The notes under the pieces are model-generated. The model searched no databases and was not told where the DNA came from. It worked only from the letters and a program-made list of their open reading frames with translations. From Ruminococcus sp. (GTDB lineage Bacteria > Bacillota > Clostridia > Oscillospirales > Ruminococcaceae), in the NCBI GenBank assembly GCA_031262495.1, contig JAISHV010000102.1:1-64000 (forward strand): a stretch of 64,000 bases of DNA. Direction: 5' to 3'. The position numbers were made by a program, and so were the translations under genes. This document shows, in pieces, positions 1 through 64,000 of this stretch; within the stretch, counting starts at the first letter, position 1; each line of letters begins with the position of its first letter.

Positions 1-113
1 TTTCATAGACTTAATCAGCAGTAACTGAGAGAATGCTACGCGATAGGATTTTTAACAGTCGGACAAATATCCGTCTTACATCCACGCCTACGCGTCACAT
101 AAGGAGGATAATA

Positions 114-1661
114 ATGGAACTCAGATTGAACAGGGAAGAAATTACGGCACCCGAAGTGATTTTTTCCGAGACGCAGGAACAGGCGGTTGAGCTTGATTAT
201 GTTCTGCCCGACTACTATCCCGAGATTTTCAAAATCATTAAATGTATGGCAAAACCGCAAATTGTATCATACAGTATTTCGGGTAACAAATTGACATATG
301 AGATGGCAGTGGCAATAAAAGTTCTCTATTGCTCTGATAACACAAAATGCACACAGGTAATTGACCAGAAACTGACTTACACAAAATCGGCAGACCTCGG
401 GAAGACCCCCGAAAACCCCAGAATATCTATTGAACCGAAAACCGACTACATCAATTGCCGCGCCGTAAACGGCAGACGCATTGACGTAAGAGGAGCTGTC
501 AGTGCGAAAATCTGCGTTTGGGACCTCATTAAGAATGAGGCAGTTTCAGACGCTTTCGGCAGTAATATTCAGCTCAAGAAAACGCCTCTCACATACCCCG
601 CTCACAGGCTTTATACAGCTAAACGCGTGTCCGTAGCCGATAATTTCGCATTAGGTACGGCAAAACCGCCTATCACGTCAATTCTCCGTTCTGATGCTGT
701 CGCTGTAACAAACGATAAAAAAGTTATCGCGAATAAGCTTGTCGCTAAAGGCGAGGCATTCATCAATTTGCTTTATACCTGTATAAAAGACGGCATTGAC
801 AGTATTGACAGCGTTCAGTTTAATATGCCTTTTTCACAGATAATTGACCTTGAGGGTGTTGATGAACGCTATGAGGTTGCCGCGCCGGCTGAGATTGTTT
901 CTTGTGACGTTTCGCCCACCACAGACGAAACCGGCAACGCCACAGGCGCAGAAATCTCACTGGGAATGATTATCCCCGTAACCGCTTATAGGGTAGCTAC
1001 TGTTGATGTGGTTACGGATGAATATTCAACGGCTTTTGACACCGAAAGTACTAAAAACGACATAAAAATTGAAATGATTCCTCAGGATATAAACGCCGCC
1101 GCTTCGGTAAAAACCACAGCCGAATATAACGAGGGCGAACTTGAGTGTATATATGACGTTTGGGCAACATCCGCGAACACTGTTTCAAGGGTTAACCCCG
1201 AGACTTCAACTGTTGACATATCGGGTAATTTGATTTTCACGGCTATAGCTAAGAACACAGACGGCTTTACCGCTGTAATAGAAAAAGATGAACCCTACGA
1301 AATCAGTATTCCTGTCGAGAATATTTCAGAGTATTCAACAGCCGATTTAAAAGTTGTACCTATTTCGTGTTCGTTTAATCTTTCGTCGGGGAATTCGATT
1401 GATGCAAAAGCAGAACTCAAAATTATCGGAACTGTCCAAAACGCACAAAAAGTCAGTGTCGTAACGGATATTTCGGTTGATGAAGAGTCTCCGCGCCTGC
1501 GTGACAAAGATTATGCAGTTAAACTCTATTATCCCGATTCATATGAAGAACTCTGGGATATCGCAAAGAAATACGGTACGTCCGTAGAAGCCATAGCCGA
1601 AGAAAACGACCTTGAAGACGGCTGTGCAGCTTGTAAAATGCTTCTTATTCCGATTGTTTGA
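114..1661 (+). CDS. sipL: SPOCS (DUF3794) and C-terminal LysM spore protein, SipL-like
   Basis: ATG at 114 after AAGGAGG; repeated SPOCS-like segments, LysM-like C-terminus (YYPDSYEELWDIAKKYGTSVEAIAEEND); adjacent to spoIVA. Confidence 0.8.
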   Translation: MELRLNREEITAPEVIFSETQEQAVELDYVLPDYYPEIFKIIKCMAKPQIVSYSISGNKLTYEMAVAIKVLYCSDNTKCTQVIDQKLTYTKSADLGKTPENPRISIEPKTDYINCRAVNGRRIDVRGAVSAKICVWDLIKNEAVSDAFGSNIQLKKTPLTYPAHRLYTAKRVSVADNFALGTAKPPITSILRSDAVAVTNDKKVIANKLVAKGEAFINLLYTCIKDGIDSIDSVQFNMPFSQIIDLEGVDERYEVAAPAEIVSCDVSPTTDETGNATGAEISLGMIIPVTAYRVATVDVVTDEYSTAFDTESTKNDIKIEMIPQDINAAASVKTTAEYNEGELECIYDVWATSANTVSRVNPETSTVDISGNLIFTAIAKNTDGFTAVIEKDEPYEISIPVENISEYSTADLKVVPISCSFNLSSGNSIDAKAELKIIGTVQNAQKVSVVTDISVDEESPRLRDKDYAVKLYYPDSYEELWDIAKKYGTSVEAIAEENDLEDGCAACKMLLIPIV

Positions 1662-1767
1662 TAATCTGACTAATTTTTTAGGATTTTTTAGGATTTTTAA
1701 ATACGGCAGAACAATTGATTTTTCAAAACTATATTTGCCGCAGAGGACGGCAGAACGGAGATATCCA

Positions 1768-3243
1768 ATGAATAATAATATCTACAGTGACATCGCCAAA
1801 CGCACGGACGGCGATATATATGTGGGGGTTGTAGGTCCGGTGCGATCCGGGAAATCAACTCTCATTCAGAAATTTATGGAACAGCTTGTTATCCCGAATA
1901 TTTCGTCGGAATACAGCAAAGAGCGTGCAGTTGATGAACTGCCCCAGTCTGCCGCCGGCAAAACTATTATGACCACAGAACCAAAGTTTATCCCCGAAAA
2001 GGCGGTTGAAGTTACTATAGGAGACAACGCCAAAGCGGGTGTAAGAATGATTGACTGCGTGGGGTATATTGTACCGTCTGCACTCGGTTATATTGAGAAT
2101 GAAGCTCCCCGTATGGTTAAGACACCGTGGTTTGAAGAGGAAGTCCCCTTCGCTATGGCGGCTGAAATCGGCACACAAAAGGTTATAAACGACCATTCGA
2201 CTATCGGGCTTGTTGTAACTACCGACGGTTCTATTACCGATATCCCTCAGGATGAATATGCAGAAGCCGCACAGCGTGTTGTAGATGAGCTCAAAGCGAT
2301 TAATAAGCCCTTTGTGGTTGTCTATAACTGTACAAACCCCGAAACCGAAAAGGCACAGGCAGAAGCCGCTGTTCTTTCCGAAAATTACGGCACGCCCGTT
2401 ATCCCCGTTAACTGTTTAGACCTGAATGAAGACTCCATCAATGCAATTATGGAGCAGGTTCTGTTCGCTTTCCCGATTAAAGAGATTAATATCTCAATGC
2501 CTAAATGGGTAACAGGGCTTGAAAAAGGGCATTGGCTGAAATCGGATTTATTTGAAAATATCCGCAGTGCCGCCGAAAGTCTCTCACACGTACGTGATGT
2601 AGGCATTTTAGCGGAAGCAGTAGCGGGCAGTGAGAATGTTCAAAATGCGAATGTTCAGACCATTGACCTCGGCAAAGGTTCGGCAACGGTTAATGTTGAC
2701 CTGAATAATGATTTATTTTATAAGGTTTTGGGCGAAGAAACAGGTATCGAGATAAAATCAGAATCCGACCTTATGCCGCTTTTAAAAGACCTCACCGAAA
2801 CAAAGAAAAAATACACAAAGATAAGCAATGCCTTAGCAGAGGTTGAAGCGACAGGCTACGGAATTGTAATGCCGACCCTTGAAGAATTAACCCTTGAAGA
2901 ACCCGAAATCGTAAAACAAGGCGGGAAATACGGCGTACGTCTGAGAGCTTCTGCTCCGTCGATTCATTTGATGAAAGCGGATATTCAAACAGAGGTACAG
3001 CCGATAGTAGGCTCGGAAAAACAATCGGAAGAGCTTGTTATGTATCTGCTGCGAGAATTTGAAGAAAATCCGCAGAAGATATGGCAGAGTAATATCTTCG
3101 GTAAATCCTTGCATGAACTTGTGAATGAGGGTTTACAGAACAAACTCCACAAAATGCCGAACCCTGCAAGAATGAAGCTGCAAGAGACGTTAGAAAGAAT
3201 AATAAACGAAGGTTGCAGCGGACTAATCTGTTTCATACTATAA
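1768..3243 (+). CDS. spoIVA: Stage IV sporulation protein A (spore coat morphogenetic ATPase)
   Basis: MNNNIYSDIAKRTDGDIYVGVVGPVRSGKST: SpoIVA N-terminus with Walker A. Confidence 0.95.
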   Translation: MNNNIYSDIAKRTDGDIYVGVVGPVRSGKSTLIQKFMEQLVIPNISSEYSKERAVDELPQSAAGKTIMTTEPKFIPEKAVEVTIGDNAKAGVRMIDCVGYIVPSALGYIENEAPRMVKTPWFEEEVPFAMAAEIGTQKVINDHSTIGLVVTTDGSITDIPQDEYAEAAQRVVDELKAINKPFVVVYNCTNPETEKAQAEAAVLSENYGTPVIPVNCLDLNEDSINAIMEQVLFAFPIKEINISMPKWVTGLEKGHWLKSDLFENIRSAAESLSHVRDVGILAEAVAGSENVQNANVQTIDLGKGSATVNVDLNNDLFYKVLGEETGIEIKSESDLMPLLKDLTETKKKYTKISNALAEVEATGYGIVMPTLEELTLEEPEIVKQGGKYGVRLRASAPSIHLMKADIQTEVQPIVGSEKQSEELVMYLLREFEENPQKIWQSNIFGKSLHELVNEGLQNKLHKMPNPARMKLQETLERIINEGCSGLICFIL

Positions 3244-3256
3244 AAAAACAAAAAAC

Positions 3257-3292
3257 AGAATACAGAGCAGAAAAACCTCTGCTCTGTATTCT
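3257..3292. terminator. Bidirectional hairpin between convergent spoIVA and DUF6514-like gene
   Basis: AGAATACAGAGCAGA-AAAACC-TCTGCTCTGTATTCT, perfect 15-bp stem. Confidence 0.6.
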
Positions 3293-3324
3293 AACATCTA
3301 ACATCTAACCTCTAACATCTATTA
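3290..3324. repeat. Heptad tandem repeat (TCTAACA)n
   Basis: TCTAACA TCTAACA TCTAACC TCTAACA TCTATTA. Confidence 0.75.
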
Positions 3325-3600
3325 TGCGCTCATTGCGTCCGACACAATGAAATCTTCGCAGACGTTTTGGAGTGTAATAGGGAGAACGGCGTTATCCGCA
3401 CATAAGTCAAGGAGTTTGAGGGCTGCCGATTCTTCACAAGTTACATCAGAAACCAAACACTCTTCCGTCTTGTTAAAGAGGTCGTTAATAACCTTTATTC
3501 CGTACACCGTAACCCCCATATGTACGGATTTAATCAGTTGATAAGAGAGTTTTCCCTGAGCTGCCGTTGTTGTTTTCACAATTTCCATTTTGAACACCAT
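3322..3600 (-). CDS. Small conserved clostridial protein (DUF6514-like)
   Basis: 92-aa ORF resembling the short DUF6514 family; opposite-strand ORF is weaker. Confidence 0.5.
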   Translation of the reverse strand: MVFKMEIVKTTTAAQGKLSYQLIKSVHMGVTVYGIKVINDLFNKTEECLVSDVTCEESAALKLLDLCADNAVLPITLQNVCEDFIVSDAMSA

Positions 3601-3729
3601 TTTTCTTTCCTCATTCTATTTATTTCAAAAAATGCCCTCACGTTAACATCCAAAATTTACCTTTGAATTTGTCATTTTTTGATGATTTATTGTAACTTTA
3701 TTATATATCATTCGTAATTTTTTTGCAAG

Positions 3730-3832
3730 AAAAACATTTCGACAAAGATTTTTAAATGTAGAATGTTTTTTAATAAACAAGTCATAATTTTTAAAACGCA
3801 AATGAAATAATTTGTCGAATTTTGCGTTTTTT
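3730..3832. other. Two terminator-like hairpins with complementary loops in long AT-rich intergenic region
   Basis: AAAAACATT/AATGTTTTT and AAAACGCAAA/TTTGCGTTTT stems; loops contain TTCGACAAA and TTTGTCGAA. Confidence 0.45.
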
Positions 3833-4013
3833 ATTTAAAATCAACAAAACTTAATTTTATAATGCTGAAAAAAATCTCATTTTTTCTTGAAGTAAAAATT
3901 ATTTTCGTTAAAAATCACCAAAATTTAGTTTTATAAAATTATCTAAAATATTAAAAACAAATTTTTAAATTTGTCTGAATTCCATAAATTTTTAGGAAAA
4001 TTTAAAAATTCAC

Positions 4014-4042
4014 TTGAAATTTAAGAAAAAAAGGTGTATAAT
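4014..4042 (+). promoter_or_regulatory. Sigma-A-like promoter for ddl
   Basis: TTGAAA-N17-TATAAT. Confidence 0.65.
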
Positions 4043-4082
4043 TTAATGGATTAATTTTCACCTTTAAAGGGAAGGTCAATAA

Positions 4083-5159
4083 ATGTCTAAAATAAATGTT
4101 GCTGTGATATTCGGCGGGGTATCAAATGAACATGATATATCGCTGAAATCAGCTGTTACTATAATTAATGCAATACCTAAAGATAAATATAATGTTATCC
4201 CTGTCGGAATAACCAAAAAAGGCAGATGGCTTTATTATCCGGGTGAGCCGGAGGGAATAACAGGCGGTATTTGGGAAACGCATCCCGACAGTACGCCGGC
4301 GGTAATCCTCCCGGACCCTATGTATAGGGGTATGCTAAAGTTTTCGGGCGGGGAATTTTCTATCGTGAAGATTGACGCGGTTTATCCTGCTGTCCACGGG
4401 AAAAACTGCGAAGACGGCGTTTTACAAGGTTTGCTTGAGATGTCGGGGATTCCGTTTGTCGGGTCGGGGGCACTGAGTTCTGCTGTTTGTATGGATAAAT
4501 CGCTTACGCACTCGGTTTTAGAGCGATTCGGTATTAAAATGGCACGCTGGAAATGTATACAGCGAAGTGATATAGCGCGTCTCGGTGAATTTGCACATGA
4601 ATGTGCCGAAAAATTCGGGTTCCCGGTTTTTATAAAACCTGCTTGCAGCGGTTCGTCGGTAGGCATTTCACGCGCCGAAACCGAAGAAGAGATTATCAGC
4701 GGCTTGAAGACGGCTTTTTCGCATGACTCTAAAGCCATAGCAGAAGAATACATAAAGGGGCGCGAAATTGAGTGTGCCGTTTTCGGTAATGATGATACCG
4801 ACACATTTGCATCAGACCCCGGTGAAATTATTGCGGCAAATACCTTTTATGATTTTGATGCCAAATATCAAAATGCCGAATCAAAAACAATCATACCCGA
4901 AGATATCCAAAAAGACGGTACAGCAAAATCAGTCCGCGAGACTGCGATAAAAGCATATAAAGCCTGCTCATGCAGAGGGCTTTCAAGGGTAGATTTTTTC
5001 TTAACAGAAAACGGGAATTTATATCTCAATGAAATTAATACCCTCCCCGGCTTCACAAGCATCAGTATGTACCCGAAACTGATGGCACATATGGGAATTT
5101 CTATTACAGAACTGACAGATAAATTGATTCAGTCGGCGATTGATTTTACTCATAATTAG
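4083..5159 (+). CDS. ddl: D-alanine--D-alanine ligase
   Basis: Ddl N-terminus (VIFGGVSNEHDISLKSA), ATP-grasp motifs, EINTLPGFT. Confidence 0.95.
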   Translation: MSKINVAVIFGGVSNEHDISLKSAVTIINAIPKDKYNVIPVGITKKGRWLYYPGEPEGITGGIWETHPDSTPAVILPDPMYRGMLKFSGGEFSIVKIDAVYPAVHGKNCEDGVLQGLLEMSGIPFVGSGALSSAVCMDKSLTHSVLERFGIKMARWKCIQRSDIARLGEFAHECAEKFGFPVFIKPACSGSSVGISRAETEEEIISGLKTAFSHDSKAIAEEYIKGREIECAVFGNDDTDTFASDPGEIIAANTFYDFDAKYQNAESKTIIPEDIQKDGTAKSVRETAIKAYKACSCRGLSRVDFFLTENGNLYLNEINTLPGFTSISMYPKLMAHMGISITELTDKLIQSAIDFTHN

Positions 5160-5275
5160 GCGGGTGCCCCCGAAGGGCTGATTCGCGATGGAAGTATTTC
5201 AGAACGCAAAGCTGCTCACCGCGTTGAAGCGAATATCTGTCTTCTGTCTTCTGACATCTGTATTAAAGGAGTTAA
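5159..5275. repeat. Palindromic dispersed element with heptad tail (copy D)
   Basis: TTCGCGATGGAAGT...GCTCACCGCGTTGAAG...TCTGTCTTCTGTCTTCTGACA; matches 59611-59684 ungapped. Confidence 0.6.
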
Positions 5276-5278
5276 TTA

Positions 5279-6109
5279 TTGAATATTTCAGCAATCGGTG
5301 TATTTGACTCCGGTATCGGCGGGCTTACTTGTGTTAAAGAAATCAACCGCCTTATGCCAAACGAGGATGTAATATATTTCGGCGATACGGCGCGTATACC
5401 CTACGGCACACGAAGCCGCGAAACGGTTTTGCGTTATGCACGTCAAGATATGGCTTTTATAAAAAAATTCGACGTAAAGATTATTATTTCCGCCTGCGGT
5501 ACGGTTTCGAGTGTTTCGCTTAATGAAAAGAATTTCGCCGGTGAGGATTGCCTATATACGGGTGTCGTAATCCCTGCCGCCGGGGCTGCCGCCGCCGCTA
5601 CACGAAACAAACGTATCGGAGTTATAGGCACACAGGCTACGGTGAAATCAAACGCCTACGCGAAGGTACTTAAAACAATCAATCAGGATATCAAGGTTTT
5701 CGGGCAAAGTTGTCCTATGTTTGTACCGCTTGTCGAAAACGGCTATGTAGAGCGCGGCAATAAAGTTTCAACGATTATAGCCGAGCAGTATCTCAAACAG
5801 ATTAAAAATGAGGGTGTTGATGTATTAATTTTAGGCTGTACGCATTACCCGCTTTTGACTGATATTATAGCGGACTTTATGGGCAATGATGTTACGCTTA
5901 TTTCAAGCGGAAAAGAAGCCGCCAATACGGCACACGCAATACTCACCAAATCAAATTTGCTTACTTCAAATGAAAAACGCGGCACTAATCGCTATTTTGT
6001 TTCAGACGGTGTTGAGAGTTTTTCCGAAAATGCCGCTTTATTTTTAGGGGAAAACGCCGAGGATTGTACACCTGAACTGATTAATATTGATGAATTCTTA
6101 GCGGAGTAA
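5279..6109 (+). CDS. murI: Glutamate racemase
   Basis: IGVFDSGIGGLTCVKEI; LILGCTHYPLL; TTG start. Confidence 0.95.
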   Translation: MNISAIGVFDSGIGGLTCVKEINRLMPNEDVIYFGDTARIPYGTRSRETVLRYARQDMAFIKKFDVKIIISACGTVSSVSLNEKNFAGEDCLYTGVVIPAAGAAAAATRNKRIGVIGTQATVKSNAYAKVLKTINQDIKVFGQSCPMFVPLVENGYVERGNKVSTIIAEQYLKQIKNEGVDVLILGCTHYPLLTDIIADFMGNDVTLISSGKEAANTAHAILTKSNLLTSNEKRGTNRYFVSDGVESFSENAALFLGENAEDCTPELINIDEFLAE

Positions 6110-6115
6110 TAAAAA

Positions 6116-6559
6116 ATGAAGGCTTATAAAAAATGTACAGTCACATTGAAATCAATTGATGCCGCGGCGGAAAACATCGAAGAGAAAATCATTGAAACAA
6201 CTGCTGACGGCAAATTTAATTTCTTTAATGACGGCTCGTTTCATATAAAATACATAGAAATTGATAAAACAGATTTGAGTTTTACGGAGAATAACATTCG
6301 CTGTAATGCGCGAAATGTTATTGAGATCAGCCGCAAAGGCGAAATAAGCAGTCACATGATTATCGACATTGAAAACCAAACGGCAGTCAATATTAAAACC
6401 ATCTACGGAGAATTCGGTTTCAATGTTACGGCAAAAGAAATTAAAAATAATATGACACCGCAGGGCGGCGAACTCATTGTGAGATATAATTTGGACATAG
6501 ATTCAAAAGTTATTTCGGAAAATGAAGTCCGCCTCAATGTAAAATTAATAGGAGATTAA
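6116..6559 (+). CDS. DUF1934 domain protein (YwiB-like)
   Basis: 147 aa, lipocalin-like beta pattern, located between murI and argS. Confidence 0.65.
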   Translation: MKAYKKCTVTLKSIDAAAENIEEKIIETTADGKFNFFNDGSFHIKYIEIDKTDLSFTENNIRCNARNVIEISRKGEISSHMIIDIENQTAVNIKTIYGEFGFNVTAKEIKNNMTPQGGELIVRYNLDIDSKVISENEVRLNVKLIGD

Positions 6560-8299
6560 ATGATAGATAATATTAAGGCAGCAGAGGATTCGTTTAGGGA
6601 ACTGATTTTTAAGGCACGTGAAATAGTTGCAAATGGTGTAACACTCCCCGAATTCGGCGTTGAAATACCCGGGGACAAGTCTCACGGAGATTTCGCCACA
6701 AACGCCGCATTGTGTTCATCAAAAGCACTGAAAATGCCGCCGCGAAAAATCGCCGAAGAAATCCTTTCAAAGATTGATTTTTCTGGCACGTGTTTTTCAC
6801 ACGCCGAAATAGCCGGACCGGGATTTATTAATGTTTTCTTAGCCGACAGTTGGTTTGGCGATACAGTAAAATCCATTATAGAAGCCGATGAAAACTACGG
6901 CAGAACCAACCACGGCGCGGGGAAATCGCGCCTTGTTGAATTTGTCTCGGCAAACCCTACGGGACCTATGCATATCGGGAACGCCCGCGGCGGTGCTTTG
7001 GGCGATGTTATTGCAGAGTCGCTCGATTGGGCGGGATATAAAACAGAACGCGAATTCTACGTAAATGATGCCGGTCAGCAGGTAATAAAATTCGGTGCAT
7101 CACTGGGAGCGCGTTATCTTCAAGTTTGTTCTGAAGCGGGTAAGAAAATTGCCGCCCAATTTCCCGATACAGAAAATTTCGCGCAAAAAATTTACGATGA
7201 TATCGAAAACTTCCCGATGAGTGAGGGGTTATACCTCGGAACAGATATACTCATTCACGCGAAGAATTACTATGATACATTCGGTGAAATTTTAAAAGAT
7301 GAAACCGATGAAAAACGCAATGAAACCCTTGCGGATTACGCTTTGCCCATTAATATCAACGGACTTGAACGCGACTTAAAACGTTACGGTATCACTTATG
7401 ACAACTGGTTTAAAGAATCTACTCTCCACAATTCGGGTGCTGTTGATGAAATTATAAAAAAACTCAAGGAATCAGGCTATACCTATGAAGCTGACGGCGC
7501 AATATGGCTGCGCACAACCGAATTCGGCGATGAAAAAGACCGTGTTTTAGTCCGCGCAAACGGAGTACCGACTTATGTTGTCCCGGATATAGCTTATCAT
7601 TATGACAAACTCGTAAAACGCGGATTTGATAAGGCTGTAGACATTTTAGGTGCTGATCACCACGGTTATATTATGCGGATTAAGGCGGCGTTGTCGGCAC
7701 TCGGAGTTGACCCTGACAGACTTGATATTGTTATAATGCAGATGGTTATGCTTGTACGTAACGGCGAGGCAGTTAAACTGTCGAAGCGTTCGGGGAAAGC
7801 GATTACGCTTAATACTCTGCTTGATGAAATCCCCATTGATGCGGCGCGGTTTTTCTTTAACCTGCGTGAGCCGAATTCTCATTTTGAAATGGATTTGGAC
7901 TTAGCGGTTGAAGAGTCTTCAAAAAATCCTGTTTATTATGTTGAATATGCTCATGCCCGGATATGTTCGATTATCAGGAATTTAGCGCAAGACGGATTAT
8001 CCCCCGATGTCAATGCCGACTTATCGCTTTTGGTTACACCCGAAGAGAAAAATCTTATAAGCAATGAGGCACTGTTGCCTCAAACAATAATTCAAGCCGC
8101 CGAGGAATATAATCCCTCGCTTTTGACACGTTATGCCACCGAGACTGCTTCTGCTTTTCATAAATTCTACGATAAATGCCGCATTAAAGGCGAAGAACAA
8201 GCATTAGCAACAGCCCGCCTGACACTCTGTTTATCAGTAAAAATCACCCTCCGAAATACGTTAAAAATTTTAGGGATTAAGGCTCCCGAAAAGATGTAA
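6560..8299 (+). CDS. argS: Arginyl-tRNA synthetase
   Basis: FVSANPTGPMHIGNARGGALGD; VEYAHARICSI. Confidence 0.96.
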   Translation: MIDNIKAAEDSFRELIFKAREIVANGVTLPEFGVEIPGDKSHGDFATNAALCSSKALKMPPRKIAEEILSKIDFSGTCFSHAEIAGPGFINVFLADSWFGDTVKSIIEADENYGRTNHGAGKSRLVEFVSANPTGPMHIGNARGGALGDVIAESLDWAGYKTEREFYVNDAGQQVIKFGASLGARYLQVCSEAGKKIAAQFPDTENFAQKIYDDIENFPMSEGLYLGTDILIHAKNYYDTFGEILKDETDEKRNETLADYALPININGLERDLKRYGITYDNWFKESTLHNSGAVDEIIKKLKESGYTYEADGAIWLRTTEFGDEKDRVLVRANGVPTYVVPDIAYHYDKLVKRGFDKAVDILGADHHGYIMRIKAALSALGVDPDRLDIVIMQMVMLVRNGEAVKLSKRSGKAITLNTLLDEIPIDAARFFFNLREPNSHFEMDLDLAVEESSKNPVYYVEYAHARICSIIRNLAQDGLSPDVNADLSLLVTPEEKNLISNEALLPQTIIQAAEEYNPSLLTRYATETASAFHKFYDKCRIKGEEQALATARLTLCLSVKITLRNTLKILGIKAPEKM

Positions 8300-8304
8300 A
8301 AACT

Positions 8305-9114
8305 ATGAAAAAAAACTTTTTAACCAAAGACTTAAGCACCGATTCGCTCAAACTCATAGCCATCATAACGATGTTTATCGACCATGTACCTTTCTTGTTT
8401 CCGGGTGCTAATACATTCGAGGGCTATTATAAATACCCGTTTTTTATCTTCCATTTGATTGGGCGTATTTGCGCACCAATCATCTTTTTTATGATTGTAG
8501 AAGGATTCTATCGAACCCGCAGTGTTCATAAATATATGCTTCGCTTACTGATATTCACGGCGATTTCTTATGTGCCGTACATACTCTTTTTCGAGGGACC
8601 GATAGCCGAGAACTTCCTCGACTTGAATATAATGTGGACGCTGTTTTTATGCGTAGCACTTCTCCAATCACTTCATACGGGAAAAGGTCTTTTCAAGTGG
8701 ATTCGTATCATTGTTGTATCAATTTTGATTATGATGACAGGATATAATTTCTTGGCTTTGGCACTGATACTTATTTTTGATACATTCAGAAATGATAAAC
8801 CGAAGATTGCCTGTGCTTATTTTGTAGTAATCGCTGTGTATACTTATATGAATCTGCCCGGCAGCATTATTGCCCCGTCAAGTATGATTATATTCACATC
8901 AGCCATTCGCCAATATTTGAATTACCTGCTTGTTTTGATTGTCGGATATATTCTGCCGCCTTTGTTTATTCTGCGTTATAAAGACCCTTACATACCGCCC
9001 GAGAAACGCCGTAAACGAAATTTTTTGCAGAGATATTTCTTTTATATTTTCTATCCTCTGCATATTTGTATACTGATTTGCATAAAATCCTTAATGGAAC
9101 ATCATTTTTCTTGA
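8305..9114 (+). CDS. TraX family membrane protein
   Basis: LSTDSLKLIAIITMFIDHVPFLF, multi-TM TraX pattern. Confidence 0.8.
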   Translation: MKKNFLTKDLSTDSLKLIAIITMFIDHVPFLFPGANTFEGYYKYPFFIFHLIGRICAPIIFFMIVEGFYRTRSVHKYMLRLLIFTAISYVPYILFFEGPIAENFLDLNIMWTLFLCVALLQSLHTGKGLFKWIRIIVVSILIMMTGYNFLALALILIFDTFRNDKPKIACAYFVVIAVYTYMNLPGSIIAPSSMIIFTSAIRQYLNYLLVLIVGYILPPLFILRYKDPYIPPEKRRKRNFLQRYFFYIFYPLHICILICIKSLMEHHFS

Positions 9115-9184
9115 ACTATTACACAAATTTGAGGCACTGTAAACAAGTATTTTTGTGAAAAACACAAAATTATTTAAATTTAAC

Positions 9185-9213
9185 TTGACAAACTCACAAA
9201 ACAATTGTATAAT
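9185..9213 (+). promoter_or_regulatory. Sigma-A-like promoter
   Basis: TTGACA-N17-TATAAT. Confidence 0.75.
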
Positions 9214-9277
9214 CGACATATAAGTATTTAGATAGTTAAACTGAAAAACTGTATATTTTAATCGGAGGTCCACAATA

Positions 9278-10120
9278 ATGGCTAAAAAAAATGCCGTAAA
9301 ACCAGCACCTGAAACAACAGCCCCCGCAATAACAGAAGAAGTAAAAGCACAACCTGCTCCTGAAGTTACCCCCGCACCGGAAGTTAAAGCCGAAGCTACT
9401 GCCGAAACAAAAGCTCCCGCTGAAAAGAAAGCTCCTGCTGCTAAAAAAGCACCCGCTGCGAAAAAAGCTCCGGCTGCTAAAAAAGCACCCGCTGAAAAGA
9501 AAGCACCCGCTGCTAAAAAAGCACCCGCTGCTAAAAATGCTCCGGCTGTTGCGGCTGTTCCGGCTGAAACTAAAGCTCCTGTTGCTAAAAAAGCACCCGC
9601 TGAAAAGAAAGCTCCGGCTGCTAAAAAAGCACCTACTGAAAAGAAAGCTCCTGCTGCTAAAAAAGCTCCTGCTGCTGCAAAAGCACCAGCTGCAAAAAAA
9701 GCACCTGCGAAAAAACCCGTTAAACAAGCAGTTCCCGCTGCGGTTGTCGCTCCTAAGGCTCCTAAAGCTGCAAAATCCAAAGCAAAGGGTTCAAGCTTGA
9801 CATATGAAGCAGTCGTAAAAGCGGCAGCAGATAAATTCGCAAAAATCAAAATTTCAAAGAAGCTCCCCAAAATCCCGTTTAATATTATACTTCACGGTGC
9901 TGTTGACGGTATCTTCTATGTTTTGGCGGAAGACGGCAAGATTGCTGTTGAACCCTTTAAATATGAGGATTCATCCGTTGATTTCAGCGTTTCGGCTGAT
10001 AACTTCATGCAGCTTTTAGCCGGGAAATTCGAGATTGCCGATGGTTTAGCCGCAGGTACATTTGAGATTTCGGGCGATATGAAAAAAGCTATCATTGTTG
10101 TTACAACACTCTTTGCTTAA
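9278..10120 (+). CDS. Lys/Ala/Pro repeat protein with C-terminal SCP2-like sterol-binding fold domain
   Basis: N-terminal AKKAPA repeats (histone-H1-like); C-terminus SSVDFSVSADNFMQLLAGKFEIADGLAAGTFEISGDMKKAI resembles SCP2. Confidence 0.75.
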   Translation: MAKKNAVKPAPETTAPAITEEVKAQPAPEVTPAPEVKAEATAETKAPAEKKAPAAKKAPAAKKAPAAKKAPAEKKAPAAKKAPAAKNAPAVAAVPAETKAPVAKKAPAEKKAPAAKKAPTEKKAPAAKKAPAAAKAPAAKKAPAKKPVKQAVPAAVVAPKAPKAAKSKAKGSSLTYEAVVKAAADKFAKIKISKKLPKIPFNIILHGAVDGIFYVLAEDGKIAVEPFKYEDSSVDFSVSADNFMQLLAGKFEIADGLAAGTFEISGDMKKAIIVVTTLFA

Positions 10121-10162
10121 GAATGTTCTAACCGAACAGTTTACGTGAATTTCAAAAAAACA

Positions 10163-10191
10163 AAACGGCATCCAAAAAAACGGTGCCGTTT
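10163..10191 (+). terminator. Intrinsic terminator
   Basis: AAACGGCA...TGCCGTTTTT. Confidence 0.75.
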
Positions 10192-10218
10192 TTGCATTAA
10201 ATTTATAATGGTGAAATT

Positions 10219-10536
10219 ATGTCACATGAAAATGAAGAAATCATAAAATCTTTGACAAAAGAAATTTCAGAAAATTTTGCAGTATCAGAGATTTACCTTG
10301 TTTCACAAAAGCTGAATGTAAAGGGCAAACTCACAAGCTTTAAAATCTGTGTAATTATAAGCGACAACGACAGTAAAAGCGAAACCGAAACCCTTATTAT
10401 GACCGAGGTTGACTGTGAAATACCTTTTGAAGTAATAGCCTACAAGCAATCAGAATGGGAACGCTACTCAAAAGACAACACCTCATTCGCCGGTAAAATC
10501 TTAAAAGAGGGGACAAATCTACGTGAGCAGAGCTAA
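10219..10536 (+). CDS. Degenerate MNT-type nucleotidyltransferase-like protein
   Basis: 105 aa overlapping a HEPN gene; MNT-like C-terminus, but no GSxxxG or DxD. Confidence 0.55.
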   Translation: MSHENEEIIKSLTKEISENFAVSEIYLVSQKLNVKGKLTSFKICVIISDNDSKSETETLIMTEVDCEIPFEVIAYKQSEWERYSKDNTSFAGKILKEGTNLREQS

Positions 10537-10954
10537 CAATTCCACAGACAGCCGCCGTTATTACGACTGGTTTTACCGCTCGGAATTAGATTTATTATCC
10601 GCTCGTGCTCTGATTGAAGATAAGCGGCTTTATGATCCGGCGGTTTTTCACTGCGTTCAGGCTATTGAAAAATCATTCAAAGCGTTTTTACTCTTTAACA
10701 CGCGCCGCCTTTTTGATGGTCATAACCTTGTGTGGCTGTGTAAACAATGTGTACTCCTCCATGAATTTTTCAGAAGCTGTATTTCAAAAACCGCCCCCCT
10801 CAATCGGTATTACATTGAGACGCGTTACCCCGCCGACGTGCCGGAATTGATTACAAAGGAATTCGCTGAAAATACACTGAAAACAGTTATAGAAATCACT
10901 GATTTCATACGCGAGTATTTGAAATTTGATTTTAATAGTTATAAACTCAAATAA
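10523..10954 (+). CDS. HEPN domain protein
   Basis: YYDWFYRSELDLLSARALI...FHCVQAIEKSFKAFLLF...GHNLVWL HEPN signature. Confidence 0.8.
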   Translation: MSRANNSTDSRRYYDWFYRSELDLLSARALIEDKRLYDPAVFHCVQAIEKSFKAFLLFNTRRLFDGHNLVWLCKQCVLLHEFFRSCISKTAPLNRYYIETRYPADVPELITKEFAENTLKTVIEITDFIREYLKFDFNSYKLK

Positions 10955-10968
10955 AAAAATGGTATGCC

Positions 10969-10990
10969 CAAGTTTTGTGAGCATACCGTT
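10969..10990. terminator. Bidirectional terminator between convergent genes
   Basis: GGTATGC...GCATACC with A/T flanks. Confidence 0.75.
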
Positions 10991-10995
10991 TTTAT

Positions 10996-12372
10996 TTAAT
11001 TAAAATTTTTCATAATCTCCGCCGCCGCCGTTTTCCCGGCACCCATAGCTAAAATTACCGTCGCCGCACCTGTTACGGCATCACCGCCCGCATACACGTT
11101 TTTGTGCGTCGTAAGTCCGTTTTCGTCGGCGATAATACAACCGTGTTTATTTGTTTTCAGTCCCTCTGTCGTAAGTGAGATAAGCGGATTCGGGGAAGTC
11201 CCCACCGCCATAATAATACAGTCGGTTTCGAGTGTAAATAAACTGTCGGGCTTTTCTTTCGGGCGGCGTCTGCTTGAGGCATCGGGTTCGCCGAGTTCCA
11301 TTTCACAACAGACCATTGAGGTTGCACGTCCGCTTTCGTCGGCATTGATTTTAACAGGGTTACAGAGGGTTTTAAAGATGATTCCCTCTTCTTTTGCGTG
11401 TTCGATTTCTTCATTTCGGGCGGGCATTTCTGTTTCAGAACGTCTGTAAACTATATATACATTTTCAGCACCGAGGCGTTTTGCACAGCGCGCCGCATCC
11501 ATTGCTACATTGCCGCCGCCTACTATTGCTGCACTTTTGGCGCGGTATATCGGCGTATCGGAGAGTTCATCATATGCTTTCATCAAATTTATACGCGTGA
11601 GGTATTCATTAGCGGAATAAACACCTTTGCTGTTTTCACCAAGGATACCTAAAAAGTTTGGCAAACCCGCGCCTGAGCCGATGAATACAGACTGATAACC
11701 ATCTTCAAACAGTTCATCAATCGTAACAGTCTTTCCGACAATCGTGTTGGTCATAATATCAACGCCCAGTTCGCGCAGATTATTGATTTCCTCTTCAACA
11801 ATACTTTTGGGCAATCTGAATTCGGGAATACCGTAAACCAAAACCCCGCCCGCTTTGTGCAAAGCTTCAAATACAGTCACGGAATACCCGTTCTTAGCAA
11901 GCTCCCCTGCGCAAGTCAGTCCCGCAGGACCTGCTCCGACTACGGCAATTTTAATCCCGTTCGGGCGTACTTCACTAAGAGGTACAGGGTGTTCGCGCCT
12001 GAAATCAGCGGCGAAACGTTCCAGTCTGCCGATAGCAACGGCTTCGCCTTTTATACCTCTGACACAATACTGTTCGCATTGGGTTTCCTGAGGGCAAACC
12101 CTTCCGCATACAGCCGGGAGCGATGACGACTGCGCTATAACATCATACGCCGAAGAAAAATCCTGTGCTTTTATCTTCTCGATAAAGGCGGGTATATCAA
12201 TCCCCACAGGGCAACCCGAAACACAGGGTTTGTTTTTGCAATTGAGACAACGTTCGGCTTCATTTAATGCGGTTTCAGCGGAAAACCCGAGGGCTACTTC
12301 ACTGAAATTCTTATTACGTGTTTGCGGAGGTTGTGAGGGCATAGGGTTTTTAGAATTACTCATATTCGGCAT
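10996..12372 (-). CDS. nfnB: NADPH-dependent glutamate synthase small-subunit-like; NfnB-type oxidoreductase
   Basis: N-terminal CLNCKNKPCVSGCPVGIDIP, FAD/NADPH motifs; paired with NfnA-like gene. Confidence 0.8.
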   Translation of the reverse strand: MPNMSNSKNPMPSQPPQTRNKNFSEVALGFSAETALNEAERCLNCKNKPCVSGCPVGIDIPAFIEKIKAQDFSSAYDVIAQSSSLPAVCGRVCPQETQCEQYCVRGIKGEAVAIGRLERFAADFRREHPVPLSEVRPNGIKIAVVGAGPAGLTCAGELAKNGYSVTVFEALHKAGGVLVYGIPEFRLPKSIVEEEINNLRELGVDIMTNTIVGKTVTIDELFEDGYQSVFIGSGAGLPNFLGILGENSKGVYSANEYLTRINLMKAYDELSDTPIYRAKSAAIVGGGNVAMDAARCAKRLGAENVYIVYRRSETEMPARNEEIEHAKEEGIIFKTLCNPVKINADESGRATSMVCCEMELGEPDASSRRRPKEKPDSLFTLETDCIIMAVGTSPNPLISLTTEGLKTNKHGCIIADENGLTTHKNVYAGGDAVTGAATVILAMGAGKTAAAEIMKNFN

Positions 12373-12378
12373 TATGTT

Positions 12379-13215
12379 TTATACCCCCTTGTAGAGATTA
12401 CAATCAGCTTCGCGCTGTTTGTTTTCAAATTCTTTATATTCACCGAGACGTGATAAAGCTTCGTCAAAATCAACCGAATGTCCGTCAAAATCAGGTCCGT
12501 CTACACAGGCAAAACGGGTTTTCCCGCCTACAGTCAGCCGACAGCAGCCGCACATTCCCGTACCGTCAACCATTATCGGGTTCATAGAAACAGTTGTTTT
12601 AATGCCGAATTCACGTGTGAGAGCGGCAACGAATTTCATCATAATAAGCGGACCAATGGCGATGACTTCATCATACTTTTCACCCGACTCAATAAGCGTA
12701 CGCAAAGCATCGGTCACAAGTCCCTTTTCGCCGTAAGAACCGTCGTCAGTCATTATGCGAAGTTTATGCGAAACATCGGCGAATTCTTGTTCTAAAATAA
12801 CAAGCTCTTTGTTTCTGAAACCCGTAATGGTGTGAACTTCCGTGCCTAAACGATAGAGTTTTTTCGCTAAAGGGAACGCAATAGCACAACCTACACCGCC
12901 GCCTACTACAGCAACTTTGCTCATACCCTCAAGGCGTGAGGGAGTGCCGAGAGGACCTGCGAAATCTTCTATGAATTCGCCGGCGTTTTTCCGGTTAAGC
13001 TGTGATGTTGTCGCGCCGACTATCTGAAAGATAATTGTAACGCTCCCCCGCTGTCTGTCAAAATCAGCTACAGTGAGCGGAATACGTTCTCCGTTTTCAT
13101 TTACGCGAAGAATTACAAACTGCCCCGGCTCTGCTTTTTTAGCGGCAAGAGGTGCTGAAATTTCCATAAGCGTAACAGTCGGGTTGAGGATGCGTTTAGA
13201 CAAGATTTCAAACAT
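12379..13215 (-). CDS. nfnA: Dihydroorotate dehydrogenase electron-transfer-subunit-like; NfnA-type ferredoxin-NADP reductase subunit
   Basis: FAD/NAD domain, C-terminal 2Fe-2S cysteines (GTGMCGCCRLTVGGKTRFACVDGPDFDGH). Confidence 0.8.
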   Translation of the reverse strand: MFEILSKRILNPTVTLMEISAPLAAKKAEPGQFVILRVNENGERIPLTVADFDRQRGSVTIIFQIVGATTSQLNRKNAGEFIEDFAGPLGTPSRLEGMSKVAVVGGGVGCAIAFPLAKKLYRLGTEVHTITGFRNKELVILEQEFADVSHKLRIMTDDGSYGEKGLVTDALRTLIESGEKYDEVIAIGPLIMMKFVAALTREFGIKTTVSMNPIMVDGTGMCGCCRLTVGGKTRFACVDGPDFDGHSVDFDEALSRLGEYKEFENKQREADCNLYKGV

Positions 13216-13333
13216 ACTGAAATAAACCTTTAAACTTTAATTTTTTTCTATTACGTCGGCGAAAAGTGACAATTTCATAATGCTATCAATTTTTAGTAAT
13301 ATTTTATCCGTAAAAATGCAAAAAATACTAAAT

Positions 13334-13354
13334 CAGGGCGGAAAATCCGCCCTG
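13334..13354. terminator. Hairpin downstream of ispH-rpsA
   Basis: CAGGGCGGA-AAA-TCCGCCCTG. Confidence 0.6.
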
Positions 13355-13380
13355 TTTTAATTTGATATTATTAAGTCAGT

Positions 13381-15528
13381 TTACTCTGCCGGTGTTTCTG
13401 TAACTTCTGTTGCCGCTTCAACCGCTTCTGCTGCTTCAGCAACCTCTGCTGCTGCTTCAACCGCTTCTGCTGCTTCAGCAACCTCTACTGCCGCTTCAAC
13501 AACCTCAGCCGCCTCTTCCGCCGCTTCATCTGCACCGGTGTCTTCAAGGATGGCTTTTATGGAGAGGGAGATACGCTTTTTGTCGAGGTCAATTTCTGTG
13601 ATTCGCGCATCGGCTATGTCGTCTTTTTTGAGAAATTCGCCGACGTTTGTTACTCTTTTATCAGAGATTTGTGAAATATGAACCAGTCCATCAACGCCCG
13701 GAACAATTTGTGCAAAAGCTCCGAAAGGTGTTATGGAAACAATCTTCACGGGAACATCTTGTCCGACTTTATATTCAGCCGCAAATTTTACGTACGGGTC
13801 TGAATCGGGGTCTTTATAGCCCAGCGAAACGCGGTTTTTCTCGCGGTCAAGCTCTTTGATGTAGACTTCAAGGGTGTCGCCGACTTTAACAATCTGTGAG
13901 GGATGTGTAATTCTGCTCCACGAGAGTTCGGAGAGGTGAACCATGCCGTCAATGCCGCCTAAATCAACAAACGCACCATAGTTTGTGATTGAACGAACTT
14001 CACCGGTGTATTTTTTACCGATTGCGACTGTTTCCCAGAATTTTTCGCGTTTGCCGTCGCGGTCAGCCGACGAAGCGGCGCGAATAGAACCAACAGCCTT
14101 GTTTTTTTCTTCTGAAACCTCGATAAGCTTAAACTTAACGGATTTTTTAATAAGGTCTTCAAGTTTTCCGCCTTGGCGAACTCCCGACTGTGAAGCGGGA
14201 ATAAAGACTCTTGCGCCCTTGCTCATTACGATAACGCCGCCTTTAACAACGGAGTTAACAACGCCGTCAAGCGTCTCGTCTTCATCTTTGGCTTTAATGA
14301 GCTTGTCCATACCGGTTTTAGCATCGGCACGGCGTTTTGAAAGTGTGACAGTACCATCTGAATCATTAACCTGAACTACAACGAAATCAAACTCATTGCC
14401 TACTTTAACGGGCTCTTCATCAGATTCGGCGGGCACGTCATCAAAGAATTCGTCATAATCGACATAGCCGGTATGTTTAGTACCTATATCAACGGTGACT
14501 TCATTATTATGTACACCGGTAACAATTCCTTTTACCCTCCCGCCTTTATATACCTTTCTGGTAGAAGTTGCATTAAGCAGGGCTTCAAAGCTTTCGTCGT
14601 CCTCAATGTTGTTTTGTAAAATTTCCGACATTGTTATTTTGACCTCCTCGATTATTTTGCACGGAACCGAAGCTCCGGCAGTGATACCTATTTTAAGCGG
14701 CACACCGTTCGTCTGTATTTCGGCGTGTTTAAAAAAGATATCTTTGAGCTGAGATGAAAAACGTTTAAGTCCGAGAGCATTTTCGATGAAAAATGTATTC
14801 TGACACTGACTTTGACAAAGCAGACCCAACTTTCGGCTGTTAGAGCTTTTCTCACTGCCGACCGCAATCATCACATCAGACTTTGCGGCAAGCTTTATCG
14901 CCGCCGCTTGACGTTCAGTTGTAGCAGAGCAAACAGTGTTGAAAATCTCAGCTTCAGGGAGGTTTTTTCGTATCCATTCAGTACATTTCTCCCAATCTAT
15001 TATATTATAAGTCGTTTGAGCAACAAATGCAAGCTTTTTTTCTCTGTTTCTTTCAATTTCGTTGAAATTGTTCAAAAAATCGTCTAAATCAGAGCATATT
15101 TTAAGTGAATTTTCACAAAAACTTGAAATGCCTATAACCTCATCATGGAGCCTATCGCCGAATAAGAATACGTCATATCCATTTTGAGAGTAATCTGCTA
15201 CAATTTTATGAATATGCTTTACAAAAGGGCAGGTACCGTCACGGTAATTTATACCTTTTTCTGTAAGCTTCTGTTCGGTTTCTTTCGGTATACCATGCGA
15301 GCGGATAATTACGAATGAATCGGGCGGCAAATCATCTATATCTGCCGCTTTGATTATTTTTACGCCGCGAGCATTTAAATCGTCTGTAACGGTGTTGTTA
15401 TGGATAATTTCACCGAGGGTAAAAACGTTTTTCCCTGCAATGATGCTGTCATAAACCAGTCTGACGGCGCGCTCAACCCCGAAACAAAATCCCGCGTGTT
15501 CTGATACCGTAATTTTGTAATTATTCAT
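13381..15528 (-). CDS. ispH-rpsA: Fused 4-hydroxy-3-methylbut-2-enyl diphosphate reductase / 30S ribosomal protein S1
   Basis: IspH cysteines (HAGFCFGVERAV, GTCPFV, NTVCSATTERQ), then four S1 motifs and an EA-rich repeat tail; ATG 15528 preferred over the ORF-track start. Confidence 0.93.
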   Translation of the reverse strand: MNNYKITVSEHAGFCFGVERAVRLVYDSIIAGKNVFTLGEIIHNNTVTDDLNARGVKIIKAADIDDLPPDSFVIIRSHGIPKETEQKLTEKGINYRDGTCPFVKHIHKIVADYSQNGYDVFLFGDRLHDEVIGISSFCENSLKICSDLDDFLNNFNEIERNREKKLAFVAQTTYNIIDWEKCTEWIRKNLPEAEIFNTVCSATTERQAAAIKLAAKSDVMIAVGSEKSSNSRKLGLLCQSQCQNTFFIENALGLKRFSSQLKDIFFKHAEIQTNGVPLKIGITAGASVPCKIIEEVKITMSEILQNNIEDDESFEALLNATSTRKVYKGGRVKGIVTGVHNNEVTVDIGTKHTGYVDYDEFFDDVPAESDEEPVKVGNEFDFVVVQVNDSDGTVTLSKRRADAKTGMDKLIKAKDEDETLDGVVNSVVKGGVIVMSKGARVFIPASQSGVRQGGKLEDLIKKSVKFKLIEVSEEKNKAVGSIRAASSADRDGKREKFWETVAIGKKYTGEVRSITNYGAFVDLGGIDGMVHLSELSWSRITHPSQIVKVGDTLEVYIKELDREKNRVSLGYKDPDSDPYVKFAAEYKVGQDVPVKIVSITPFGAFAQIVPGVDGLVHISQISDKRVTNVGEFLKKDDIADARITEIDLDKKRISLSIKAILEDTGADEAAEEAAEVVEAAVEVAEAAEAVEAAAEVAEAAEAVEAATEVTETPAE

Positions 15529-16183
15529 CTTTTTTGCGTTCAATCTCAACCGGTTCTTTTTGCACATTCTCATCGGGCATTTTAAGTTTTATCGGCTGTT
15601 CGCCCTCTACAAGTTCTTTTACGGCGTTCATAATACGTTCTTTGACGCGCCGCAATTCTTTTGAGGATGTACCCTCAATACCCAGTTCATCGGCTTTGAT
15701 GATTTTACCGAAACGCAAAGTTAATTTGGTTCTGAAACGGAGTTTTCGTCCCTCAAAGACAATCCCGCAGGGCAGAACATCCGCCCCGGATTTCGCGGCA
15801 ATCATAGCAACACCGGATTTTCCGCTGCCGACTTTGTTTTCGTATTGCCGTGTGCCTTCGGGGAAAATCACTAAATGCCGTCTGGTGAGGAGTTCGGTTG
15901 TCTGTCTGAAAAGTTCCACAGAAGCTGTATCGCGTTTTATCGGGAATGCCCCTAATTTCGTAATGAACCACGCGGCAAGCTTATTATGAAACAAAGTGTC
16001 ACGCGCCATATATGCCACCGGGAGCACCATCGGCATTGTAATAAGCACAGGGTCAGCGAAACTGCGGTGATTTGAGGCAATAATCAAAGGTTTATCCTGA
16101 GGAATGTTTTCAACACCCTCAATAGAGAAATTATAGACTATCTTATATATAATCTTACACGCAACGCGAACCCATTTATACAT
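15521..16183 (-). CDS. plsC: 1-acyl-sn-glycerol-3-phosphate acyltransferase
   Basis: NHRSFADPV, FPEGTR motifs. Confidence 0.9.
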   Translation of the reverse strand: MYKWVRVACKIIYKIVYNFSIEGVENIPQDKPLIIASNHRSFADPVLITMPMVLPVAYMARDTLFHNKLAAWFITKLGAFPIKRDTASVELFRQTTELLTRRHLVIFPEGTRQYENKVGSGKSGVAMIAAKSGADVLPCGIVFEGRKLRFRTKLTLRFGKIIKADELGIEGTSSKELRRVKERIMNAVKELVEGEQPIKLKMPDENVQKEPVEIERKKDE

Positions 16184-16225
16184 TTAGATCTCCGTACTTT
16201 CAGTTTTAATAAAATGCTCAAAATT

Positions 16226-17185
16226 TTACACATTAAACAGCGGCGAAACCGGTGTGTCGGCATAAATTCTCTGTATAGCCTGTGCGAATACAGGTGCAAC
16301 AGGCAGAATGGTAAATTTGTCAATCTTTTTATCTTCGGGCAGCGGTATAGTATCAAGGATTACCAATTCTTTTATGTAGCTCTTATCAAGCCGCTCAATA
16401 GCCGGTCCGCTCAAAACGCCGTGAGTAGCACAGGCTGAAACCGTTTTCGCGCCGCCGACTTCGATTATCGCTTTAGCGGCATTACAAAGAGTTCCGGCAG
16501 TATCAATCATATCATCTACAATAATTACATCCTTATCCTTCACGTCACCGATTATATTCATTACTTCGCATACATTCGCCTTTTGGCGGCGTTTGTCAAC
16601 GATAGCGAGGGGGGCATCCATTCGTGAAGAAAATTGACGCGCACGGGTAACGGACCCTAAGTCGGGCGAAACAACCACTATATTATCATTGTCTTTGTAT
16701 TTTTCTTCAAAATAAGGTGAAAGTATAGGCACGCCCAAGAGATGGTCAACAGGGATATTAAAGAACCCTTGAATCTGAGGGCAGTGTAAATCCATAGAAA
16801 GTACACGGTCTGCTCCCGCAACGGCAATAAGGTCGGCTACAAGCTTTGCGGAGATAGGGTCGCGGGCTTTGGTTTTGCGGTCTTGTCTGGCATAGCCGAA
16901 ATATGGGATTACCGCCGTTATACGTCCCGCAGAAGCACGTTTAAAGGCATCAATCATAATAAGCAGTTCCATAATATTGTCATTGACAGGCGCACAAGTT
17001 GACTGAACCACAAATACATCAGAACCCCTGACACTTTCGTGAATTGAAACGCAGATTTCTCCGTCTGAAAATTTATTTACTTCCGACGAACCGAGGGGCA
17101 GTACAAGCTCATCGGCAATTTGTTTTGCCATTGAAGATGTTGCGTTTGCGCAGAAGATTTTGATGTCCTTACCGTGAATATTCAT
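16226..17185 (-). CDS. prs: Ribose-phosphate pyrophosphokinase
   Basis: PRPP synthetase motifs including VVSPDLGSVTRAR, DDMIDTAGT. Confidence 0.96.
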   Translation of the reverse strand: MNIHGKDIKIFCANATSSMAKQIADELVLPLGSSEVNKFSDGEICVSIHESVRGSDVFVVQSTCAPVNDNIMELLIMIDAFKRASAGRITAVIPYFGYARQDRKTKARDPISAKLVADLIAVAGADRVLSMDLHCPQIQGFFNIPVDHLLGVPILSPYFEEKYKDNDNIVVVSPDLGSVTRARQFSSRMDAPLAIVDKRRQKANVCEVMNIIGDVKDKDVIIVDDMIDTAGTLCNAAKAIIEVGGAKTVSACATHGVLSGPAIERLDKSYIKELVILDTIPLPEDKKIDKFTILPVAPVFAQAIQRIYADTPVSPLFNV

Positions 17186-17268
17186 TTGTTTTTTTCTCCT
17201 TTTGGGATTTTTTTAGCCTTTTTTTTACACATTTTATGAATTTCATTTTGCCGCAGCTCAAATCAAAA

Positions 17269-18657
17269 TCACTGTTTCAGCTTCTTGTCAGAATACCCCT
17301 CTTTGATTACTGTCGGGACGCGCTCAATGGCGAGTGAGCCGTCGGGCACGTCTTGTGTTATAGTCGAACCGGCGGCTGTATAACCGCGTTTCCCGACCTT
17401 TACGGGGGCAATTAAATTTGTGTTACAGCCGATAAATGCGCCGTCTTCAATAGTAGTTCTGTATTTATTTTTGCCGTCGTAATTGCTCGTCACCGCACCG
17501 CACCCGAAATTTACTCCGCTCCCCACATCGGAGTCGCCGACATATGTCAGATGTGCTATAGCTGTCTTTTCGCCTATGTCTGAATTCTTGACTTCAACAA
17601 AGTTGCCGATTTTAACGCCGTTTCTTATGATACTGCCCGGGCGGATACGTACAAAAGGACCTATTGAAACATTGTCCATTATGGTTGAATCATACGCCTG
17701 AACACTGTTAAGATTACAATTACTGCCGATTTTACAATTGTCAATCAGGCAATTCACTCCGATTTGAGTATTATCGCCGACAGAGGTTTCGCCTGAAAGA
17801 ATACTCCCCTGCATAATTTTTACACCGCTGCCGAGTTTGACTTTACGCCCGACCGTAACACCGTCGGTACAAGTGAATTCTACACCGTTATCCAGATGAA
17901 ATTCTATAAGTTTTCGGCGAATGGTATCATTAAGCTTTAAAAGTCCGCGCCTGTCATCAGCACCTAAAATTATATCGGGATTATGTGACTTATATACACC
18001 TGTTTTATAGCCCGACTGCCCTAAAATAAAGATAGTGTCCGTTAAGTAGTATTCGTTTTCGGCGTTATTCGGTTCAATTTCACCTAAAGCGAAAAGCAAA
18101 GCCCTGATATTGAACCACATCGCACCCGAAAATACCTCGCGGAGTGTTCTTTGATTGTCGGAGAGTTCATGTTCCTCTGCAATACCGAGCAGTTTGTCTT
18201 TGTCTTTAATGATTCGCCCGTAACCCTTCGGGTCGAGAGCTTCTGCCGTGATTACCGTAACGGCATTTTCGTTTTGACAATGTGTTTTATATGCGTGCTG
18301 AATGGTCTCGGCTCCCAAGAGAGGGCAATCACCGTAAAGCACAAGTACATCGCCGTCATAGCGGACATACTCCCGAAGCCAGTTTCGGGCTTCCATAACG
18401 GCGTGTCCCGTTCCCATACGCTTAGGTTGAAGTACTGTCGGGTAGACTTTTTCGCGTCTGTTTAAGAAATCTTCTAAAATCTCCGACCCAAATCCCGTGA
18501 CAACGCAGATATCAGATAATCCCGCAGTTTCACATGACGAAAGTACCCACTCAATCATCGGCTCGCCGAGCAGTTCAAACATAGGCTTCGGCTGATTAGA
18601 CTGCATACGCTTGCCTGAACCGCCGGCAAGGATTAGTGCTGAGGTTGTTTTTGACAT
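17269..18657 (-). CDS. glmU: Bifunctional GlmU (UDP-GlcNAc pyrophosphorylase / GlcN-1-P acetyltransferase)
   Basis: LILAGGSGKRMQSNQPKPM; left-handed beta-helix C-terminus. Confidence 0.95.
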   Translation of the reverse strand: MSKTTSALILAGGSGKRMQSNQPKPMFELLGEPMIEWVLSSCETAGLSDICVVTGFGSEILEDFLNRREKVYPTVLQPKRMGTGHAVMEARNWLREYVRYDGDVLVLYGDCPLLGAETIQHAYKTHCQNENAVTVITAEALDPKGYGRIIKDKDKLLGIAEEHELSDNQRTLREVFSGAMWFNIRALLFALGEIEPNNAENEYYLTDTIFILGQSGYKTGVYKSHNPDIILGADDRRGLLKLNDTIRRKLIEFHLDNGVEFTCTDGVTVGRKVKLGSGVKIMQGSILSGETSVGDNTQIGVNCLIDNCKIGSNCNLNSVQAYDSTIMDNVSIGPFVRIRPGSIIRNGVKIGNFVEVKNSDIGEKTAIAHLTYVGDSDVGSGVNFGCGAVTSNYDGKNKYRTTIEDGAFIGCNTNLIAPVKVGKRGYTAAGSTITQDVPDGSLAIERVPTVIKEGYSDKKLKQ

Positions 18658-18746
18658 AATCTGAAAATCCCCCTCAAATATTATAGATATTTAATGTTAT
18701 GTCTTTTTAAACTGCTATAGTATTTTGACATGAAAAGTTTAATAAA

Positions 18747-18915
18747 ACAGAAGACAGAGGACAGAGCAACATAATAGTTTAAATTGAGCCGGTATGAAAA
18801 ATCTCATTTTCACCTTATAGTTGTTAATGAAATTCTTCTATAAACCTTATATAAGGCATTTAGTCGCTCTGTCCTCTGTCCTCTGACCTCTGACTTCTGT
18901 GTTGACCTCTGTGTT
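18747..18915. repeat. Heptad CAGARGW inverted arrays (copy B), overlapping MetH 3' end
   Basis: Left ACAGAAGACAGAGGACAGAGC, right GCTCTGTCCTCTGTCCTCTGACCTCTGACTTCTGTG. Confidence 0.75.
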
Positions 18916-21334
18916 CATATACCAAACGTGCAATATCAGCCGACTTCTTAGCGTCCTTGCCGTAGAAATCAGCACCGATTTTTTCGGCATATTCTGCTGT
19001 TAATACAGCACCGCCGACCATTATTTTACAATCTACATTGTTGTCGCGCAGCATTTTAATGGTCTGTTCCATCGAAACAAGTGTGGTAGTCATCAGAGCC
19101 GATAATCCTACAAGCTTTGCTCCGCTCTTTATTGCCGCTTCGACCACTCGTTCGGGGGGGACATCTTTGCCTAAATCTATTACATAAAAGCCGTAATTTT
19201 CAAGCAATACTTTAACGATATTCTTACCGATGTCGTGGATATCGCCTTTGACTGTCGCTAAAACTACAGTGCCTTTTGAACTGTCGGTATTTTCGGAATT
19301 CAGAGAAAGATTTATACGCGAAAAACTCTCCGTAACAACCCCTGCCGCCATAATAAGCTGAGGTAAAAATACTTTCCCGCTTTCATAGTCAGCCCCGACC
19401 TTATCGAGCGCAGGAATGATTATGTTATCGACAATTTCAAGCGGCGGTGTGGTTAAAAGAAGCTTATCCGTCGCGGCGGCGGCTTCGGCTTTAAGCCCGT
19501 TTAAAATAGCATCGCCTAAAGAGATTTCACCCGAAATTGACATCACCGGGGTTACAGGTGTTACGCCTGAATAATGTGAAACGAAATCGGCGGCATTTTT
19601 ATCAATATTCTTGAGTAATTTATATGCCCTGACAGAATCTGTCATAGCTGCGATATTCGGGTTAATAATCGGCAAATCTAACCCTGCTCCTAGCGCGAGA
19701 GTGAGAAAATGCGCGTTAATGAGTTCGCGGTTCGGCAGACCGAATGAAATATTTGACACGCCTAAAACGGTTTTAAGCCCTAAGCGTTCTTTTACCATCT
19801 TCACGGCGTTTATAGTTTCGTATGCGTTTTCCTGTTCAGCGGAGGCGGTGAGTGTTAGGCAGTCAATATATACGTCCTCGCGTTTAATGCCGTATTCAAT
19901 TGCGCGGCTTAAAATCCGCTCTGCTACAGCAAAACGTTCCTCGGCTGATTTCGGAATACCTTTTGAATCAAGGGTCAGCCCCACAACCGCCGCACCGTAT
20001 TTTTTAACAATGGGCAGAATTTTACAGAGGGTTTCCTCTTCGCCGTTGACAGAATTTACAATAGGTTTCCCGGCATACACACGCAAAGCTGCTTCAATCA
20101 CATCCGCCGATGACGAGTCAATCTGTAACGGCAGTCCGCAAACCGCTTGAATAGCTTTTACGGCTTTGATACTCATCGCGGCTTCGTCAATATCGGGCAG
20201 ACTGACATTTACATCCAAAATATCAGCCCCCGCGTGTTCTTGTTCGACAGCTTGTTTTACGATAAAGCCCATATCGGAGCGTTTGAGGGCTTCTTTCATC
20301 AGCTTTTTGCCCGTAGGGTTAATGCGTTCGCCGATTATACGCGGGCAGTCGATGATTACGGTTTTTTCGTTTGACGTTACCGCTGAAATACTTACAGCGG
20401 GTTGTTTTTGATATTTTTTTGTCTCAAGTGATTTTTTGAGTGCTTTGATGAATTCGGGTGAAGTGCCGCAGCATCCGCCGAAAATCTTTACGCCGTTTTC
20501 AGTCAGCCGCGCCATCTGTTCGGCGAAATCGTCGGGCGAAATCTTATACTCCCCTGTCTCGGGGTCGGGCAGTCCTGCATTAGCCTTTGCGATAAGCGGC
20601 AGGTTTGTGAATTTTGAGAGTTCACGCGTTAAATCATAATACTCATTCGGACCGAGGGAACAGTTTATCCCCACAGCATCAACGCCCAAACCCTCTGCCA
20701 TTAACGCAAGAGCCGATAACGGGACTCCTACGAAGGTTCTGCTGTTTTGTTCAAATGTCATCGTTACCATTAAAGCTAAGTCGGAGTTTTCTTTTACGGC
20801 AAGTATAGCGGCTTTTGTTTCCAAAAGGTCGGACATTGTTTCAATTATAACTAAATCAGGCGGGCAGTCACAGTTGACAGCCGCCTTTATCTGACGCGAA
20901 AAATCCGCATAGCAATCCTCAAAAGAGAGTTCGCCCCCTGTGAGTTCGGTCATCATACCGAGAGGACCTATGTCAAGCGCAACTAAATTACCATTACCGG
21001 CAGATTTACGGGCAAGCCTCAGCCCCGCCGTTATAACCTCTTCGGGCGTAACACCGATAAGCTTATGAGCACTCGCCCCGAATGTGTTTGTATAACAAAT
21101 ATCACTCCCGGCGGCAAAATAGTCAGCGGCAATAGCCGTAACACGCTCCGGGAAATCTATATTTTCGCGTTCCGGTATTGCACCGGCAGTCATGCCGCGT
21201 TTTGTGAGTTCTGTGCCCATTGCGCCGTCAAGTATTATAAATTCTTTTGAGTTTAAAAAAGTTTTAAATGCCGCTGAATTCACCGGTAATTTTTCCTTTA
21301 TTTTTTGATTTAACAGTATTTTCTCAACCCGCAA
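18860..21334 (-). CDS. metH: B12-dependent methionine synthase lacking reactivation domain
   Basis: Homocysteine-binding, pterin-binding and cobalamin (GDIHDIGKNI) modules; GTG at 21283 after AAAGGA is an alternative start. Confidence 0.92.
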   Translation of the reverse strand: MRVEKILLNQKIKEKLPVNSAAFKTFLNSKEFIILDGAMGTELTKRGMTAGAIPERENIDFPERVTAIAADYFAAGSDICYTNTFGASAHKLIGVTPEEVITAGLRLARKSAGNGNLVALDIGPLGMMTELTGGELSFEDCYADFSRQIKAAVNCDCPPDLVIIETMSDLLETKAAILAVKENSDLALMVTMTFEQNSRTFVGVPLSALALMAEGLGVDAVGINCSLGPNEYYDLTRELSKFTNLPLIAKANAGLPDPETGEYKISPDDFAEQMARLTENGVKIFGGCCGTSPEFIKALKKSLETKKYQKQPAVSISAVTSNEKTVIIDCPRIIGERINPTGKKLMKEALKRSDMGFIVKQAVEQEHAGADILDVNVSLPDIDEAAMSIKAVKAIQAVCGLPLQIDSSSADVIEAALRVYAGKPIVNSVNGEEETLCKILPIVKKYGAAVVGLTLDSKGIPKSAEERFAVAERILSRAIEYGIKREDVYIDCLTLTASAEQENAYETINAVKMVKERLGLKTVLGVSNISFGLPNRELINAHFLTLALGAGLDLPIINPNIAAMTDSVRAYKLLKNIDKNAADFVSHYSGVTPVTPVMSISGEISLGDAILNGLKAEAAAATDKLLLTTPPLEIVDNIIIPALDKVGADYESGKVFLPQLIMAAGVVTESFSRINLSLNSENTDSSKGTVVLATVKGDIHDIGKNIVKVLLENYGFYVIDLGKDVPPERVVEAAIKSGAKLVGLSALMTTTLVSMEQTIKMLRDNNVDCKIMVGGAVLTAEYAEKIGADFYGKDAKKSADIARLVYEHRGQHRSQRSEDRGQSD

Positions 21335-21875
21335 TCCCGAACACTGCCGTAACAGATTTGGTCGGTTCCATCATAAGGCTGTCTTTGCATCTTAGTCCGA
21401 TTATTTTAAAAGCATTTAACCTCTGTAAAATTTCGGGCTGACGTTCAAGCGGAAAGTCCCCGTAGCCGGGCGAAAAACGTGTGGTAATTTCACAGCCGTA
21501 AAGCTTTTTGATTTCAAGTTCAACTTCGTCGCAGACTTGTTCTATCGCGGCGTTTGCAAGTGCGTCTGTGTAAAGGGTAAACTCCGGTGAAACAAATCCC
21601 GAGACGTAAATTGCCTTATCAGCACCGCTGCCGAGGGTTGCGGCGAATAGTACAGCCTTTTTACAGCCCGATAGATGCTGTTTTAAGTCTTCACTTTGTA
21701 AAACAGGGTCGTCTGTACCGATAACAATATATATAGCCTTCGGGGAAATCTGCTTTAACAGTTCTGCTTCACATTTGGTGATATTTTCAAAAATACGTGT
21801 TTCGGGGGTCTGACCGTGAAAGCCCAAGTAATATAGTGCTTCGGTTTTGTCGATTGAATTAAGGCTAATATTCAT
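21324..21875 (-). CDS. Stand-alone methionine synthase activation (reactivation) domain protein
   Basis: RFSPGYGDFPLERQPEIL, MMEPTKSVTAVFGI. Confidence 0.85.
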   Translation of the reverse strand: MNISLNSIDKTEALYYLGFHGQTPETRIFENITKCEAELLKQISPKAIYIVIGTDDPVLQSEDLKQHLSGCKKAVLFAATLGSGADKAIYVSGFVSPEFTLYTDALANAAIEQVCDEVELEIKKLYGCEITTRFSPGYGDFPLERQPEILQRLNAFKIIGLRCKDSLMMEPTKSVTAVFGIAG

Positions 21876-21896
21876 AACAGATTCTTAATCCCCGAA

Positions 21897-22006
21897 ACAG
21901 AGGACAGAGGCGAGAGGACAGAAGACGGATTTTGAACGCTTCGCGTTCACTTCGGGACATTCATCAGTATTCTGACCTCTGTACTCTGATATCTGACTTC
22001 TGTGTT
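21897..22006. repeat. Heptad palindromic element (copy A) between metF and activation-domain gene
   Basis: ACAGAGG-heptads, GAACGCTTCGCGTTC core, TCTGACC-heptads; 79 bp match copy E with 4 mismatches. Confidence 0.85.
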
Positions 22007-22866
22007 CATAACAGATTTTTTATACCCGAATAAATTCTTGTTGCTATTTCGGCATTGTTCATAGTATAAAGATGAATACCATCAACGCCTGATGCTAACA
22101 AATCCGTAATCTGGTTCCCGGCATAGGCTATACCGGCATCTTTGAGGGCTTCGGGGTTGTGCCCGTATTTATTCATTACACGTGAGAATTTCGCGGGGAG
22201 GGAGGCTCCGCACATCGTAACCATATTCTCAATCTGTCTTGCATTGGTGACAGGCATAATCCCTGCTTCAATCGGAACATTTATTCCGGCGATGGCAAGT
22301 TTCTCACGGAAATCATAAAACAGCTTATTATCAAAAAATAACTGACTGACTAAGTGCGAAACTCCTGCTTCAATTTTGATTTTGAGGTGAGCTATATCGG
22401 AGGCAAAATTTTCCGCTTCGGTATGCATTTCAGGGTAACACGCCCCCGAAATCCCGAAATCACCGTTTTGGCTGATGAACTGTGCAAGGTCAGACGCAAA
22501 CCTGAAATCATTCTTACGCTCAGCCCCGGGTGTAATATCCCCTCGGAGGGCTAAAATATTCTCTACATTCTGTTCTCTCAGCTGCCCTAAAATCGTAAGT
22601 ACATCGGGGCGTGTACTTGTTACACAGGTTAAATGCGCCATTGCGGTAATATTATAGGTATTTTGGATAAGTCCTGCTATATCGACTGTTCTGCGGTCGG
22701 CGGCATTCCCTCCCGCACCGTAGGTAACACTTATAAAATCGGGGTTAACGGCTTTTAAACCTTCGAGACAGCCTGTAATGGAAGAAACAGGTTTATCTTT
22801 TTTCGGCGGGAAAACCTCTAATGAGAATACGGTTTTGCCTGTGCCGAATTTATCTTTAATTTTCAT
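22006..22866 (-). CDS. metF: Methylenetetrahydrofolate reductase
   Basis: SLEVFPPKKD; SVTYGAGG; LALRGD. Confidence 0.94.
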   Translation of the reverse strand: MKIKDKFGTGKTVFSLEVFPPKKDKPVSSITGCLEGLKAVNPDFISVTYGAGGNAADRRTVDIAGLIQNTYNITAMAHLTCVTSTRPDVLTILGQLREQNVENILALRGDITPGAERKNDFRFASDLAQFISQNGDFGISGACYPEMHTEAENFASDIAHLKIKIEAGVSHLVSQLFFDNKLFYDFREKLAIAGINVPIEAGIMPVTNARQIENMVTMCGASLPAKFSRVMNKYGHNPEALKDAGIAYAGNQITDLLASGVDGIHLYTMNNAEIATRIYSGIKNLL

Positions 22867-22888
22867 AATAGTTTTGATTTCTTAAAAT

Positions 22889-24865
22889 TTACACATCAAG
22901 CAGTGATAAGACATTCTTAATACGGCTGATATCAACGGGTTTAGGCTCATAAGCATCCATTCCCTGCGACATTCCCACTGCAATATCGTCGGTAAAAGAA
23001 TTCGCCGTCAGAGCGATTATAGGAACAGTCCTCACGTCGGGGCGAAACAGTTCTCTGATTTTTTTCGATGCCTCAATCCCGCTCATTTTCGGCAAGTCAA
23101 TATCCATAAAGATGATATTAAAATGCCCGATAGCTGAATTGTCTACAATGTCTACAGCTTCTTCGCCGGTTGCAGCCGTTTCGACCTCAGCACCTTCGTG
23201 TATTAGGAGTTCCTCGAAAATTTCACGGTTAAACAGATTGTCTTCAACGATTAAAACATTCTTCCCGATAAATGAATATTCCTCATGGGGTTTGGGTTTG
23301 GCATATGAATTAGGATTAAAGCCGTTCGGGTAGTATTCCACTCCGCCGGCGGTCTCAAAATCAATCGTTACAAATACATTCGTGCCCGCTCCCGGTGTAC
23401 TCTCAATGCGGATAGTGCCGCCCGCCATATTCAGAAGCTGTTTTGCCAGCGGTAAACCGAGTCCTGCGGTTGTACGCTTTGTATTTATTACAGTAAAGAA
23501 CGGATCAAAAATCTGTTCAAGGGTTTGTTTATTCATACCCTCGCCGTTATCACTGACAACTACGGAAAACGTAGTTAGCCCTGATTTTGCCATAACCTCG
23601 GTGACGGTCATTGTTATTTCGCCGCCGCGTTTCGTATAGCGCACGGCGTTATGTAAAATATTTGAAAATATAGGTGCAAGCCTTATGCTGTCGCCTATGA
23701 CTTTAGGGTGAGTAATATTATTATAAACGAGTGTAAAGTTCTGATTTTTATCATCTATAAGCGGCTGAACTTCATTTCTGATGCCCTCAAAGAAATCAAT
23801 AATCCGAAAATGCGTACGGTCAAGCTTAATACGCTTTTCCTCAATCAGCGTCATATCCAAAACAGTATTAATAACATCCAGCAGATAACGCGACGACAAA
23901 AGAATATTGTCCATAGCTTCGGGGATTCGCTCGGGAGATGTTTTCGCAATCATAGCGTATCCGACTATAGAGTTAAGCGGCGTTTTTATGCTGTGAGACA
24001 TATTTTCGATAAAAACATTCTTCATGTTATTTCTTTCGGTCATACGCTTGATGTCTTCTTTTTTCATTTCAAGATCGCGGCGGGTTTGTTCAAGGCGCGC
24101 TTGATTTGTAGTGTCAATAAATGTACTCTGAATATAGTTTTTTCCGTCAGACATTCTTATGACGTTTGATACGCCTGATACCCATACCATAGCACCGGTT
24201 TTTACATTTTTCATTCTGTGAGTAAAATGGAAACTGTCGCCTATATATTGAAGATTATCAAAACCTGTTTTAATCATTTCAAAATCTTCGGGATAAATAA
24301 AATCACGAAGATAACAAACATTCGTTTTATAATATTCCGGCGTGTGGTCTTCGCCTAAAATTTTGAGAGCTGTTGCGTTTGAGTCAACGATATTATATCC
24401 GTCAACCGTTCGTTCATAGAGTGTTATACCGCAGACAATATTCTCGTGAAGTGAGCGATAGAGGTATTCCCTGTCGTTGAGACGCTGTTTTATTCCCAGA
24501 GTCCGTTCATTTAAATCAATAAAGGTTAATATATCAAGGGTAAATTCATCATCGGTTTTTACGCGGACGGCGTTTATAATGACATGGACTTGTGTATCAC
24601 GTCCTTGAAGCACAAATGTTTCGCGGACTTTTTTATTTATGCCGAGATTGCCGAAAAACTGTTCATAGTGTTCGCTTTCGTTTTGAAATAATGATGAAAA
24701 CCATTCCTCAGGCGTTATTTCAGGTCCGCAGTCGTAGGCGGCGAAACCTAATAACTCAAACAGTTCTGATGTCAAATCAAGAATTTCGCCTGTTTCGGCG
24801 TTTAAAACTGCCGCAGCTGAGGGCAAAAGACACAAGCTGTCGATTAACTGCCATTTAGTAGCCAT
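22889..24865 (-). CDS. PAS-containing hybrid histidine kinase with REC domain
   Basis: H-box NMSHSIKTPLN, GLGLPLAKQL, REC MDIDLPKMSG. Confidence 0.9.
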   Translation of the reverse strand: MATKWQLIDSLCLLPSAAAVLNAETGEILDLTSELFELLGFAAYDCGPEITPEEWFSSLFQNESEHYEQFFGNLGINKKVRETFVLQGRDTQVHVIINAVRVKTDDEFTLDILTFIDLNERTLGIKQRLNDREYLYRSLHENIVCGITLYERTVDGYNIVDSNATALKILGEDHTPEYYKTNVCYLRDFIYPEDFEMIKTGFDNLQYIGDSFHFTHRMKNVKTGAMVWVSGVSNVIRMSDGKNYIQSTFIDTTNQARLEQTRRDLEMKKEDIKRMTERNNMKNVFIENMSHSIKTPLNSIVGYAMIAKTSPERIPEAMDNILLSSRYLLDVINTVLDMTLIEEKRIKLDRTHFRIIDFFEGIRNEVQPLIDDKNQNFTLVYNNITHPKVIGDSIRLAPIFSNILHNAVRYTKRGGEITMTVTEVMAKSGLTTFSVVVSDNGEGMNKQTLEQIFDPFFTVINTKRTTAGLGLPLAKQLLNMAGGTIRIESTPGAGTNVFVTIDFETAGGVEYYPNGFNPNSYAKPKPHEEYSFIGKNVLIVEDNLFNREIFEELLIHEGAEVETAATGEEAVDIVDNSAIGHFNIIFMDIDLPKMSGIEASKKIRELFRPDVRTVPIIALTANSFTDDIAVGMSQGMDAYEPKPVDISRIKNVLSLLDV

Positions 24866-25020
24866 TGTTTCTTTACTATCCTCTCAAAGCTCGCAGAAAA
24901 CTTTACTTAAATAAAAATGTTAGAATAATACAAATTATGAGCTATCAATATCTATTTAATTATAACATTCTTATTACAAAAAGTCAAGTAAATTTTGAGG
25001 ATTTGTTTATTTTACACAGT

Positions 25021-25241
25021 AAAATCTAAAAATATATTTTTGTGAATACCTGTGAATGTCCGTTTGAATGTCGCGTTTGAATGTCGGATGAATGTCGTAT
25101 GATTGTCAATATGAATGTCGTGAATGTCCGTTTGAATGTCTTGCAGGGGATGAGGGGAGAGGGGGCGGCTATTCGAGGTGGCAGGCATGACGCCGCCCCC
25201 TCTCCCCTACACCCCCTGCACCCCCTACCCCTCTCCCCCTG
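25021..25241 (+). repeat. Composite repeat R1: GAATGTCCG minisatellite plus long GC palindrome
   Basis: 25120-25241 is 121/122 identical to 28722-28843. Confidence 0.9.
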
Positions 25242-25242
25242 C

Positions 25243-25259
25243 GCAGCTTACCAAGCTGC
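25243..25259. repeat. Triloop palindrome
   Basis: GCAGCTT-ACC-AAGCTGC. Confidence 0.7.
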
Positions 25260-25363
25260 CTGATTTAGTTTTACTCACCCGTTTTATATAGTCACTTCAA
25301 GCGCCATACAAGAAAAAATATCCAATGAATTCCCCATTGTAGAGTTTAAGTTGGTGCTGAATA

Positions 25364-25396
25364 GTAGGGGCGGTCTTTGACCGCCCGCCCGCACAT
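25364..25396 (+). repeat. GTAGGGGCG hairpin element
   Basis: GTAGGGGCGGTC-TTT-GACCGCCCGCCCGC. Confidence 0.8.
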
Positions 25397-25437
25397 TATT
25401 TCATTTTTTATAGCATATTAGTGTTACAAAACAAAAA

Positions 25438-25471
25438 CGGCATATAAAGTCAAATTAAACTTTATATGCCG
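25438..25471 (-). terminator. Intrinsic terminator of AMP-ligase gene
   Basis: CGGCATATAAAGT/ACTTTATATGCCG, U-run on minus strand. Confidence 0.8.
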
Positions 25472-25476
25472 AAAAA

Positions 25477-27138
25477 TTAAGAGTTGTCTTTTGCTCTGAT
25501 TTCCACTCGTCTGATTTTGCCGCTGATAGTTTTGGGGAGTTCATCGACAAATTCGATGATACGCGGGTATTTATAGGGGGCGGTGTTTGTTTTAACGTAA
25601 GTTTGAAGTTCCTTAATGAGAGCGTCGTCGCTTTTGCCTTTATATTCTTTAGTTAAAACAACAGTAGCTTTAACTACCTGTCCTCTGACGGGGTGTTTTA
25701 CGCCTGTGACAGCCACTTCAAATACCGCCGGGTGTTCCATCATAACGCTTTCTATTTCAAAAGGACCTATACGATAGCCGGAGGATTTAATTACATCGTC
25801 GGTTCTGCCCACATACCAATAGTATCCGTCTTCATCTTTATAAGCCGTATCGCCTGTATGGTAAAGCCCGTCGCGTTTGGTTTCGGCGGTCGCTTCGGGG
25901 TTGCCGTAATATTGTTCAAATAAACCGTAGTTCGGGGTGTCTTTTTTGATACGTATAACGATTTCGCCTGTTTCGCCTGTGGGGATTACGTCTCCGTCTT
26001 CATTCACGATGTCAACATCATAAAGCGGAATGGGTTTCCCCATTGAGCCGATTCGCGGCTGGGTGCCGCGCAGATTACCGATTGAGAGGACTGTTTCTGT
26101 CTGCCCGAAACCTTCCATCAGCGTTATACCCGTCAGTTCTTTAAATGCATTGAATACTTCGGGGTTCAAAGCTTCGCCTGCCGTTGTGGCGTAAACAAGA
26201 CTTGAGAGGTCGTATTTTTCAAGCCCGCCGTCTTTGGTGAAAAAACGAAACATTGTCGGCGGACAGCAAAGCGATGTAATTTTATATTTTTCAATACGTG
26301 AAAGGACTTTGTCGGCATCGAATCTGTCAAAGTCATAGGCGAAAACAGTAGCACCCATGAGCATTTCGCCGTAGATTTTGCCCCAGAAGAATTTACCCCA
26401 GCCGCTTTCGGAAATAGTAAGATGAAGCGACTCGTCTGTTACACAATGCCAGTGTTTAGCGGTAATCAGATGAGCTAACGCATAGCTGTGGTCGTGGACA
26501 ACCATTTTCGGGTAACCTGTTGTACCTGATGAGAAGAATGCCAGCAAGGGGTCTGTGAGTTTGTTCTCTATACGCTCAAAGACAGTAGATTCTTTTTGAT
26601 ATTCGGTATCAAAATCCACCCAATCGTCAACACTGCCTTTAACGCTGAATTTTTCGGCGATACCGCCGTATTCCGCGAAAGACTCGGTAATGTGCTTCGG
26701 TACATCATTATCGGTAGTCGCAACGACAAATTTCACGTTGCCCGCTTTAAAGCGATAAGCATAATCTTTCGCCATAAGCTGATTTGTTGCGGGAATGAGT
26801 ACCGCACCCACTTTCTCAAGAGCTAAAATCGTCAGCCAAATCTGATAATGCCGCTTTAGTACACAAAGCACCATATCGCCTTTTTTTACGCCCTTGCGGA
26901 CTAAGAGATTAGCTACCTGATTGGATTTTTCAGACAATTCTTTATATGTGAATGTGCGTTCTTCGTCTTCATTACACCAAAGCAAAGCTTTTTTATCGGG
27001 GGCGAATTCGGCGATTTTATCAATTACGTCATATGCATAGTTGAAATTGTCGGGTGCATTTATATCAAAGACATTGAGTAAACCATTTTCGTCGTATTTT
27101 TCGATGACAAATTGTTCATTAAAATTTTTCAGTTTCAT
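25477..27138 (-). CDS. AMP-forming acyl-CoA synthetase (medium-chain/acetyl-CoA synthetase-like)
   Basis: FFSSGTTGYPKMV, YHTGDTAYKDEDGYYWYVGRTDDVIKSSGYRIGPFE. Confidence 0.92.
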   Translation of the reverse strand: MKLKNFNEQFVIEKYDENGLLNVFDINAPDNFNYAYDVIDKIAEFAPDKKALLWCNEDEERTFTYKELSEKSNQVANLLVRKGVKKGDMVLCVLKRHYQIWLTILALEKVGAVLIPATNQLMAKDYAYRFKAGNVKFVVATTDNDVPKHITESFAEYGGIAEKFSVKGSVDDWVDFDTEYQKESTVFERIENKLTDPLLAFFSSGTTGYPKMVVHDHSYALAHLITAKHWHCVTDESLHLTISESGWGKFFWGKIYGEMLMGATVFAYDFDRFDADKVLSRIEKYKITSLCCPPTMFRFFTKDGGLEKYDLSSLVYATTAGEALNPEVFNAFKELTGITLMEGFGQTETVLSIGNLRGTQPRIGSMGKPIPLYDVDIVNEDGDVIPTGETGEIVIRIKKDTPNYGLFEQYYGNPEATAETKRDGLYHTGDTAYKDEDGYYWYVGRTDDVIKSSGYRIGPFEIESVMMEHPAVFEVAVTGVKHPVRGQVVKATVVLTKEYKGKSDDALIKELQTYVKTNTAPYKYPRIIEFVDELPKTISGKIRRVEIRAKDNS

Positions 27139-27215
27139 TTTTTAGCTCCATTACGCCGCCTACTACGGTAAAATTAGTTATGAAAAAAATCTTTTGTAAT
27201 TTCAAATTCAGAAAA

Positions 27216-27779
27216 TTATTTTATCAGAATAGCCAAAAATTCGCAGCCGCCCTCGGTGCTTGCTATCATTCCGTGAGGTGCAGATGAATCGTATATAATC
27301 GCATCACCGGCGGTTAAATTCTTAATTTTACCGTCAATCGACATCTTCATACCGCCTGATAAAACGTAGTCAAACTCCTGTCCGTCATGTGATGATAAGC
27401 TCACAGGCTTATCCTGTTCAGCCTCGTTGTAGGGTGCTTTAACCAGAAACGGTTCAATCTTCTTGTTTTTGAAAAGATACGACAAATGCTGATATTCAAA
27501 AGATTCGCGGCGTTTTACGGGGAGTCCCTCGCCTTTTCTGATTACGCTGTAGCGTTTGAGTTTCGGGTTTTCGCCTGTTAAAAGTTCTACGATATCTACT
27601 TTAAAGATTTCCGCACATCTGTAGACAAATGTAACAGAACAATCGTATTCGCCGTTTTCAGCCGATAAAAACTGCTCGGGGGTAGTGCCCGTCGCTTTTG
27701 CCGCTTCTTCAACCGACAGCCCGCATATCTCGCGCATATCGCGAATTCGCTGTCCGACTTCCTTAATATTATTTTTCAT
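27216..27779 (-). CDS. XRE-family regulator with C-terminal cupin
   Basis: N-terminal HTH, C-terminal cupin (HDGQEFDYVLSGGMKMSIDG). Confidence 0.88.
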   Translation of the reverse strand: MKNNIKEVGQRIRDMREICGLSVEEAAKATGTTPEQFLSAENGEYDCSVTFVYRCAEIFKVDIVELLTGENPKLKRYSVIRKGEGLPVKRRESFEYQHLSYLFKNKKIEPFLVKAPYNEAEQDKPVSLSSHDGQEFDYVLSGGMKMSIDGKIKNLTAGDAIIYDSSAPHGMIASTEGGCEFLAILIK

Positions 27780-28444
27780 TGATTTTCCCCCTTAATGCAA
27801 TTTAGGATTTCTTCGGGATTTTTTATGATAAAATCCGCACCGGCATTCTTAAGTTCATCATATGTCCTGAATCCCCACAGACAGCCGATTGATTTTACAC
27901 CGGCGTTTTTTGCGGTTTCTATGTCTGTGTAACTGTCACCTGCGTATAGAGTTTCAGTTTTTGTCACGCCGAAATGTTCCATAATTTTCAATACTTCTGT
28001 CGGATCGGGCTTTTGTTTTATTCTGTCAGAATTACCTATGACATATTCAAAAATCCCGGGAAAGAGTTTTGCTGTGACGAGTTTTGCGGCTTCTTCGTTT
28101 TTGTTTGTGACTACCGCAAGGCGTATACCTTGTTCTTTGAGCGTTTTCAGTGTATCAGTCATTCCGTCATACGGCACAGTGTGTACACAGTAATTCACAT
28201 CATAGTAGTTTTTAAATGTAATAAGACAACTGTCAACAAATTCTCTGTCCGTCTTTTTCTCATCAGGCAATGAACGCACCATCAATTCCCTTATACCGTC
28301 ACCGACAAAATATTTATATTCATCAGGAGTGTGTAGCGGAAATCCTTGACCGGTGAGTACGTAGTTTACAGCATCTGTAATATCACCGATTGTATCGGCA
28401 AGGGTTCCGTCTAAATCAAAGATAACTGATTTAATGTTCGGCAT
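27776..28444 (-). CDS. HAD-family phosphoglycolate phosphatase-like hydrolase
   Basis: VIFDLDGTLADT; VVTNK; GDSYTDIETAKNAG. Confidence 0.88.
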   Translation of the reverse strand: MPNIKSVIFDLDGTLADTIGDITDAVNYVLTGQGFPLHTPDEYKYFVGDGIRELMVRSLPDEKKTDREFVDSCLITFKNYYDVNYCVHTVPYDGMTDTLKTLKEQGIRLAVVTNKNEEAAKLVTAKLFPGIFEYVIGNSDRIKQKPDPTEVLKIMEHFGVTKTETLYAGDSYTDIETAKNAGVKSIGCLWGFRTYDELKNAGADFIIKNPEEILNCIKGENQ

Positions 28445-28560
28445 AATTTCTCTTTCCTTTATCATTTTACAATAAAATTTTCTGTGTTTCAACAAGTATA
28501 ACTTTTTTTTATAAAGTTTTTCGTTTAGGTTATGGATATTTAAATATCAAACTATTAATT

Positions 28561-28843
28561 TTAAAATCTAAAAATTTACTTTTGTGAATGTTCGTTTGAG
28601 ATGTCCCGCAGCGTTGCTGCATATGAATGTCCGTTTGAATGTCTGTGAATGTCCGTTTGAATGTCTGTGAATGTCCGTTTGAATGTCTGTGAATGTTCGT
28701 TTGAATGTCATATGAATGTCTGTGAATGTCCGTTTGAATGTCTTGCAGGGGATGAGGGGAGAGGGGGCGGCTATTCGAGGTGGCAGGCGTGACGCCGCCC
28801 CCTCTCCCCTACACCCCCTGCACCCCCTACCCCTCTCCCCCTG
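28561..28843 (+). repeat. Composite repeat R2: 22-bp minisatellite plus long GC palindrome
   Basis: Repeats of GAATGTCCGTTTGAATGTCTGT; 3' 122 bp nearly identical to R1. Confidence 0.9.
28608..28620. repeat. Triloop palindrome GCAGC-GTT-GCTGC
   Basis: Exact; shares ATGTCyCGCAGCGTTGCTGCAT with 28882 copy. Confidence 0.7.
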
Positions 28844-28863
28844 TGGCAGCAAATACGTCTTCT

Positions 28864-28903
28864 ATAGGGGCGGTATGTCTCGCAGCGTTGCTGCATCCGC
28901 CCG
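28864..28903. repeat. GTAGGGGCG-type hairpin with nested GCAGCGTTGCTGC palindrome
   Basis: ATAGGGGCGGTATGTCTCGCAGCGTTGCTGCATCCGCCCGC. Confidence 0.65.
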
Positions 28904-28940
28904 CATTACTCAAAATATTAAGTTTATATTTTACAAGGTT

Positions 28941-29507
28941 CTATGTCATTAGTCCCTCAATAAAAATCTTCAACCCGATTATAATAAGTATAATCCCGCC
29001 GGCGATTTCGGCTTTTGAGCCTAAAAACTTCCCTGCCCATTTGCCGATTAAAATGCCCGCGATACAAATTATACCTGTAATTACAGCATTGAGCAAAGCG
29101 AATGTGACAATATTTACCGACAGAAGCGAAATACTCACTCCGATTGCCAATGCATCAATACTTGTCGCAAAGCCTTGTACCATCAATACGCCGAATGAAA
29201 TCTTTGTATTCGGCGGTTCGTCTTCTTTTTTGGCATTTTTTAAACTGTCGAAAATCATCTTCCCGCCGAGTAAAACAAGTAAAATCAGTGCGATAAGGTT
29301 AGCATAAGTCCCGGCAACACCCGTAAAAAACGAACCGAAAAAGAAACCGATTGTCACCATTGCCCCTTGAAATAACCCGAAAGTCAGCGGTGCGAAATAC
29401 ACCGATTTTGTCCGTATGAGCTGTGCCGTGATACCATATGCTACTGCGACAGCGAAAGCGTCCATTGAGTCGCCGAAACACAGCAGGAGTTGGTCGGTTA
29501 TATTCAT
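28941..29507 (-). CDS. mntP: MntP-type manganese efflux pump
   Basis: Six-TM, duplicated CFGDSMDAFAVAVAYG / GFATSIDALAIGVS motifs. Confidence 0.85.
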   Translation of the reverse strand: MNITDQLLLCFGDSMDAFAVAVAYGITAQLIRTKSVYFAPLTFGLFQGAMVTIGFFFGSFFTGVAGTYANLIALILLVLLGGKMIFDSLKNAKKEDEPPNTKISFGVLMVQGFATSIDALAIGVSISLLSVNIVTFALLNAVITGIICIAGILIGKWAGKFLGSKAEIAGGIILIIIGLKIFIEGLMT

Positions 29508-29511
29508 AAAT

Positions 29512-32030
<2,519 letters not shown>

Positions 32031-32069
32031 TTTTAAGCACCATTTTCTCTCAAATCTCAAGTGTAATTG

Positions 32070-33104
32070 CTATAAAATCAGCATTGCATCGCCGAAGCTG
32101 AAAAATCTGTAGTTATTTTTTACGGCGTGTTTATACGCGTTCATTGTGTTATTATATCCCAAAAATGCCGAAACAAGCATAATCAAAGTGCTCTCAGGCA
32201 AGTGGAAATTCGTTATAAGTCCGTCGATACATTTAAATGTATATCCCGGGGTAATAAAAATATCCGTGTCACCTGACATTCGTGTGAAACTTTCACCGTC
32301 AAAAGCCGATTCAAGGGTTCTGGTTGCAGTTGTGCCGACTGAAATTACGCGCCTGCCATCAGCTTTAGCTTTCAGTATTTTTTCGGCGGTTTCGGGCGGG
32401 ATTTCAAAATATTCGGAATGCATTTTATGATTTTCTATGGTTTCTTCTTTGACAGGGCGAAATGTGCCCAAACCGATGTGTAGAGTCACAAACGCCGTGT
32501 CAATACCCATTTCATTAAGTTCACGGAGCTGATCGGGCGTAAAATGAAGCCCGGCGGTCGGTGCGGCGGCAGAACCCGGCATTTCAGAATAAACAGTCTG
32601 ATAACGCTCATTATTTAGAAGTTTCTCATGAATATATGGCGGCAGCGGCATTTGCCCGATTTTTTCAAGTAAATTCAAAAATATGCCGTCAAATTCAAAG
32701 TGTACAACACGGTTGCCGTCGGGGAGTGTCTTTACAATCCCACCTGAAAATAAACCATTCCCGAAAATGAATTTTGCGCCTGTCTTAGCGCGCTTTCCGG
32801 GGCGGACAATGGTTTCCCACTCGTTGTTTGACAGTTGCCGCAGTAACAGAAATTCAACAACAGCGGGTTCGTTCGCGGTGAACGTATTTTGTTTTACACC
32901 GAAAATCCGCGCGGGGATTACCCTTGAGTTGTTCAAAATGAGTAAATCTCCCGCTTTGAGGTGATTTTTTAGGTTAAAAAAATAATCATCAAAAATCGTT
33001 CCGTCTTTTTTACACGTGAGCATACGGGAGGCATTTCGCGGCTCAATAGGCGTTTGGGCAATGAGTTCCTCGGGGAGTTCATAAAAGAAATCCGATTTTA
33101 ACAT
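32070..33104 (-). CDS. queA: S-adenosylmethionine:tRNA ribosyltransferase-isomerase
   Basis: FYELPEELIAQTPIEPR; TAGLHFT; LITNFHLPEST. Confidence 0.96.
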   Translation of the reverse strand: MLKSDFFYELPEELIAQTPIEPRNASRMLTCKKDGTIFDDYFFNLKNHLKAGDLLILNNSRVIPARIFGVKQNTFTANEPAVVEFLLLRQLSNNEWETIVRPGKRAKTGAKFIFGNGLFSGGIVKTLPDGNRVVHFEFDGIFLNLLEKIGQMPLPPYIHEKLLNNERYQTVYSEMPGSAAAPTAGLHFTPDQLRELNEMGIDTAFVTLHIGLGTFRPVKEETIENHKMHSEYFEIPPETAEKILKAKADGRRVISVGTTATRTLESAFDGESFTRMSGDTDIFITPGYTFKCIDGLITNFHLPESTLIMLVSAFLGYNNTMNAYKHAVKNNYRFFSFGDAMLIL

Positions 33105-33154
33105 TTAAATTTTAAATTTCCCGTTAACTTTGCTTAATATTTTTAATATTTTAA

Positions 33155-33183
33155 TTGACAAATCGCAAAAATTATGATATAAT
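33155..33183 (+). promoter_or_regulatory. Promoter with extended -10 for asd-dapA-dapB
   Basis: TTGACA-N17-TATAAT, TGA upstream of -10. Confidence 0.75.
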
Positions 33184-33305
33184 GAAAGGAAAGACTATCA
33201 TAATCAGCTTAAACACAACAATATAATTATACAACAAACCCCATAAAAAAGCAATAGTTTTTACTAAAATTTAAATTTCAAGGTAGTTTAACTTGAAAGA
33301 GCATA

Positions 33306-33318
33306 GCGGCGACGCTGC
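33306..33318. repeat. Imperfect triloop palindrome GCGGC-GAC-GCTGC within AGCATA/TATGCT
   Basis: One mismatch from reverse complement of 51839-51851. Confidence 0.5.
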
Positions 33319-33358
33319 TTTTTATGCTCATCTTACATCTATCACAATGGAGCTTCCC

Positions 33359-34453
33359 ATGAAAAATTTTGAAAAAAAATACAAAGTAGGCATTATCGGA
33401 GCAACGGGAATGGTCGGACAGCGGCTTATTACGCTTTTACATAGTCACCCGTGGTTTGAGATTTCCTTGCTTGCAGCTTCGGCGAATTCAGCCGGGCGGT
33501 CGTATAAAGAGGCGGCGGGAAAACGCTGGGTTATGGAAATGCCTTGCCCGGAAGATGTTTTAGAAATGACGGTTTATGATGCAACAGCCGATATGAAATT
33601 TATAGCCGATTCGGTTGATTTTGTTTTTTGTGCCGTAAATATGAAAAAAGATGAAATCAAAGCCCTTGAGGAAGCTTACGCGAAACTTGAGTGCCCTGTA
33701 ATTTCAAATAATTCAGCGCACCGTGCTACGCCCGACGTGCCTATGATTATCCCCGAAATAAACCCTGAACACGCCGAAATTATTCCGTTTCAGCGAAAAC
33801 GGCTGGGCACTGAACGCGGTTTTATTGCTGTAAAATCAAATTGTTCACTTCAAAGTTATGTACCGGCTTTTGCGCCGCTCAAATCCGAATTCGGTATTAA
33901 AAAGGCTCTGGTGTGTACATATCAGGCGGTTTCGGGCGCGGGTAAAACCTTTGAAACGATGCCCGAGATAATCGACAATGTTATCCCCTTTATCGGCGGT
34001 GAGGAAGAAAAATCCGAAATTGAGCCTCTGAAAATCTGGGGTAAAATCGAAGACGGGAAAATTATCCCCGCAGACAGCCCCTCCATCACGGCGCAATGCC
34101 TGCGCGTGCCTGTTTTGGATGGACATATGGCGGCGGTGTTTGTGAGTTTTGATAAGAAACCTACGAAAGAACAAATGATTGACGCGTGGAAAAATTTCAG
34201 CGGAAAACCGCAGGAATTAGACCTTCCGAGTGCGCCGAAACAATTCTTATACTATTTTGAAGAAGACAACCGCCCTCAGCCTAAACTTGACCGCAATTTA
34301 GAAAACGGCATGGCGGTTTCGATAGGGCGTTTGCGCGAAGACACACAATATGATTATAAATTCATATGCCTGTCGCATAATACCCTGAGAGGTGCCGCCG
34401 GCGGAGCGGTTTTGATGGCGGAATTACTTGCGGACGGCGGGTATTTTAACTAA
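33359..34453 (+). CDS. asd: Aspartate-semialdehyde dehydrogenase
   Basis: VGIIGATGMVGQR; KSNCSLQSYVP. Confidence 0.93.
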   Translation: MKNFEKKYKVGIIGATGMVGQRLITLLHSHPWFEISLLAASANSAGRSYKEAAGKRWVMEMPCPEDVLEMTVYDATADMKFIADSVDFVFCAVNMKKDEIKALEEAYAKLECPVISNNSAHRATPDVPMIIPEINPEHAEIIPFQRKRLGTERGFIAVKSNCSLQSYVPAFAPLKSEFGIKKALVCTYQAVSGAGKTFETMPEIIDNVIPFIGGEEEKSEIEPLKIWGKIEDGKIIPADSPSITAQCLRVPVLDGHMAAVFVSFDKKPTKEQMIDAWKNFSGKPQELDLPSAPKQFLYYFEEDNRPQPKLDRNLENGMAVSIGRLREDTQYDYKFICLSHNTLRGAAGGAVLMAELLADGGYFN

Positions 34454-34502
34454 CATACATTCACAAATATTATGATAAAAATTATTACAATGAGGTAATC
34501 TC

Positions 34503-35402
34503 ATGCTCTCTACTATTTTCACCGGTGCGGCAACAGCACTGATAACTCCTATGAACCCCGACAGATCAATAAACTGGGCAGGGTTCGCCGAAAATATCGA
34601 ATTCCAAATCCAAAGCGGCATAGACGCGCTTGTGGTTTGCGGAACTACGGGCGAATCGTCAACAATGTCTGACGATGAACATTTAGAATGTATTCGCTTT
34701 TGTGTTGAAAAAACGAATAAGCGTGTGCCTGTTATAGCCGGAACGGGCAGCAATGATACCGACTACTCTGTTATGCTCTCTGTTGGGGCCCAAAAAGCCG
34801 GTGCGGATGCACTGCTGCTTGTTACACCTTATTATAATAAAACCTCACAACGGGGCTTAATACATCATTTTGAAAAAACAGCCGATAATGTAAATATCCC
34901 CTGTATTCTCTATAATGTCCCCGGGCGTACGGGCGTTAAAATTGAACCGTCAACTTATAAAGCCTTAAGCGAACATAAAAATATTGCCGCAATTAAAGAA
35001 GCAAGCGGCGATCTTTCGATTGCAGCTAAGGCGGCGTGTCTGTGTCAGGGGAAACTTGATATATACAGCGGAAATGACGATCAGATTTTACCTATAATGT
35101 CACTGGGCGGCAAGGGTGTTATAAGCGTAATGTCAAATATCATCCCGCGTGAGACGCATGATATAGCAAAAGCCTGTCTTGACGGTGATTATGTTACGGC
35201 GCGGAAATTGATGTTTAAGGTGCTTGACTTTGCCAATATACTGTTTGCCGATGTAAATCCGATTCCTGTTAAAGATGCTATGAATATGCTTAATTTACCC
35301 GGGATGAATGCCGGTGAAATGCGTCTGCCGCTTGTTTCAACCGATGAGGCAATCAAAGCTAAAATCAGAGCATCGCTTGTTCAAGTCGGGTTATTGAAAT
35401 AA
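34503..35402 (+). CDS. dapA: 4-hydroxy-tetrahydrodipicolinate synthase
   Basis: GTTGES, YYNKTSQRG, YNVPGRTG, KEASGD. Confidence 0.96.
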   Translation: MLSTIFTGAATALITPMNPDRSINWAGFAENIEFQIQSGIDALVVCGTTGESSTMSDDEHLECIRFCVEKTNKRVPVIAGTGSNDTDYSVMLSVGAQKAGADALLLVTPYYNKTSQRGLIHHFEKTADNVNIPCILYNVPGRTGVKIEPSTYKALSEHKNIAAIKEASGDLSIAAKAACLCQGKLDIYSGNDDQILPIMSLGGKGVISVMSNIIPRETHDIAKACLDGDYVTARKLMFKVLDFANILFADVNPIPVKDAMNMLNLPGMNAGEMRLPLVSTDEAIKAKIRASLVQVGLLK

Positions 35403-35463
35403 ACGGAGTACAGCTCTTTAGTAGTTTTATGTGCCGCCGTTCGCGGCTGAATGGATGTTTAAC

Positions 35464-36225
35464 ATGATAAAAGCGGTAATAAGCGGTGCGACCGGGAAAA
35501 TGGGCAGAAAAGTACACAGCGTAATCTCAACCCGCCGCGACATAATGACAATAGCCGGGATTGACGCTTTAACACAAAAAAGCTACGATACGTTCCCGAT
35601 AGTAAAAGAACCCGGTTTGCTTACAGAAAAACCGGATGTAATTATAGATTTTTCACATCCGCTGATGCTTGATTCGATTTTGGGGTATTGTCTTACAACA
35701 AATACGCCGCTCGTTGCCGCGACAACGGGTTATACCTCTGAACAGACAGCGAAAATTAAAAAAGCGGCTGAAATAATCCCGCTGTTTTTCAGTTTTAATA
35801 TGTCGCTCGGGATTAATTTGCTTGTGAATTTATCCCAAAAAGCAGCTGAAGTCCTCGGGATGGATTTTGATATAGAGATTATTGAAAAACACCATAACCT
35901 GAAGATTGATTCCCCCAGCGGAACGGCGATAATGCTCGCCGATACATTAAACGAAGCTCGCGGCGGTAATATGCAGAATGTCTACGACCGCTACGCCAAA
36001 CGCAAAAAACGCGCTGACAATGAAATCGGTATCTCGGCTGTGAGAGGCGGAACTATAGTCGGCGAACATGAAGTTATGTTTTGCGGCAGAGATGAAATAA
36101 TTACGCTGTCGCACGGAGCGTATTCAAAAGAAGTATTCGCAGTAGGTGCTGTAAATGCCGCAATATTTATCGCCGATAAACCGGCAGGGCTTTATGATAT
36201 GACAAAGCTAATAGAGGCGAGATGA
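35464..36225 (+). CDS. dapB: 4-hydroxy-tetrahydrodipicolinate reductase
   Basis: GATGKMGR; EIIEKHHNLKIDSPSGTA. Confidence 0.95.
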   Translation: MIKAVISGATGKMGRKVHSVISTRRDIMTIAGIDALTQKSYDTFPIVKEPGLLTEKPDVIIDFSHPLMLDSILGYCLTTNTPLVAATTGYTSEQTAKIKKAAEIIPLFFSFNMSLGINLLVNLSQKAAEVLGMDFDIEIIEKHHNLKIDSPSGTAIMLADTLNEARGGNMQNVYDRYAKRKKRADNEIGISAVRGGTIVGEHEVMFCGRDEIITLSHGAYSKEVFAVGAVNAAIFIADKPAGLYDMTKLIEAR

Positions 36226-36310
36226 ATCAAATACCCCCGCATTTTCTCAATGAATGAGCAAATGCGGGGTTTTAAATTTTTTGCATATAAATTTTATGAT
36301 ATCGTCGTTT

Positions 36311-36365
36311 GCGGGGCGATTGCCATAGCCCCCTACTGTAGGGGCGGATGGCAATCCGCCCGCCC
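36311..36365. repeat. Two tail-to-tail GTAGGGGCG-type hairpins
   Basis: GGGGCGATTGCCATAGCCCCCTAC then TGTAGGGGCGGATGGCAATCCGCCCG. Confidence 0.7.
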
Positions 36366-36380
36366 ACCCTTTTTATTAAA

Positions 36381-37229
36381 TTATTCTATTTCTTCCTCAC
36401 CCTCCGGGGCGATTTTAGAAAGCAGAATCGGCACAGGCAGGGCAATCAGACACATTACAATACCGACAAACCCTTGTATATTCCACAAAAATTCTTCATA
36501 CGGAAAAAGCGACGGGAGCGACCCTAACACAAACCCTCCGATTACGCAGTATGTAACCTTTCGGTGGTGCGAGAGCAGAAAGGCAATAGGTTTTGCCGAA
36601 ATAAATATCCCCGCGATAACAGAAACCGCAAAAATGAGTAAAACAGGTATATTCTCTGTCGGATGAGCTACCGCTGATGTAACAAGAAAATATATTCCGA
36701 GTACCATCATCATGGCAGACCCCGACAGCCCCGGCAGAACCATTGCCGCCGCTGTTACAATGCCGCCGACGGAGAGTTTGAGTATTGTAATAAACCCGAG
36801 AGAAGTTTCCGCTGTGTTATTTTCCGGGGTATGTATTTCGTAAATCCATAATCCTAAAATTAAAACTGCGCCGATGAGGAACGGTATTATATTTACGGGT
36901 TTAAGTTTTTCGAATTTTGTACATTCTTTATAAAATATAGGAACACTGCCTAATACTATCCCGAAAAAGAACATTTTTGTCGGCACAGGGAAATTCACGT
37001 TTAAAAAATTACTGACAAGAATTGAAGCAATGACAATCCCCAATATCATTCCGAATACCACAGGCAAGAGCAGCGGGAAATTTTTTACAAGTTTTTTAGG
37101 ATTTATTGTAACTGCATTAAGTAAGTCGTCATAGATATTAAGTATTATAGCGATTGTTCCGCCGCCGACTGATACCATTGTCGCAATACCCATCAGAACA
37201 CCTGTTATCAGGCGTTTAAGTAATAACAT
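36381..37229 (-). CDS. DUF368 multi-TM membrane protein
   Basis: GTIAIILNIYDD; VLPGLSGSAMMMVLGIY. Confidence 0.85.
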   Translation of the reverse strand: MLLLKRLITGVLMGIATMVSVGGGTIAIILNIYDDLLNAVTINPKKLVKNFPLLLPVVFGMILGIVIASILVSNFLNVNFPVPTKMFFFGIVLGSVPIFYKECTKFEKLKPVNIIPFLIGAVLILGLWIYEIHTPENNTAETSLGFITILKLSVGGIVTAAAMVLPGLSGSAMMMVLGIYFLVTSAVAHPTENIPVLLIFAVSVIAGIFISAKPIAFLLSHHRKVTYCVIGGFVLGSLPSLFPYEEFLWNIQGFVGIVMCLIALPVPILLSKIAPEGEEEIE

Positions 37230-37337
37230 TTTTACCTCTTTTGTAAATTTTAGAAATTTGCAGAATGTGGATTTTTGACTGCTAAATAGTATTATACTCT
37301 TAATTGAAAAAAATTGCAAGAAATTTTGAAAAAATTA

Positions 37338-37366
37338 TTGACAATTTATATTTTCTATGATATACT
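37338..37366 (+). promoter_or_regulatory. Promoter with extended -10
   Basis: TTGACA-N17-TATACT, TGA before -10. Confidence 0.7.
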
Positions 37367-37485
37367 TTACTTGTGTAAATATGCTAAAATTCGACTTAAA
37401 TCGTTTAATCGTTTGTTAAAATTTACAGTGAATTACGCAAGGCGTTAAAAAAACTTAAAATTTTCCTTTGAAAGGGAATTTACAT

Positions 37486-38301
37486 ATGAATTGTCCCAAA
37501 TGCAAATCTGAAATCACAGAGGATTACGATTTTTGTTCAATCTGCGGCGCGAAACTCTCCGACATGGCAGATGATTTTGACGTTTCTCTTGATGAGGATG
37601 TTACGCCGAAATCAGAACATAAGAATAAAAAAAGCCGTAAACGGAAATTTCCCTCGAAAGCTGAGCTTTTAAAAAAAGCCAAAATCGCCGGGGTAGTTTT
37701 AGCCGTTATTGCTGTTTTGATTATAATTATTGTGATTATTGTATCGCTGCGGAGCTCAGAGGGTGAACGTGTTGCTGCTGCGGTACCTCTGGGGCGCACT
37801 ATTGATATTGTACAAAAAGAAACCGGTGTTGAGTTTAAACAATTTTCGGCATATGCATATATGAGACAGATTTCTGAATACGATTATGTGTATGAGTCTG
37901 ATGAAAAGATTAATGTTGACGGTATTGAACTGCCTCAATGGGCGGTTCTGCTCGCACAAAGTGCCTCTAAAAACATATATAAAGTTGTTTATTTCGACTT
38001 TACACAGCTTCATAAATCATGGAAAGGTGTCACCAAAGCTAACAAATTTGACATAAACACCGTTGAGTATAAAGATAAATTCAGCAATGTAAAAAAACTC
38101 TTCGGACAGTCACCTTACGCCGTGATAACAACACTCGAACAAAACCGCAGTAAATGTATTTTCAGATATAATGCCGACGACGAACTCGGCAACAGTGCCG
38201 TCTATAATATCACGGTATCTCTTGATGATGCCGATGAAACGGTTATAGACATCACAGAAGAGGAAATCGACTATATAAATTTCTTCTTTTCGGCAGAATA
38301 A
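37486..38301 (+). CDS. Zinc-ribbon, single-TM protein
   Basis: MNCPKCKSEITEDYDFCSICGAKL; TM VVLAVIAVLIIIIVIIVSL. Confidence 0.75.
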   Translation: MNCPKCKSEITEDYDFCSICGAKLSDMADDFDVSLDEDVTPKSEHKNKKSRKRKFPSKAELLKKAKIAGVVLAVIAVLIIIIVIIVSLRSSEGERVAAAVPLGRTIDIVQKETGVEFKQFSAYAYMRQISEYDYVYESDEKINVDGIELPQWAVLLAQSASKNIYKVVYFDFTQLHKSWKGVTKANKFDINTVEYKDKFSNVKKLFGQSPYAVITTLEQNRSKCIFRYNADDELGNSAVYNITVSLDDADETVIDITEEEIDYINFFFSAE

Positions 38302-38322
38302 ATTTAGGGAAATCAGTGCCAT

Positions 38323-39522
38323 ATGACAATAACACCCGATATAATCAGAGAAATTGTTGATAATGAGCAAATTTACATTGAGTTTCAGCCGATTTTTTCG
38401 ATAAATACTAAGAAAATTATCGGTGTTGAGGCTTTAAGCAGGGGCGTTTTCGGGAATTTAACCATTCCCCCGCTCACTATTTTTGAGTATTCAAAGTCAA
38501 TCGGTTTAACACTCGGAACAGATCGCCTATGCCGTAAAAAGGCATTAGAGGCATTTAAGTCACAGAATATTTCCGATACAATTTTTATAAATTTTGACAC
38601 ATCTTTGCTTGAGGATTCAGTTGATTATGAGGGGTTTTTGACTACAGTTTCCTCATATAATGTTCCCGCTGAAAATATCGTTATTGAAATTAACGGTGCG
38701 CGTATCAAAAATAACTTTAAGATGAGCGTCTTTGTAAATTTTTGCAGAGAAAGCGGATTTTTAATTGCCCTTGATAATATTATGTCAGTTGATGATGCCA
38801 ACACGTTAATCAGTCTTGCGAACCCCGACTTTATCAAAATCGACCGTGCTATTACTGCCGATATAGATACAGACGAAAACCACCGCAATATCTTTAAAGG
38901 CATTATAAATGCCGCTAAGCGCGTCGGAGCACTTACAATAGCCGTCGGCACGGAAACAGTCGATGAGGTTATTACCTGTATGCTGCTCGGTGCTGACTAT
39001 TTTCAAGGGTATTTCTTTTCGCGCCCTGAGCGTTTTAATCGTATTTATTCAACAGAAGTGCGCATAAAATTAGAAGAAGCCGCAAAACGGCTCAACATAA
39101 ATATAAAGAATAACCCTACCGCTGAAGGTGTTCGTATTGAGAACTATAAACGTATAATTTACAATTTAATAAGCCATCTTGCAGGGATACCCGAGACAGC
39201 TTATACGGCAGTTATGGAATCATTTTTAGGTGAAAACCCGGAGATTGAGTGTATCTTCCTGATAGACGAAAACGGCTTTCAAATTACACGGAGCATACTC
39301 CCGCCGAGTGTTGAAATAATGCCCGGATGCCACCCGGCTTTGCCCGGTGAGTCACATTCCATTAAGAATTATTTCTATGCAGTCCGCGAACAAATAGAAG
39401 ACCCATTCATTTCGGGACGCTACGTCTCCGAAGCTACAGGACACTACTGTAAAACAGTTTCATCTAAATTTTTCAGCGACAAAAGGAAAATGATTATCGC
39501 GTGTGTGGATTTAGTAATATGA
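38323..39522 (+). CDS. Degenerate EAL-domain protein with C-terminal Cache/YkuI-like domain
   Basis: GVEALSRG retained; DDFG replaced by LDNIMS. Confidence 0.75.
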   Translation: MTITPDIIREIVDNEQIYIEFQPIFSINTKKIIGVEALSRGVFGNLTIPPLTIFEYSKSIGLTLGTDRLCRKKALEAFKSQNISDTIFINFDTSLLEDSVDYEGFLTTVSSYNVPAENIVIEINGARIKNNFKMSVFVNFCRESGFLIALDNIMSVDDANTLISLANPDFIKIDRAITADIDTDENHRNIFKGIINAAKRVGALTIAVGTETVDEVITCMLLGADYFQGYFFSRPERFNRIYSTEVRIKLEEAAKRLNINIKNNPTAEGVRIENYKRIIYNLISHLAGIPETAYTAVMESFLGENPEIECIFLIDENGFQITRSILPPSVEIMPGCHPALPGESHSIKNYFYAVREQIEDPFISGRYVSEATGHYCKTVSSKFFSDKRKMIIACVDLVI

Positions 39523-39566
39523 AAATCTATTGAGATACATTTAAACGTTGCATTGTCTGTGTTTAC

Positions 39567-39589
39567 GGGCGGTCAAAGACCGCCCCTAC
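39567..39589 (-). repeat. GTAGGGGCG hairpin element
   Basis: GGGCGGTC-AAA-GACCGCCCCTAC. Confidence 0.8.
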
Positions 39590-39616
39590 AGATTCCTTAG
39601 TCGTTGCCCGACGGAC

Positions 39617-39725
39617 TGTAGGGGCGAACTGTGTTCGCCCGTTGTTTCAGAGCAAATTCAATCAATTTCTTAAATGCATATTAGTATTAGAATGTGCGGG
39701 CGGGCGAGGTCGCCCGCCCCTACAA
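39617..39725. repeat. Paired GTAGGGGCG hairpins in MITE-like inverted arrangement
   Basis: TGTAGGGGCGAAC-TGT-GTTCGCCCG ... GCGGGCGGGCGAGGTCGCCCGCCCCTACA. Confidence 0.8.
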
Positions 39726-39738
39726 TGGCGAAGTAATG

Positions 39739-40509
39739 TTAGATATTACCCTTAATTTTGTCCAAAGTATTCTTCTCAAGTCTTGAAACTTGCGCCTGAC
39801 TGATTCCGATTTCGTTTGCAACTTCTACCTGTGTTTTACCGAGGAAGAACCTTAGATAGAGTATATTCTTTTCGCGCTCGTTAAGGTCGCCTATAGCTTC
39901 CTTTAAAAGGATTTCATCCAGCCAGTTGTTATCATCTGTTTTATCCCCCACTTGGTCGAGTACAAAGAGCGTATCACCGGCATCTGAATATACCGGTTCA
40001 TAGAGCGAAACAGGGTCTGTTACACTCTCAAGAGCTATAACCACATTCGCCTGCGGGCAATCTATAAGCTTTGCTATCTGCTCAATAGACGGGTCATGCT
40101 GATTCGCTGTGGTGAGTGTTTCTTTTGCCTGCATAGCTTTATATGCTAAGTCCCTAAGGCTACGGCTTACGCGAATGGGGTTATTGTCGCGCATATAACG
40201 TCTGACTTCCCCTGCTATCATCGGCACTGCGTATGTCGAAAACCTTACATCAAGTTCGGTATTAAAGTTGTCAATGGCTTTCATTAAACCGATACAACCC
40301 ACTTGAAAAAGGTCGTCCGCATTTTCGCCTCTGCCTAAAAATTTCTGTATTACACTCAAAACAAGCCGGAGATTGCCGCTTATAAGCTTGGTGCGAGCGG
40401 TTCTGTCGCCGTTTTTATATGCCTTTAAGAGTGCCGTTTTCTCAACCTCATTTAAAACCTTGAGTTTTGATGTATCAACACCGCTTATATCAACTTTATT
40501 AAAATGCAT
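39739..40509 (-). CDS. sigG: RNA polymerase sporulation sigma factor SigG
   Basis: NKVDISGVDTSKLKVL, LFQVGCIGLMKAIDNFN, NNPIRVSRSLRDLAYKA. Confidence 0.93.
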   Translation of the reverse strand: MHFNKVDISGVDTSKLKVLNEVEKTALLKAYKNGDRTARTKLISGNLRLVLSVIQKFLGRGENADDLFQVGCIGLMKAIDNFNTELDVRFSTYAVPMIAGEVRRYMRDNNPIRVSRSLRDLAYKAMQAKETLTTANQHDPSIEQIAKLIDCPQANVVIALESVTDPVSLYEPVYSDAGDTLFVLDQVGDKTDDNNWLDEILLKEAIGDLNEREKNILYLRFFLGKTQVEVANEIGISQAQVSRLEKNTLDKIKGNI

Positions 40510-40677
40510 AATATTCTTCCGTTCCGTTAACTCGAGATTTTCCGTGAAACACGGTATGTAAAAATCAGTAAATCTCATTAAGTACAGAAGAAATGTAATA
40601 TTAATTATTGACATCTAAGGGTTAATTATACATAGTCAAATTTCACAAATTTTATTGAAATTAAAAAAAGGAACGCC

Positions 40678-41694
40678 ATGAACGAACAAGAAAATGTTAC
40701 TCCAATGCCTCAGCCTATCCCCGAAATCTCCGAATATCCCGACAAAGCAGAACGCAAACAAATAAGGCGGCTTTATAATAAAAACGCTTTGATGTTTGTT
40801 ATTTATTATGTAACAGTCTTTGCTTTGAGCTTTATTTTAGTGGATCTGCCGGAATTCAGCCCGCCGATTGAAGCTCTGATAAATATCGGACTTACTCTTT
40901 CGCTTGAGATTATATGTATCGTTGTCGGTTTGAAAGTATTGAAACTGCATTTTGGCAGTTTCTTTAAAAGAGACGGTTTCGGTATAAGCACGGGACTGAA
41001 AACATGGGTTTGTTCACAAGGGGTTGGGTATGCAGCAAGCTTTATAAGCGTTATCATAATTATGGTTTTAAGTGTTTTTGTCAGCGACGGGTTTGAACTC
41101 GTTAACCCTGTCGCACAAGACTCAACCGGAGCTACCATAATAATGATGTTTTACGCGTCTCTGGGTGCGCCGATAATTGAAGAAATTTTATGCCGCGGAG
41201 TACTGCTTTTCGGTCTTGCGAAATATAACCGCCGTATGGCTATTGTTGTTTCGGCTGTTATGTTCGGTTTCTTTCACGGGAATATGCATCAGTTTATTTA
41301 TACAACAGCCTTAGGATTAATCTTTGCAATAGTTGACCTCAAATATAAATCCATTATTCCGAGTATAATTGCACATTTCGGCATAAACACAACATCCGTT
41401 ATTTTACAGCTCATTATGATGTTTTTAGGTATTGATATTACCGCTACGGCAAGTGTCGAAACAATAACCATCGAATATATTATCTTTACTTTAATCGCAG
41501 TCGGATTAATGCTGCTTTTTGTAACCCTCGCGATAGTCGTCGGCGTAACACATTTAAAGCGCGCCCGTGAGTATATACCACGCCCGAATAAACTCGGTAA
41601 AACACGCGGCTATCCCCTTTTATTCAGTTCTCCCTTAGTTTGGGTTGTTATCGTTTTATCAATTTTTCAAATCGCTGTTGTTCCGCTGTTATGA
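40678..41694 (+). CDS. CPBP family intramembrane metalloprotease
   Basis: APIIEEILCRGVLL, FGFFHGN. Confidence 0.88.
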   Translation: MNEQENVTPMPQPIPEISEYPDKAERKQIRRLYNKNALMFVIYYVTVFALSFILVDLPEFSPPIEALINIGLTLSLEIICIVVGLKVLKLHFGSFFKRDGFGISTGLKTWVCSQGVGYAASFISVIIIMVLSVFVSDGFELVNPVAQDSTGATIIMMFYASLGAPIIEEILCRGVLLFGLAKYNRRMAIVVSAVMFGFFHGNMHQFIYTTALGLIFAIVDLKYKSIIPSIIAHFGINTTSVILQLIMMFLGIDITATASVETITIEYIIFTLIAVGLMLLFVTLAIVVGVTHLKRAREYIPRPNKLGKTRGYPLLFSSPLVWVVIVLSIFQIAVVPLL

Positions 41695-41757
41695 TTTTAC
41701 TTACTAAAAATAGGTAATACAAAAAATATGAACTGATTGTTAATTTTTCAAAAATGC

Positions 41758-41785
41758 TTGACAAATCTGAAAAACGTGATATACT
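41758..41785 (+). promoter_or_regulatory. Promoter with extended -10 for hflX leader
   Basis: TTGACA-N16-TATACT with TGA before -10. Confidence 0.7.
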
Positions 41786-41836
41786 GTAAAGAGTGATTCG
41801 CTCGTCAGCGAAAATTTTATAAAGGCGGTTAAGAAG

Positions 41837-41911
41837 ATGCGTAACAACACAACTTATTTAAAATTACGTAAAATACGCACATTGCCGTCTGTAACGAGGA
41901 TTCTTGACTGA
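41837..41911 (+). CDS. Putative 24-aa leader peptide upstream of hflX
   Basis: MRNNTTYLKLRKIRTLPSVTRILD*; AAGGCGG-like SD; followed by alternative hairpins and terminator. Confidence 0.65.
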   Translation: MRNNTTYLKLRKIRTLPSVTRILD

Positions 41912-41934
41912 ATCCGAAGATTTTTCGGATATGC

Positions 41935-41965
41935 AATTCCCGCGTAGTTTTACGCGGGAATTTTT
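41935..41965 (+). terminator. Intrinsic terminator in hflX leader
   Basis: AATTCCCGCGTA-GTTT-TACGCGGGAATT then T-run. Confidence 0.85.
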
Positions 41966-41968
41966 AGG

Positions 41969-42083
41969 TTAACAGAAGTCAGATATCAGAAGTCAGAAGT
42001 CAGATTTTGAACGCTTCGCGTTCACTTCGTGACATTCATCAGTGTTCTGACCTCTGTCCTCTGATATCTGATTTCTGTGTTAA
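41969..42083. repeat. Heptad palindromic element (copy E) between attenuator and hflX
   Basis: TTAACAGAAGTCAGATATC...GAACGCTTCGCGTTC...TCTGATTTCTGTGTTAA. Confidence 0.85.
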
Positions 42084-42095
42084 TGGAGGTTTTAT

Positions 42096-43364
42096 ATGAC
42101 TGAAAATATAAAAAAAGAAACACAAAAAGTTATACTCGTCTTAGCTGACACCGGTGAATATGATGCCGAAAGCTCACTTAAAGAGCTTACAGAGCTTGCG
42201 AAAACCGCCGGAGCAGAGGTTATCGGTCAGTGTGTTCAAAAAAAGCAAAACATAGACTCTGCGACTTACATCGGTTCGGGGCGGCTTATAGAACTCGGTG
42301 AACAAGCGGAGAGCCTTGAAGCGGATTTTGTCATTTTTGACACAGACTTAACCGCTGTTCAGATGAAAAACATCGAAAAAGTTGTGAAATGCAAAATCAT
42401 AGACCGTACGACTTTAATTCTCGACATATTCGCGGCGAACGCCAGAACGGCAGAGGGGCGAATTCAGGTTGAGCTTGCACAACTCAAATACTCATTGCCG
42501 CGCCTACAGGGCAAAGGGCTTGAAATGTCAAGAATCGGCGGCGGTTCTGCCGGCGGACTTTCAAACAGAGGTGCCGGCGAAACCAAACTTGAATACGACC
42601 GCCGTCACATTCGCCGCCGTATTCACACACTCACAGAAGAACTTGAGGAACTGAAAAAACGCCGTGAAGCAACGCGTTCCCGCCGAAAGAAAGACTCTGT
42701 TTTATCGGCGGCGATTGTCGGTTATACTAACGTCGGAAAATCGACTTTGCTCAATGCCTTGACTGATGCCGGTGTTTTGGCTGAAAACAAATTATTCGCG
42801 ACATTGGATACTACAGCGCGTTCGATTGAATTACCCGACGGGCGGAGTGTCTTACTCATTGATACGGTTGGTTTACTGCGGCGGCTGCCTCACCATCTTG
42901 TAGAGGCGTTTAAATCTACCCTTGAGGAAGCGGCATCGTGCGACTTGCTTATAAACATCATTGACCTCAGTTCCCCCGAAGGCTATGAACAGGCGCGTGT
43001 AACCGAATCTCTTTTGGCAGAACTCGGCTGCGGTGAAATCCCCCAAATCAATGTGCTCAACAAATGCGACAAAGTTTCCGATATAAATGACATTCGACTT
43101 GACTCAAAAACCGTAATGATTTCGGCAAAAAAAGGTTTCGGGATTGAAAAACTCCTTGAGTGTATCAGTCAAAATCTCCCTGCAACAACACTTCGCCGAA
43201 AATTTCTGATACCATTCAAAGAAGCGGCAATAACTGCCCAAATAAGAGAAAACGGCAAAATCTTCTCAGAAGATTTCACCGAAGACGGTATTGAAATTGA
43301 TTGTCTTATAGATGTGAAATTTTATGCGAAAATAGACAAATACAGAACAGAGGACAAAATTTGA
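42096..43364 (+). CDS. hflX: GTPase HflX
   Basis: GGSAGGLSNRGAGETKLE; GYTNVGKSTLLNAL. Confidence 0.94.
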   Translation: MTENIKKETQKVILVLADTGEYDAESSLKELTELAKTAGAEVIGQCVQKKQNIDSATYIGSGRLIELGEQAESLEADFVIFDTDLTAVQMKNIEKVVKCKIIDRTTLILDIFAANARTAEGRIQVELAQLKYSLPRLQGKGLEMSRIGGGSAGGLSNRGAGETKLEYDRRHIRRRIHTLTEELEELKKRREATRSRRKKDSVLSAAIVGYTNVGKSTLLNALTDAGVLAENKLFATLDTTARSIELPDGRSVLLIDTVGLLRRLPHHLVEAFKSTLEEAASCDLLINIIDLSSPEGYEQARVTESLLAELGCGEIPQINVLNKCDKVSDINDIRLDSKTVMISAKKGFGIEKLLECISQNLPATTLRRKFLIPFKEAAITAQIRENGKIFSEDFTEDGIEIDCLIDVKFYAKIDKYRTEDKI

Positions 43365-43375
43365 ATTATTCGTTT

Positions 43376-43453
43376 TGTAGGGGCGAACTGTGTTCGCCCG
43401 TCAACGTAAAAACGTATTTTGGGGTAACGGGCGACCACAGGTCGCCCCTACAA
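43376..43453. repeat. Paired GTAGGGGCG hairpins in inverted arrangement
   Basis: TGTAGGGGCGAAC-TGT-GTTCGCCCG ... CGGGCGACC-ACA-GGTCGCCCCTACA. Confidence 0.85.
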
Positions 43454-43849
43454 ATTCTGTATGCTGTTCTCTGCGGGAATTTCCTCAATCGGTTTCCCCT
43501 TCCTCCCGATTGTCAAAAGATGAATTGTCACAGCCACGCCTACAATGGGTAAGATTATAAAGAGTATCGGCTTTTGCGAAAAAAACATGGATAACCCCAA
43601 CGTCAGCCACAATGCGGCGATTGAAATTACACGAACCCGTGTTCTTATCGGTGTGCCTTTTTTATATGAATCTAAATATTCACGGAAAAAGCGTATACGA
43701 TAAATGACTTTATATACTCGCGGGCTTGCCGAAAAACACCCTGCCGACAAGAGTACAAACGGTGTCGTCGGCAGAATCGGTATTAAAATACCGATGCCGC
43801 CTAAAATGAGAAATATTACGCCGAAAATTAGTAAAATTATTCGTTTCAT
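43448..43849 (-). CDS. DUF454 (YbaN-like) membrane protein
   Basis: GIGILIPILPTTPFVLLSAGCF. Confidence 0.85.
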   Translation of the reverse strand: MKRIILLIFGVIFLILGGIGILIPILPTTPFVLLSAGCFSASPRVYKVIYRIRFFREYLDSYKKGTPIRTRVRVISIAALWLTLGLSMFFSQKPILFIILPIVGVAVTIHLLTIGRKGKPIEEIPAENSIQNL

Positions 43850-43922
43850 GATTAAATTTTTAAAAAAGGAATTTGTCTGAAAGGCTTCTATTACTGACAG
43901 CTTTGCTCATACGAAAAAAATT

Positions 43923-45458
43923 TCAGCTTAATACCGCCGGTTTACCGGGAGGGGTTTGTTTAATCAGTTCTTCCTGTGAGAGTTTAGCGAGTTCTTTTAC
44001 TTTCGCGTAGTCAAGCTGACACGCTTCGGCGATATTCTTGCCGTAGTCGGGGTCTGCAAGGTAACAATGAACGGCATGACGATATTTAATATTCTCCGTA
44101 CACGGCATGATATTGCGCATTGTGTTTCCGATTAGAGCCGCTTGTTCGTCTTTGGTCATAAGGCGGTAGAGGTCTCCGCCGGCTCTGAAACAGTTGTCTG
44201 TAGGGTCTTCTTTGAAATCATATTTCCACATTGCGACCTCGATATTGAGCGGCGGCTCGGAGAATTCAGGCTGATCTATCCATACGCCGTAACTGTTCGG
44301 GGTGTACGCTGTTGTTGCACCGTAATTGCCGTCTGTGCGCATCATGCCATCGCGGTGAGAATCTTTTACTACTGCATTTTTGGCTTGGTTTACGGGGATA
44401 AGATTATGATTTACGCCGAGGCGATATCGCGCCGCATCACCATAGGCAAACAGTCTCCCTTGGAGCAATTTATCAGGCGAAAAACCTATTCCGGGTACAA
44501 TGTGAGCGGGCGTGAATGCCGATTGTTCAACTTCGGCGTAGTAGTTTTCAGGCCAGCGGTTGAGTTCGAGTTCGCCGACTTGAATCAGCGGGAATTCTTT
44601 ATGCTTCCAGATTTTTGTTACATCAAAGGGGTTTTCATAGTGCTTGCGGGCTTGTTCGTCTGTCATTACCTGAATGAACATTGTCCATTTCGGATATTCG
44701 CCGCGGTTTATGGCTTCATATAAATCACGCCCGTGGGACTCGCGGTCTTTACCTATTAGCTGTGCCGCTTCGTCATCGGTGAGATTGACAATCCCCTGTT
44801 GTGTGTTGAAGTGGAATTTACACCAGACGCGCTCGTTTTTGGCGTTATATAAACTAAATGTATGCTCGCCGTAGACGTGCATATGCCTGAAACTTGCGGG
44901 TATTCCCCTGTCGGACATCGTAATTGTACGCTGATGAAATGATTCGGGCAGACAAGTCCAAAAGTCCCAGTTATTTTGAGCAGAACGCAGATGTGTCTGC
45001 GGGTCGCGCTTTACAGCACGGTTAAGCCCGGGAAAATTATGTGCATCGCGCAAAAAGAACACAGGGGTGTTGTTCCCGACAAGGTCCCAGTTGCCCTCTT
45101 CTGTGTAGAATTTACAGGCGAAACCGCGTATGTCGCGTTCCGCATCTGCGCCGCCGCGTTCAGCCGCAACCTCTGAAAAGCGGACAAAGAGTTCAGTCTC
45201 TTTGCCGATTTTTGAAAACAATGCTGCCTTTGTATATTTTGTAATGTCATGTGTTACGGTAAATTTTCCGTATGCCCCCCAGCCTTTGGCGTGCATACGC
45301 CGTTCGGGGATAACTTCACGGTTAAAGTGGGCGTGTTTTTCCATCAGCCATACGTCTTGCATTGCGACAGGTCCGCGAGGTCCGACGGTGAGTGAATTCT
45401 CGTTATCGGCGACAGGCGCGCCGACTTCGTTTGTGAGTTTGATTTTTTTCTCGTTCAT
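43923..45458 (-). CDS. katA: Catalase (monofunctional heme)
   Basis: [12 protein letters not shown]-like N-terminus, [29 protein letters not shown]. Confidence 0.95.
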
Positions 45459-45582
45459 ATTAAGCTCCATTGCATTTTAAGATTAGCACAAAAAACTACC
45501 AATGCTTTGTACTTCCTTTTTGAAATTCCATTATAAGGGTAAACTTTTACATAGATTATGCCCCTTTTTTGAAGAAATATAA

Positions 45583-45611
45583 TTGACTTTCGGGAAAATT
45601 TATAGTATAAT
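45583..45611 (+). promoter_or_regulatory. Sigma-A-like promoter
   Basis: TTGACT-N17-TATAAT. Confidence 0.65.
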
Positions 45612-45678
45612 TAAATTGTAAATAAATTTTCAAACAAGAGACTTGTCTGAAAGATTTCTGCGTGTCATATGAAAAATT

Positions 45679-46269
45679 ATGGATAGAGTATATTTTGAAC
45701 TGCGCTCAACTTATAGGTTCACTCCTGATGAATTGGCGTTAATCCCCGAATCTCGCTTTAAAAAAGCCGCACGTTACAGTTTTGAACCCGACCGCAACTT
45801 ATGTTTAGCGGCGGGGCTTTTAATAGCGCGGCTTTACGGGCGGAAAGCGGAGGATCAATTCGTTTATAACACGTACGGAAAGCCCTACGGGAAAGACCTT
45901 AAACCGAAGTTTTTTAATGTATCCCACAGCGGGTGGATAGCTGTAATTGTCGCCGCCGACAGAGAAATCGGTGTTGATATTGAAGACGCGACAAGAAAAA
46001 TCCCCGATGTCGCCGAAAAAATTTTCAGTGACACGGAGATGAGTTATTATAAACACGCCGGAAATAAAGAACACGCATTTTATAAACTGTGGACAGGTAA
46101 AGAAAGCGTGATGAAAGCCTCGGGGAAAGGTCTCGCGTTATCGCCGTCAAGCTTTAGTATCACCAATGCTTTAGAAGGTCACACAATTTTCGCCGACGGC
46201 AAAGAATATGAGCTTCAATGGGATAACTACCGCCATTTTATAATGTGTAAAGCTATGTTAGTTTCTTAA
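45679..46269 (+). CDS. 4'-phosphopantetheinyl transferase (Sfp-type)
   Basis: IGVDIEDA, FYKLWTGKESVMKASGKGL. Confidence 0.9.
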   Translation: MDRVYFELRSTYRFTPDELALIPESRFKKAARYSFEPDRNLCLAAGLLIARLYGRKAEDQFVYNTYGKPYGKDLKPKFFNVSHSGWIAVIVAADREIGVDIEDATRKIPDVAEKIFSDTEMSYYKHAGNKEHAFYKLWTGKESVMKASGKGLALSPSSFSITNALEGHTIFADGKEYELQWDNYRHFIMCKAMLVS

Positions 46270-47882
46270 CCCTCTGACGCAAGCACCAACACATCGCCCT
46301 CATGAATAAAGATTTTCCCTGTAGGCACAATTGTTGTTACGCCGTTTTTGGTTTGGCGTTTTATGAGTACAATCAGTTCATTTGCGGGGATACCTAATTC
46401 AGAGATGTGTTTGCCGCAGGCTTCGTTGTCTTTGTCGATTATGATTTCAGTGAGGTCGATATCCCCTGAACCGATATAGCCGTTTCCGACAAGGATAATG
46501 ATGTCGTCTTCAAGGATTTCCGTGTTGCCTTTGGGGATTACGCGCTCAATGCCGCGTTTAATCATTACGGCGCGGATATCGGGCGGGAATTCGAGTTTGC
46601 GGAATTTCTTTCCGACCCACGGGTGAGAAGCGGAAATTGTTGTGGCGATAAATTGGAGTTCAGTTTCATTTGAATAGTCGGAGAACGTCTTCATGACGTC
46701 TTCTGTTTCGCTAATCATGCCGACTTTTTTTGCAAACCACGGCAATAGTGCACCTTGTGTTGCAATCGAAAGCAGGACTATGACAAATGTCAGATGAAAT
46801 ACATCATATTGTGTCTGCACAACACTTATATGAATGAGTATGGCGAATGCAATTGATGCCGCACCGCGAAAACCCGCAAACCACATTACCGAAAGCTGCC
46901 GCAAAGATGTTTTAAACGGCGCAAGTACCGCTGTAACTGCAATCGGGCGGGCGACAAACGTCAAGAATAACATTATTAAGACAGCGACACCTAATACACT
47001 CGGAATTTCAGTCGGTGTCGCAAGGAATCCCAACAGGAAGAATAATACAATCTGTAAGAACCCTGTAACGCCGTCAAAGAAGTGAACGAGCGTTCTTTTT
47101 TCGGCAATTTGGATATTGCCTAATACAATACCGATGATGTAGACGGATAAATAGCCGTTCCCGCCGAGCAGTGACGGCGCGGCATAGCCGATTAGGGCGA
47201 TACCGACCATCAGCACGGATGAAATACCCGTCAGTTCGACATTTTTAAACATTAAAGTCGATATATAAGCTATCGCCGCGCCTAAAGCCGCGCCTATCAA
47301 AACCTGTTTGAGAATGAGTTCGACAAATGCAGCGGCTTCAATGCCCGCGCCGCCGCTCGTTTGCATAAGTTCAAGCACAATTATAGTGAGCATATAAGAC
47401 CACGGGTCATTTGAGCCTGACTCAAGCTCTAAGAGCGGTGCTGTTCCGCTTTTGAGGTTGAGTTTTTTAGAACGCAGTATAAAAAAGACTGTCGCCGCAT
47501 CGGTTGATGCAATAACAGAACCTATAAGTAAACCCTCAAGCAGGGTAATCCCCAAAACAAAATAACAGAAAAGCCCCGTCAAACCGGCAGTCAATATTGT
47601 ACCGATACTGGAGAGCAGACCCGCTTTTACGGCGACTTTTTTGCCCTCTTTCCAGTTTGTGCCGAATCCGCCGTAAAACATAATGAAGACAAGACAGACC
47701 GTTGAAATTTGTTCAGAAAAGCTGAAATCCTCAAATCTTATTCCAAACGGTCCGTCTTCGCCAAACAGCATACCGAGCAGCATAAAAATCAACAGCATCG
47801 GTATGCCTGTTTTACCGGAAACCTTACCCATAAGGGTGCAAACTATCATTACTACAGCGATAAATGCCATTGTCAAAATCAT
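46266..47882 (-). CDS. K+/H+ antiporter (CPA1/NhaP2-like with RCK_C domain)
   Basis: Multi-TM, ASTDAATVFFILR; C-terminal TrkA-C-like domain. Confidence 0.85.
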   Translation of the reverse strand: MILTMAFIAVVMIVCTLMGKVSGKTGIPMLLIFMLLGMLFGEDGPFGIRFEDFSFSEQISTVCLVFIMFYGGFGTNWKEGKKVAVKAGLLSSIGTILTAGLTGLFCYFVLGITLLEGLLIGSVIASTDAATVFFILRSKKLNLKSGTAPLLELESGSNDPWSYMLTIIVLELMQTSGGAGIEAAAFVELILKQVLIGAALGAAIAYISTLMFKNVELTGISSVLMVGIALIGYAAPSLLGGNGYLSVYIIGIVLGNIQIAEKRTLVHFFDGVTGFLQIVLFFLLGFLATPTEIPSVLGVAVLIMLFLTFVARPIAVTAVLAPFKTSLRQLSVMWFAGFRGAASIAFAILIHISVVQTQYDVFHLTFVIVLLSIATQGALLPWFAKKVGMISETEDVMKTFSDYSNETELQFIATTISASHPWVGKKFRKLEFPPDIRAVMIKRGIERVIPKGNTEILEDDIIILVGNGYIGSGDIDLTEIIIDKDNEACGKHISELGIPANELIVLIKRQTKNGVTTIVPTGKIFIHEGDVLVLASEG

Positions 47883-47895
47883 AGTTGAACCCCCT

Positions 47896-47932
47896 ACACA
47901 GAATACAGAATACAGAGTACAGAATACAGATG
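47896..47932. repeat. Heptad repeat ACAGAAT (copy F)
   Basis: ACAGAAT ACAGAAT ACAGAGT ACAGAAT ACAGATG. Confidence 0.75.
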
Positions 47933-47979
47933 AGATGCCCCTACAAATCCACAGCTTATCCCATCTCTTTAAATTTAAA

Positions 47980-49188
47980 TTATACGATTCGAGTTTTTAT
48001 TTCTTCAAGGAAAGTCAGAGTGTCAACTGATTTTTTATCCGCCAAGTCAGAAAGGCTGTAGAGGTCTCCTGTCATTATTCCCGATTCGAGGGTGTCTATA
48101 ACGGCTTTTTCGAGTTTGACGGCGAAATTCATCAGCTCAGGGATTTCATCAAGCTCGCCGCGTTTGCGCAAAGCTCCGGTCCATGCCCAGATGGTTGCTA
48201 CTGAATTTGTGGAAGTACGCTCGCCTTTTAGGTGTTTATAATAATGCCGCTGAACCGTGCCGTGAGCGGCTTCATACTCATACACACCGTCGGGCGAAAC
48301 AAGAACGCTTGACATCATGCCGAGACTCCCGTAGGCGGTAGCCACCATATCCGACATAACATCGCCGTCATAATTCTTACAAGCCCAGATATAGCCGCCC
48401 TCTGAACGCACTACACGCGAAACGGCATCATCTATAAGCGTATAAAAGTACTCAATCCCCGCTTTGTCAAAGTTTTCTTTATATTCGGCATCAAATATTT
48501 CCTGAAAAATATCTTTGAAGTGATGGTCATATTTTTTTGAAATAGTATCTTTCGTCGCAAACCACAGCGACTCTTTTACATCCAAAGCGTAATTAAAACA
48601 CGCACGCGCAAAGCTTGAAATAGATTTATCGGTATTATGAACGCCCTGAATAATACCGTCACTGCCCTTAAAATCGTGAATCAGTTCGCGGGTTTCGTTG
48701 CCGTTTTCATCAGTAACGACAAGTTCGGCTTTTGAGCCGCGTTTAACGCTCATTTCGGTGTTTTTATAGATATCGCCGTAGGCATGACGTGCAACCGTAA
48801 TAGGCTTTTTCCACGCGGGGATATAGGGGTTAATGCCTTTGACAATTATCGGCGTTCTGAAAACTGTTCCGTCTAACTTAGCTCTGATTGTGCCGTTCGG
48901 GGATTTCCACATCTCGGTTAGGTTATATTCGGGCATACGCGCCGCATTCGGTGTTATTGTAGCACATTTTACGGCAACGCCGTATTTTTTTGTCGCTTCG
49001 GCTGAGTCGAATGTAACTTTATCTTTGGTTTCCTCGCGGTGCACAAGACCTAAGTCGTAATATTCGGTTTTAAGGTCAACAAACGGCAAAATGAGAATAT
49101 CTTTAATCATTTGCCATATTACTCTGGTCATTTCGTCGCCGTCCATCTCGACAAGCGAGGTTTTCATTTGAATTTTCGTATCAGCCAT
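47980..49188 (-). CDS. icd: NADP-dependent isocitrate dehydrogenase (eukaryote-like type)
   Basis: [39 protein letters not shown]. Confidence 0.95.
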
Positions 49189-49742
49189 TTTTTTATATCC
49201 TTTACAATATTATTATCTTGAAACTCCGCAATATTTAGTATCAGCGGTATTAAAAAACCGAGCAGTATTCCCGCCGTAACAAAAGAAGCCATACCGACAG
49301 GCTTATCGTCAATAATTCTGTAGTCAGCACCAAGCAGTGCCGCAAACCAACCGAGTGAATTTGAAGCGATACCGCCCGTAATTATCCCGGAAATTGAACC
49401 TACACAAAGCCCTATAATAAACCGTCTGATTTGTTTATTTCTGTCAGAGGTAACTTTATCGGCGTTTTCTTTAAGTGTCATCAGCCGCTCATCTGACATT
49501 CCGTCTTCATAGGTGAATTCTGCAAGGGGCGTACAGGGGAAATCTTTGCAGAAGCCGCAGTTTTCGAGTTTCTTACTGTAACAGCACTGCCTGATTTCAC
49601 AAGCACTCGAAGCAGACGTACTGTCCCAAAAACGCGGTTCATCAACAGGTAATTCTATACCATCAGCGGTAATTTTACAGCCTCTGCATATATCGGTGTA
49701 TTCACAGGCATCACAATCAAGCCCGCAGCAAGATATTCTCAT
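49164..49742 (-). CDS. Cys-rich DUF3795-like protein with C-terminal TM region
   Basis: [24 protein letters not shown]; overlaps acn and icd ends. Confidence 0.65.
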
Positions 49743-51691
49743 TATTGTTTCATTGCTTCACGGGTGTAATCAAGCAACCCGCCCGCAAGCATAATATCAC
49801 GTGTACGCGGTGTAAATTCACAAGTCACCGGGATTGCCGCGCCGTCTGTATGATTTTGGAGGATAAATTCAGATTTACCGCTCGTTATATCATTGCGAAT
49901 ACCTTTGAGTGAGAGTTTGTCGCCGCGGCTTATTCTGTCATAGTCATCGGGGTTTATGAATGTGAGCGGCAAAATCCCCGCATTTATGAGGTTCGCTTTA
50001 TGAATACGCGCAAAGCTTTTTACAATTACGGCTTTTACGCCGAGATAGAGGGGGGCTAAAGCGGCGTGTTCGCGGCTGCTGCCCTGACCGTAGTTTGAAC
50101 CGCCTACGATGAAGCTCATACCTAATTTTTCGGCGCGTTCGGGGAATTTCTCATCACAGGCTACAAAACAATGTTTTGAAATAGCGGGAATATTTGAGCG
50201 CAGCGGCAAAATCTTCGCACCCGCAGGCATAATATGGTCTGTGGTAATATTGTCGCCGACTTTGAGTGAAACTTCGGCTTCTATATCCGCTAAGAGCGGT
50301 TCTGTTTTCGGGTAAGGCTTGATATTCGGTCCGCGCAGGATTTCAACATCGTGGGCTTTATCTGCATCGGCGGGGAGTTCAACCATATTATCGTTGATAT
50401 CAAAGTTTTCGGGCAAATTGAACTCAGGCATTTCGCCTATTTCACGCGGATCTGAAAAAACACCGGTGATAGCCGAAAATGCCGCTGTCTCGGGCGAAAC
50501 AAGATATACTTTGGCATCTTTTGTTCCGCTTCTGCCCTCGAAATTACGGTTGAATGTACGGAGTGAAACACCGCCTGAGTTCGGGGATTGCCCCATGCCT
50601 ATACAGGGTCCGCAGGCACTTTCTAAAATTCGTGCGCCCGCGTCAATCATTACAGCCAAAAGCCCCGATTTAGCGAGCATTTCAAGTACTTGTTTCGAGC
50701 CGGGAGCAATAGAGAGAGACACATCAGGGTGAACTGTCTTACCTTTGAGGATATGTGCGACTTTCATCATATCTAATAGACTTGAATTGGTACAAGAACC
50801 GATACATACCTGATATACCTTGATTTTACCGATTTCGGCGCAAGATTTAACATTATCGGGCGAATGAGGACAAGCCGCCGCCGGCGCTACCGCTGACAGG
50901 TCAATTTCTATGGTTTCATCATAAACGGCGTTTTCATCGGGTTTTATTTCAACCCAATCGGCTTCTCTGCCCTGACGGCGCAGAAAATCTTTGGTAATTT
51001 CATCAGAGGGGAACACAGAAGTCGTTGCGCCCAGTTCAGCACCCATATTTGTAATAGTTGCACGTTCCGGGACACCGAGGGTTTTTACACCGTCGCCTGT
51101 GTATTCAATGATTTTGCCGACGCCGCCTTTAACGGTCAAGCGTTTTAATACCTCAAGGATTACATCCTTAGCGGCAACCCACGGAGAAAGTTTCCCCGTC
51201 AGTTTAATGTTAACGATTTTCGGATAAGTAATATAATAAGCACCGCCGCCCATAGCTACGGCGACATCAAGTCCGCCCGCACCTATAGCAATCATACCGA
51301 TACCGCCGCCTGTAGGCGTGTGGCTGTCAGAACCGAGCAGAGTTTTTCCCGGAATACCGAAACGCTCAAGGTGAACCTGATGACAGATACCATTGCCCGG
51401 GCGTGAAAAACTGATTCCGTGTTTTTTAGCAACAGAACCGATAAAACGATGGTCGTCGGCATTCTCAAAACCGTTTTGAAGCGTATTATGGTCAATGTAA
51501 GCAACAGACTTTTCAGTCTTAACACGCGGTACACCCATTGCCTCAAACTCAAGATACGCCATAGTTCCCGTGGCGTCTTGAGTGAGCGTCTGGTCTATCT
51601 TAATACCGATTTCGGTACCCTTTTTAAATTCGCCGTCAACCAAATGTGCGGATAAAATCTTTTCCGAAGCAGTTAGTGCAGTATTTCCCAT
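49742..51691 (-). CDS. acnA: Aconitate hydratase
   Basis: LLGSDSHTPTGGGIGMIAIGAGG; GSCTNSSLLDM; NYGQGSSREHAAL. Confidence 0.93.
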   Translation of the reverse strand: MGNTALTASEKILSAHLVDGEFKKGTEIGIKIDQTLTQDATGTMAYLEFEAMGVPRVKTEKSVAYIDHNTLQNGFENADDHRFIGSVAKKHGISFSRPGNGICHQVHLERFGIPGKTLLGSDSHTPTGGGIGMIAIGAGGLDVAVAMGGGAYYITYPKIVNIKLTGKLSPWVAAKDVILEVLKRLTVKGGVGKIIEYTGDGVKTLGVPERATITNMGAELGATTSVFPSDEITKDFLRRQGREADWVEIKPDENAVYDETIEIDLSAVAPAAACPHSPDNVKSCAEIGKIKVYQVCIGSCTNSSLLDMMKVAHILKGKTVHPDVSLSIAPGSKQVLEMLAKSGLLAVMIDAGARILESACGPCIGMGQSPNSGGVSLRTFNRNFEGRSGTKDAKVYLVSPETAAFSAITGVFSDPREIGEMPEFNLPENFDINDNMVELPADADKAHDVEILRGPNIKPYPKTEPLLADIEAEVSLKVGDNITTDHIMPAGAKILPLRSNIPAISKHCFVACDEKFPERAEKLGMSFIVGGSNYGQGSSREHAALAPLYLGVKAVIVKSFARIHKANLINAGILPLTFINPDDYDRISRGDKLSLKGIRNDITSGKSEFILQNHTDGAAIPVTCEFTPRTRDIMLAGGLLDYTREAMKQ

Positions 51692-51744
51692 TAGTTTTCC
51701 TCATTTTTTCAAAAAGTATATCAAATTTATTATACTATTCTCAA

Positions 51745-51910
51745 TTTAAAAAACGCCTTGCGTTTTTTAAATACTCGTCAGCTTTGCTGACGAGAGCCGC
51801 CCGTAGGGCGGCAGAGAAACCGTTCAATACTAATATTTGCAGCGTCGCTGCACCGCCGCTTTGCGGCGGCAATAAAAACATTTTTAATGTTTTTATTGAA
51901 TATTAGTATT
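51745..51910. repeat. Multi-hairpin array with nested junction
   Basis: Perfect stems at 51745-51771, 51774-51794, 51796-51812; outer stem 51826-51837/51899-51910 enclosing 51838-51852, 51853-51869, 51871-51897. Confidence 0.9.
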
Positions 51911-51993
51911 ATAACATATTTTTCGGGGAATGTCAACTGCTGCGGTGAACATTTATTAAAAAAAATCTGTAGTTTAAAAAATTAATTAAAAAA

Positions 51994-52015
51994 AAGAAAG
52001 GCAAACGCCTTTCTT
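51994..52015 (-). terminator. Intrinsic terminator downstream of ureC
   Basis: AAGAAAGGC-AAAC-GCCTTTCTT, U-run on minus strand. Confidence 0.85.
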
Positions 52016-52032
52016 AAAATTTGTAATTTTTA

Positions 52033-53751
52033 TCAGAACAAATAATATCTCTGTGTTAATGGGAGTGTCTCTGATGGTTTACTGTCAACCTGTTCGCCGT
52101 TTATCTTTACCATATATGTTTCGGGGTCAACTTCGATTTTCGGCAATGCGCTGTTATTAATCATATCTTTTTTACCGATAGTTCGGCAATTTTTAACAGG
52201 CATAATCTGTTTCCCCAAACCCAGTTTCTCTTTTATTCCGTCTTCAAAAGCGTAATTGCTGACAAAGCAGATTGAAGTATTTGTGCGGGCTTTTCCGAAA
52301 GCTCCCCACATATTGCGCATGAGGACGGGCTGAGGTGTGGGGATTGAGGCGTTTGCGTCACCCATTTTTGCGGCTGTTATAAATCCGCCTTTTATAACCA
52401 TATCGGGTTTTACGCCGAAGAATTTCGGGTCCCATAAGACTAAATCGGCGATTTTCCCTGTTTCGATTGAACCTAAGCAGTATGAAATGCCGTGAGCTAT
52501 GGCGGGGTTAATGGTATATTTTGCTACATAACGTTTTGCACGGAAATTGTCGTTATCTATACCGCTTGCCTCGGGGAGCTGTCCGCGTTGTTTTTTCATT
52601 TTGTCGGCGCATTGCCAAGCACGGGTAATTACCTCTGCGGGGCGTCCCATTGCCTGTGAGTCGGAATTGAGTATGGAGATTGCACCCATATCGTGGAGGA
52701 TATCCTCCGCCGCAAGCGTTCCGTAACGGATACGCGAACGCGCAAATGCTACGTCTTCCGGTAAATTCGGGTCAAGATGGTGACATACCATAATCATATC
52801 AAGATGTTCGTCAATGGTGTTTTTCGCAAAAGGCATTGTCGGCGACGTTGAGGACGGCATTACATTTGAAAGCCCTGCCGCTTTGATTATATCGGGAGCG
52901 TGTCCGCCGCCCGCGCCCTCTGTGTGGTAAGTATGGATAGCGCGCCCGGCTATTGCATCACGGGTTGATTCAAAAAAACCTGCTTCATTGAGCGTATCTG
53001 TATGTATGGTAATCTGCGTATCATAGAGGTCTGCCGCCGTCAGTGCCGTATTAATAGCGGACGGCGTTGTGCCCCAGTCTTCGTGTAATTTCAGTCCCGC
53101 CGCACCTGCTTCAATCTGTTCCGCGAGCGGTGCAACAGCCGAGGCATTGGCTTTACCGAAGAACGCGAAATTCATCGGGAATTCTTCTGCCGCCTCAAGC
53201 ATACGGTGGATATTCCATTTGCCCGGTGTACAGGTTGTCGCGAATGAACCTACAGCAGGACCTGTTCCGCCGCCTATCATCGTAGTCATACCGGACCAAA
53301 GTGATGTCTCTATCTGCTGAGGGCAGATAAAATGCACGTGTGTGTCAATACCGCCCGCTGTAATAATCTGCCCCTCTCCGGCGATAACCTCTGTTCCCGC
53401 TCCGACAACCATATTCGGGTGAACGCCGTTCATTACATCGGGGTTGCCCGCTTTGCCTATACCGACAATTTTTCCGTCCTTTATGCCGATATCCGCTTTG
53501 ACGATTCCCCAGTGGTCAAGGATTACGGCATTAGTTATAAGTGTATCTAATGCACCGTTTTTACCTGTGATATCGGCGTTTTGCCCCATACCGTCGCGGA
53601 TAGTTTTTCCGCCGCCGAATTTCATTTCATCGCCGTAAACTGTGTAATCTTTTTCAACTTCAATAAATAAATCGGTATCTCCGAGACGAATTTTATCACC
53701 TACGGTCGGTCCGTACATCGAAATGTATTCATTTCTCTCTATCTGTTTCAT
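52033..53751 (-). CDS. ureC: Urease subunit alpha
   Basis: [28 protein letters not shown]. Confidence 0.97.
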
Positions 53752-54119
53752 ACGCCCTCCCCAATAAAACCTTTTTGTACGGCTTTCTCTATTGAAGTAT
53801 TTATTGTAGTATTATTTATTTGTGCATCTGTCAGGTTATTAAGACCTCTTATACGGCGGTTGCCTGCAATTTCCACAAGGCTCACGGATTTTTGTTCATT
53901 CGGTTCAAACCTCACCGCTGTACCTGACGGGATATCAAGTCTGTAACCGTAAGCTCCGGCTCTGTTAAAATCCAAAAATTTGTTCGCTTCAAAAAAGTGA
54001 AAATGCGAACCTACCTGAATGGGGCGATCGCCTTTGTTGCGAACGGTGAGTGTTTTGACAGGAAGACCGTCATTTATTGTTACGGCATCTTTCGCCGCTA
54101 TTATTTCACCCGGAATCAT
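53748..54119 (-). CDS. ureB: Urease subunit beta
   Basis: [23 protein letters not shown]. Confidence 0.95.
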
Positions 54120-54144
54120 TTAAATTTCTCCTTTCCTTCTCATT

Positions 54145-54447
54145 CTATTGTATCGGTGTATGTACTGTAACGAGTTTTGTTCCGTCATCAAATGTCGCTT
54201 CAACCTGTACTTCGGGTATCATCTCGGCGACACCCTCCATTACATCCGCTTTCGTGAGCATTTTTGTACCGAGCTCCATTACTTCGCGGACGGTTTTTCC
54301 GTCACGCGCAAGTTCCATAAGTTCAGATACAATAAATGCTTCGGCTTCAACATAATTGAGTTTCAAGCCCCTTTGTCTGCGTGCTTTCGCGAGTTCACCC
54401 GCTGTATGCACCATCAGTTTTTCCATTTCGCGCGGTGTTAAATGCAT
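54145..54447 (-). CDS. ureA: Urease subunit gamma
   Basis: [23 protein letters not shown]. Confidence 0.95.
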
Positions 54448-54471
54448 AAAATTACCCCTTTTAAATTTAAT

Positions 54472-55173
54472 TTAGGTCATTCTTTTTTGAACGTCTTCGC
54501 GGCTTAATTTTTCAGTGTTGCCTTGCAGTATTACCTCGCCTTTTTCTAAAACATAAAGATAATCTGAAATGCCCATTACGAACTCAAGGAATTGCTCAAC
54601 TATTAAAACCGTTATGCCGAATTCTTTATTTACGCGCCTTATAGCTTTGCCGATATCCTTTATAATTGACGGCTGAATACCCTCCGTAGGTTCATCTAAA
54701 ACAAGGAGTTTCGGCTCTGAAACAAGTGCACGCGCAATAGCAAGCTGCTGTTGTTGCCCGCCTGACAAGTCACCGCCTTTGCGTTTTGCAAACTGCGGCA
54801 AAATCGGGAATAATTCATAGATATATTCGGGGATTTTCCGCGACTTTCCGTCAGCGGCTTCGAGTCCGAGTTCGAGATTTTCCTGAACTGTCATTCGCGG
54901 GAAGATATCACGCCCCTGAGGAACATATCCGATGCCCATTTTTACGCGTTCGTATGAGGGAAGTTTTAAAATGTCGTTATCGTCAAAAATTATCTTCCCG
55001 GAGGGCGTTTTCACAAGCCCCATTATGCTTTTGAGGGTTGTGCTTTTCCCTACGCCGTTTCGCCCGATAAGGCATACTATGTTATCTTTCGGTACTTCAA
55101 AGGATAAATCTTGTATTACCTTTGACTCGCCGTAGGCGGCGGAAAGGTTTTTTATTTCAAGTAAATTACTCAT
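54472..55173 (-). CDS. urtE: Urea ABC transporter ATP-binding protein UrtE
   Basis: Walker A GRNGVGKST, YVPQGRDIFP, cluster context. Confidence 0.9.
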   Translation of the reverse strand: MSNLLEIKNLSAAYGESKVIQDLSFEVPKDNIVCLIGRNGVGKSTTLKSIMGLVKTPSGKIIFDDNDILKLPSYERVKMGIGYVPQGRDIFPRMTVQENLELGLEAADGKSRKIPEYIYELFPILPQFAKRKGGDLSGGQQQQLAIARALVSEPKLLVLDEPTEGIQPSIIKDIGKAIRRVNKEFGITVLIVEQFLEFVMGISDYLYVLEKGEVILQGNTEKLSREDVQKRMT

Positions 55174-55176
55174 GAT

Positions 55177-55980
55177 TTAGTCACCACCGCGTCCTAAATA
55201 TACTTTCTGTACGGTTTCATCTGCCAAAACGTCGTCAATATTACCCTCAATGAGGACTTTGCCTTCGTGAAGTACGGTAACATTGTCTGCTACCTGTTTT
55301 ACGAATTCCATATCGTGTTCTACGACAATAACTGTACATATGTCTTTTATTCGCTGTAAGAGTTCGCCTGTTTTGAATGTTTCGGGTTTGCCCATACCGG
55401 CGGCGGGTTCATCGAGCATTATTATTTTCGGACGTGCTGCCAGCTGCATACCGATTTCAAGCCATTGTTTCTGACCGTGGGAGAGCGAACCGGCTTTTTT
55501 ATTTGCGTGTTCGGTTAAGCCGACTTTATCTAAAACATCGGCGATTAAATCATTTTCTTCTGCCGATGTTTTGCGGAAAATTGATGCGAAAATTCTCTTA
55601 TTTCCGGAGAGCGACAGCACCATATTTTCATAAACGGAGATTTCCGTAAACACTGACGGCACTTGAAATTTCCGTCCGACACCCGCGTTCACAATTTCGT
55701 ATTCTTTCATTCCCGTCAGCAGAATTTCATATCCTTCAGCGGGGTAAAAATGAACAGTACCCGAAGTAGGTTTGGTTTTAGCACAGATAATATCAAGGAG
55801 TGTCGTTTTTCCCGCGCCGTTTGGTCCTATAAAAAAGTGGATAGTATTGCGTTTTACGCCGACTGTAACATCCGTCAGAGCCTTAAATCCGTCAAACTCA
55901 ACTGACACGCTTTTTATGTCCAAAGCCTTTCCGGTGCGGACTTCCATAGGGCGGTTCAGTTCAATCCCTACAAACGACAT
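55177..55980 (-). CDS. urtD: Urea ABC transporter ATP-binding protein UrtD
   Basis: GPNGAGKTTLLDIICAKTKPTSG, LSHGQKQWLEIGMQL. Confidence 0.9.
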   Translation of the reverse strand: MSFVGIELNRPMEVRTGKALDIKSVSVEFDGFKALTDVTVGVKRNTIHFFIGPNGAGKTTLLDIICAKTKPTSGTVHFYPAEGYEILLTGMKEYEIVNAGVGRKFQVPSVFTEISVYENMVLSLSGNKRIFASIFRKTSAEENDLIADVLDKVGLTEHANKKAGSLSHGQKQWLEIGMQLAARPKIIMLDEPAAGMGKPETFKTGELLQRIKDICTVIVVEHDMEFVKQVADNVTVLHEGKVLIEGNIDDVLADETVQKVYLGRGGD

Positions 55981-57096
55981 TTACGCCGCCTCCTTTGCCG
56001 TCTTATTTTTGCGGTTTTTTATACGTCTTATGAGTTCGGGTATATTGTCGCGTACTATGCCTACAATACCGCCTTTAAAGAGCAGAATTGTCAAACAGAA
56101 AATCGCACCGATGATAAATTGCCAAGCTTCAACTAAAATGCCGGAGCTGAAATTATATTCGCAGAGATTTATGAAAAATGCTCCGATAACTGCCCCGATA
56201 ATTGTTCCTCTGCCGCCTACTGCTACCCATATAACCATTGTGATTGAATAGCTGATGGTCATCTGTGTCGGCGTAATTGAGCCGTTGAAATTGACAAACA
56301 AAGCCCCTGCAATCGCCGCTAAAACAGCGGACATGGCGTAGATAAAGTTCTTATAACTGTTTACGGAATAACCTGAAAAATAAGTACGGTTTTCGCCGTC
56401 ACGGATAGCGATAAGGAGTTTCCCGAATTTACGTCCTGTTAAGAATGTTGCAAGCAGATATACTAAAACAAGTACAGCGAGTGTTATAAAAAATATTATT
56501 AAGAGATTCGTGCGGTTTGCCGAACCTTTGGTTTTACCGAAAATTGAAGCTATATCGGTGATACCGTTGTTTCCGCCTGTGAATTTTGAATTTGCCATAA
56601 AGAGGGAGTAGACAGCCCATGTTAAAGCCTGTGTAATAATCGAAAAGTACACGCCTTTAATGCGGCTTCGGAATACAAAATACCCCACAATCCCCGCAAA
56701 CAGAGCCGGAATCAGAATAACCAAAATCAGTGTAAGCGGAAACGAACCGAAAGGCTTCCAAAACCATGGTAATTCCGTAAGTCCGCCTGTCTGCATAAAG
56801 TCCGTGATTTTCCCGTTTGTTCCGTCAAGTTTTAAAAACATCGCCATAGCGTAACCGCCGAGACAAAACCAGAGACCATGCCCGAGGGATAACATTCCCG
56901 TATAACCCCAAATTAGGTCAAGAGCGATGCCGACTATCGCGTAACACATACACTTGCCCAAAAACTGTACAAGTGATGTCCCTTCAATTATAAACGGCGA
57001 TAAAGCAAGCATTGCGGCTATTACTGCAAAAGTTATATGATAGCCGCGGCGTGATTTTTTTTCAATGTGTAAAGCCGGTTTGAGTAACGTATCCAT
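55981..57096 (-). CDS. urtC: Urea ABC transporter permease UrtC
   Basis: Branched-chain-type permease, cluster context. Confidence 0.9.
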   Translation of the reverse strand: MDTLLKPALHIEKKSRRGYHITFAVIAAMLALSPFIIEGTSLVQFLGKCMCYAIVGIALDLIWGYTGMLSLGHGLWFCLGGYAMAMFLKLDGTNGKITDFMQTGGLTELPWFWKPFGSFPLTLILVILIPALFAGIVGYFVFRSRIKGVYFSIITQALTWAVYSLFMANSKFTGGNNGITDIASIFGKTKGSANRTNLLIIFFITLAVLVLVYLLATFLTGRKFGKLLIAIRDGENRTYFSGYSVNSYKNFIYAMSAVLAAIAGALFVNFNGSITPTQMTISYSITMVIWVAVGGRGTIIGAVIGAFFINLCEYNFSSGILVEAWQFIIGAIFCLTILLFKGGIVGIVRDNIPELIRRIKNRKNKTAKEAA

Positions 57097-57098
57097 TA

Positions 57099-58010
57099 TT
57101 ACACCCCTTCATCAAGTACGCGGCTTCTGACTGTGAATAGTCCGCTGGGTTTAAACTGTAGGAATATAATTATAATGAGCAGTACTATAGCGCGTGCTAT
57201 TGAAGCTGATTGATAATTTTCTACGAAAATACTTGAAAAACCTATTATTGCAGCGCCGATTACAGTGCCGAAAAGATTACCCGCACCGCCTAAAACGACT
57301 GTCATAAATGAATAAACGATATAGTTTTGCCCGACGGTTGAATCAACCGACCCGAGGAGTGCTACCGAGCAGCCGGCAATCCCTGCGAGCCCCGAACCTA
57401 TACCGAATGTTATGCAGTCGATTTTCTTTGTATTTATGCCCATACACTGTGCCATAGGGCGATTCTGCATTGTAGCGCGCATACGCGAGCCGTATCTTGA
57501 ACGGTTAACAAGAAGCCAAACCATAACAAGACAGAATGCAACTAAGATTATAATGAAAATACGGTTATACGAAAATGTCACGCCTTTGACTGCTAAGCCG
57601 CCTTTTAAAAACGAAGGTGCATTTACATTTACGCCTTGTGCCCCGAAGATTGTACGTACCGCTTGCTGTAAGATTAAACTCACGCCCCATGTAGCAAGGA
57701 GACTGTCGATTTTACGTCCGTAGAGTTTTGAAATAAGGAGCTTTTCAAGTAAACAGCCGAGGGCGAATGTTACAAAAAACGCTAAAACAATCGCGGCGAA
57801 ATAATAAATACTCCCGACCTGTTCAGGTAAGAAATTTGCAAAGAGTTCCTGAGTACAAAATGTCGTATAGGCTCCGAGCATTACAAATTCGCCGTGCGCC
57901 ATATTTATAACGCCCATCTGCCCAAATGTTATTGACAGTCCGAGAGCGACAAGCAGATAAATTGAGCTTAGGCTTAAGCCGTTAAAGAGGGTTGTTACAA
58001 GCTGATCCAT
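57099..58010 (-). CDS. urtB: Urea ABC transporter permease UrtB
   Basis: GVINMAHGEFVMLGAYTTF, cluster context. Confidence 0.9.
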   Translation of the reverse strand: MDQLVTTLFNGLSLSSIYLLVALGLSITFGQMGVINMAHGEFVMLGAYTTFCTQELFANFLPEQVGSIYYFAAIVLAFFVTFALGCLLEKLLISKLYGRKIDSLLATWGVSLILQQAVRTIFGAQGVNVNAPSFLKGGLAVKGVTFSYNRIFIIILVAFCLVMVWLLVNRSRYGSRMRATMQNRPMAQCMGINTKKIDCITFGIGSGLAGIAGCSVALLGSVDSTVGQNYIVYSFMTVVLGGAGNLFGTVIGAAIIGFSSIFVENYQSASIARAIVLLIIIIFLQFKPSGLFTVRSRVLDEGV

Positions 58011-58077
58011 AATATTACCGTTTATTTTACATTGCAGTGTAAAAAAATTTGCCTTTACCTTTATATATTTATATTAT

Positions 58078-58217
58078 GTAGGGGCGGGCGACCTCGCCCG
58101 CCCGCACACTCTAAAATGCGTCACTTTATAATATAAACAAAATTATCATAGTTTGAAGTTTGTCAACCGATGTGCAGAATTTTGATAATGCGGGCGGGCG
58201 AGGCGCCCGCCCCTACA
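58078..58217. repeat. Paired GTAGGGGCG hairpins in inverted arrangement, urtA-urtB intergenic
   Basis: GTAGGGGCGGGCGACCTCGCCCGCCCGCA ... TGCGGGCGGGCGAGGCGCCCGCCCCTACA. Confidence 0.85.
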
Positions 58218-58256
58218 GTTGCTAATGTACGTCATGTTTATTAATGTGAGTTTTCA

Positions 58257-59510
58257 TCACTCTAATGGTTGAATCCCTGCTGCAACTGCCCAGTCATATG
58301 TTGTGAGATAGGGGTCGGGCTCAACAGGCGCGGGAGTTGATTTGATTTCATAGATAAGCCCGTCTGCTCTGATTTCGCCTATACGTACAGGTTTAGCTAA
58401 GTGGTGGTTATCGCCGTTTAAAGTTACCATACCCTCGGGGGCATCGAATGAAATTTCACCCGACTCGATAGCTTCGATTACCTTGTCAACATCAAAGCTT
58501 CCGGCTTTTTCAACAGCGGCTTTCCAGAGGTAAACATTTATGTATGCAGCTTCTGCGGGGTCGGATGTAACGCGGTTTTCGCCGAATTTCGCTTTATAAG
58601 CCGCAACGAAATCCTTGTTCTTCGCTGTATCTGTCGTTTGGTAGTAGTTCCACGATACCAGATGATTTGTGAGGAGTGCCGGACCTATTGCCGTAACTTC
58701 TTCTTCTGCGATAGAAAAAGACATTGTCATATAGTCTTCGGAAGTATAGTTTTTCTCGGACATTTGTTTAAAGAACGAAACGTTGCCCGAACCATTGAGA
58801 GTATTAAGGATTACGTCAGGCTGAGCCGCTTCGATTTTAGAAATTATAGCCGCGAAATCAGTCTGTTCCATATCGGCATATTCAACGCCTACAACTTCAA
58901 GCCCTGCCGCTTTAACCTGTGCTTCGATAATCATATTCGCCGTTCTCGGGAACACGTAGTCAGAACCCATAAGGAAGAATTTCTTATACCCTTGTTCAAT
59001 GAGATATTCTACAGCCGGTACAATCTGCTGATTAGGAGCGGCACCCGCATAAACAATGTTCTCGGAGGCTTCCATACCCTCATACTGAACAGGATACCAA
59101 AGGAGGGCGTTATAGTCTTCAAATACAGGTTTTACGGCTTTACGCGACGACGATGTCCAACAGCCGAAAACGGTTACAACTTTGTCCTGATCAATGAGTT
59201 TTTCGGCTTTAGTAGCGAAGGTTGAAGGATCGGATGCGCCGTCTTCTTCAATAAACTTAATTTGTTTTCCCAACACGCCGCCTGCGGTGTTGATTTCTTC
59301 AATAGCAAGCTTTTCAGCATCGGAAACAGCCTTTTCCGAAATAGCCATTGAACCTGTCAGAGAATGGAGAAGTCCGACAGTAACGGACTCTTCGTCACCT
59401 GTGCCGGCTGCTTTACCGCATGACGATATTGTCATCGTAAAACATAATGCCGCTGCGGCAACCGCAATTTTTTTAATTAACCCTTTTTTCATAATTAAGA
59501 GTCCTTTCAA
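58257..59510 (-). CDS. urtA: Urea ABC transporter substrate-binding protein UrtA
   Basis: Lipoprotein signal, VTVGLLHSLTGSMAISE, LLWYPVQYEGMEASENIVYAGAAPNQQ. Confidence 0.93.
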   Translation of the reverse strand: MKGLLIMKKGLIKKIAVAAAALCFTMTISSCGKAAGTGDEESVTVGLLHSLTGSMAISEKAVSDAEKLAIEEINTAGGVLGKQIKFIEEDGASDPSTFATKAEKLIDQDKVVTVFGCWTSSSRKAVKPVFEDYNALLWYPVQYEGMEASENIVYAGAAPNQQIVPAVEYLIEQGYKKFFLMGSDYVFPRTANMIIEAQVKAAGLEVVGVEYADMEQTDFAAIISKIEAAQPDVILNTLNGSGNVSFFKQMSEKNYTSEDYMTMSFSIAEEEVTAIGPALLTNHLVSWNYYQTTDTAKNKDFVAAYKAKFGENRVTSDPAEAAYINVYLWKAAVEKAGSFDVDKVIEAIESGEISFDAPEGMVTLNGDNHHLAKPVRIGEIRADGLIYEIKSTPAPVEPDPYLTTYDWAVAAGIQPLE

Positions 59511-59525
59511 AATTTTTTATAAAAA

Positions 59526-59554
59526 AGCCGAGTAATCTCCTTGATTACTCGGCT
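59526..59554 (-). terminator. Terminator/attenuator-like hairpin immediately upstream of urtA
   Basis: AGCCGAGTAATC/GATTACTCGGCT perfect 12 bp followed on minus strand by TTTTTT. Confidence 0.75.
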
Positions 59555-59564
59555 CCATTACCAT

Positions 59565-59684
59565 GCCGGGCAACCCGGCTGTTATTTCGGGCGGGCAACC
59601 CGCCTGTTGTTTCGCGATGAAAGTCTTTTTGAGTGTCACAATGCTCACCGCGTAGAAGTAAATACATTTGTTCTGTATTCTGAC
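59565..59684. repeat. Tandem 25-bp triloop palindromes plus element H (related to copy D)
   Basis: GCCGGG-CAA-CCCGGCTGTTATTTCG / GGCGGG-CAA-CCCGCCTGTTGTTTCG, then TTCGCGATGAAAGT... Confidence 0.7.
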
Positions 59685-59686
59685 TT

Positions 59687-60313
59687 TTATATAAAATTTT
59701 TTCTCTTGATTAAATCAATAATCATATCAGTACACTGCTCGTCACTGAGCCGTCCGCTGTTTAGTGTAATGTCATATGCTACAGGGTCAGTCCAAACTTT
59801 CCCGCTGGTATAATAATGATAATAATCCGCACGGTATTTATCTGTCTTTTTAATCATCAAAGCCGCTTCTTCTTCACTGCACCCGAATTCGTCCATAATG
59901 ACTGCGAGACAATGACGGCGCGGGGCTTCGATATATACGCTTGCGGTGTTTTTGTTGTGCCGAAGAATATGGTTTGCGCATTTACCGATTATAATACAGG
60001 ATTCGTTTTCCGCAAGTTCTTTTATAACGTGTGCCTGAATTTTGAATAAATTATCATCTGACGTAAATTTTGAATCGGCAGGTGAACATATATGGTCATC
60101 TGACGGCATACTTTTAAGCTTGCTGAATAACCCGCCGCGAAGTTTTTCGTCCGTCTTATTAAAGAGACTTTCCGAAAGACCGCTCCACTCACTCGCCATT
60201 TTCGCGATTTGTGAATAATAAACCGGGATACCGAGTTTTTTACCCGCAGCAATTGCAATATTCTTTCCGCCGCTGCCAAAGCCTCTTGCGACAGTGATAA
60301 CATATGTACCCAT
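59687..60313 (-). CDS. Cytidylate kinase-like family protein
   Basis: VITVARGFGSGGKNIAIAAGKKLGIPVYY. Confidence 0.85.
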   Translation of the reverse strand: MGTYVITVARGFGSGGKNIAIAAGKKLGIPVYYSQIAKMASEWSGLSESLFNKTDEKLRGGLFSKLKSMPSDDHICSPADSKFTSDDNLFKIQAHVIKELAENESCIIIGKCANHILRHNKNTASVYIEAPRRHCLAVIMDEFGCSEEEAALMIKKTDKYRADYYHYYTSGKVWTDPVAYDITLNSGRLSDEQCTDMIIDLIKRKNFI

Positions 60314-60546
60314 TGACTTTTTCCTTCACAATGAAAATGCAAGTATTTAACCAAGCAGTTTATTTCTCTTTTGTTCTTTATGCATTATATCACAACACGA
60401 TTAATTTTGCAAGTGGTTTTTGAAAAAATTCAAAATTTGTTTACAAAATACCCTTTTAGGGCGTATTTTTGCATAATTTCATTTTATATTATTCATTTTG
60501 ATTATATGCTGCATAATTAAAAGTTATGAGTTTTACAATAAAACAC

Positions 60547-60575
60547 AAAAGAGCAACCTATTCGGAAGCTCTTTT
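60547..60575 (-). terminator. Terminator-like hairpin
   Basis: AAAAGAGC...GCTCTTTT. Confidence 0.6.
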
Positions 60576-60621
60576 ATATTAATTATTTGTATCATACTAC
60601 TATATAATAAAAAATGAAATG

Positions 60622-60690
60622 ACGGGCGGGCGGGGCGCCCGCCCCTACGGAAAAAAAAAATGTAGGGGCGACCGCCCTCGGTCGCCCGTT
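60622..60690. repeat. Two tail-to-tail GTAGGGGCG hairpins
   Basis: CGGGCGGGCG-GGG-CGCCCGCCCCTAC / TGTAGGGGCGACCG-CCCT-CGGTCGCCCG. Confidence 0.85.
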
Positions 60691-60707
60691 TTTCGGAGAA
60701 AATTATA

Positions 60708-62369
60708 TCAGGTCTTTGTAAAATTCATTTGCAGTACATTTTTCATACACCCGCAGAGGTTTGAAAGCTCAAGAGGTTTCGGCAGGAATCCCGAAAAGCC
60801 GTTAGCCATGAAAAAATGCTGTGCATCATTGGCGACATTCGCCGTAAGCGCGATTATCGGTATTTCTAAAAAGCGACCGCCCATAGCACGTATACGTGCT
60901 GTTACTTCAACACCATCCATATCAGGCATCATATGGTCCATAAATATAACGTCATAGTCTTTTTCTGTTACCTTTTTTAACGCTTCTAAACCGCCTTTGG
61001 CAAGGTCAGGTGTAATATCAAACAACTGAAGCATAGCTTCTGCTATCATCAAGTTAATTTCAATGTCATCAACTATCAAAACTCGACAATCAGGAGCTGA
61101 AAATACATCTTCATTTTCCTGTTTCGCTTTTTCTGAACCCGCGGCTTGTACATAGGGAATACGCATGGTAAAACAAGAACCGTGCCCGTACTCGCTTTCA
61201 ACAGTCAGCGAACCGCCCATGAGTTTACAGAATTTGATACTGATAGGCAAACCCAAACCCGTACCTTGTGTCGTGCGGTTTTTCATCAAATCCAACCGCT
61301 CAAACGGGAAGAAAAGTTTATCAAAATCCTCATGTTTTATGCCCAAACCCGTATCGCGTACATTGAAAACAAGAAATCCCGTATCTTCATCAAGCGATGC
61401 ATCAAGTACTGCGCCGCCTTCTTTTGTATATTTACAGGCGTTTGAAAGCAGGTTGGTTAAAGCCTGACGAACACGTGCTTCGTCACCGTTTGTCCACATC
61501 GGGAGATTCGGTGAAATATTAAACTGGAGATATAAATCCTTTCCGGCATAAACTTGAGCGTAAAGAGAATTCAAGTTGTCAATAAGCATATGAAGATTAT
61601 ACGGAGCATTAATGATAGTCATCTTGCCCGCTTCAATTTTAGAAAAATCAAGAATATCATCAATAATCGAATGAAGCGAATTTCCGGCATTTTTTATGTC
61701 ATTCATATATTTTTCGAGTGTATTATTAAGAGGCATACGCAATATGAGTTCGCTCAGTCCTATGATTGCGTTCAGCGGAGTGCGTATTTCGTGTGACATA
61801 GCGGCGAGGAAATCCGATTTGGCATGGTTTGCTTCTTCGGCGCGCTGTTTTTGAGTTTCAAGGTCTGTATTGTCAACAAATACAGCAAGAAAACTTGCTT
61901 TGCTGTAAAGTGTAGGTTTTGTTTTATGACAATCTATCGTATAATAATGCGGATTACCCTCACCGGAAAAATCAAAAAATTTGTTTAATCTAATTGTCTT
62001 TTCGTGAGTCATCACGGTATCAAAGTATTTATCAAACTTTAAAATGTCTTCTTCGCCGACAATACTGCCGATTATTTCTTTATAGTGTCTGCCTATAATA
62101 TAGTCATAATTCGGAAGCTTGACCGCTTCTAAAAATGAGCGTGTACATAATCTGAAACGCCCCTCATCGTCAAGTAAAATGATAAAAGCCGGGCTTGATT
62201 CAAGCAAAGCTTTGTTATATTCTTCCTGTTTTGCTACAAATGCCGCTTGTGCACTCTCGTGTAATTCTTTACTGCGAAACTGCTGGGTGATATGTTCAAG
62301 ACGTGAATTCAATATACGAACTTCACGCTGTAGTCTTTTTACTTCAGCAATATTTGATTCTTCATTCAT
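60708..62369 (-). CDS. PAS-containing hybrid histidine kinase with REC domain
   Basis: AMSHEIRTPLNAIIGLSEL, GTGLGLPISIKF, MDHMMPDMDG. Confidence 0.92.
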   Translation of the reverse strand: MNEESNIAEVKRLQREVRILNSRLEHITQQFRSKELHESAQAAFVAKQEEYNKALLESSPAFIILLDDEGRFRLCTRSFLEAVKLPNYDYIIGRHYKEIIGSIVGEEDILKFDKYFDTVMTHEKTIRLNKFFDFSGEGNPHYYTIDCHKTKPTLYSKASFLAVFVDNTDLETQKQRAEEANHAKSDFLAAMSHEIRTPLNAIIGLSELILRMPLNNTLEKYMNDIKNAGNSLHSIIDDILDFSKIEAGKMTIINAPYNLHMLIDNLNSLYAQVYAGKDLYLQFNISPNLPMWTNGDEARVRQALTNLLSNACKYTKEGGAVLDASLDEDTGFLVFNVRDTGLGIKHEDFDKLFFPFERLDLMKNRTTQGTGLGLPISIKFCKLMGGSLTVESEYGHGSCFTMRIPYVQAAGSEKAKQENEDVFSAPDCRVLIVDDIEINLMIAEAMLQLFDITPDLAKGGLEALKKVTEKDYDVIFMDHMMPDMDGVEVTARIRAMGGRFLEIPIIALTANVANDAQHFFMANGFSGFLPKPLELSNLCGCMKNVLQMNFTKT

Positions 62370-62420
62370 AATAAGGCTCCATTCATAATCTGGCGTCACG
62401 CTTCTCGCTTCTGTCCTCTG

Positions 62421-63599
62421 TTATATTACGCATATAATAAAAGCCCCGTTTTGAAAATGACTGAATACTGTACCGTCACTACGCTTTAGAGGACATATTT
62501 CTCCTCCGGCGTATGCCATTAAAAAAGGTAAATTGCCGAGTGACTGACGTACCATATGTATTTCATCAAGACTTTCCGATCCCAAAAGCACAGAGCGTGA
62601 TGCACAGGAGAGTATGAACGCGAAAGATTTTTGCTGCCCTGATTCAAAGACTTTTTCTAATACCCCGTTTGCTGCTTCAAGCATATCTGCTTTATCATAT
62701 CCGCCGATACGGAAACGTGTTCCGGCTTCTACCGTACCGCCGAGCAATATCGTATCATTGTCACTGAATCCTATAATCTGACGCGGATAGTAAGATGAAT
62801 CGTCAACATATATGCCAAGAACAAGATTAGTTAAAACAGCACTTCGCGCCATTTCGGGCGTAATGCCGATGAGGTCAAGGAATTCAGTAGATGACCTGTC
62901 GTTTATGGATATTATCTCAGCCCCGTTTGCCTCCGTAACCATAAAATCCCTGTCAAAAAGGCGTTTTTCGGAGATTGATGCATTATAAAATGCCGGCTTT
63001 ATATCCCCGTAAAACAATACAAATCCGACACGGTCGCGATAGTCGCCGTCAGGGGTAATTACAAAACAGTTGTCCTGAAAAGTAGGCGAATCATCAACTG
63101 AAAACCCGCCGAAAACGAGTGCGCCGCCGGATTGCTCAGTTATTGCTTCAACAAGATAATCACCTGCTACTCTTGACACACAAGGAGCAAATGCCCAGAT
63201 AAGTGATGGTTTTTCTCTGTTTTCAAAAATCGGACGGCAAGTATGCGCCATATCGCTTTCAAGTGAAATAGGTTCGGTTACAGCAGCTTCAAATGTAAAT
63301 TCATTGCTGTCAAGAACCGTCAGCACAAGGCATAAATCACCCTCGGTTTCGCTTTGTTTTAATCCGTTCGGGATGGGAGACATTGCCATAGTCGAAGAAC
63401 TGCACCCGGCAATGGGAAACGGCAGAGCTTTTCGGAGAGCAGAAACGACACCTGACATTACAAATTCATACTGACAGGAGATTAGTCCGATGGCATTTTT
63501 ACTTATTTCACCTTGCTGTTCTAATTGTGAACACACAGATGAAACGGCAGCCTGAACATCATCAATCATTTGCGTTGATGCTGTATATACATTAATCAT
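62421..63599 (-). CDS. FIST N/C domain sensory protein
   Basis: FIST-like architecture (AGCSSSTMAM, VFGGFSVDD, YAGGEICPL), upstream of the hybrid kinase. Confidence 0.85.
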   Translation of the reverse strand: MINVYTASTQMIDDVQAAVSSVCSQLEQQGEISKNAIGLISCQYEFVMSGVVSALRKALPFPIAGCSSSTMAMSPIPNGLKQSETEGDLCLVLTVLDSNEFTFEAAVTEPISLESDMAHTCRPIFENREKPSLIWAFAPCVSRVAGDYLVEAITEQSGGALVFGGFSVDDSPTFQDNCFVITPDGDYRDRVGFVLFYGDIKPAFYNASISEKRLFDRDFMVTEANGAEIISINDRSSTEFLDLIGITPEMARSAVLTNLVLGIYVDDSSYYPRQIIGFSDNDTILLGGTVEAGTRFRIGGYDKADMLEAANGVLEKVFESGQQKSFAFILSCASRSVLLGSESLDEIHMVRQSLGNLPFLMAYAGGEICPLKRSDGTVFSHFQNGAFIICVI

Positions 63600-63868
63600 T
63601 ATTTTCGCAATCTTTCGTAAAATTTTAGATTTTCAGTATTAAATCGGTTACATTTATGTGATGAATTAAATACAAATCAATACACTAAACATTATACTCT
63701 TTTGTGGTATGAATTTCAAGTTAAATTAAATTAATTTTTGTAAATCTTTTATGAACGATTCGTAGGTGCATCTCTGTTATACGTACATTACAGAGCAACG
63801 CAAAAATGTAAATAAAAGGCATTAAAATATTAAAAAATTGTAAATTAATAAATTTTTTAAGAAATTGC

Positions 63869-63897
63869 TTGACAACATTCAAAACGTGTGATATAAT
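63869..63897 (+). promoter_or_regulatory. Promoter with extended -10 for tRNA-Leu
   Basis: TTGACA-N17-TATAAT with TGA before -10. Confidence 0.75.
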
Positions 63898-63963
63898 ATA
63901 TAAGCTGAAACAATTCAACAGTAAATTTGCCCCTTTATGTGTTCAGCCGGTTCAATATTAAAT

Positions 63964-64000
63964 GCGAGTGTGCTGGAATAGGCAGACAGGCACGTTTGAG
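63964..64000 (+). tRNA. tRNA-Leu(GAG), 5' part only, truncated by window edge
   Basis: GCGAGTGTGCTGGAATAGGCAGACAGGCACGTTTGAG: acceptor, D-arm, anticodon loop start TTGAG. Confidence 0.85.

Follow-up and report, generated by a model that had tools for sequence, protein, structure and literature searches.

Prokaryotic MITEs such as Correia, Nezha, QMITE2 and BrickBuilt (reviewed in PMC10969869) are shorter than 500 bp, free of genes and bounded by terminal inverted repeats with a direct triplet on either flank, and they lie between genes as dispersed copies with stable stem-loops and, at one end, a promoter context. The element that we describe here, from a Ruminococcus genome, is like them in all of these respects; it differs in that its inverted repeat is short and imperfect and its interior consists of two tandem three-hairpin junctions built from perfect triloop palindromes. 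The IS5-group and PIF-Harbinger-like transposons duplicate 3-bp targets of the form ANT, TNA or TWA (PMC4482050), and here, too, we find an AT-rich target triplet of 3 bp, which is TNA in a sister family of the element; the likeness is one of triplet only, and none of the group's transposases could be linked to the element's ends.

Two further systems come close. With the GTAG-tagged REPs and REPINs (PMC3733652, PMC3116915), the element has in common small short-loop palindromes with compensatory stem variants, and the sister family carries palindromes of just that kind, but the element has no terminal GTAG tag, and a Y1 transposase was found in none of five genomes of the genus. The mitochondrial repetitive hairpin elements (PMC2800124) are likewise dispersed, intergenic units of two or three hairpins with conserved stems; they differ, in the portion of that account drawn on here, in being mitochondrial and in having neither target duplications nor terminal repeats. 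As for how a palindrome might remain a palindrome, template switching at inverted repeats homogenises the arms and inverts the loops (PMC8794818), and the portion used here of a second account says the same (PMC8604942). Perfect stems, paired arm changes and loop inversion, which those accounts describe, in the parts used here, for RNA genes and yeast coding sequences, are what we see as well, and it is we who infer the process in a bacterial repeat family.

The array beside acn

The window (the whole 64,000-nucleotide stretch of DNA that we analysed) holds six perfect triloop hairpins at 51730-51911, upstream of the aconitase gene acn, as seen both by direct scan and by folding. The original prediction had described these hairpins and a 12-bp outer stem, without mismatches, and all of them are there and perfectly paired. 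It had bounded the unit at 51745-51910, which does contain hairpins but falls short of the true unit, TTA triplets included. It had also seen one nested junction, which stands as our junction B, but the first three hairpins are likewise enclosed, by the 5-bp stem TTCTC/GAGAA of junction A, so that the architecture is one of two tandem three-hairpin junctions with the linker ACCGTTC between them (Table 1). Its recurring 3-nt loop holds for all six hairpins at this locus and less well elsewhere, since hairpin 4 of other copies of the element closes over 4 nt and in two copies hairpin 2 no longer pairs fully. Deviant loop sizes and damaged stems are two of the signs that the original prediction had itself named as speaking against a shared insertion mechanism.

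Table 1. Features of the element and of the acn locus, with the observations on which each is based
Feature	Coordinates	Strand	Basis and remarks
Aconitase gene	49742-51691	-	Pfam Aconitase, E 1.4e-114, and ORF; start codon 38 bp from element's left end
Left TTA flank	51730-51732		TTA in 10/10 copies with intact left end; fits TNA target-site duplication
Element body, 176 bp	51733-51908	+ (orientation as aligned)	BLAST of own genome: 1 of 13 places, 80-100% identity; sharp ends in alignment
Left terminal sequence TACTATTCTC	51733-51742	+	Imperfect inverted repeat of right end; TACTA common to sister family's terminal repeat
Junction A stem, 5' side, TTCTC	51738-51742	+	Folding; pairs with 51814-51818; retained by most other copies
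Hairpin 1, 13-bp arms, loop CTT	51744-51772		Arm lengths co-vary among copies
Hairpin 2, 9-bp arms, loop TTT	51774-51794		Loop AAA in copy C64; broken in C32 and C52
Hairpin 3, 7-bp arms, loop GTA	51796-51812		Pattern search and folding
Junction A stem, 3' side, GAGAA	51814-51818	+	Folding
Linker ACCGTTC, unpaired, between junctions	51819-51825	+	13-copy alignment: invariant except first base
Junction B stem, 5' side, AATACTAATATT	51826-51837	+	Folding; compensatory changes among copies
Hairpin 4, 6-bp arms, loop GTC	51838-51852		Folding; enlarged around GTAGC-AAC-GCTAC in copy C13
Hairpin 5, 7-bp arms, loop TTT	51853-51869		Folding; loop AAA in second subfamily
Hairpin 6, 13-bp arms, loop TTT	51870-51898		Direct scan and folding
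Junction B stem, 3' side	51899-51910	+	Folding; includes right terminal sequence AATATTAGTA (51899-51908)
Right TTA flank, second copy of presumed duplication	51909-51911		TTA in 11/12 copies having right end
Sigma-70-type promoter TTGACA-17-TATAAT, TG before -10	51908-51936	-	12/12 consensus matches; same arrangement at C47a
Terminator-like hairpin after upstream urease gene, outside element	51994-52015	-	Distinct from the array

The fold is as strong as it looks. As RNA, 51728-51917 reaches -87.8 kcal/mol where shuffled sequences average -40.1 (z -11.55; 0 of 200 shuffles as good); with DNA parameters it reaches -67 (z -15.86), far beyond the shuffles in both cases, and the reverse strand folds too. 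Triloop hairpins take up 113 of its 170 bases, and the next best non-overlapping stretch in the 64-kb window has at most 38, which makes the array the window's densest by far. A single terminator is indeed not enough to explain it, as had been claimed, and the hairpin that resembles a terminator of the upstream gene lies apart from it. The only open reading frame of at least 80 aa across the element is a chance frame of 86 aa, and in Rfam no family reached its gathering score.

A dispersed family and its ends

A search of the host's own genome (2.08 Mb in 104 contigs, 93% complete, with an assembly that breaks at repeats) with 51725-51920 as the BLAST query found 13 places at 80-100% identity, 4 of them cut by contig ends. 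A separate genome-wide search for hairpins 1, 2 and 3 as patterns, the kind of search by which the earlier idea of hairpin units was to be checked, led to the same set of places and, outside the family, to one weak AT-rich match only. In the alignment the copies end abruptly, at TTATACTATTCTC on the left and GATATTAGTATTA on the right, and the flanks beyond are unrelated. Because the array occurs in 13 places with unrelated flanks, it is a dispersed repeat and not a regulator specific to acn.

The repeat is about 180 bp long and runs from TTA through TACTATTCTC...GATATTAGTA to TTA, and complete copies measure 180-197 bp. All are intergenic and non-coding; their neighbours, unrelated to one another, are the genes for aconitase, a carbohydrate phosphorylase, a radical-SAM protein, a DHH protein, a sigma factor, SAM synthetase and a semialdehyde dehydrogenase-like protein. 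A further left-end match, at C77:30725, apparently lies within coding sequence and was taken as chance. The alignment separates two subfamilies whose stems have changed in coordinated fashion, and the order of the six hairpins, together with invariant linkers, is common to all copies so far as they are intact. The terminal inverted repeat, TACTATTCTC against TACTAATATC, is short and imperfect, matching at 7 of 10 positions with TACTA exact. In each of the nine copies that have retained both ends and whose right terminus is intact, TTA stands to the left and to the right. This would fit a duplicated TTA, but as the complete copies all show this one triplet, it may instead be a fixed part of the end in this family.

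The family is thus short and without coding capacity, dispersed, sharp-ended among unrelated flanks, and bounded by terminal inverted repeats, and the array is, in our judgment, very probably one copy of a non-coding dispersed transposable element of the MITE type, about 180 bp long. The best reading of the family as a whole, to go by its sequences, would be that of a MITE-like family which is new and whose interior is unusually rich in hairpins.

Where else does it occur? The acn orthologue is present in four genus-mates at 80-81% identity, and there the 500 bases upstream lack an array, with 0-33 of them lying in perfect short-loop hairpins; the comparison of orthologous intergenes, added to the 12 other places in the host's own genome, overturns the earlier framing of the array as unique to acn. 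These genus-mates are diverged from the host, and their acn neighbourhoods differ from that of the host. No copies were found in their genomes, and no full-length copies in 198 other genomes of the family, three of which (G060, G132, G201) have matches of 36-51 bases only. The conserved linker had no match in GTDB or viral contigs; phages gave no match, and plasmids gave matches of 43 bases only, such hits as there were being short and AT-rich.

More is to be learned from a second repeat family in the same genome, of about 120-177 bp with ends TACTAATATGCA, which shares the TACTA end. Its flanking triplets (beyond the ends TACTAATAT) are TNA, and the middle base on the left equals that on the right in 22 of 28 rows, where 10.95 are expected and 0 of 10,000 shuffles did as well; the 28 rows are those left after merging, one locus being counted twice and one row having a doubtful right end. 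The flanks of the sister family are a 3-bp TNA target duplication. The motif ATACTAATAT occurs 83 times in the genome, against 14 for the reversed pattern.

Some other traits of the sister family deserve record. The family carries two GC-rich palindromes with a GTAG foot (TGTAGGGGCGG...CCGCCCG), and in 17 of 19 sampled copies the left end comes directly after a co-directional gene. Two copies, at C5:10976-11445 and C57:3237-3522, are 470 and 286 bp long, enlarged by further nested sequence with GTAGTACCCAGCACCAA-like ends. In the window itself, GC-rich short-loop palindromes (GGGCGGTC...GACCGCCC and variants, at 25368-25386, 39567-39719, 43381-43447, 58082-58212 and 60624-60687) resemble these GTAG-REP-like ones and account for much of the window's other triloop excess.

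What, then, would move such elements? A transposase acting in trans that recognises the TACTA... ends and duplicates a TNA triplet (a duplication demonstrated, by statistics, for the sister family only) has probably moved the element, and the acn site before insertion would be expected to hold a single TTA, as in CAAATTTATTATAACATATT. Against the MITE reading, no autonomous partner with TACTA ends was found in the assembled genome (93% complete) at most of the 83 exact end sites, which were inspected, and the DDE_Tnp_1 fragments that do occur adjoin another end; a partner of this kind is usual for a MITE but not essential, and here it may have been lost or have escaped assembly. The profile search (PF01609) found just two of these in the genome, both at contig ends (C103 and C56), whose common end CCCTAATCCCGC... 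differs from that of the element; the end that they share, starting CCCTAATCCCGCAAATTAAG, apparently belongs to an unrelated insertion sequence. The one 2-kb candidate, on C39, was tried as an autonomous element and rejected, as the gene it encloses resembles a chemotaxis receptor and not a transposase.

One might instead suppose a REP- or PATE-like element on which a Y1 transposase (IS200/IS605 or RAYT) acts while the DNA is single-stranded and folded, and the original prediction had thought of a folded single-stranded site. The extreme hairpin content of either strand, as DNA too, would suit such a route, as would the sister family's palindromes, whose GTAG foot is like that of the GTAG REPs (PMC3733652). 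But the ends of our element are TACTA, its terminal palindrome bears neither a GTAG nor a CGTC tag at the foot, and a search for Y1_Tnp genes was negative in all five genus genomes, the host's own (93% complete) included, while 5 of 14 controls were positive. The sister family, moreover, has target duplications. To our knowledge, Y1 transposition makes none. This HUH route is left without support, and we hold it to be very unlikely.

Promoter, probable leader and orientation

At acn the element abuts a consensus promoter whose -10 box is made of the host's TA, the TTA triplet and the element's last base; when the flanks are joined in silico with a single TTA, TATAAT is still formed. Insertion at this -10 box may have left the promoter intact. 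The acn message, to judge from the promoter's position, should start within the element, near 51901, with the reverse strand of both junctions ahead of the ribosome site, and acn transcripts would carry that strand in a structured leader of about 210 nt. Since the consensus promoter stands at the right end, the array is probably part of the acn 5' leader, and to this extent the structured acnA leader that had been proposed is physically probable; as a leader of gene-specific origin it fails, for the array is a dispersed repeat and is missing at the acn of four genus-mates. A riboswitch-like leader that evolved with acn and belongs to it could claim the strong fold and the promoter that puts the array into the leader, but with the array at 12 other places and absent upstream of acn in the genus-mates it is largely refuted, and we give it next to no credence.

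It is harder to dismiss the thought that the element is a mobile 5'-leader regulator, its copies kept because the transcribed reverse strand tunes the genes downstream. Of the 10 copies whose left end is intact, 9 have a gene start on that side, so directed that the element would be its leader (one-sided P 0.011; the exception is C13), and the genes behind the copies include those for aconitase, glycogen phosphorylase, SAM synthetase and a DHH protein. Promoters abut the right end at C17 and at C47a (where the match is perfect and in the same place) and, more weakly, at C32, and the pairing of stems has been preserved through double changes. An orientation that looks non-random (9/10) also weighs against the MITE reading, of which, as a purely neutral element, it is not required. 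Yet one-way insertion at -10 boxes, whose TATAAT contains TAA, could produce the bias, and so could selection on orientation, with harmful ones purged; the promoter enrichment at right ends is suggestive only, with P from 0.01 to 0.08 depending on background; C32 and C52 have a broken hairpin 2; and Rfam has no match. We consider such a regulator unlikely.

If insertion favours -10 boxes and a single orientation, the constancy of TTA would be accounted for as well. One may go further and imagine a MITE of fixed orientation that inserts at -10 boxes, regenerates TATAAT and gives several metabolic genes a shared post-transcriptional control by way of the two-junction RNA, a proposal that strikes us as quite unlikely. 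A regulatory role of the element is, on the strength of these arrangements, possible; the MITE-like element remains our preferred reading.

Perfect hairpins and nested palindromes

How do the hairpins stay perfect? Copies differ by paired changes, at alignment columns 121/201, 123/199 and 171/195 and in hairpin 4: A-T to C-G and C-G to T-A in the stem of junction B, A-T to T-A in hairpin 6 and several types in hairpin 4. In some copies hairpin 1 has lost one base from each of its arms. C64 has AAA in place of the TTT loop of hairpin 2, and the second subfamily shows the same replacement in hairpin 5. Together, the inverted loops and the arms that change in pairs suggest that it is template switching that maintains the palindromes: switching at the hairpins during replication would copy arm onto arm, and the palindromes would stay perfect. 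Selection on the folded RNA or DNA could be an alternative source of the paired changes, but loop inversion favours a process at the level of DNA over selection on the fold.

Palindromes also seem to grow. In copy C13, hairpin 4 has expanded around GTAGC-AAC-GCTAC, and the genome has the 13-bp triloop palindrome GTAGC-NNN-GCTAC (mostly AAC or GTT) at 40 places, with GC-rich hairpins around it in 31 of 38 distinct contexts, while the reversed pattern occurs at 0. From C13 and the dispersal of this palindrome we conclude that nested growth at hairpin tips does seem to occur in this genome. Hairpin 2 of C32 and C52, rearranged and incompletely paired, holds the related GCAGC-GTT-GCTGC. We note as well that GTAGC-AAC-GCTAC occurs inside a repeated GACATTC-type sequence, like a very small insertable unit.

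Was the whole array, then, built up step by step from independent small palindromes of common origin? The dispersed palindrome, absent in reverse and present within hairpin 4 of C13, and its relative in hairpin 2 would be the sort of material from which such a history could be made. Against it stand the same six-hairpin order and linkers in all intact copies, from which it follows that the acn locus received a finished unit; the confinement of hairpins 1, 2 and 3 to the family within the host's genome, bar one weak AT-rich match; and the genomes of relatives searched here, in which no intermediate arrays with fewer hairpins were found. Stepwise assembly seems to us rather improbable, and of the nested insertions first proposed there remains the hairpin in C13, the array as such having spread as one unit of about 180 bp.

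A striking structure beside a metabolic gene is thus explained by a repeat family and not by a regulator of that gene. Thirteen copies of six palindromes make a compact natural case for how template switching keeps hairpins perfect, and the TACTA-ended families offer a handle for finding a transposase of TNA targets in this lineage. If the bias in orientation should reflect function, transposition would be distributing one RNA leader among many genes.
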